Shown: one piece after another, positions 1-36,078 of the stretch
Numbering within the stretch: the stretch's first letter is position 1
How the letters are laid out: every line of letters begins with the position of its first letter
Origin: Candidatus Staskawiczbacteria bacterium
GTDB lineage: Bacteria; Patescibacteriota; Minisyncoccia; Minisyncoccales; Staskawiczbacteraceae
Assembly: GCA_023245195.1 (NCBI GenBank)
Contig: JAHFKU010000007.1
Location: forward strand, 1-36,078
DNA length: 36,078 nt
Direction of reading: 5' to 3'
Program-made: the position numbers and the translations under genes
The notes under the pieces: generated by a model
What the model saw: the letters and a program-made list of their open reading frames with translations, nothing else
Told to the model about the DNA's origin: nothing
Database searches by the model: none

Positions 1-155
1 ATTCCAAACAACAAAAAGAGTTGCCACTGGGCGGTTAGGGCGAATCCAAAAAAGTTGGAGCCGGGATACACTTTTACCACAACTCCGCCAATAAATAAAC
101 TGGCTAGGTAAAGCCCCAATCCGGCACTGATGATTGAAGAGAGAAGAGTTTTCAT
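1..155 (-). CDS. N-terminal part of a small membrane protein (possibly phage-holin-like family), truncated by window edge
   Basis: Reverse-strand translation from ATG at 155: MKTLLSSIISAGLGLYLASLFIGGVVVKVYPGSNFFGFALTAQWQLFLLLG..., hydrophobic; family assignment tentative. Confidence 0.5.
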   Translation of the reverse strand, partial: MKTLLSSIISAGLGLYLASLFIGGVVVKVYPGSNFFGFALTAQWQLFLLFG

Positions 156-239
156 CCCTATTAATAGTATCAGTTTTTTATAAAAAAACAAGCCCGTCGC
201 AGATGCAATGAGCTTTTGAGGAAAAGCTTGCTAAATTTT

Positions 240-1060
240 TTACAGGAAGCCTCTTTTCCGAAGGCTTTCTTGGTGCTTATCATTAAGGATTAGATATTTT
301 ATTTCTTCCTGTTCTGGCCCATACCTATCAAAGTAGATGTCAGCGGCCATAAGAGCGCAATATACCGTAAAATAACCGTCTCGGCCTGACAATAATGCTT
401 CAGATGGCGCTGGCCCGTAAGCGGTTTCCAGAAGATGTCCTTTTTTAAGGGGTTTGACCGGAATTTTTTTACCCAGCAATCATAAATTTGGTCAGCTGTT
501 TCTTTGGCTTCCCGTTCATAATCCTTGCCTCCCATGGCAAGAAGAATTTTGTAGTCTACGGTCCAGATTTTCGTTTCTTCTATCATGCGTTCCCGATTAG
601 ACCGCACATTCACAGAAAATACTCTTTTTTCTTTCTTAGCACGCATGGCGTGTTGTAATTCGTGTAAAAGAGTGTGGGCTTGGAAACGGGTGGTTTCCGG
701 TGTTTCCATATTTATCATGATCGTATGATTATAGCAACCGTATGCGCCAAGATCATGGAATGAGCATTCCTTAAAAAATGTTCCAAATACGGCATCTTCC
801 TTAAAAAAGGGATAAATCTTGAGTGCAGCCCTAAATTCTTCCTGGTTTAAATCGGGTGATTCGTTATTTCCTTTTGTTTCCATGGTGGCAATGCTTTTGA
901 TGCTTCCATCTTTGTATGGCCCAACGACCACCATATGTTCTTTTTCCACTTCTTTATTAAGTTCGCTGATCTCTGGAATATTGCTTGCGGCTCGATATAT
1001 CCTTTCTGCCTCAAGAACGATTGGGTTGATTGCTGCGACTCTCTTTTTATCGCTAATCAT
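240..1060 (-). CDS. Zincin-like metallopeptidase (HExxH), read in two frames (299-1060 then 240-479) joined by an apparent -1 frameshift at the A7 run (464-470)
   Basis: HTLLHELQHAMRA zinc motif in the upstream frame; the downstream -1 frame gives a coherent continuation (KKIPVKPLKKGHLLETAYGPAPSEALLSGRDGYFTVYCALMAADIYFDRYGPEQEE...). Confidence 0.55.
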
Positions 1061-1187
1061 GGTTGATTATCTCCCAGGGTAAATTTTAAAAGTGCGGGTT
1101 TCATAACTAATCTAGATATTACAATATAAATATACTTACGTCAACAGATATTTTTTCCTTAGTTTTTTGTGGTAACTAATGGTCGCT

Positions 1188-1277
1188 CGCGAAGTTCGCT
1201 CCTTAGAAACCCACGGTTTCTAACGTCTCCGCTTCGCGGGACTGTTTTCCTTCACGGGAGGATACCCAATCCTCCCG
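1188..1277. repeat. Nested hairpins downstream of uvrC (cgcgaag...cttcgcg enclosing gaaacccacggtttc; then cgggagga-tacccaa-tcctcccg)
   Basis: Inverted repeats read directly; may act as terminator for the minus-strand uvrC. Confidence 0.5.
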
Positions 1278-1285
1278 ACCCCTCC

Positions 1286-2629
1286 TTATGCATTTCGTCC
1301 CATAACATTCTTACTGCGTAGAAGTTTATGGTACGAAATGGCAAAACGATGAGCTTCATCATCTAAATGGACAATTAGGTTGTAAATCTCTTGAGGAAGA
1401 TTTTTTAAAGGAATTTTTGGAGATCCTTCTATGAGTAATTCCTCTTTTCCTTTAGCAATAGAGATAATCTTTATATTTTTAACCTCTCTTGAAAATTTCG
1501 CGGCCGTGATATTTTCAAGAGATTTGTTTTTGCTTTTTATGCCAACGTTGAGTTGCGCAATTCCGCCGTCAATTAACATGATTTCCGGGTAGCCCCATTC
1601 CGGGTGCGCCAATCTTCGCGCCAAAACTTCACCAAGCATAGCAATATCATTGGGCTTATTCTCCATGCGAATCCTAAATTTCTTGTACTGGCTTTTGTCA
1701 GGTTTTCCATTAACAAAAACCACCATAGATCCTACGGCTTGTGTGCCTTGAATGTTAGAAATATCATAGCATTCTGTCTTAGAAATAGGATTTTTGTAAT
1801 GTAAAATACCTTGTAGTAATTTTTCTGTTTTTTCCCAAGACTTAAGCAAGAACAGTCCTTGCTTAACAGTGGCAAGATTAGTATTTTCTTGCCTGATAAC
1901 ATTGGCATGCGACATTACTTGCTCAAGCGCCTGAATTTTATCTCTCAAGATCAAAGCATCTTCAAATTTATGTTCTTTTGATAGTGTCTGCATCTCTTTT
2001 TTCAAAGAATACAAAACGGTTTTTCGTTTGCCCCGCAAAATCAGGGCCAATTTTTTCATATTTTTTTTATACTCTTGCAAATCTGGATTTGGTCCGGGAC
2101 ATAAGTTTAAGTGGCACCAGGTGCATTTTTTATCGGGATGCTTCGCGCTGGTATAAAACGGAAACACTTTGCGTAAAATTTTTAGGGTTTTTTTAAGCGA
2201 ATTACCTTCCACGAAAGGACCGATGTAAACAACATTTGACCTTTGACCTTTAACATTTAACTTGTTTGGTTGGTGGGTAATGGAAACGTACGGAATGCGA
2301 TTTTTGCCTTCTGCTATTGCTACATAAAAATAGTTTTTGTCGTCGCGCCAGACGGCGTTAAATTTCGGCTGATATTGCTTGATGAGCTTGGCTTCTAGAA
2401 CCAAAGCTCCAATTTCTGATCCAGTTTCTATAAACCCAATTTTTTCCACTTTTTGTATGTACAAATTATCTTTGTAGGTGGGCTGGAAAAAATGATTTTT
2501 CACCCGTTCTTTTATATTAATCGCTTTGCCGATATAGATAATTTCGTTTTGCACCCAAAAACAATAAACCCCGGCGGTTTTCGGAAGTTTATTAATCCTA
2601 TCTTTTGGTACCAGTTTAAATTTTTCCAT
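1286..2629 (-). CDS. uvrC: UvrC-like excinuclease subunit (GIY-YIG, UVR, RNase H-like endonuclease domain), short, lacking a C-terminal HhH region
   Basis: GVYCFWVQNEIIYIGKAINIKERVKNHF; EHKFEDALILRDKIQALE (UVR); CYDISNIQGTQAVGSMVVFVNGKPDKSQYKKFRI; LIDGG; DEAHRFAI. Confidence 0.88.
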   Translation of the reverse strand: MEKFKLVPKDRINKLPKTAGVYCFWVQNEIIYIGKAINIKERVKNHFFQPTYKDNLYIQKVEKIGFIETGSEIGALVLEAKLIKQYQPKFNAVWRDDKNYFYVAIAEGKNRIPYVSITHQPNKLNVKGQRSNVVYIGPFVEGNSLKKTLKILRKVFPFYTSAKHPDKKCTWCHLNLCPGPNPDLQEYKKNMKKLALILRGKRKTVLYSLKKEMQTLSKEHKFEDALILRDKIQALEQVMSHANVIRQENTNLATVKQGLFLLKSWEKTEKLLQGILHYKNPISKTECYDISNIQGTQAVGSMVVFVNGKPDKSQYKKFRIRMENKPNDIAMLGEVLARRLAHPEWGYPEIMLIDGGIAQLNVGIKSKNKSLENITAAKFSREVKNIKIISIAKGKEELLIEGSPKIPLKNLPQEIYNLIVHLDDEAHRFAISYHKLLRSKNVMGRNA

Positions 2630-2731
2630 ATTGTGTATATTATAACCTATAATAAGGATATTAATTTTTCCACAACCCCTTGATTTTTAGTGACATTTAG
2701 AATAAAATGAAGTAGAATTTATAAAAAAACT

Positions 2732-5422
2732 ATGAATCCAGGCGGAGCAAATTTTACCAATAAAGCGCAGGATGCCATTTTATCGGCCCAAATGATTGCA
2801 CAAGAAAGAGGACAGCAACAAATAGATGCCCTGCATTTGTTGTACGCTTTGCTATCCCAAGAAGGATCGATTGTTTTGACGGTGTTGCAAAAATTAGGAA
2901 CTGACATGGAAACTTTAAAGAAAAAAATAGAAAATTCTATTGCCAAAATTTCATCACTGCTGGCTCCTACCAGCTTTGGCCAGTTTTATTTAACCCAAGA
3001 TATGGCCAAGGTGCTAGACAAAGCCAGAACTGAAGCTTCCCGGATGCAAGACGAGTTTATTTCTGTTGAGCACCTCTTTTTAGCATTACTGGACACAAAA
3101 TCAACAGCTCGCGATGTGCTAACTGGTTTTGCCGGATCCAAGGATAGCAAGGAAAAATTAGATTATGATACGGTTTGGAAAACGTTATCTCAAATTCGCG
3201 GAGGCCAGCGCATTACCGATCCCGAACCCGAATCAAAATACCAGGTCATTGAAAAATACACCCGGAATTTGACCGATTTGGCCGCCGCTGGGAAAATTGA
3301 TCCAATCGTCGGCCGAGATAATGAAATCCGAAGGCTGATGCAAATTATTTCCCGCCGAACAAAAAACAATCCGGTCTTAATCGGAGAAGCCGGCGTTGGA
3401 AAAACCGCCATTGTGGAAGGATTTGCCCAAAGAATAGCCCGCGGAAACGTACCGGAATTTTTAAAAAACAAAGAAGTGATTTCCTTAGATTTGGGCGCCA
3501 TTATTGCCGGCACCAAGTATCGCGGTGAATTTGAAACCAGAATCAAGGCTTTGCTAAAAGAAATTTCGCGTTCGGCCGGCAAGTATATTTTATTTATTGA
3601 TGAATTGCACACCCTAGTGGGGGCTGGAGCCGCTGAAGGCGCCATTGACGCTTCTAATTTACTAAAGCCGGCATTGGCCCGCGGAGAATTAAAGGCCATC
3701 GGAGCTACTACCTTAAAAGAATATCAAAAATATATTGAAAAAGATTCCGCTTTGGAAAGAAGATTCCAGCCGATTTTTGTGCAAGAGCCCTCTATTGAAG
3801 ATGCTACGGCGATTTTACGGGGCATTAAAGAAAAATACGAAGTCCATCATGGGGTCAGAATAAAAGACTCGGCTATTAAGGCCGCCGTTGAATTATCAGC
3901 TCGCTATATTGCCGACCGCTTTTTGCCCGACAAAGCAGTGGATTTAATGGATGAAGCCGCTTCAGCGTTGAGGCTAGAAATTGAATCAGAACCCCAAGAA
4001 CTGGAAACCTTCCAAGAAGAAATTACTAAGCTGGAAATTGAAAAACAGGCGCTCAAAAAAGAAAAAAACTCTGAACGAAGGTTAAAGGTGATCGCCAAAG
4101 AATTGGCCGATATTAAAGAAAGTACCAAGGGCCTTCGGGCTAAGTGGGATGCGGAAAAAGAATTGATTAACAAAATAAAAGATATCCGCACGAAAATTGA
4201 CGAATTATCGTATCAAACCGAAATTGCCCAGCGTGAAGCTAATTTGGAAAAAGTGGCTGAAATAAAATATGGCAGAATTCCCCAGCTTTTAAAAGAGCAA
4301 AAACAGGTTGAGCAAAAATTAATCAAATTGCAAAAAACCCATCATTTCCTAAAAGAAGAGGTAACCCAAGAAGATGTGGCTCGGGTGGTTTCGCGCTGGA
4401 CGGGAATTCCGGTGATGAGGTTAATCACCGAAGAGGCCAAAAAGCTAGAAACCATGGAAGATGCCTTAAATAGAAGGGTGGTGGGCCAACAAGAGGCTAT
4501 TTCAGCTATTTCCCGGGCTATTAGGCGGGCGCGGGCTGGCATTTCTGAAGAAGATAAGCCCTTGGGATCATTTCTGTTTTTGGGTCCAACCGGTGTGGGA
4601 AAAACCGAGACTGCCAGGGCTCTTGGTGAGTTTTTATTTAATGATGAAAAATCTTTAATAAGGCTGGATATGTCAGAATACATGGAACGCCACACGGTTT
4701 CAAAAATTATTGGCAGTCCTCCTGGTTATGTTGGTTATGAAGAAGCCGGCCAGCTTACCGAAAAAGTAAGAAGACGGCCGTATTCGATTGTCCTTTTGGA
4801 TGAAATTGAAAAAGCTCATCCGGAAGTCTTTAATATTTTACTGCAGATTTTTGAAGACGGCCGGTTGACCGATTCAAAGGGCAGGATGGTTTCTTTTAAA
4901 AATACCATTATTATTATGACTTCTAACGTTGGGTCGGATTTTATCAATAAAATGTCGGCCATTGGTTTTTCAAGCAAGCAAGATGTGGCGGAACGCGAAT
5001 CCATGAAAGATAAAATAATGAATTCTTTAAAAGATCAATTCCGGCCGGAATTTTTAAACCGAATAGACGAAATTGTTATCTTCAATTATCTAAAAACCGA
5101 TGAAATTACAGTGATCGTGGATTTGGAATTGGAAAAAGTCCAAAAACGGCTGAAGGCAAAAGAAATAAGCATCCAAATTTCACCAAGAGCTAAGGAATTA
5201 TTGGTTCGCGAAGGGTTTGACGCCAATTTGGGTGCCCGGCCTTTAAAGAGAGTTATTCAACGGTTGATTTTGGATCCATTATCAGTAAAAATTGTGACCA
5301 ATGAAATTTCTGAAGGGTCGCGAGTATTAATTGATGAACGCGATGGCCAGATTGTGTTTGAATTGCCAAGGCTATTACCCAGGGTGGGAATGCCCGAAAA
5401 AGTTTCTTCTTCAAGGAAGTAA
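2732..5422 (+). CDS. clpB: ATP-dependent chaperone ClpB (AAA+ disaggregase)
   Basis: Clp N domain, two Walker A motifs ([18 protein letters not shown]), coiled-coil middle domain, SRWTGIPV linker. Confidence 0.93.
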
Positions 5423-5423
5423 C

Positions 5424-5599
5424 TACTTTGAATTACGAAATGCCTTCGCGGGATTTTCTCCAAATTTCAGAGCGAGAATGTGATAGAATTCTGAGGCTTA
5501 TGCAACGCATCCGCCGAAGAATTATAGCACGTTCGCAGCTGAAATTTGGAGAAAAGACCCGAAACTTGCTTTCCAAAGGGCATTTCGTAATTCAAAGTA
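5424..5599. repeat. Core-type inverted-repeat element A: 21-bp perfect outer arms (5424-5444/5579-5599) and 17-bp inner arms (5454-5470/5539-5555)
   Basis: tactttgaattacgaaatgcc / ggcatttcgtaattcaaagta; ttttctccaaatttcag / ctgaaatttggagaaaa. Confidence 0.92.
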
Positions 5600-5603
5600 A
5601 TTA

Positions 5604-5755
5604 TTCGAATTTCGGCATAGTTTTGAAAGTACCGGGCGTCAAAATTTTCCAGCGAAATTTTGCGCCGCTACACTCTCGGCAAAATCGTCGCCTTCGGGCG
5701 ACACCAAGCGATTTTGCCTTCGAGAGTTACTTTCAAAACTATGCCGAAATTCGAA
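5604..5755. repeat. Second inverted repeat A': 28-bp perfect arms (5604-5631/5728-5755) with internal hairpins
   Basis: ttcgaatttcggcatagttttgaaagta / tactttcaaaactatgccgaaattcgaa; internal gtcgcc-ttcg-ggcgac stem. Confidence 0.92.
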
Positions 5756-5766
5756 AAAAACGCATC

Positions 5767-6480
5767 ATGCTGGTTAAAATCTTAAAAGTTATTGGAATTT
5801 TAATTTTGGGGGCTCTGGGAGCCCTGCTTTTTAATTTTTTTGCCCTGCCTTACATGGCCGCCAGCCTTTATTTTGACCAATTTCAGTTTGTCAGGAATTT
5901 TAAGCAAGATAAAATCGTGGTTAACCAAACTGATAAGGTGTATATCCAAGAAAATACTGCTCTAGAAAGCGCTATTGAAAGGGTAAAGCCCGCGGTGGTG
6001 GCGGTTGCTAATGCGTCATCGGGTTTTGTGGCGGGATTGGTTGTGACATCGGATGGAAGCATTATAACGCTGGCCAATGGACTTTTGGCCGGCCATAATG
6101 TGAATGTGTATATTAAGGGAGAAAAACAAATTGCCAGCGTGGTCAAAATAGATCAAGTGCATAATTTAGCGTTGCTGAAAATGAATCAGAATAACTTGCA
6201 GACCGTTGCTTTTGCCGATGCCCATGCTGCTAAATTGGGCGAGCGGGTGTTTTTGGTGGCGCCAACTTCTATAAAACAAGATAATTGGTTTGCTAACCAG
6301 GGGATTATTACTGAAATTTCCGCCGAGGCTCTCAAAACAAACATCACAGAACGGCTAATTGGCCAAGGAAGCCCTTTATTTAATTCGGCCGGCGAGTTGG
6401 TGGGACTTAATGTTATTGGCCTAGAAAGCAGTGTTTCTGCTATCCCGGTTGATAAAATCCAGGCACTTTTGGGACTGTAA
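5767..6480 (+). CDS. Membrane-anchored trypsin-like (HtrA-like) domain protein, probably catalytically inactive
   Basis: MLVKILKVIGILILGALGALLFNFF TM anchor; HtrA-like GLVVTSDGSIITLANGL...VHNLALLKM...IGQGSPLFNSAGELVG. Start placed at 5767 because upstream part of the 5428 ORF is inverted-repeat DNA. Confidence 0.7.
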   Translation: MLVKILKVIGILILGALGALLFNFFALPYMAASLYFDQFQFVRNFKQDKIVVNQTDKVYIQENTALESAIERVKPAVVAVANASSGFVAGLVVTSDGSIITLANGLLAGHNVNVYIKGEKQIASVVKIDQVHNLALLKMNQNNLQTVAFADAHAAKLGERVFLVAPTSIKQDNWFANQGIITEISAEALKTNITERLIGQGSPLFNSAGELVGLNVIGLESSVSAIPVDKIQALLGL

Positions 6481-6482
6481 AA

Positions 6483-6806
6483 ATGATTAATATTGATGAT
6501 TTTAAAAAAATAGAAATAAAAATCGGCACGGTAGTTTCGGCCGAAAGGATAGAAAATGCTGATAAATTAATCAAGCTGGTTTTTGATTTTGGATTAGAAA
6601 AACGGCAGATTCTTGCCGGAATTGCAGAATGTTATCCAGACGTTTCGGTTTTAGTAGGAAAGCAAATGCCAGTGATTGTTAACTTAGAGCCAAGAATTAT
6701 GAAGGGCCAGGAAAGCCAGGGTATGATTTTGGCGGCAGATGCAAATGGTCAGCCGGTCTTGCTACAGCCGGAAAAAGAAGTTCCGCCAGGGAGCATCGTA
6801 AAGTAG
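6483..6806 (+). CDS. tRNA-binding (EMAP/MetG C-terminal, Trbp111-like) domain protein
   Basis: IDDFKKIEIKIGTVVSAERIENADKLIKLVFDFG...RQILAGIAECYP...GMILAA. Confidence 0.88.
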   Translation: MINIDDFKKIEIKIGTVVSAERIENADKLIKLVFDFGLEKRQILAGIAECYPDVSVLVGKQMPVIVNLEPRIMKGQESQGMILAADANGQPVLLQPEKEVPPGSIVK

Positions 6807-6830
6807 ATTCAATTTTTCAAGTAATAAAAG

Positions 6831-6855
6831 ACCCGCAGAAAAGTGCGGGTTTTGC
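6831..6855. terminator. Intrinsic terminator between convergent genes
   Basis: aaaagacccgca-gaaaag-tgcgggtttt; As and Ts on either side, could serve both strands. Confidence 0.8.
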
Positions 6856-6863
6856 AAAACAGC

Positions 6864-7697
6864 TCATGTTAATCCATGAATTGTTTTGTCTTGGCGTAAT
6901 TTTTCTAGTGCTTTTTGCAGAGTCTGGCTAACACTATCTGATGATGATCCTATTGTTTTTCCTATTTCTTTGGGGCTATATTCTACGTTATCTTTTAGTC
7001 CATACATCATCGAAAGTATTATTTGTTCGCGAGAATTTAACTTGATAAGAGCCTTTCTAATGGTTTTTCTGATTAAAGGATTTTTATTAGCATGGTTACA
7101 AGGCGCTTTTTTTTCTTCAGCAATATCGTATGAGAGTTCTTCGAGATCTTCTTTTATAAGATCCTCCAGAGAATATACATCGCTTTCAGCTTCTGCAATA
7201 TTACGTATCTCTTTGATTGGTAGTCCCATATTTAAGGCAATCTCTTCCAAGCTTGGCTCTCTGCCAAATTTAGATAAAAACTTTTCTTTCATTGATAGGT
7301 ATTTTTTGATATTCTTTTCCATGTAAACAGGAATCCTGATCATTCTTGATTGGTTGTATAGAGCTATCTTAATAAAATCCCTAATCCAATAATCAGCATA
7401 GGTGAATAGTTTGCATCCATGTCGTAAATCAAACTTTTTAACGGCTCTAATAAGTCCCAAGTTTCCTTCTTGAATCAAATCAAGCAATTCTAGATTGGGC
7501 GATCTTCCCACATAATTTTTAGCTATAAGAAATACAAATCTTAAATTGGCGTTAATAAGAGTTTTCCTTGCCTTCAGATCTCCTTCTTTGATTCTTTTTA
7601 CTAATGCAATTTCTTCTTCTCGGGTTAGTAGTGGATATTTACTTACTTGTTCGAAATAGATTCCCACCATATCTTCTGATTTGTATTTATTATGCAT
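6864..7697 (-). CDS. RNA polymerase sigma factor, sigma70 family (RpoD/RpoS-like regions 2-4)
   Basis: LINANLRFVFLIAKNYV...LELLDLIQEGNLGLIRAVKKFD...FTYADYWIRDFIKIAL; region 4 HTH. Start set to MHNKYK (7697); ORF-track extension to 7832 enters inverted-repeat DNA. Confidence 0.87.
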   Translation of the reverse strand: MHNKYKSEDMVGIYFEQVSKYPLLTREEEIALVKRIKEGDLKARKTLINANLRFVFLIAKNYVGRSPNLELLDLIQEGNLGLIRAVKKFDLRHGCKLFTYADYWIRDFIKIALYNQSRMIRIPVYMEKNIKKYLSMKEKFLSKFGREPSLEEIALNMGLPIKEIRNIAEAESDVYSLEDLIKEDLEELSYDIAEEKKAPCNHANKNPLIRKTIRKALIKLNSREQIILSMMYGLKDNVEYSPKEIGKTIGSSSDSVSQTLQKALEKLRQDKTIHGLT

Positions 7698-7784
7698 ACA
7701 ATTCCCCTTTGTCAAAGAACAAGAAATGCGATCCTTATTGTATGGTATAACAATCACAGGAAATATCAAATACTTATTACCATG

Positions 7785-7990
7785 AATCTTGAAAATCCTG
7801 AAGTAACGGCAAGTTTCAGGTCTTTGCGCCAAATTCCAGCTGCGAATGCACTAGAATTCTTCGGTTAAGACGCGAGGCGCGAAGCGCCCCGTCTCCGGAT
7901 GCGCTGCATAAGCCTCAGAATTCTATCGGGACCCAAGGGGTACCCCCGCCGTGAAATTTGGCGCAAATCCTCTGAAAGATTTTCAAGATT
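7785..7990. repeat. Core-type inverted-repeat element B (opposite orientation to A), in the divergent promoter region
   Basis: aatcttgaaaatc (7785)/gattttcaagatt (7978); tttgcgccaaatt (7823)/aatttggcgcaaa (7955); reverse complement shares gatagaattctgaggcttatgcaRcgcatccg and ccgaagaatt.tag...ttcgcagctg with element A. Confidence 0.9.
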
Positions 7991-8048
7991 TACGGATGCT
8001 GTTTTTGACTTCGGTTTTAATTTTTGTTAAAATTCGCCTAACATAAAA

Positions 8049-8786
8049 ATGGAAGAAAATAATTTTATTAATCCCGCCAAGCATCAAGAATTGTCGCATC
8101 AAGATCTTTCGGGCGCCATGTTTGACGGGGTAAAAATAACCAACGCCGTGTATCGAATTTTGGATTTACTGCCAGATTACGATCCCTTAAAAAATAAGGC
8201 CAAGGAAAAGGCTTTGGCAATATTGGAACAGGCAACGGTTCTTTTTGAGCCAAGCGATTGGGTATCTCTAAAAGACTGTTTGCCGGCAGCCCGCGAAAAA
8301 ACATCAGCGCAATTATTAGATGATATCGAGATTCTGATAAACTATCTTAAAGTTGGAAAGGGCCAGGGTTGGATAGATAGCACGAATTTTTTAATTATAA
8401 CTGGCGAGTACGGTAAAATAAGGCATAGAGTCAGCATGCTAAGAATGTCGATGCCAAAAACGTCATCGATTAGTGGTGGTATTGCTATTTTAGAAACAAA
8501 ACCTATTGAAACGTTCCAGAAAAATCGTACTGGTTCCATAGATCCTGTAATGGTTAAAAAAAATCAAGAAAAACCAGATGAATCTTCGGCCAAGCTTTCA
8601 GAAAGGCAAAGTAAAATTTTACAAATCTTAAATAAACGGGAAAAAGCTCAAGTCGCTGATTTTATCAAAGAATTGCCAAAGATAACAAAAAGGACGGTAA
8701 GGAGGGATTTAGATGATTTACTCAAAAAAGGTAAAATTATCAGGGTTGGTCAATGGAACCAGGTTTTTTACCAGAAAATGGCGTAA
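8049..8786 (+). CDS. C-terminal winged HTH (DeoR-like) protein, putative regulator
   Basis: SERQSKILQILNKREKAQVADFIKELPKITKRTVRRDLDDLLKKGKIIRVG. Confidence 0.7.
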   Translation: MEENNFINPAKHQELSHQDLSGAMFDGVKITNAVYRILDLLPDYDPLKNKAKEKALAILEQATVLFEPSDWVSLKDCLPAAREKTSAQLLDDIEILINYLKVGKGQGWIDSTNFLIITGEYGKIRHRVSMLRMSMPKTSSISGGIAILETKPIETFQKNRTGSIDPVMVKKNQEKPDESSAKLSERQSKILQILNKREKAQVADFIKELPKITKRTVRRDLDDLLKKGKIIRVGQWNQVFYQKMA

Positions 8787-8801
8787 TACCGTTATTTTTA
8801 A

Positions 8802-8868
8802 TTAGGACAATTAAGTTGTCCTAACAACCTATAAAAATGTCCTATCTAGCCTTGATTTTGTCCTATCT
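8802..8868. promoter_or_regulatory. Operator-like iteron array TGTCCTA x3 (starts 8817, 8838, 8859) plus inverted TAGGACA (8803)
   Basis: TTAGGACAA-TTAAG-TTGTCCTAA inverted repeat; three direct TGTCCTA copies at exact 21-bp spacing; last two extend to TGTCCTATCT. Confidence 0.78.
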
Positions 8869-8880
8869 TTGTGCTAGAAT
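8852..8880 (+). promoter_or_regulatory. Predicted sigma70-type promoter of the ECF sigma gene
   Basis: TTGATT (8852-8857), 17-bp spacer, TAGAAT (8875-8880); start codon only 13 nt downstream. Confidence 0.6.
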
Positions 8881-8893
8881 CAAAACTTAGATA

Positions 8894-9424
8894 ATGAATG
8901 ATCCTAAGGAACAATTTAGCCTTATTTATGACCAATATATTGAAAAAATATACCGGTTTGTTTACCTAAAGGTAAGTTCAGAAGAAATAGCCCAAGATTT
9001 GACTTCAAAGGTCTTTTTGAAGGGGTGGGAAGCATATCAAAAGGGGTCTTTTGGGCTTATTGGAGAAGAGCAAAAGATTAAGAATCCCGGTGCATTTTTG
9101 TACCAAATTGCCAGAAACACCGTTGTAGATCATTACCGGGAAGCTGGTAGGACAAATATAGTGCCTATTGATCATGTTGCACAGATAGTTGAATCTAATA
9201 AGGGGCCCTATGAAACGGTAGTCTTGAATTCTGAAATTGATAAGATCAAATCGGCCATTGGGAAATTGAAAAAAGATCATCAGGATGTCCTTATCTGGTA
9301 CTATCTAGAAGATATGTCGGCGGAAACCATAGCTCAATTATTGGATAAGCCCGCTGGGACGGTGCGAGTCATGATACACCGGGGATTGGAGGCACTGAAA
9401 GAACAATTGACCATTGACAGTTAA
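8894..9424 (+). CDS. ECF-type RNA polymerase sigma factor
   Basis: sigma2 (LIYDQYIEKIYRFVYLKVSSEEIAQDLTSKVFLKGW; GAFLYQIARNTVVDHYRE) and sigma4 (LIWYYLEDMSAETIAQLLDKPAGTVRVMIHRGLEAL). Confidence 0.9.
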   Translation: MNDPKEQFSLIYDQYIEKIYRFVYLKVSSEEIAQDLTSKVFLKGWEAYQKGSFGLIGEEQKIKNPGAFLYQIARNTVVDHYREAGRTNIVPIDHVAQIVESNKGPYETVVLNSEIDKIKSAIGKLKKDHQDVLIWYYLEDMSAETIAQLLDKPAGTVRVMIHRGLEALKEQLTIDS

Positions 9425-9482
9425 CATTTAACCAACGATGACAGTCAATTGTCAAAGGTTAATTGTCAAATGTCAAACTGTA
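9405..9482. repeat. Imperfect inverted repeat built from TTGAC/TTAAC words at the ECF 3' end
   Basis: ttgacagttaacatttaacc ... ggttaattgtcaaatgtcaaactgtaac; stop codon lies in left arm. Confidence 0.7.
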
Positions 9483-9526
9483 ACAAAATTAACATTTTTG
9501 CGTCTTCCCTGTAAGAAGCTATTATT

Positions 9527-10249
9527 ATGACTGAACAAGAACTCATTTCTAAACTCCAGGAATTAAGGCAAATTAAGCCCAATGCATCATGGGTTTCTTT
9601 GTCTAAGATGAATATTTTAGGCGGCGGGATGGTCAATGAAAATACTGTTCCTAAAAGTGCTGCTAAGTGGAATTTTTCTAATATTTTTGGGATGTTTTCC
9701 CAAAGGAAATTTGCTTATGCCTTAGCTAGCTTATTATTCGTTTTTGCGGGAGTAGCCGGGGTGTTAAAATACCAAACTCTAAGTCCTATGAAATTTGTGG
9801 TTAAATCCCAGGCTGATATTGTGGCAGAAAATACCCTAAAAAGCCATGTGGAAGATTTAAAAAACAAGTCCCAAAATTTGGCCGATTTGATAGAAAGCAA
9901 ATCTGAAAATACTTCTGTGGCGGTTCAAGCGGTTAAGGAAGCTGCTAAGAGTGTTACTGATTCAATCAAAAAAGATCCGGGATTGGCAAAAGTGATTGCC
10001 TTGGATGTAAATAACAGCAGGACTATTTTAGATATACCCGGAGGAGGCGCAGAAGTAAAAGCCACATCAGATGATATTTATAAAACGATAGATGATCCGA
10101 TTATTGCCAGCATTAAAGAAACCAAATTGACGCCAGACCAGCAAATGGCCTTTGATAATATTTTAAGCCTTTATGATAAAGGCGATTATTCTGATGTACT
10201 AGTGAGATTATTGATCAGTTTTGGAAAGAATGATGCTGAAAGCAAATAA
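9527..10249 (+). CDS. Single-TM protein partner of ECF sigma (putative anti-sigma/DUF5667-like)
   Basis: Immediately downstream of ECF gene; N-terminal cytoplasmic segment, one TM (FAYALASLLFVFAGVAGVL), extracytoplasmic helical domain. Confidence 0.6.
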   Translation: MTEQELISKLQELRQIKPNASWVSLSKMNILGGGMVNENTVPKSAAKWNFSNIFGMFSQRKFAYALASLLFVFAGVAGVLKYQTLSPMKFVVKSQADIVAENTLKSHVEDLKNKSQNLADLIESKSENTSVAVQAVKEAAKSVTDSIKKDPGLAKVIALDVNNSRTILDIPGGGAEVKATSDDIYKTIDDPIIASIKETKLTPDQQMAFDNILSLYDKGDYSDVLVRLLISFGKNDAESK

Positions 10250-10261
10250 ATAGTGCTTGAA

Positions 10262-10307
10262 AGTTTTGAATTGTGAAATTTATCTGTTGATTTCATAATT
10301 CAAAACT
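10262..10307. repeat. Hairpin C1, 18-bp arms (17/18)
   Basis: agttttgaattgtgaaat / atttcataattcaaaact. Confidence 0.82.
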
Positions 10308-10318
10308 GACAAGTCGTA

Positions 10319-10444
10319 GTCCAGCTAAATTGTTCGCGAGGTTAGTTTTGACGAATTAAATTCGTTGTTAATACGTAAAACCGCGAAAATATTAGACAAG
10401 GCTCGCTTTGCGGGCTCCCACGAATATCTGGGATTTAATTGGAC
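10319..10444. repeat. Larger imperfect inverted repeat C2
   Basis: gtccagctaaatt ... ggatttaattggac; inner cgcgaggttagttttgacgaattaa / ttaatacgtaaaaccgcg. Confidence 0.55.
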
Positions 10445-10518
10445 ATAATTCTCAAATTATTAATACATAGTTTGAGTTAACGGTCGACCGATGGTAAATA
10501 ACAACAATAAAAATTAAA

Positions 10519-10613
10519 GCGATGTTAATATGCTAATCCGCCTTTGGGCGGCATGCCAATGAAACCAATACGTTATTAGTATAATTGGTATGGAATTAGT
10601 ATATTAGTATCGC
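10519..10613 (+). promoter_or_regulatory. Structured leader upstream of the S-layer-like gene
   Basis: gcgatgttaatatgctaat-cc / ggaattagtatattagtatcgc imperfect inverted repeat enclosing ccgcctttgggcgg stem-loop. Confidence 0.55.
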
Positions 10614-10631
10614 GTATACATAAATAAAAAA

Positions 10632-13600
10632 ATGAATATTAAAAAAACAATTATAACAGCCACTGTTGCTTTAACAATGGTTGCAATGATTGCTCCTATT
10701 GCTGGCGCAGCAACGGTTCCCGCACAATGCGTGAACGTGTTTACCAGAAACTTGAGGGTTGGATCTACGGGCACCGATGTGTGGTGTTTACAGGTAGCTC
10801 TTAATGCTTCAGGATATCAAGTGTCAGCTACAGGAGCAGGCTCGCCTGGCAACGAAACTTCTTACTTTGGTCCAAAAACCTTAGTAGCAGTTAGGGCTTG
10901 GCAAGCAGCACAAGGATGGTCTCCTGCAAGCCAGGTAGGCCCTTTGTCACGAGCAAAATTAAACATGTGGTCAACTGGTTCTGTAGTAGTTACTCCTCCT
11001 CCAGTTATCCCTCCAGTAGCGACTGGTCCTGTAAACGCTTTGCTCGCTGTGGATAATCCTGCTTCCGGAAATATCGTAAGCAACTCAACAACGACTGCAC
11101 CAGGTCAAGCAGCTGCTGATTTATTGCACGTTACCTTTACCGGTTCAGGCACGGTTACTTCAGTTACTTTAAAGCGTTCTGGAATTTCAGATCAAAATAC
11201 ACTTTCTAATGTGTATGTTTATGATGGAAATACCCGCATTACTGATGGATATTCCTTCAATGTCGCTGGTGACATTACCATCAACGGCCTTTCTGTCTTG
11301 GTAAGCGGATCTCACACTATTTCAATTAGGGGTGATGTTGCCGCAAACGCAGCAGCAACTGCTTCAACTATTGCTGTTACGTTAACTGGATACACTGCAA
11401 ATGGAGTTGCTACTGCAGCAAATGTAGTGGGCAACATGATGGGAATTGTGATCGGAAACTTAGCTTCAGCTACGATTACTACGGCAGCAAGTTCTGCTGT
11501 TCCAAGTGCTAACGTAAATGCTGGAACAACCGCTTACACATTCTGGTCAGCTCCTTTGCAGATTAATACAAGGGCTGTTTGGTTGAAGATGGCAGACTTT
11601 AGAATGATTGGATCTGCACCTTCAGATGCTCTTGGAAATATTAGAATGTTTATTGATGGAGTTGATACTGGTAAAGTTGCTACTGTTATGTCAATTAACG
11701 GTTCTAATTATGCTGTATTTGACTTAACATCAAATCCTATTAGTTTAGCTACTGGTTCACACACTCTTGATATGAGAGCTGACATCCAGAAAGGTACTAA
11801 TAGAACCATTCAGGTTTCAATTCAACAGGCTTCGGATCTTATGATTACTGATCCTCAGCTTGGCGTGAATATTCCAGTATCGAGCACTACCGCAGGATCA
11901 TTTAGCGCCAACAACGCTGGAACCATTACTATTTTGACAGGTTCAGCTACTATTGTGATCGATCCAACATTTGCTGCTCAAACTAACGTTTCGGGCGGTT
12001 CATCAAATGTGGTAATTGCTAAATTCAAAATCCATGCATATGGCGAAGATCTGAAAATCAATTCACTTCAGGTTAACCCATATATCACCTCTGCAACATC
12101 AACTGGTGCTACATGTACCACTGATGGAACTACTGGAGCCGCTACGGGAACTTGCGGATTAAACAACGTAACCTTGTATTTCAATGGTTCACAAGTTGGT
12201 CCACAAAAAACCTTTACGCAAACTACGAGCACCGCAGAAAACTCTACAACCGTAGCTAACGAGTTGTCAGTTTATTCGCTTGGTTCTCAAATGATTGCTC
12301 CAGCCGGACAAGACAGCTGGCTCGAAGTACGAACTGATCTTCAAACTACTGCTAACGTTGCATACACTGGAGGTACCATTAAGGTAACACTACCTTTCTT
12401 GACTTCTGGTGCTAACTATTTGAATGCTCAAGGTATGAATTCGCAAAATACTTTAAGCGTTCCAACTGCTGCAGTTACTACTAATGGTCTTACCATTCAA
12501 ACTGGAGGTTTGCAGGTTTCAAAAAACACTGCTTACCTAAACCAAAACATCAGTCCTAATACTTCTGGCGTAAAGATTGGTTCATACACTATCCAAAACC
12601 AGAGCTCTTCACAGTCAGTAAGATTAACCAATTTGAGCATTGCTACTACTATCGCAACCACAACTGTCAGCAACTTCTCAGCTTTGAGAACTTCTGATAC
12701 TACTGGTTCTGGTTCTACTCCTATCACGTTCTCTGGAACCCAGAGCGGAACTACATCAACTGATACATTCTCAGTTACCGATGTGTTAGCTCCTGGAGGT
12801 TCTATGATTCTTGATATCTTTGCTAATACTGGAGCAGCTACCAGCGGAACTATCGCAACTACTCTAACGGTTTCATCGATTGGAGTAACCGATAACATTG
12901 CCGCAACTTCTAGCACCATTACTGGTCAAACCCTTACTTTGGGCACTGGTACTCTTGGAACTCCAACCTTGGTGCCTACAGTAACTGCCACTACACCTGC
13001 TCAATTCATTCTTGGAGGTACGACAGCTGGTTCAAAAGCAACCTTTAACTTTGTTTCAACGAGCGGTGCTTCAACGATTACTGAACTTGCATTTACCGTT
13101 ACTGGTAGCGATGCTACTCCAACCCAGACAGTTACTAATGTCTGCGTAGGTACAGCATGTCAGTCACCGGTTACTCAAACCGTTGGCAGTACCAGCACGG
13201 GTGTTGTTAAGTTAACTGGTCTTAGCCTTTCTGTTCCTAACGGCGGAAATGGATTAGATGTTCCAGTAACCGTATCATACTCTGCAGTTGGTACGAGTGG
13301 AGTTACTCCTTCTAAGACTTCTACACTCGGACTTGGTTATGCTAAGTACAACACTGGTTCAACATCAAAAACTATTGGTACTTCTACTCTATGTACAACA
13401 TTGGTTGGAGCTGCTTGTACCGACAGTATTTCTGCGGTAAGCGCTAATGCCATGACTATGGTTGGCTCGTTGCCAGTAGTTACATTGGCCGCTGGCAATA
13501 GCCAAAGCGTTAACGCCGATTCTGTTGTAGCTAGAGTCACTGTTGCTGCTAATAGCACTGGAGGTGGTGTCAGGATTCGCACGCTCGTGTTTAACCTTGC

Positions 13601-13967
13601 TTACGCAGGTTATAACACGTTGCCAACCGGAACTTCTGCTGAAAGCATCACGGATTCATCAGGAAACACTATTTCAACGTTTACCTGTACCGCAGGTTCT
13701 TTCTCAAGCGGAGCAGTTACGGAAACTTGCACAAATTCAACAGCAACGTATGCTACTGACTACCCAGTCGGTACTACGGCTCAAGAGTTTGATTTACATG
13801 TGACAACTTCAGGAGCTGCCAATACAACCGGCACGCCTAAAGTTTCAACCACATTGGGTAAGTCAACCTTCTTGTGGGATGACACTTCAACCAACGGTGG
13901 ATCAGGTTCAACTGCTCTAACTGGTGGTTCGATCTACAGCTTCCCAACTACTAGCGTTAATAACTAG
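10632..13967 (+). CDS. Secreted S-layer-like Ser/Thr-rich protein with N-terminal peptidoglycan-binding (PG_binding_1-like) domain
   Basis: Signal peptide MNIKKTIITATVALTMVAMIAPIAGAA; NLRVGSTGTDVWCLQVALNASGYQV...YFGPKTLVAVRAWQAAQGW; long beta-rich Ser/Thr region. Confidence 0.82.
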   Translation: MNIKKTIITATVALTMVAMIAPIAGAATVPAQCVNVFTRNLRVGSTGTDVWCLQVALNASGYQVSATGAGSPGNETSYFGPKTLVAVRAWQAAQGWSPASQVGPLSRAKLNMWSTGSVVVTPPPVIPPVATGPVNALLAVDNPASGNIVSNSTTTAPGQAAADLLHVTFTGSGTVTSVTLKRSGISDQNTLSNVYVYDGNTRITDGYSFNVAGDITINGLSVLVSGSHTISIRGDVAANAAATASTIAVTLTGYTANGVATAANVVGNMMGIVIGNLASATITTAASSAVPSANVNAGTTAYTFWSAPLQINTRAVWLKMADFRMIGSAPSDALGNIRMFIDGVDTGKVATVMSINGSNYAVFDLTSNPISLATGSHTLDMRADIQKGTNRTIQVSIQQASDLMITDPQLGVNIPVSSTTAGSFSANNAGTITILTGSATIVIDPTFAAQTNVSGGSSNVVIAKFKIHAYGEDLKINSLQVNPYITSATSTGATCTTDGTTGAATGTCGLNNVTLYFNGSQVGPQKTFTQTTSTAENSTTVANELSVYSLGSQMIAPAGQDSWLEVRTDLQTTANVAYTGGTIKVTLPFLTSGANYLNAQGMNSQNTLSVPTAAVTTNGLTIQTGGLQVSKNTAYLNQNISPNTSGVKIGSYTIQNQSSSQSVRLTNLSIATTIATTTVSNFSALRTSDTTGSGSTPITFSGTQSGTTSTDTFSVTDVLAPGGSMILDIFANTGAATSGTIATTLTVSSIGVTDNIAATSSTITGQTLTLGTGTLGTPTLVPTVTATTPAQFILGGTTAGSKATFNFVSTSGASTITELAFTVTGSDATPTQTVTNVCVGTACQSPVTQTVGSTSTGVVKLTGLSLSVPNGGNGLDVPVTVSYSAVGTSGVTPSKTSTLGLGYAKYNTGSTSKTIGTSTLCTTLVGAACTDSISAVSANAMTMVGSLPVVTLAAGNSQSVNADSVVARVTVAANSTGGGVRIRTLVFNLAYAGYNTLPTGTSAESITDSSGNTISTFTCTAGSFSSGAVTETCTNSTATYATDYPVGTTAQEFDLHVTTSGAANTTGTPKVSTTLGKSTFLWDDTSTNGGSGSTALTGGSIYSFPTTSVNN

Positions 13968-14012
13968 TAGCCTCGCATTGAATGATCATCCTTTTACAAG
14001 GACATTCGATAA

Positions 14013-14041
14013 ACAAAAAACCGCCTTTGGGCGGTTTTTTG
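14013..14041 (+). terminator. Intrinsic terminator after S-layer-like gene
   Basis: aaaaaaccgcc-tttg-ggcggttttttg. Confidence 0.9.
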
Positions 14042-14080
14042 TTTTGCCTGTGAATTAAAATTGTGATATAAGAATATAAT

Positions 14081-15100
14081 ATGATAGTTCGAAAGTTTTT
14101 ATTAATAACCATATTTGGTTTAATGGTGCTAGGGGCTGGCCTCGGTGCGGGCTACGTATGGGGTTTTCATGTTGAACGAAAAGCTTTGGTTGCCAGTTTG
14201 AATGATATACATCCTATAAGGGATCATACCACGACATATAAATTTATTTCCCCGTTATTGGCATATAGGATTCCTTCGGCGGATCAGGAGGCAGGCCTTA
14301 TTTTATTGAAAAACAAAATCAGTGATTTTGTTAATAATGAGAAAAAGAAGGGTTTATCTGATGCTTCACTGTTTTTTTATGATATGAATCGAGGACGATG
14401 GATAGGAGTGAATGAACGGCAAAAATATAATCCGGCTAGCATGCTAAAGGTGGTAATTATGGTTTCTTACTTAAAAGAGACGGAAAAAGATCCTGGTATA
14501 TTGGATAAGCAATTAGCATATACCAGTGATATGGATATTGCCTTAAAGAAGAATCAGTATAATTCTTTGTCGGATTTGCAGATTGATGAAACATATACGG
14601 TGAAAAATTTAATTGAAAAAATGATCACGGATTCTGATAACGGCGCCGAAATACTGCTTTTTGACTCAATTGATAAAAAAGATTTAAATGCCATTTATCA
14701 AGCTCTCAATATTGCTAGTCCCGATGACCTTACCACTGATTTTGTTATTTCGCCAAGGGCCTATTCTTTATTTTTCAGGATTATTTACAGCTCAACCTAT
14801 CTTAGCCGGGATTTATCGGAAAAAGCTTTGAGCATTCTTTCAAGGACCACCTTTGACGATGGGATTGTCGCCGGCTTGCCCACGAACTTAGTGGTGTCTC
14901 ATAAATTTGGAGAATATGTGGTGCCCGATAAAGATAACCACATAGAAAGCATAGAATTACATGACTGCGGAATTGTTTATTATCCATCATATCCTTATTT
15001 TTTATGCATCATGACCAAGGGAGATAATTTGGATGAATTAAAGGGTGTTATAAAAAATATTTCTTCTATGATATACGAGACTTACGGAAGTTATAAATAA
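14081..15100 (+). CDS. Beta-lactamase-fold serine hydrolase / penicillin-binding-like protein
   Basis: SxxK (NPASMLKVV), SDN (TDSDNGAEI), N-terminal TM; KTG-box position reads KFG. Confidence 0.75.
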   Translation: MIVRKFLLITIFGLMVLGAGLGAGYVWGFHVERKALVASLNDIHPIRDHTTTYKFISPLLAYRIPSADQEAGLILLKNKISDFVNNEKKKGLSDASLFFYDMNRGRWIGVNERQKYNPASMLKVVIMVSYLKETEKDPGILDKQLAYTSDMDIALKKNQYNSLSDLQIDETYTVKNLIEKMITDSDNGAEILLFDSIDKKDLNAIYQALNIASPDDLTTDFVISPRAYSLFFRIIYSSTYLSRDLSEKALSILSRTTFDDGIVAGLPTNLVVSHKFGEYVVPDKDNHIESIELHDCGIVYYPSYPYFLCIMTKGDNLDELKGVIKNISSMIYETYGSYK

Positions 15101-15130
15101 ACCAAAAACCCCCGAGAGGGGTTTTTGGTT
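15100..15130. terminator. Bidirectional-looking terminator
   Basis: aaccaaaaacccc-cgaga-ggggtttttggtt (13-bp perfect stem). Confidence 0.87.
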
Positions 15131-15170
15131 TCGCAGATTTATTCTGTTGAATCTGTATAAATTCGTGGTT

Positions 15171-17426
15171 TCAGGGTAATGTCTTTAAAAAAGCTTCCAC
15201 ATTCGGTTTTGATTCTGGTGAGAGTTCTAAAACTTTCTGCGCTTCTTGCCGTGCTTTATCGTACTTGCCTAATTCTTTATAAAAAAAGGCTAGCGAAGAA
15301 TGATATTGAGCAATCGTAGGATTGATTTTAACTAACTTTTCGTAAGTAAGGGCCAAATTTTGGTAGTCCAAGATAGCGTAATAGGCATCTGCCAGTTCTC
15401 CTAAACTTTCTTGTGATTCTGGATGGTTGGATAAGAAAATATTTTTTTGGGCACCAGCGGTATCTTTTAAATATATTTGTGCGATGCCAAAATACCACCA
15501 GCAGTCTTTAAGGCCTGCATTTAATGCGACACATTTTTGGGAATAATCTTGAGCTTTTGCGTAGTTTCCAGCAACAATCTCCATTTTTGCCTGTTCAATG
15601 GGTATTTCCTGGTACTTTGGAGCTAATTGCAACGCTTTTTCAAAGTAACTGGCAGCCTTTTGTAATAAATCATTTTTCATTTCTGGATTTTCTTCCTGTC
15701 TTGCTAAAATAGCACTAGAGCTGCCCAATAAAATCCAATAACGAGTATAATTGGGCTGGATTTTTACCGCCTCGCCAATAAGTTCTAAACCCTTTTTAAC
15801 ATACGCGACGTTATTTTCTGGATAAAATTCATTGCAGATCTTGGTAAATTCAACATAGCTTAATCTGGCATAGGAATCCAATAGACTATGTTTTAATAGT
15901 GCGTTGTCCATTAAGCCAAGCGCTTGGCCGCAATATTTATGTTCTGCCAAATCGCGCGCCTTATTTATTTGGGCGTTAATTCGCAGGGGTACAACATTAT
16001 ACTGCCATAAAAATATCGCGACTATACATGTCAACCCGGTAATCAATCCTCCTCTTAGCCAGATTTTTTCATTCATAGATTCGAGTGTCGCGGGTGTGTT
16101 GGTGTCGCCTCTGGTTAGACGCAAAGAATATCCGATGAATAAAAAGAATAACAAGTAAGAAGAAAATGAGTCAAAGCTAAACAGGTTGGCGGTAACGTAG
16201 GCAATGAATGTTGCTTGAACGCCATGGATTATCATTGGCGAAGTTTCGCTGGCGCCGGTCAATTGGCGTTGGTGCGATTTTGTTTTTTGGAGTTGCCAAA
16301 ATATTGTTATCAAAAGAAGCGCATATGCCAGGATTGCCAAAACTCCGGCTTGCATTCCGATATCTAGTACAATATTATGAGCTCGATCCCACCAATCTCC
16401 CCAATTTCTATCAAGGTAGGGAAGCGACGGGTCATAATACTGATTAAAGCCGACTGAAAAATTTTCCGGCCCATAGCCCAATACGGGTTTTTTTATTAAC
16501 GCCTGATAATCAATGCCAGACCAGGCGTAAAACCTGCCATCGGCCAAAAGGAGGGTTATGGAAAGTCTCGGGGCTATTGATGCAAAAAGATGATTCTCTT
16601 CAAGGGTCTTGGGATAGTGCTTGGCAGTATTGACATAAAAAATAGCTCCAATTATTAAGGCCAACAGGAAAACGGTGGTTATTTTCATAACCAATGCTTT
16701 TTTAGGATACCACAGCAAAAAATAAATGCCGCCAACTAGTAGTCCAAGATAAGCGGCGCGGGATTGGGTTATTAAAATAACATATAAAAATAACAACAAG
16801 CAGGCAAGATAGCCTATTTTTTTGAAGAGGTTTTTTTCTTTAATAGCATATGATAGGGTGACAAAAAATAGCAATAACAGGTAAATAGCCAGCAGGATGG
16901 GGTTTCCCATGGTTGATGGGGGACGGCCCGAAGGCACAAACATACTGCTAAGCAGGCCATAATATTGCACTATGGCAATGAAAGAAACGAGCGCTCCAAT
17001 GCCTATTGAAAAAATCCAGACTTTTGACCAATCTTCTTTTTTAAGGATAACAAAAGAAAAAACTGCTAATATTATGTAAAAAGCCAGGTTGATAAAACCG
17101 CCTGAACGCATCGGCCACCCCCAAAGACTGAAGTAGGGGTCGGCAGAAAAAATGGTGGCCAGTAAAAAGATAAGGAAAAAAGTGGCCAATAACCAGATAA
17201 TTTTGTTTTTCTTAAGTTGTTGCAAGGGTAATTCTCGTTTTTTGTAAAGCCATTCAAAAACAAATAAAAACAGCAATATCGCTAATATGCTTCTAAAGAC
17301 GATGGTTTTGCCCCAATCGGGCGGGAAAAACCAAGGTTCCAGGACCAAGAGCGGAAGAGCCAAGATAACAGAAAATCCGACCTGATATATCCAATGAAAT
17401 TTATCTAAAAATGTATTGTTTTTCAT
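15171..17426 (-). CDS. O-antigen ligase/polymerase family (Wzy_C-like) membrane protein with C-terminal TPR repeats
   Basis: Multi-TM; ...SRAAYLGLLVGGIYF..., KKPVLGYGPENF, DRAHNIVLD; C-terminal TPR repeats. Confidence 0.87.
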   Translation of the reverse strand: MKNNTFLDKFHWIYQVGFSVILALPLLVLEPWFFPPDWGKTIVFRSILAILLFLFVFEWLYKKRELPLQQLKKNKIIWLLATFFLIFLLATIFSADPYFSLWGWPMRSGGFINLAFYIILAVFSFVILKKEDWSKVWIFSIGIGALVSFIAIVQYYGLLSSMFVPSGRPPSTMGNPILLAIYLLLLFFVTLSYAIKEKNLFKKIGYLACLLLFLYVILITQSRAAYLGLLVGGIYFLLWYPKKALVMKITTVFLLALIIGAIFYVNTAKHYPKTLEENHLFASIAPRLSITLLLADGRFYAWSGIDYQALIKKPVLGYGPENFSVGFNQYYDPSLPYLDRNWGDWWDRAHNIVLDIGMQAGVLAILAYALLLITIFWQLQKTKSHQRQLTGASETSPMIIHGVQATFIAYVTANLFSFDSFSSYLLFFLFIGYSLRLTRGDTNTPATLESMNEKIWLRGGLITGLTCIVAIFLWQYNVVPLRINAQINKARDLAEHKYCGQALGLMDNALLKHSLLDSYARLSYVEFTKICNEFYPENNVAYVKKGLELIGEAVKIQPNYTRYWILLGSSSAILARQEENPEMKNDLLQKAASYFEKALQLAPKYQEIPIEQAKMEIVAGNYAKAQDYSQKCVALNAGLKDCWWYFGIAQIYLKDTAGAQKNIFLSNHPESQESLGELADAYYAILDYQNLALTYEKLVKINPTIAQYHSSLAFFYKELGKYDKARQEAQKVLELSPESKPNVEAFLKTLP

Positions 17427-17462
17427 GTATTTTTATGATATATATAAAAAATATAAAAAGCA

Positions 17463-17921
17463 ATGAAAAAGATTGTCATCACATCGGGTTTTTTTAACCC
17501 GGTGCATATTGGCCACATTAATTTAATCCGGGAAGCAAAAAACTTGGGGGATTTTTTAGTTGTTATCGTTAACAACGACTACCAAGTAAAACTCAAAGGA
17601 AGCATGCCTTTTATGGCAGAGCAAGAAAGGATAGAAATAATTAAAGCTTTAAGATATGCTGATGATGTTGTGTTATCAATTGATAAAGATGGGTCTGTGA
17701 TTGAAAGTTTGAAAATGGTTGCAAAAAAATACCTGCCTGCCGGCAGGCAGGTCCCGGTAGAATTATTTTTTGCCAAAGGAGGAGACAGAAATTCAGGCAA
17801 TATACCGGAGCTGGCAGTTTGTAAAGAACATAACATCAAGATCGTCGATGGGGTGGGCGGCGGCAAGGTTCAAAGTTCATCTGGATTATTGGGTAACATT
17901 AAGACCTTGTCATGGAAGTAA
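17463..17921 (+). CDS. Cytidylyltransferase-like nucleotidyltransferase (RfaE2/TagD-like)
   Basis: SGFFNPVHIGHINLIREAKNLGDFLVVIVNND (HxGH motif). Confidence 0.85.
   Translation: MKKIVITSGFFNPVHIGHINLIREAKNLGDFLVVIVNNDYQVKLKGSMPFMAEQERIEIIKALRYADDVVLSIDKDGSVIESLKMVAKKYLPAGRQVPVELFFAKGGDRNSGNIPELAVCKEHNIKIVDGVGGGKVQSSSGLLGNIKTLSWK
17731..17752. repeat. 22-bp perfect palindrome inside the CDS, encoding LPAGRQ
   Basis: acctgcctgccggcaggcaggt. Confidence 0.95.
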
Positions 17922-18814
17922 CAGAATGCCCAATATGCAATTTAGGATCTTTGGCATTTTTCTCTAAAAAGGACGGGTACGTTTTTTCAAAATGTGGCAG
18001 CTGTAGTTTGGTGTTGATGAACCCATTGCCCAGCACCAAGGAGCTCATTGATAATGTGTATTCCAAAGAATCCGGGTATCACGCTAAATTAGTTAAAAAT
18101 CTAGAAGAAGTAAAAAAATATAATAAAAAATTCACCAAGATTATAGATGCATTGAATCGTCTTGGGGTGGCGGGTAGCTTGCTGGATGTGGGTTGTGCCA
18201 ATGGCGAATTTTTATTTTTAGCAAAGAAAAACGGATTTGATGTGTATGGCGTTGAAGCCAATGCGTATACTGCAAGCATTACCGCAAATAATGGATTGCC
18301 TGTTTTTTGCGGCACCCTAGAGCAGAAAAATTTTAACAATAATTCTTTCTCAGTGATATATCTAGGAGATATTATTGAACATGTTACCGATCCGGTTGCG
18401 TTGCTAAAAGAATGCAAAAGAATACTCAAAAAAGGGGGAGTCATCGTTATTTCAACTCCTAATACAGATTGTTTTTGGGTCAAGGCTACTGGACGTATTT
18501 GCCACTGGCTTGGCTTTCCCTGGTCGGTATTATTGCCTCCCTACCACGTCTATCTATTTTCCGAAGACAATTTGAAAAAATTGCTTGGTATATTAGATTT
18601 TAACGTTTTAGAAATACAATACGCTAGTGCTTCTTTGCGCCACGAGCTGGGAGGAACGGGATTGCTGCCAAAGCTCAAAAGGGAAAAATCTATTGCCACG
18701 GCGCTCTATACGATATCGGTTTTTTTCGTGTATGCCGCGGTCTATGTTACGAGTTTTTTAGTGAAGCCTTTTTCTAAAAAAAATTTTGAAATGGTCGTTT
18801 TCGCCAAAACTTAA
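17912..18814 (+). CDS. Class I SAM-dependent methyltransferase with N-terminal Cys4 zinc-binding motif
   Basis: CPICNLGS...CGSCSLVLMNP; LLDVGCANGEFLFLAKKNGFDVYGVEAN. Confidence 0.87.
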   Translation: MEVTECPICNLGSLAFFSKKDGYVFSKCGSCSLVLMNPLPSTKELIDNVYSKESGYHAKLVKNLEEVKKYNKKFTKIIDALNRLGVAGSLLDVGCANGEFLFLAKKNGFDVYGVEANAYTASITANNGLPVFCGTLEQKNFNNNSFSVIYLGDIIEHVTDPVALLKECKRILKKGGVIVISTPNTDCFWVKATGRICHWLGFPWSVLLPPYHVYLFSEDNLKKLLGILDFNVLEIQYASASLRHELGGTGLLPKLKREKSIATALYTISVFFVYAAVYVTSFLVKPFSKKNFEMVVFAKT

Positions 18815-18817
18815 ACA

Positions 18818-20272
18818 ATGATGAATATCAGTATCAAGAAATTTTTTTTGGAGAATATCGGTACCAAACAAACTATCTTTAAAAATACCTTTTGGCTGGT
18901 GGTAGCTGAAGTGGTGGGCGGTGTTTTGAGGTTTGTATTGCTTATTTATGTAGCAAGAATTCTGGGGGCAAATGAATATGGTAAATTTACTTTTGCCTTT
19001 TCTTTTGTTTCGGTCATTGTCATTTTTTCAGACATGGGCATTATTGATATTGTCACTCGGGAGTTCTCGCGCAATAAAGAAAAAGAAAAAGAGCTCTCAT
19101 CTCTCATTGCGCTGGAAGTTCTTTTAAGCCTGGGAGCACTTATATTAATGGTAGTCGGTTCTTTTTTTATAACATCCGACCGATATATTCAAAGGTTGAT
19201 TTGGGTGTTGTCGTTGTTTATTTTATCAAGCAGCTTTTTTAGTATCTTTTTAGCATTCTTAAGAGGCAGGCAAAAAATGGAATATGAGGCCGCCATTAAA
19301 ATTGTGCACACCATTATTTTGGTGGGGCTGTCTTTTTTTGGTATTTTTTACTTTTCATCAGCCATTGCCTTGGGGTATAGTTACTTGATAGCAAATGTAT
19401 TTTCGGTAATAATTCTTTTATTATTTTTCCATTTTTATTTCCAACGCATCAGCATTAGTTTTAATAAAAATATGTTTAACATTTTGAAAATATCATGGCC
19501 CTTGAGTTTAGGATATGTGCCAATATGGGTTTACATTACCGTAAGCTCTATCATGCTTGGCTATTTTAATTTGATTACTCAAAATGGCTGGTATAATGCG
19601 GCTTCTAAGATTGCGCTTGTTGCCATGCTGCCCGCCGACCTTATTATCAGAAGTTTTTATCCGGCCTTGAGTAATTTTTTTGTTAATTCTAAAGAAAAAC
19701 TTCAAAAAAACTGGGACTATTTGATGGGTTTGATGATTTTTCTGGTCATGCCAACAGCCGTAGGAGGCGTAACATTAGCGCCTAAAATAATACACTTTTT
19801 TTACGGCCCTGATTTTAATTCTTCGATTTTTCCTTTTCAATTATTTATGATAGTCGTTGCAATCACTTTTATTCATTATCCCTATAGTGTGATTTTAATT
19901 GTTTCAGACCACCAGAAAAAAAACTTCCTCTTGATACTTGCCGGTATTTTAATGAATGTTATATTAAATGTCATATTAATTCCTTTATACGGTTTTTATG
20001 GAGCCATCATTTCAGTTATCATTTCTTCTTTAGCCATCTTATTTTTAACGATCATTACCTCCAAAAAATACATAGAAATATCTTTGTTTAATACTAAATT
20101 ATTGAAATATAGTATAATCGCCGGCCTTTTTAGTTTTGTGATGTTTCTTGTTTTAAATCTTCCATTTATCTGGCATCTTAATATTTTCTATTCTGTAGCC
20201 ATAGGAGCGTTAACGTATGCAGTTTTATGCTTGTTACTTTATAGAATTTATAAAAATGCTCTTTTTAATTAA
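18818..20272 (+). CDS. Polysaccharide flippase (Wzx/MATE-like, oligosaccharide repeat-unit exporter)
   Basis: Multi-TM; RFVLLIYVARILGANEYGKFTFAFSFVSVIVIFSDMGI. Confidence 0.87.
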   Translation: MMNISIKKFFLENIGTKQTIFKNTFWLVVAEVVGGVLRFVLLIYVARILGANEYGKFTFAFSFVSVIVIFSDMGIIDIVTREFSRNKEKEKELSSLIALEVLLSLGALILMVVGSFFITSDRYIQRLIWVLSLFILSSSFFSIFLAFLRGRQKMEYEAAIKIVHTIILVGLSFFGIFYFSSAIALGYSYLIANVFSVIILLLFFHFYFQRISISFNKNMFNILKISWPLSLGYVPIWVYITVSSIMLGYFNLITQNGWYNAASKIALVAMLPADLIIRSFYPALSNFFVNSKEKLQKNWDYLMGLMIFLVMPTAVGGVTLAPKIIHFFYGPDFNSSIFPFQLFMIVVAITFIHYPYSVILIVSDHQKKNFLLILAGILMNVILNVILIPLYGFYGAIISVIISSLAILFLTIITSKKYIEISLFNTKLLKYSIIAGLFSFVMFLVLNLPFIWHLNIFYSVAIGALTYAVLCLLLYRIYKNALFN

Positions 20273-21417
20273 TGACCACGGAATTTAAAAAGATTAGCGT
20301 CGCCTACTTTTACCCCATTTTTAGGAATGCCGCGATGGCGCGTTTTGTTAAAAATATTACTGAAAATATTGATCATAGCAAGTTTGAAGTATCGTTTGTT
20401 GGATTAAAAATAGAAGAAAGTTTTATGCGCGAAATTCCAAAAGATGTTTTTGTGGTAAATTTAGGCAGTCTCTATGTTCCAACTTCTCTTTTTAAATTAG
20501 TGGCATACCTTAGAAAAGAGCGCCCCGATATTTTTGTTGCTGCTTTTCCCCACATCAACGTTCTGGCCATGATGGCAAAAGTAATGTCGGGGGTCGGCAC
20601 AAAAGTTGTTTTGACCGATCACAATCACTTTTTTGGCCTTGTCCGCAACGCAAGAAGTTTGCAGCGCAGATTCTTTGGCATGGTTATTCTGCCACATTTA
20701 ATGCGGATTTTTTATCCCTTATCAGATGCGGTTATTTGCGCCTCGCAGGGCGTGGCAAAAAGCATTTTGGAGGTGGTGAATATCCCCGATAAAGTCAAAG
20801 TAATATATTACCCCGTGGCGGCTGACAAAATCCAGGAATGGTCAAAAGAGCCGGTAGGCCATCCGTGGTTTTCAGATTCAAACATCCCGCTTGTGTTAGC
20901 AGCTGGCAGACTGATCAATCAAAAAGATTTTCCAACCCTGCTTCGCGCATTTAGCTTGGTTGTCAAAGCTATGCCCGCGCACTTGGCTATTTTAGGGGAA
21001 GGAAAAGATCGAGGCATGTTAGAGGAGCTGGCCAAAGAATTGGGAATTTATGAACATGTTGCGTTTTTGGGATTCCAAAGAAATCCCTTCAGATACATGG
21101 GCAAAGCTACAGTTTTTGTTCTTTCCTCAATACATGAGGGATTTGGAAATGTGCTGGTTGAAGCCATGGCTTGTGGAACGCCGGTTATCTCAACTGATTG
21201 TAAATCGGGTCCCAGAGAAATCATCGAACCGGGAAAGAGTGGAATACTCGTTCCTGTTGAGGATTACGAAGCTTTATCAAAAGCAATGATTAAGGTTCTT
21301 GCAGATTCTTCTTTGCAGCAGCATTTTTCTTTGGAGGGCTTAAAAAGGGTAAGATACTTTTCAGTAGAAAAAAATATCCAACAATACCAAGACCTTTTTT
21401 CAACATTAATGAGGTAG
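20272..21417 (+). CDS. Glycosyltransferase family 4 (GT-B)
   Basis: LVLAAGRLINQKDFPTLLRAF...FVLSSIHEGFGNVLVEAMACGTPVISTDCKSGPREI. Confidence 0.92.
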   Translation: MTTEFKKISVAYFYPIFRNAAMARFVKNITENIDHSKFEVSFVGLKIEESFMREIPKDVFVVNLGSLYVPTSLFKLVAYLRKERPDIFVAAFPHINVLAMMAKVMSGVGTKVVLTDHNHFFGLVRNARSLQRRFFGMVILPHLMRIFYPLSDAVICASQGVAKSILEVVNIPDKVKVIYYPVAADKIQEWSKEPVGHPWFSDSNIPLVLAAGRLINQKDFPTLLRAFSLVVKAMPAHLAILGEGKDRGMLEELAKELGIYEHVAFLGFQRNPFRYMGKATVFVLSSIHEGFGNVLVEAMACGTPVISTDCKSGPREIIEPGKSGILVPVEDYEALSKAMIKVLADSSLQQHFSLEGLKRVRYFSVEKNIQQYQDLFSTLMR

Positions 21418-21421
21418 ATTC

Positions 21422-21507
21422 GCTACGAAATACGAATTTTTTACGAATATACGAATCAAAACGACGTTTCTCATTCGTATATTCGTATTTGATTCGTATT
21501 TCGTAGC
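21422..21507. repeat. Gap-filling inverted repeat D (ACGAATA-word type), 16 + 15 bp perfect arms
   Basis: gctacgaaatacgaat-tttt-tacgaatatacgaat ... attcgtatattcgta-tttg-attcgtatttcgtagc. Confidence 0.93.
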
Positions 21508-21514
21508 CAACAAT

Positions 21515-22378
21515 ATGACACCATTAGTTTCTGTAATTTTACCTACTTACAATAGAGAAAAATATATTGCCAGAGCCATAGAAAGCGTTTGGAAGCAAAG
21601 CTATGAAAATATGGAATTAATTGTCATCAATGATGCTTCAACAGATGGGACTGGCAACTTAATCAATAACCTTGCCAAAGATAATCCAAAAATAATTGTG
21701 TTGCACAACGAAGTTAATTTAGGCATGGTTGCCTCTTTTAATAAGGCCATCAACGTGGCCCAGGGGAAATATATTGCCCGTTTAGATGATGATGATGTTT
21801 GGTGTAGTGGTGAGAAAATAGAAAAACAAGTGGATTTTTTGGAAAAAAATCCGGCATACTGCTTGGTAGGAGGAGGCGTGATAAAAGTAGATAAACATGA
21901 CAAGGAAATTGTGCGGTATTTGTTGCCAAAAGAAGATGAAGATATTAGAAAAACCATTTTAGTTAATAATACCTTTGCCCACACTACCGTTCTTTTCAGA
22001 AAAGATACTTTTTTGGAAGTAGGGGGCTATGATGAGCAGTTCCCCTTTGTCCAAGATTGGGATTTGTGGCTGAAAATGGGAAAAGTGGGTAAATTTTATA
22101 ATTTTCAAGAATTCTTTGTGCGTTATTTAGACCAAGAACACAATGATCCCTACCACTATAGAAATTATAAAATAAGAAGGAATTTGAAGATGAACATAAA
22201 ACTAAGGAAAAAATACCAGGACAGTTATCCGCATTATCGCAAAGCCATTTTATTTTGCTTTGCTAGTTATGCTTATTCTTTTCTGCCTTTTAAAATAGAA
22301 TTGGGGCCGATAATATTTCAAATAAGAAAACTAATTTTCGGCCACCCGCCATATCAGTATTTAGAGCCCAGTGAATAA
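21515..22378 (+). CDS. Glycosyltransferase family 2
   Basis: VSVILPTYNREKYIARAIESVWKQSYENMELIVINDASTDGT...ARLDDDDVW. Confidence 0.92.
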   Translation: MTPLVSVILPTYNREKYIARAIESVWKQSYENMELIVINDASTDGTGNLINNLAKDNPKIIVLHNEVNLGMVASFNKAINVAQGKYIARLDDDDVWCSGEKIEKQVDFLEKNPAYCLVGGGVIKVDKHDKEIVRYLLPKEDEDIRKTILVNNTFAHTTVLFRKDTFLEVGGYDEQFPFVQDWDLWLKMGKVGKFYNFQEFFVRYLDQEHNDPYHYRNYKIRRNLKMNIKLRKKYQDSYPHYRKAILFCFASYAYSFLPFKIELGPIIFQIRKLIFGHPPYQYLEPSE

Positions 22379-22449
22379 CATTTTTGCGTTATTTATTGAG
22401 TTTGATATAATAATAGTAAAATATCATTAAAATTCACCCGATCATAATT

Positions 22450-22614
22450 ATGAAAAATTGGATAAAAATTGTAGCAGCTATTATCCTAGTCATTGTAGTA
22501 GCTCTTGTAATTATTGTACTGTTTTTTCCTGGGCTGGAGCATCAAATAGCTAAATTATTGCCCATAAATTTGAGATATTTTATCTATAAAACCCTGACGC
22601 CGTCTGCTAATTAA
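22450..22614 (+). CDS. 54-aa single-TM small protein
   Basis: Not in ORF track: MKNWIKIVAAIILVIVVALVIIVLFFPGLEHQIAKLLPINLRYFIYKTLTPSAN*. Confidence 0.5.
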   Translation: MKNWIKIVAAIILVIVVALVIIVLFFPGLEHQIAKLLPINLRYFIYKTLTPSAN

Positions 22615-22649
22615 TATTTTTGATTCACTATTTTGCAAGACCTCTTATA

Positions 22650-22683
22650 AAAAACACTTCAATTTATAAATTGAAGTGTTTTT
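22650..22683. terminator. 34-bp perfect palindrome, intrinsic terminator
   Basis: aaaaacacttcaatttataaattgaagtgttttt. Confidence 0.88.
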
Positions 22684-22687
22684 GTGT

Positions 22688-22716
22688 TTGACAATATGGT
22701 ATCTATCTGATACTAT
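22688..22716 (+). promoter_or_regulatory. Strong predicted sigma70 promoter
   Basis: TTGACA (22688-22693), 17-bp spacer, TACTAT (22711-22716). Confidence 0.77.
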
Positions 22717-22728
22717 GTGAGCACAATT

Positions 22729-22746
22729 CCTAATCATATGATTAGG
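22729..22746. promoter_or_regulatory. 18-bp perfect palindrome at the predicted transcript 5' end
   Basis: cctaatcatatgattagg; possible operator or 5' stabilising hairpin. Confidence 0.6.
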
Positions 22747-22792
22747 TCGTTCCGAAAGGAATGAGAGTTCTTTTTACTATGAGGAGGTTCGC

Positions 22793-24142
22793 ATGTCTGC
22801 GAGCAAGCCGATGGTTCTTGCCAGCTCATGGCACCCTGGTGGCATTAATGCCATCGTACCGGTGATTAAGAAATTGATGGCTGATGGCAAGACAGAAGTG
22901 GTCGTTTTAGGCCACGAATTCTCCGAACCGATTCTGGCCAAAGCTGGGATTTCCTTCAAGACGATCAAGGATTTCGGTCTGTCTGATGTTTCGCCCAACT
23001 CAATGGGTGTGTTGCTTCAAGCAGTTTCGCCTAATCTGGTTTTGATGGGAACGTCTGGCCAAGAAGGCAAGGCTAACGATATTCTTGAGCACAGCCTGAC
23101 CCTTGCTTCAAGGAATTTGAACATCAAGTCTTTGGCAGTAATTGATGTGTGGGGATGCTATTGGCAGAGATTCACCGACGAAAGGACGAACCGGAAACTA
23201 GAACTCCTTCCCGATTGTGTTGCGATCTTGGACGAAGTCGCCAAGGAAGACATGCTCAAAGAAGGATTTCCAAAAGACCGGTTGGTCATTACCGGAAATC
23301 CCCATTTTGACAACCTTCCGGCACGGGCGAAAAGTTTCACGGAAATCCAACGTTCTGAACTCAAGCGAAAGATCGGGTTGGATTGTGAAACATTATTTTT
23401 CCTCGCTGGCAACGGGTTCTCATCCGCGAAACCAGATTGCGGTTACTGGGATTTGGATGTCATCGAATTGATTCTGGATACGATGTCCGAATTACCAGGC
23501 GTTGGCCTTGCGGTGCGTGTGCATCCAAGGATGCCAACAGAGGACAAGCGTCAAGTTTTTGATGCCATTGCCAGATCTGGTACCAAAGCAAAGCTGATTG
23601 AGGATATCGATTCTCAAACTTTGGCCTTGGTGGCGGATGTGACTTTTTGTGAATTCTCCACGATCGGCATTGAAGCAGTTTACATGCGTCGGCCAACCGT
23701 AAGTCTCCAGCCCGGCTTGCAAGGAAAAGACAACTTGCTTGTCAGTGAAAAAGGCATCATTCCCGTGGGTTACACTGTTGAAGCCTGCAGGGAATTAATC
23801 AAGAAGGCGGTAGATCCCCAATACCGAGCGGACATCTTGAATCTGTCGGCAAACTTCGCCACCGACGGAAGGGCAACTGAACGCGTTGTTGAGCTTGTCT
23901 GTTCGCTACTCAAACCGGAGGAGGAAGTTTCTATGAATCGCCGAGCACTCATCAAACGTCGTAGCGAGTTAATTCATGAGATGACAATCAATCATCCAAT
24001 CGATATTTGCAAGAATCTGGGGCCGGCGTCCGATGGGGAATACGAAGCGTACCTAAAGAGATACGAAGACATGAAAGAGGAATTGGCCAAACTGAATAAG
24101 CAACTCGGTCTTCCTGAAGATTCTTGGGAATCCTTGGCATAA
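22793..24142 (+). CDS. Predicted GT-B-fold glycosyltransferase/epimerase-like protein
   Basis: PMVLASSWHPGGINAIVPVIKKL; RVHPRMP; CEFSTIGIEAVYMRRPTVSLQPG; strong SD gaggagg upstream. Confidence 0.6.
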   Translation: MSASKPMVLASSWHPGGINAIVPVIKKLMADGKTEVVVLGHEFSEPILAKAGISFKTIKDFGLSDVSPNSMGVLLQAVSPNLVLMGTSGQEGKANDILEHSLTLASRNLNIKSLAVIDVWGCYWQRFTDERTNRKLELLPDCVAILDEVAKEDMLKEGFPKDRLVITGNPHFDNLPARAKSFTEIQRSELKRKIGLDCETLFFLAGNGFSSAKPDCGYWDLDVIELILDTMSELPGVGLAVRVHPRMPTEDKRQVFDAIARSGTKAKLIEDIDSQTLALVADVTFCEFSTIGIEAVYMRRPTVSLQPGLQGKDNLLVSEKGIIPVGYTVEACRELIKKAVDPQYRADILNLSANFATDGRATERVVELVCSLLKPEEEVSMNRRALIKRRSELIHEMTINHPIDICKNLGPASDGEYEAYLKRYEDMKEELAKLNKQLGLPEDSWESLA

Positions 24143-24160
24143 AGGCCATCAGTTTATCAT

Positions 24161-24195
24161 ATCCGCTGTGTTGAAAAACACACAGTGGATTTTTA
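24161..24195 (+). terminator. Intrinsic terminator
   Basis: atccgctgtgttgaaaaacacacagtggatttttatt. Confidence 0.75.
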
Positions 24196-24320
24196 TTACT
24201 ATAGATATATAAGCTAAATCTATAATATACAATGAACTCTTTTGAACCCTTGCTTATTTTTAAAATAAGTGTTAAATTATTAAATCCGTTCTTTGACATA
24301 AAACCCTAACTTGAAAGGGC

Positions 24321-25205
24321 ATGCCAATGACTTGGTTGCCATTTGTTTTGCTTATAGTTATCCATGCAGCTCACAGTATGGCTATGAAACCCATGACAGA
24401 CCGCCTGCCACGGATCAAGGCACTCTTGGCCATGTATTTGGTGTGCTCTCTTTGTGGATTGCTCTTCTGGATTACGTTTGACGGCACGCTATTTACCTCA
24501 AGAGATCTTCTAGTGGTAGGAGTTGGCCTTGGGTTCTTAAACTTTATTGTGGTTCAGCTCTACTGGGCTGCCTACAAAATTAACATGAGCAGAACCTCTT
24601 TATTCTTGCCGCTCGTAAGCTTGTTTAGCGCTACGCTGCTTGCTATTTTCTTGCAAGAATACGAGCATCTTAACCTTTTAGCAGTCACTGGTTTTGCTAT
24701 TCACTTAATTGCAGTTTGGCTTTTCAAAGTAGGCCAGGCACAAAAAAATGGGGGAGAAGAAGAGGAAAAATACGGACGATGGCTAATACTCACCATTGCG
24801 CTCATTGCCACTCAGAGCCTGCAACTTTTCCTGATGAAAGTCGTAGCTTCTGATGTTCCGACAACCCAGTACATCCCAATGATATACCTAGGATGCTTGA
24901 TGTATTTTGGCATCACACTTCTTTGCCACAAAAAAGAAGCCATGCCACCAAAATACAAATCGGCATTTTGGGGACTCATTCCAGTCATTGGCGTTTTAAC
25001 TGCCGGATTTACTGCGTGCGTCTACTGGATGTTCCAGAAAAACGATGGCATTGCATCGGTTTCTTTTTTCGCCCTTAGCCAAACATTTGTTCCGGCACTG
25101 GTTGGCTGGATTTTTTTCAAGGAGGGAAAAGGATTTTCGCGCATTGAGCTAGCCGGATTTTTCTGCGGTGTTACTGCCGCTCTACTCATCATATTTTCGC
25201 ACTGA
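24321..25205 (+). CDS. DMT/EamA-superfamily-like membrane transporter
   Basis: About 10 TM segments in two halves; start could be 24327 (MTWLPFV...). Confidence 0.75.
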   Translation: MPMTWLPFVLLIVIHAAHSMAMKPMTDRLPRIKALLAMYLVCSLCGLLFWITFDGTLFTSRDLLVVGVGLGFLNFIVVQLYWAAYKINMSRTSLFLPLVSLFSATLLAIFLQEYEHLNLLAVTGFAIHLIAVWLFKVGQAQKNGGEEEEKYGRWLILTIALIATQSLQLFLMKVVASDVPTTQYIPMIYLGCLMYFGITLLCHKKEAMPPKYKSAFWGLIPVIGVLTAGFTACVYWMFQKNDGIASVSFFALSQTFVPALVGWIFFKEGKGFSRIELAGFFCGVTAALLIIFSH

Positions 25206-25212
25206 AACCATA

Positions 25213-25246
25213 AGCTACAGATCTTTTCCTGTGGCTTTTTATTTTA
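25213..25246 (+). terminator. Intrinsic terminator
   Basis: aagctacag-atcttttc-ctgtggctttttatttt. Confidence 0.7.
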
Positions 25247-25292
25247 TGTACAACATATTTTAATATAATGCATTGAACCGTTTTGACCCCCA

Positions 25293-25320
25293 TTGACTTA
25301 TATTTTAAGGGGGCTATGAT
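25293..25320 (+). promoter_or_regulatory. Predicted sigma70 promoter before the HTH gene and downstream glycan genes
   Basis: TTGACT, 16-bp spacer, TATGAT (25315-25320); ATG at 25330. Confidence 0.55.
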
Positions 25321-25329
25321 GGAGTAATT

Positions 25330-25578
25330 ATGTCAGACGAAATTAAACCGGAAAAAATATATACCCCAAAAGAAGCTCGCGATTTTTTGAAAATCAGTGA
25401 AAGCACCATGAAGCGAATGCTTAAAGCGGGTGTAATAAAAGCCTATAAAGTGAGCGGGCAATATCGGATTTGGGGAAGAGATATTTTAAAAATAGTTTCT
25501 TCCGAAGCTGTGATAAAAGGAGATAGGGTTTATTTAACCGTAAAAGAAAAAATTAAAAATACCATCAAAAAATGGTAA
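25330..25578 (+). CDS. Excisionase/MerR-type HTH DNA-binding protein
   Basis: YTPKEARDFLKISESTMKRMLKAGVIKAYKVSGQYRIWGRDI. Confidence 0.8.
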   Translation: MSDEIKPEKIYTPKEARDFLKISESTMKRMLKAGVIKAYKVSGQYRIWGRDILKIVSSEAVIKGDRVYLTVKEKIKNTIKKW

Positions 25579-26324
25579 ACCGTAAAAAAGTCAGTGCTAT
25601 TATTCAGGCAAGAATGGGTTCTACCCGTTTGCCAAATAAAGTGTTAATGCAAATAGAGCGTAAGCCTTTGCTATGGCACATTATGCATAGGTTAGGATTT
25701 TCAAAAGAAATTCATGAAGTTATTTTAGCAATTCCCGATACCAAAGAAAATGATGTACTGGAACAATTCGCAAAACAATATAAGATAAAGTATTTTAGCG
25801 GCAGTGAAGATGATGTGCTTTCGCGGTATCATCAGGCTGCCAAAAAATTTAACTGTGAAATCGTAGTGAGAATATGTTCAGATAGGCCGGTGATTGATCC
25901 TGAAATTGTGGATATGGTCATCAAAAAGCATCTTGATGACAACGTTGATTATACGGCAAATAATTTGCAACAAACATTCCCCGTGGGACTGGAAGCAGAG
26001 GTTTTTGATAGTAGCGTACTACAAAAAGCTAACCTGGAAGCAAAAGCTTTGCATGAAAGAGAGCATGTTACCCCCTATATCTATTTACACCCTGAATTAT
26101 TCAAACTTAGAAATGTAGAGGCACAAGGCATATTGCAAAGGCCCGATATCAGATTAACGGTAGATACCAAAGAAGATTTTGAATTAGTCAGTCAAATTTA
26201 TAACCATCTTCACGCCCCTGGAAATATGTTTGGTGCAAAAGCCATTATTGATTTATTAGATAAATACCCGGATTTGAAAAAAATTAATAGTAATATCAAG
26301 CAAAAACCACTAGAAGCTGTCTAG
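25572..26324 (+). CDS. SpsF-like cytidylyltransferase (acylneuraminate cytidylyltransferase family)
   Basis: SAIIQARMGSTRLPNKVLMQIERKPLLWHIMHRL...VVRICSDRPVIDPEI. Confidence 0.9.
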   Translation: MVNRKKVSAIIQARMGSTRLPNKVLMQIERKPLLWHIMHRLGFSKEIHEVILAIPDTKENDVLEQFAKQYKIKYFSGSEDDVLSRYHQAAKKFNCEIVVRICSDRPVIDPEIVDMVIKKHLDDNVDYTANNLQQTFPVGLEAEVFDSSVLQKANLEAKALHEREHVTPYIYLHPELFKLRNVEAQGILQRPDIRLTVDTKEDFELVSQIYNHLHAPGNMFGAKAIIDLLDKYPDLKKINSNIKQKPLEAV

Positions 26325-26476
26325 GAAGTCGCTTTTGAGGATAAATTCATTTTTTCCGAGCGAAAATTTGATAGAACGACAAGGTTTACACGATAGAGTA
26401 TAAACCGCGAAGTTATAGCAAATTTGCAGCCGGAAAAAATGAATTTAGGCCAAATTGGACTTCCTAGACAGCTTCT
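26312..26476. repeat. Core-type gap-filling inverted repeat E, 19-bp outer and 17-bp inner perfect arms
   Basis: agaagctgtctaggaagtc (26312)/gacttcctagacagcttct (26458); taaattcattttttccg (26342)/cggaaaaaatgaattta (26431); core gagcgaaaatttgatagaa...aagttatagcaaatttgcag. Confidence 0.93.
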
Positions 26477-26482
26477 CGAACC

Positions 26483-27112
26483 ATGAGAGTTAGTGTCATT
26501 GTCCCAACGTATAATAGGGCAAAGTATATTGGTAGAACCATACGTAGTCTATTGGCCCAGGCTTGGGCAAAAGAGAACTACGAAATTGTGGTAATTAATG
26601 ATGGAAGTACCGATCAAACTCCAACGGTTTTGGATGTGTTTAGTGATTCAATAAAAATAATACATTTGCCTTCCAATATGGGTTTGCCATATGCTGCAAA
26701 TACCGGTATCAAGCAGGCCCGGGGTGAATTTGTGATCAGGGTTGACGATGACGATTATTTACACGAAGATTTCTTAAAAACTCTTTGCAATTTTCTTGAC
26801 ATGAACAAAGATTTTGATGCGGTTTCTTGCGACTATTTGGTGGTTGATGAAAGAGGAGAAGTCACTGAAAGAAAAAATTCAGAAAAAGACCCTATTGACT
26901 GCGGCATCATGTTTAGAAAAGATCAGCTCATTGATATTGGTCTTTACAATGAGTCGCCGTTTGATAAAAAGTTTTTATATAGGGCAGACGAAGACTTAAG
27001 AAAACGGTTTCTCCAAAAATACACCATTCAAAGGATAGCACTACCGTTATATAGATACATGATGCATTCAGGGAACATGACTAAAAATAAAGAAGAACCA
27101 AAAGAAAATTAA
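26483..27112 (+). CDS. Glycosyltransferase family 2
   Basis: VSVIVPTYNRAKYIGRTIRSLLAQAWAKENYEIVVINDGSTDQT...RVDDDDYL. Confidence 0.9.
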   Translation: MRVSVIVPTYNRAKYIGRTIRSLLAQAWAKENYEIVVINDGSTDQTPTVLDVFSDSIKIIHLPSNMGLPYAANTGIKQARGEFVIRVDDDDYLHEDFLKTLCNFLDMNKDFDAVSCDYLVVDERGEVTERKNSEKDPIDCGIMFRKDQLIDIGLYNESPFDKKFLYRADEDLRKRFLQKYTIQRIALPLYRYMMHSGNMTKNKEEPKEN

Positions 27113-27128
27113 AAAATCCTAAAAAACA

Positions 27129-28205
27129 ATGAAAGTAAACAATAATATCATACAAGAAAATAGATTATTTCTTATCGCCGAGGCTGGTGTTAATTATTAT
27201 GATATCGCCAAAAAAGAGGGCATTTCCAATGTGGCTGCCGCAAAGTTAATGGTGCGCGAAGCGGCATTGGCGGGAGCACATGCGATTAAATTTCAGATAT
27301 ATAAAGCGGGAAAAATAGCTTCTAAATATTCGCCATCGTATTGGGATACCACCAAAGAACCCATAACCTCGCAATACGAACTTTTTAAAAAATTTGATAC
27401 CACAACTAATGAAGATTGGGAAGAGATTGCAAAGTATGCCAAAAAAAATAACATCGTTTTTATGGCAACCCCCTTTGACCATGAAGCGGTAGAACTGGTA
27501 GATAAGTTATCGCCCATATTCAAGGTTGCTTCAGCTGATATTACCAATTTTCCCATGTTAAGGCTTATTGCAAAAAAGGGTAAACCCATTGTTATTTCTA
27601 CGGGCGCTTCCACTAAAAAAGAGATTGCGGAGGCGATAGGCGTCATTGAAAAAGAAGGCAATAAAAAAATCATACTTTTGCATTGCGTATTAAACTATCC
27701 TACCAAATACGAAAAAGCTAATCTTTTTAAGATACCACAGATGCAAAAATTATTTCCCAATTATGCCATTGGCTATTCGGACCATACATTCCCCGATGAC
27801 AAAATGTTGGTTCTGACAACAGCTTACCTTCTGGGAGCCCGTGTCATAGAAAAGCATTTTACGTTAGATAAAACCATTAAGGGAAATGACCATTTTCATT
27901 CCATGGATCAGGTTGATCTTAAGAAATTTATAGATAATATCCGTTTTTTTAATACTATTTTTGGTGATTCACGCATAACGGAAGAAAAATATCTTAAAAA
28001 CGAAGCCATGGCAATCAAAAACGCCAGAAGAAGCATTGTGGCTTCCCGCGATTTAAAAAAAGGGGAAAAGCTTACCCTTGATACTATTATGATAAAAAGA
28101 CCGGGTGTTGGTATTAGCCCCAAATTCATTAATCAGGTGATAGGAAAACAACTAAAAAAGGGTATTAAAGAAGACAGGCCGTTGCAGTGGCACTACTTTA
28201 ATTAA
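27129..28205 (+). CDS. neuB: NeuB-family nonulosonic acid synthase with C-terminal SAF-like domain
   Basis: FLIAEAGVNYYDIAKKEGISNVAAAKLMVREAALAGAHAIKFQIYKAGKIASKYSPSYWD...GYSDHTFPD...IEKHFTLDKT...ARRSIVASRDLKKGEKLTLD. Confidence 0.92.
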   Translation: MKVNNNIIQENRLFLIAEAGVNYYDIAKKEGISNVAAAKLMVREAALAGAHAIKFQIYKAGKIASKYSPSYWDTTKEPITSQYELFKKFDTTTNEDWEEIAKYAKKNNIVFMATPFDHEAVELVDKLSPIFKVASADITNFPMLRLIAKKGKPIVISTGASTKKEIAEAIGVIEKEGNKKIILLHCVLNYPTKYEKANLFKIPQMQKLFPNYAIGYSDHTFPDDKMLVLTTAYLLGARVIEKHFTLDKTIKGNDHFHSMDQVDLKKFIDNIRFFNTIFGDSRITEEKYLKNEAMAIKNARRSIVASRDLKKGEKLTLDTIMIKRPGVGISPKFINQVIGKQLKKGIKEDRPLQWHYFN

Positions 28206-28218
28206 TTTATAATTTACA

Positions 28219-28830
28219 ATGATTGCAATTATAGATTATGGTTTGGGAAATTTAACCTCTGTGAAAAACGCCCTAGATTTTTTGGGTATAGAATCAGAAA
28301 TTACCAATGATATTAAAAAAATCCAAAAGGCAGATAACATCATTTTGCCCGGAGTTGGAGCATTTGGTTACGGAATGGAAAACTTAAAAAAGTTGGGTTT
28401 AGTGGAAGTTTTGAATAAAGAAGTGATAGAAAATAAAAAACCATTTTTAGGGATTTGTTTGGGGATGCAACTTATCTGCAAAAAAAGTTATGAAGAAGGC
28501 GAGTTTGAGGGTCTGGGTTGGATTGATGCAGAAGTGATAAAATTTAATGTAGAACATGAAAAATTACTGGTTCCTCATGTGGGCTGGAATGAAGTTGCCT
28601 GTAACCTTGAGTCAACTATTTTACAGGGAGGCAATACAGAGCAAACATTTTATTTTGTGCATAGTTATTATCCGGATGTAAAAGATAAAAGCATTGTTAT
28701 GGGATGGTGTAATTATGGAGTAGTGTTTCCAGCCATTTTGCAAAAAGATAATATATTTGCCGTGCAGTTCCATCCGGAAAAAAGCCAGACGGAGGGATTG
28801 GAGATACTAAGGAAATTCGAGTCTCTTTAA
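28219..28830 (+). CDS. hisH: HisH-family glutamine amidotransferase subunit (glycan acetamidino modification)
   Basis: IIDYGLGNLTSVKNALDFLG...LPGVGAFGYGM...FLGICLGMQLI...AVQFHPEKSQTEGLEIL. Confidence 0.92.
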   Translation: MIAIIDYGLGNLTSVKNALDFLGIESEITNDIKKIQKADNIILPGVGAFGYGMENLKKLGLVEVLNKEVIENKKPFLGICLGMQLICKKSYEEGEFEGLGWIDAEVIKFNVEHEKLLVPHVGWNEVACNLESTILQGGNTEQTFYFVHSYYPDVKDKSIVMGWCNYGVVFPAILQKDNIFAVQFHPEKSQTEGLEILRKFESL

Positions 28831-28833
28831 GAG

Positions 28834-29086
28834 ACGAGAACCCCGCCCCCTATGCCAATGTTCTATGTGTATATCTTAAAAATTAATAATGAATTTTATA
28901 TTGGATATACGGAAGATTTGAAAAGGAGATTTCAACAACATAAAGCTAAAGGCAAAGTAGAGTTGGTTTACTATGAGGCATATGTATTAAAAAAATCAGC
29001 TACACAAAGGGAGAAAAAATTAAAACATTATGGTAGCGCTTGGCGTGCTCTCAAGAAAAGAATAGCTTAGGGGGCGGGGTGCTCGT
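28834..29086. mobile_element. 253-bp inverted-repeat-bounded element carrying a GIY-YIG ORF, 21-bp terminal inverted repeats (19/21)
   Basis: acgagaaccccgccccctatg (28834-28854) versus reverse complement of 29066-29086 acgagcaccccgccccctaag. Confidence 0.72.
28852..29070 (+). CDS. Single-domain GIY-YIG nuclease (UPF0213/YhbQ-like), 72 aa
   Basis: MFYVYILKINNEFYIGYTEDLKRRFQQHKAKGKVELVYYEAYVLKKSATQREKKLKHY. Confidence 0.9.
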   Translation: MPMFYVYILKINNEFYIGYTEDLKRRFQQHKAKGKVELVYYEAYVLKKSATQREKKLKHYGSAWRALKKRIA

Positions 29087-29096
29087 AAAAACTCAC

Positions 29097-29903
29097 ATGC
29101 TTAAAAAACGTCTCATTCCCTGCTTATTTTTGAAAAATGGACATTTGGTAAGAAGTGAACACTTTTCCTATCATCAATTATTGGGAGATCCGATTGCTCA
29201 AGTTGAAAGGATTAATTCCTGGTCCGCAGACGAATTAATCTATATTAATATCAGCAATGATGAGCATTATGATCTGCGGCGCGACGATAAAAAAACAAAA
29301 AGCATTGATAACATTTATGATATTATTGAAAGAGTTTCAAAAACCTGTTTTATTCCGCTTACCTTCGGAGGTAATATAAAAACGATAGAAGATATTAGGG
29401 AAAGGTTAAAAAGGGGAGCAGATAAGGTTGTTATTAATACGGCCGCATTTGAAAATCCGGATTTTATCAGCGAAGGCGCAAAAGTGTTTGGCAGGCAATG
29501 CATTGTTGTTGGAATTGATGTAAAAATCAAATCTAATAAAGAATACGAAGTGTATGTGGAGCATGGTAAAAAAGCCACCGGTTTGCACCCTGTAGCATGG
29601 GCCAAGGAAGTTGAAAAAAAGGGTGCCGGGGAGATTTTTTTGAATTCAATAGATAGAGATGGCACTGCTAAAGGATATGATATACCATTAATTACCATGG
29701 TGGTTGATGCAGTATCAGTACCGGTTATTGCCTGTGGCGGAGTGGGGATATTTGAGCACTTTGTTGATGGCATTAAAGAAGGTGGAGCGAGCGCGGTATC
29801 TGCGGGTAATATCTTTAATTTTACCGAAAATAGTGTTATTGAAGCTAAGAAAGTATTAAAAAATGCGGGTATCAATATTCGGCCCGTGATTAAAATCAAA
29901 TAA
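29097..29903 (+). CDS. hisF: HisF2/AglZ/WbuZ-type amidation-associated cyclase-like protein
   Basis: MLKKRLIPCLFLKNGHLVRSEHF...FGGNIKTIEDIRERLKRGADKVVINTAA...GEIFLNSIDRDGTAKGYD; start reset from 29040. Confidence 0.9.
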   Translation: MLKKRLIPCLFLKNGHLVRSEHFSYHQLLGDPIAQVERINSWSADELIYINISNDEHYDLRRDDKKTKSIDNIYDIIERVSKTCFIPLTFGGNIKTIEDIRERLKRGADKVVINTAAFENPDFISEGAKVFGRQCIVVGIDVKIKSNKEYEVYVEHGKKATGLHPVAWAKEVEKKGAGEIFLNSIDRDGTAKGYDIPLITMVVDAVSVPVIACGGVGIFEHFVDGIKEGGASAVSAGNIFNFTENSVIEAKKVLKNAGINIRPVIKIK

Positions 29904-29904
29904 T

Positions 29905-31137
29905 ATGGATAAACCTCCAAAAGTTACCTATTGCACAAAATGTGTATACCCTTCATCTTCAGCGGTGCCTTTGGCATTTGATGAAAATGGGATGTGTTCG
30001 GGATGCAGGGTACATGCCCAGACAAAGGATATAAATTGGGAGCAAAGAAAAGAAATGTTAAAAAAAATTGTAGCTCCTTATAAGAATAAAAGCAGCTATG
30101 ATTGCATCATTCCTGTAGGGGGAGGAAAGGATAGCTATTACCAGGTTCATTACGCTATCGAGGAGCTTGGGCTTAAACCGTTACTGGTTACTTACCATGG
30201 AAATAATTACATGGATGTTGGCGAGCGCAATCTTGAAAAAATGCGCCATGTGTTTGACACCGACCATATTATTTTTAGGCCAAGCGAAGTTGCGCTAAAA
30301 AAGGTAAATAAAAAAGCCTTTTACATGATGGGTGACATGAATTGGCATAATCATTGCGGAATATATACTTATCCGGTGCAAATTGCGGTAAAAATGAATA
30401 TCCCATTGATTATTTGGGGCGAACATGGATATATTGACTTGGGAGGAATGTTTTCCATGAATGATTTTATAGAAATGACCCGCAAGTTTCGCGATGAGCA
30501 CATGTGCCGTGGTTTTGATTGGGACGATATGGTAGATGATCCAGCTAAGCTGGGCTCTGACTCCGCTTTGCGGGGTGGAAAAATGGGTATTAAAGAGCAA
30601 GATGTGCTATGGGCAAAATACCCCAGCGACAAGGAGCTTGAAGATGTCGGTGTCAGGGGTATTTACCTTGGGAATTTTATACCTTGGGATCCCTACGTAG
30701 CTACAAAACTTATTATTGAAAAATATGGCTGGGAGCAGTTCGACGGTGAATTTGAAAGGACGTACCGAAAAATGTCCAACCTAGACGATATTTATGAAAA
30801 TGGCGCACATGACTATTTAAAATACATTAAGTTTGGCTACGGCCGTGCTTCGGACCACGCTTCCAAAGATATTAGGAGGGGTCATATGACCAGAGAAAAG
30901 GGTATTGAAATGGTAAGAAAATATGACCATGTAAAGTCGTCAGATATCAAAATTTGGCTAAAGTATGTAGATATGACCGAGGAAGAGTTTGATAGGGTTG
31001 CAGATACGTTCCGTGATCCAAGGGTTTGGTGGATAGAAGGCGGCCAATGGTGGAAAGATAATATTTGGGGCGAGGCCTCAAGCTACGGCAAAGTTCATTT
31101 ATCAGAGAAAGAACAAGAAAAGTATTTTAAAAAATAA
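29905..31137 (+). CDS. N-acetyl sugar amidotransferase (WbpG/WbuX/PseA-like)
   Basis: YCTKCVYPSSSAVPLAFDENGMCSGCRVH; PP-loop IIPVGGGKDSYYQVHYA. Confidence 0.92.
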   Translation: MDKPPKVTYCTKCVYPSSSAVPLAFDENGMCSGCRVHAQTKDINWEQRKEMLKKIVAPYKNKSSYDCIIPVGGGKDSYYQVHYAIEELGLKPLLVTYHGNNYMDVGERNLEKMRHVFDTDHIIFRPSEVALKKVNKKAFYMMGDMNWHNHCGIYTYPVQIAVKMNIPLIIWGEHGYIDLGGMFSMNDFIEMTRKFRDEHMCRGFDWDDMVDDPAKLGSDSALRGGKMGIKEQDVLWAKYPSDKELEDVGVRGIYLGNFIPWDPYVATKLIIEKYGWEQFDGEFERTYRKMSNLDDIYENGAHDYLKYIKFGYGRASDHASKDIRRGHMTREKGIEMVRKYDHVKSSDIKIWLKYVDMTEEEFDRVADTFRDPRVWWIEGGQWWKDNIWGEASSYGKVHLSEKEQEKYFKK

Positions 31138-31154
31138 AGTATTTTAAAAAATAA
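31121..31154. repeat. 17-bp perfect tandem duplication spanning the amidotransferase stop codon
   Basis: agtattttaaaaaataa x2; first copy contains the stop codon, second ends at the A of the next ATG. Confidence 0.92.
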
Positions 31155-32176
31155 TGACTATGGAAGATCAAAACAAATTTTCCGAAGAAGATATCAGGCC
31201 AAAAAATGTGATGGAAGGCGCAAAAATAGCATTCTTAAAAGACCTTGCAAGGCTTTTGTCGCACAGCGATAAATTTGTGAAGGTGTCTTGCCCTGCATGC
31301 AATAGCAATGAATTTACCCCTACGTATAAAAAATTCGGATTGGATTATGTCACTTGTAATCATTGCCAGACTTTATACATAAGTCCAAGGCCTTCGTCCG
31401 AAGTGTTAGAAATATGCTACAAGGAGTCAAATGTGTATGATTATTGGGATAAATATATTTTTCCTGCATCAGATAAGGCTAGAAGAGAAAAAATGTTTAA
31501 ACCCCGGGTGGATGCCATATTGGAATTTTGTGAAAAATACAACGTAGTAACAGGTTCTATTTTAGATATTGGTGGCGCATATGGCACGTTGTGCCAGGAA
31601 GCCGCTTCGCGCAATGTATTTAGGCGAATTGTTTCAATTGAGCCAACGCCGGGCCTGGCAAAAACATCTAGGGAAAAAGGTATTGAAACCATCGAGTTGC
31701 CGGTTGAAAAGGTATCATTTGGAGAACATGAAAAATTTGATGTGGTGGTAAACTTTGAAGTGATTGAACACTTATTTTCTCCCGAAGATTTTATCAAGCA
31801 ATGCAAGCAATTTTTAAAACCAAATGGCCTATTTGTAGTTACCTGTCCAAACGGCAAAGGGTTTGATTTTACGGTTTTAAAAGAACAGTGCAATAGCATG
31901 GATTATGAACATTTAAATTATTTTAACCCGCATTCTTTGCCGTTACTTCTTTCGCGCTGTGGTTTTGAAGTGTTGGAAACGTTGACGCCGGGCAGGCTAG
32001 ACGCGGAGCTCGTAAGAAAAAAAATATTGAGCGGTGAGTTTGATGTTTCCAATAATCCTTTTTTAAAACAGGTACTGATAGATAATTGGGAAACAACTGC
32101 CGTTCCTTTTCAAGATTTTCTTGCCCAAAATAAACTTTCTTCGAGTATGTGGATCATTGCAAAAAACACGAACTAA
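31154..32176 (+). CDS. Class I SAM-dependent methyltransferase with Cys4 N-terminal motif
   Basis: CPACNSNE...CNHCQTLYISPRP; ILDIGGAYGTLCQEAASRN. Confidence 0.87.
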   Translation: MTMEDQNKFSEEDIRPKNVMEGAKIAFLKDLARLLSHSDKFVKVSCPACNSNEFTPTYKKFGLDYVTCNHCQTLYISPRPSSEVLEICYKESNVYDYWDKYIFPASDKARREKMFKPRVDAILEFCEKYNVVTGSILDIGGAYGTLCQEAASRNVFRRIVSIEPTPGLAKTSREKGIETIELPVEKVSFGEHEKFDVVVNFEVIEHLFSPEDFIKQCKQFLKPNGLFVVTCPNGKGFDFTVLKEQCNSMDYEHLNYFNPHSLPLLLSRCGFEVLETLTPGRLDAELVRKKILSGEFDVSNNPFLKQVLIDNWETTAVPFQDFLAQNKLSSSMWIIAKNTN

Positions 32177-32213
32177 AACTTTAAATCATGAAGACATTTC
32201 GTGATTTAAAGTT
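32177..32213. repeat. 16-bp-arm hairpin (15/16) starting right after the methyltransferase stop codon
   Basis: aactttaaatcatgaa-gacat-ttcgtgatttaaagtt. Confidence 0.92.
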
Positions 32214-33723
32214 ATTATTTATGTCCAGAAAAAGGGTTATCACTAATAACATCAAGTATAATATTGCAAGCCAGATAGTCGGTTTTGTTGTGGGACTAAT
32301 GTTGTTTCCCTTCATTGTTTCCCATGTTGGAAAGGAAGTATACGGCGCTTATTTATTAGTGACCACCTGCATAGGATATTTCGGGGTGCTTGATTTTGGG
32401 GTAGGGGCTGCCATTCCAAAATACATAGCTGAATTTACGGGCAAGAATGATCTTAAGGGGGCGGGAAAAATCATCAATTCTTCGCTGTTTTTTTATACCA
32501 TTGTGGGCATTTTTGTGGCCATTTGTCTTGTGATTTTGTCTTTTTGTTTTGACCGCATCTTTCATATATCTTCTGGCGATGTGGCAGTTATGCGCCAGCT
32601 CTTTTGGGTGGCGGCCTTGGCTTCGCTGTTTATTTGGCCTGGCAGGACTTTTGATAGTGTTTTATATGGATTGCAGCGATTTGATTGGCTGGCAATTAGT
32701 AATATTGTAGCAACCATTCTGACTGGTATTTCTGCTTATTTCATTTTTACGTATCATTTGGGAATGGTTTGGTTTGTGGCCCTGTTTTATGTTTTTATTA
32801 TATTGCGCTGTTTGGTGTCTTATATTATCGTAAGATACCACATATTAAAAACACCCATTCCTTTCCCATATTTTGATAAAGAAACCTCTAAAATGATTTT
32901 TGGTTTCAGTTTTTTCTTATTCTTTTCCAGTTTATTATCATTATTCATTTTTAATTTTGATAGCTTTGTGATTGGAGCTTTCGCCTCGGTTTCAGCGGTT
33001 ACCTTGTATAGCGTGGGATATAGTTTACAAAATGGATTTAGGTCAATTAACAGTTTTATCATCGGGCCGATTTTACCGGCCAGTGCGAAGCTCGAAGGGG
33101 AACAAAAAGAGGCTTTGCAAAAAGAGCTGTTATTTAAGGGAACGAAATATGTGACCATGATTTTTGTTCCCGGAGTCATTATTACCATTATCTTTGCCAA
33201 ACTGTTTATCAACAATTGGATGGGGCCCGGTTTTGAGGAGAGTATTTTACCGGCCCAGGTGTTGATAGCTTTTTGGATATTTGGCAACACGATAAATGTT
33301 GGCGCAAGCTTGGCGACAGCCAAGGGGCACGTGAAAGCATTCTTTAAGATTAATCTTTTAAATGCCCTATTAAATGTTGGTTTAAGTTTAGTTTTAGTTA
33401 GGCCGTTGGGAATTTTGGGGGTTGTTTTGGGAACTACGATTCCCATGATTTTAATTGACTTTTCTTTATCTTTGTATCAAATAGTAACAATCATGAAAGT
33501 AAGTTTTAAAGATTTTTTCAATGTAGCCATTAAAAAAAATCTTTTGGTTTACCTTTTTACTATCATAGTATCGGTGGCGGCTTTAAAAGTGTTCCAGCCG
33601 GCTAATGTTTTTTTGACGATACTTCAAATGGGCATAGTATATTCAATAGTAATGTTGGGCAGTTTTTATCTTTTTTTGTCTCCAAAAGAGCGAGAGGAGG
33701 TACTGTTTATGGTTAAATTTTAA
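32188..33723 (+). CDS. Polysaccharide flippase (Wzx-like), start possibly 32221
   Basis: Multi-TM; IVGFVVGLMLFPFIVSHVGKEVYGAYLLVTTCIGYFGVLDFGVGAAIPKYIAEF; ATG 32188 lies within a hairpin, ATG 32221 lies 7 nt beyond it. Confidence 0.87.
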   Translation: MKTFRDLKLLFMSRKRVITNNIKYNIASQIVGFVVGLMLFPFIVSHVGKEVYGAYLLVTTCIGYFGVLDFGVGAAIPKYIAEFTGKNDLKGAGKIINSSLFFYTIVGIFVAICLVILSFCFDRIFHISSGDVAVMRQLFWVAALASLFIWPGRTFDSVLYGLQRFDWLAISNIVATILTGISAYFIFTYHLGMVWFVALFYVFIILRCLVSYIIVRYHILKTPIPFPYFDKETSKMIFGFSFFLFFSSLLSLFIFNFDSFVIGAFASVSAVTLYSVGYSLQNGFRSINSFIIGPILPASAKLEGEQKEALQKELLFKGTKYVTMIFVPGVIITIIFAKLFINNWMGPGFEESILPAQVLIAFWIFGNTINVGASLATAKGHVKAFFKINLLNALLNVGLSLVLVRPLGILGVVLGTTIPMILIDFSLSLYQIVTIMKVSFKDFFNVAIKKNLLVYLFTIIVSVAALKVFQPANVFLTILQMGIVYSIVMLGSFYLFLSPKEREEVLFMVKF

Positions 33724-33894
33724 AAACGTGAATCTTTAAACCCTTTCTAGGTATTTTCTTCAAATTTGAAGGCGAAAATGTGATAGAATTTTAAAATATA
33801 GCAAGCTACATTTTAAAATTATTGCACATTTGTAGATCAAATTTGAAGAAAAGACCTGAAGTGCTTTTTATATGGGGGTTTAAGATTCACGTTT
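33724..33894. repeat. Core-type gap-filling inverted repeat F
   Basis: aaacgtgaatctttaaaccc (33724)/gggtttaagattcacgttt (33876); ttttcttcaaatttga (33754)/tcaaatttgaagaaaa (33837); core aggcgaaaatgtgatagaat...aattattgcacatttgtag. Confidence 0.93.
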
Positions 33895-33899
33895 AAATT

Positions 33900-35246
33900 A
33901 TGACGGCATCCAATTATGATTATGAAAAATTTACGCTGGAAAAACCGGAATCATGGAGCGAAAAAGAGTTATCTGACTTTTTAATTTCAGATTATTTTGA
34001 TGCGGCAAGGGATTTGGGCTATCAAGCTCCTGAAAAAGAAATTCTTAACGTTTTTTTAGATTCGATTGCAAAATATAACCGATATAAATATATTTTATAC
34101 TTTTTAGATACATGCATTATATCATTTTTTAAAGGTAAAAAAGAATATAGAAAAAAAATCCTATTTCGTCCATTTAAGTACTATAATATTATTTTAGGGG
34201 CTAAAAAATATCATCACGTGGGATTGGTTGCCCATGGAAATTGGGATAGATTATTTGCAATCAAAAATTTCATGGGCTATATTGCAACCGATGATTTGGA
34301 CCAGTATGTGGTAGCTTATATAAAAGAAAAAAATATCACCTATCTTTACCGGCTGATTAAAGAAATAGCAAATAAGTTAAGAGCCTCAAAGCCGGATTAT
34401 ATCGTGCTATGGAATGATATTACTCCAATAGAAAGAGCTATAATATTGGTAAGTAAAAAACTGGGCATTGCTATTTTAGAAATTCAGCATGGGGCATATG
34501 ATTCGTTTAACTTTGAAACTGGTAAAGTCGCTGATTATGTTTTGGTCTGGGGAGGGCATTCAAAAAAATTATGCATTGATCGGTGGAAACGAAAGCCAGA
34601 AGACATCTATATTTTAGGTTATCCCTACGTAATTAAAAAAGACCAGGAAACCAAAGCACCCATTGCTATAGGCGCTTGGTCGAGCACTCAAGTTTTGAGC
34701 ACTCTGGTTAAAAATCAACGTAACCGCTATGTAGTGTGTTACTTAGGTCAAAACTTGGAAATATATAGCAAAGATTTTTTTTCACTCAAATTAGAAACTG
34801 CACATAATATTGATGCCATATGCAAAAAATTGGGCTTGGAGTTTATATATCGTCCGCATCCCGGTGACGACCGGGAATTATTAAAGAAAAATCTGCCAGA
34901 TATTCAATTTACCGATATAAAAGAAGGGATTGAAGAAACATTTCAAAGAGCAGATATATTTATCAGTTTTAATTCTACGGCGCTCATAGAAGTGGCCATG
35001 AGGTCAAAAGTTGCTTTACAATTGCTAAATTACCCATTAAAATCAGATAACCTTGAGAAACTGGGTGCTTGCAGCGTATCAATTGGAACCATAGAAGAAT
35101 TAGATGGGTATCTTAAAAAAATAGTTGATGCAAATAATTTGGATGAATTTAGGGCCAAATTTAATAATGACTATATAGAAACAAGATATAATCCAACCGA
35201 ACGTTTTTTGGAGATAATTAGCGAAATAGAGGAAAAAAAGGAGTAA
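33900..35246 (+). CDS. Surface-carbohydrate glycosyltransferase-like protein (GT-B, capsule-type)
   Basis: ILEIQHGAYDSFN...VLVWGGHSKKLCIDRW...YRPHPGDDRELL...FISFNSTALIEVAMRSKVALQL. Confidence 0.65.
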   Translation: MTASNYDYEKFTLEKPESWSEKELSDFLISDYFDAARDLGYQAPEKEILNVFLDSIAKYNRYKYILYFLDTCIISFFKGKKEYRKKILFRPFKYYNIILGAKKYHHVGLVAHGNWDRLFAIKNFMGYIATDDLDQYVVAYIKEKNITYLYRLIKEIANKLRASKPDYIVLWNDITPIERAIILVSKKLGIAILEIQHGAYDSFNFETGKVADYVLVWGGHSKKLCIDRWKRKPEDIYILGYPYVIKKDQETKAPIAIGAWSSTQVLSTLVKNQRNRYVVCYLGQNLEIYSKDFFSLKLETAHNIDAICKKLGLEFIYRPHPGDDRELLKKNLPDIQFTDIKEGIEETFQRADIFISFNSTALIEVAMRSKVALQLLNYPLKSDNLEKLGACSVSIGTIEELDGYLKKIVDANNLDEFRAKFNNDYIETRYNPTERFLEIISEIEEKKE

Positions 35247-35371
35247 TCACGAATATACGAATCTAGAACAATATACAAATGTTACAAATATACAAATCCC
35301 GACGGTCGGACACATTCGTATATTGGTAATATTTGTATATTTGATCGTATTGGTATATTCGTGACTACTCC
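35240..35371. repeat. Gap-filling inverted repeat G (ACGAATA-word type)
   Basis: ggagtaatcacgaatata (35240)/tatattcgtgactactcc (35354), 17/18; inner acaaatatacaaat-type arms; shares acgaatatacgaatc with element D. Confidence 0.88.
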
Positions 35372-35377
35372 AAAATT

Positions 35378-36078
35378 ATGAAAACAATCATCCTTTGCGG
35401 GGGCTTGGGTACCCGCATGAAAGAAGAAACTGAATACAAGCCAAAAGCGATGGTGCTTATTGGTGGCAAACCAATATTATGGCACATTATGAAAATATAT
35501 GCCCATTATGGCTACAATGAATTTGTCTTGGCTTTGGGTTATAAGGGAGAGATGATAAAAGATTATTTTTTAAACCAAAAAAAATTCCAGAACGATTTTA
35601 CCCTTCATACCGCAGCTGGTCAAACGCAGTTTCATAATAGCGATGGTGATGATTTTAACATCACCTTTGCTGACACCGGCTTGGAAAGTAATACGGGCGA
35701 GCGGATTTTGCGGGCGCAAAAATATATTACCGAGGATGATTTCATGCTTACCTATGGCGATGGCGTCAGCGATATTAACATTAAAGATTTAGTGGCTTTT
35801 CATAAAAGCCATGGGCTTTTAGGCACTATCAGCGGTGTGCATCCCCATTCTAAATATGGACTTATAAAAACCAATGGGAATAATTTAGTTGAAAGTTTTG
35901 ACGAAAAGCCATTACTGCACGACTATGTAAGCGGCGGGTTTATGGTATTTAATAAGAATGCCCTGCCATATTTTGACAATGGACACGAACAAAGCGGTTT
36001 GAAAAAAATGGCAGCCATTGGCCAGCTATCAGTATATAAACACGAAGGATTTTGGAAGGCAATGGATACCTATAGGGA
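35378..36078 (+). CDS. rfbF: Glucose-1-phosphate cytidylyltransferase-like nucleotidyltransferase (RfbF-like), truncated by window end
   Basis: MKTIILCGGLGTRMKEETEYKPKAMVLIGGKPILWHIMKIYAHYGYNEFVLALGYKGEMIKDYF. Confidence 0.87.
   Translation, partial: MKTIILCGGLGTRMKEETEYKPKAMVLIGGKPILWHIMKIYAHYGYNEFVLALGYKGEMIKDYFLNQKKFQNDFTLHTAAGQTQFHNSDGDDFNITFADTGLESNTGERILRAQKYITEDDFMLTYGDGVSDINIKDLVAFHKSHGLLGTISGVHPHSKYGLIKTNGNNLVESFDEKPLLHDYVSGGFMVFNKNALPYFDNGHEQSGLKKMAAIGQLSVYKHEGFWKAMDTYR

Follow-up and report, generated by a model that had tools for sequence, protein, structure and literature searches.

A 253-bp unit with a lone GIY-YIG ORF between terminal inverted repeats in a Staskawiczbacteria genome, probably one of a family of minute mobile elements

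GIY-YIG homing endonucleases are well known, and stand-alone representatives such as those of the I-TevI and Seg types share with the elements described here a nuclease domain and selfish spread into conserved sites, whereas our elements lack a DNA-binding module and carry inverted repeats and target duplications in place of flank-homology homing. Intervening sequences of the S23 type (23S_rRNA_IVP) also place an ORF between inverted repeats, sit at rRNA hairpin tips (e.g., helix 25) and spread horizontally, but their ORF is unrelated (a four-helix S23 protein rather than GIY-YIG), and GIY-YIG elements additionally use start codons, tRNA, RNase P and tmRNA sites, with the copy studied here lying between protein genes. 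IS elements and MITEs are comparable in their inverted repeats, 4-5-bp duplications and ORF-less derivatives, yet GIY-YIG units encode no DDE, HUH, serine or tyrosine recombinase and the inner part of their repeat is specific to each element. The closest folds to the protein, UPF0213 (BH0048, PDB 1zg2) and the branched-DNA nuclease SLX1, belong to cellular proteins not described as parts of inverted-repeat elements. The nearest precedent is the work of Tsurumaki et al. 2024 (PMC11270868), who reported GIY-YIG ORFs in non-intron inserts of CPR rRNA genes and placed them outside homing. Those inserts have the same domain, come from the same organisms and lie outside introns in 16S/23S genes; that study covers rRNA genes only, whereas most copies here are outside rRNA and come with inverted repeats and target duplications, and a text search of the article returned neither "inverted repeat" nor "hairpin". 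Our search of the open-access literature found no description of such elements, so that a widespread family of minimal nuclease-only elements has apparently gone undescribed.

The window, by which we mean the whole 36,078-nucleotide stretch analyzed (Candidatus Staskawiczbacteria bacterium, contig JAHFKU010000007.1), contains one such unit, with the following features:

28219..28830, + strand: upstream flanking gene, HisH/WbuY-like glutaminase (host, outside the element; TIGR01855, with WbuX further along the operon)
28831..28839, + strand: imperfect outward continuation of the left arm, GAGACGAGA; the repeat takes in its final six bases; not matched in the L080 empty site
28834..28854, + strand: left terminal inverted repeat, ACGAGAACCCCGCCCCCTATG; holds the ORF start codon; 19/21 against the right arm
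28852..29070, + strand: ORF of the predicted 72-aa single-domain GIY-YIG nuclease
29066..29086, - strand: right terminal inverted repeat, reverse complement ACGAGCACCCCGCCCCCTAAG; holds the ORF stop codon (TAG)
29080..29094, + strand: imperfect outward continuation of the right arm, TGCTCGTAAAAACTC; not matched in the L080 empty site
29097..29903, + strand: downstream flanking gene, HisF2/WbuZ-like synthase (host, outside the element; best match WbuZ TIGR03572, E 4e-79)

The first-pass annotation had described a 253-bp unit with 21-bp ends that begins 3 nt after the upstream stop, finishes 10 nt before the downstream ATG and contains only a 72-aa GIY-YIG domain with its start codon in the left repeat, and the sequence agrees with this description in coordinates, identity, spacing and content. 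The 21-bp repeats are identical at 19 positions and mismatched at two, with three bases (GAG) separating the left repeat from the HisH-like stop at 28830 and ten (AAAAACTCAC) separating the right repeat from the HisF-like ATG at 29097. The ORF is intact, its TAG stop falls within the right repeat just as its start falls within the left, and the unit encodes no recombinase of a known transposase family, GIY-YIG being its sole ORF. An Rfam scan of 28700-29250 up to E = 1 gave zero matches, that is, no known RNA family and no intron RNA around the ORF. TGCTC-like outer flanks like those of the window copy also occur in relatives L010-L014, L018, L142, L155 and L208; the idea that this GCTC-type flank is a free-standing host repeat was rejected, as clear ORF-less copies of it were absent from the fetched loci.

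Evaluating the 72-aa product, we found a match to PF01541 (E 1.4e-9; 38.5 bits against a curated cut-off of 22.6), with residues Y7, Y16, G18, R26, H30 and E54 invariant across 29 aligned members and the catalytic Tyr, Arg and Glu conserved. Its AlphaFold model (pLDDT 90) retrieved UPF0213 at rank 1 in Foldseek, followed by SLX1, and the family profile matched UPF0213 (1zg2) at E 5e-13. The homing-endonuclease profile TIGR01453 reached only 22.8 bits against a cut-off of 56.05, covering residues 4-36 of 72 and no DNA-binding part. The PHROG matches were homing endonucleases. Synonymous changes dominate between the window ORF and its nearest relative (L008; dN/dS 0.07), and a dN/dS of 0.08 separates two copies within one genome (L156 and L157), values that place the nuclease under purifying selection. 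Elsewhere in the window, positions 1286-2629 on the minus strand encode a 447-aa UvrC-like protein that has GIY-YIG, UVR and UvrC RNase H domains and is shorter than usual UvrC.

The neighbors had been read as hisH and hisF, which did not hold: the HisF-like protein matches WbuZ best and the next gene is WbuX (TIGR03573), so that a histidine biosynthesis context was rejected in favor of WbuY/WbuZ/WbuX-like sugar-amidation genes, set in a locus of NeuB, cytidylyltransferase and glycosyltransferase genes. Comparison of this junction among relatives, as the annotation had proposed, revealed an empty site in G013 (L080; same family, other genus), where the HisH-like protein is 85% identical and the sequence reads AGT TAA TC ATG, with two bases between stop and start and no element. 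A same-genus genome (L079) holds the element at the same WbuY-WbuZ place, and the flanks of L008 are the same as those of the window. The empty site also lacks any match to the ~9 nt left and the 14-16 nt right of the CCCCG core, so that the insertion was probably slightly larger than 253 bp.

A protein search returned 70 loci in other genomes, to which further loci were later added, and a profile search placed members in 313 of 384 genomes of the class, with up to 14 per genome; most genomes sampled are metagenome assemblies. Among the 174 ORFs amenable to scoring for a closely enclosing repeat pair (match +1, mismatch -1.5, threshold at least 12), 120 had strong inverted repeats, as compared to 1.4% when arms were mispaired between elements and 1 of 370 other ORFs of 60-130 aa in the fetched loci, leaving about 30% of family ORFs without a detectable inverted repeat. 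Because a score this high is so rare among other ORFs of that size, and because the window unit as RNA folds at z = -4.2 relative to shuffles, the window unit lies beyond chance. The elements are mostly ~240-330 bp long, and those with inverted repeats are found in rRNA in 12 of 120 cases and outside RNA genes in ~70%. Across the family the outer ends begin with a CCCC-type start, commonly followed by NCAC or GCCC, while the inner part of the repeat differs between elements and matches within each one. The two arms tend to change in concert: in pairs of related elements (not independent of each other), 1357 columns had changed identically in both arms versus 758 in one arm. A search of the 787-kb genome for further repeat copies, also proposed beforehand, located the 12-bp repeat core CCCCGCCCCCTA at a single site, though two ORF-less units with CCCC-type ends were found. 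The repeat pair is thus literally unique here, but since the inner repeat is element-specific throughout the family, this uniqueness does not refute mobility. In a protein tree of 86 columns, mostly unresolved, insertion site types cluster yet switch often, and no relative turned up when viral contigs were scanned once with one short peptide pattern, a weak test.

Movement is recorded most directly in relatives of the window copy. Of 119 elements, 40 are immediately flanked by perfect direct repeats of 4 bp or longer, compared with a mean of 3.3 and a maximum of 10 in 1000 shuffles, and these 40 are distributed as 30 of 84 non-RNA sites, 10 of 14 tRNA genes and none of the 21 scored elements in rRNA and RNase P genes, the last of which may for this reason arise or evolve differently. 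One duplication was compared with empty sites: element L129 has TGTG on either side in a TTGTGGATAAC context, while congeneric L217 (TTGTGGATAAC) and L215 (TGTGGATAAC) have TGTG once and lack the element. Two copies ~10 kb apart in one genome (L156/L157) are 94.5% identical over 309 bp with homology stopping exactly at the repeat ends, unrelated flanks and different duplications (TGTG and TAAG), so that the terminal inverted repeats mark the exact ends of the mobile unit; L125 and L160 form a second such intragenomic pair (87%). These relatives insert as exact-ended units, move within a genome and keep their nuclease under purifying selection. The proposal of a minimal mobile element is well supported by the relatives through the empty site, the target duplications and the end-to-end intragenomic copies. 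Because the window copy has no clean target duplication and is single in its genome, we infer its own mobility from the empty site and from the family. In our judgment the window unit is likely to belong to such a family, its members being minute mobile elements composed of a single GIY-YIG ORF between perfect or near-perfect terminal inverted repeats, with the nuclease acting as mobilizer.

The insertion sites include gene starts and essential RNA genes. Many family copies lie exactly at the next gene's start codon, which in 12 non-RNA elements spans the end of the right repeat (offset -2), and typical duplications are TGAA (from ATGAA) or, at overlapping stop/start sites, TATGA; duplication and element bases together preserve the start codon, and at overlapping sites the upstream stop as well, leaving both genes intact. 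TTGA(C) is another recurrent target. The usual duplication is 4-5 bp, reaching 9 bp or more in tRNA 5' ends; there the right repeat runs into the beginning of the tRNA, and duplications extend to 9 bp (GCCGTTAGC in L030). The repeats occupy hairpin tips and prolong the host stem in genes for 23S/16S rRNA, tRNA and RNase P (P3 and P12), and in tmRNA (L061) the element sits at the 5' end. DNA hairpins as general targets were rejected: joined non-RNA flanks pair no better than mispaired ones (median 10 spanning pairs in both), so hairpin targeting would apply at most to RNA genes. Several further placements were observed. Elements L129 and L156, from different families of the class, are both inserted at a DnaA-box-like TGTGGATAA with a TGTG duplication each. 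At L192:1050-1560 a GIY-YIG ORF without inverted repeats lies between decayed and intact tRNA-Tyr copies, with similar neighborhoods at L056, L058, L063 and L071, and further GIY-YIG ORFs lacking repeats immediately precede tRNA-Glu, in some cases behind tRNA-like debris. Two 23S rRNA loci of an isolate of Lagierella massiliensis (L025, L065) contain two different GIY-YIG inserts each, one near E. coli 23S positions 533-560 and the other near 1854-1889. In Scalindua (L051, L054, L060) a GIY-YIG element is nested in a gene that reads as an S23 protein and is bounded by GTAGAGAGTAG-type inverted repeats, whose ends coincide with the limits of paralogue homology. Finally, L068:1754-4186 holds at least six tandem copies of a 357-bp unit including the GIY-YIG ORF near a contig end, either an amplification or an assembly artefact.

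The alternative that survives best, though we regard it as unlikely, is that these are RNA-level intervening sequences whose repeats are kept only for hairpin folding (perhaps cut by RNase III) and which spread by homologous recombination or homing. Many sites are indeed hairpin tips of 16S/23S, RNase P and tRNA genes, and arm mismatches read as sense RNA favor G-U over A-C by 62 to 26 (p = 1.6e-4), a split of 34 to 10 in RNA-gene hosts. However, most inverted-repeat elements (~70%) lie elsewhere and there show only a weak excess (28 to 16), target duplications occur at non-RNA sites, and one RNase P insertion (L161) is antisense to the ORF. Because the G-U excess resides mainly in RNA-gene hosts, pairing of the RNA matters there, and insertion at the DNA level is needed for the rest.

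Units without an ORF bear on what moves the family. We located the ORF-less pattern CCCCNCACC-N80-110-GGTGNGGGG 132 times, in 54 of 286 genomes, compared with once for a reversed-pattern control, and the two in the window's genome are at C19:5246-5355 and C32:36974-37071. One complete tRNA gene is present in 22 of 60 fetched ORF-less units, and the flanks of such cassettes are often two pieces of a broken tRNA resembling the cargo, with the best tRNA breaks mostly in the D-, anticodon or T-loop region. A cassette's own flanks rank first of 21 in 9 of 21 cases (1 expected, p = 2e-7, in a rank test that is approximate as tRNAs are alike). Clear cognate cassettes are L272 (tRNA-Gln), L279 (tRNA-Val) and L248 (tRNA-Arg), and a non-cognate case (L258) carries tRNA-Met beside a piece reading like another tRNA. 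The unit at C19:5246-5355 (L276, outside the window) is a 112-bp ORF-less unit with CCCC-type inverted repeats around an intact tRNA-Arg(tcg). The sequences on either side of it look like the two pieces of a decayed tRNA-Arg that was broken close to the D-loop, but they rank only third. Shared ends suggest that the GIY-YIG enzyme may move these ORF-less units. At L033:2286-2765 an RNase P RNA gene has several extra hairpins ending CCCCCACTTA, with ends as in the adjoining GIY-YIG element, which looks like repeated insertion of ORF-less derivatives.

Within the window itself, long A+T-rich hairpins lie at 5405-5640, 7795-7990, 26312-26476 and 33715-33860, which have motifs such as GAGCGARAATKTGATAGAA in common, and also at 21419-21510 and 35270-35341, several of them at gene junctions. 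They are a repeat family other than the GIY-YIG element, and as they share no ends with it we rejected them as its derivatives. The first-pass speculation that GIY-YIG enzymes mobilize or create hairpin elements therefore survives in part: ORF-less units with CCCC-type ends do exist, two of them in this genome, but the window hairpins have different ends. The junction placement rule proposed for both is likewise real for the family, while the window's ORF-less hairpins, with A+T-rich ends, lie outside that family.

A second and somewhat less probable alternative holds that these are non-autonomous inverted-repeat units moved in trans by another host enzyme, with the GIY-YIG ORF a passenger or accessory benefit. 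That ORF-less and tRNA-carrying units have the same ends, and that the unit encodes no recombinase, would fit; against this, the nuclease is the only ORF and is under strong purifying selection even between two same-genome copies, and the terminal sequences vary more than a sequence-specific trans transposase would tolerate. It is highly improbable that the unit is an ordinary stand-alone homing endonuclease gene bounded by chance by terminator-like hairpins: such genes are familiar and the PHROG matches point to them, but the DNA-binding domain and intron are absent, the repeats hug the ORF at both ends with start and stop codons inside in a way control ORFs do not, the sites are diverse rather than one homing allele, and L156/L157 have exact ends in common.

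We return to the nuclease as the presumed mobilizing enzyme, probably the driver of mobility. In such a mechanism the nuclease would make a staggered cut at a conserved target (a start codon, a TTGAC-like site, a tRNA 5' end or the loop of a structured-RNA gene), and the element would be joined or copied into the break during repair. The repeats would be recognized as a hairpin or cruciform and not via their inner sequence, which is reasonable given the variable inner repeats and the SLX1-like fold. Hosts would tolerate insertion because target duplication rebuilds the start codon or the end of the tRNA, or, in RNA genes, because pairing of the repeats only extends a hairpin that is already there; in the window, the insertion would have fallen among the few bases separating the WbuY-like stop from the WbuZ-like start. 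Known GIY-YIG homing enzymes leave short 3' overhangs, so a 4-bp stagger would be unusual. Taken further, and with about even chances in our estimation, a lone GIY-YIG nuclease could stand in for the transposase in these elements, which would then form a new class. The nuclease would recognize the ends by their hairpin form, enter conserved, essential sites in a way that the host survives, and drive ORF-less satellites. Some of these satellites would split a tRNA at a loop but bring along an intact one, often of the same kind, such that the host depends on the element; a tRNA-Arg cassette of this sort is present in the window's genome.

If true, few autonomous mobile elements with inverted repeats would be known that are as small, and movement resembling transposition would here run on a homing-type nuclease and not on a transposase. 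Such elements would account for the GIY-YIG inserts of CPR rRNA genes that homing had not covered, for many of the tiny GIY-YIG ORFs dispersed across CPR genomes, and for hairpins inserted into the genes of RNase P, tmRNA and tRNAs. Testing may be possible in Lagierella massiliensis, a cultured carrier with elements in its 23S rRNA genes, and the tRNA-carrying satellites resemble a natural break-and-rescue strategy.
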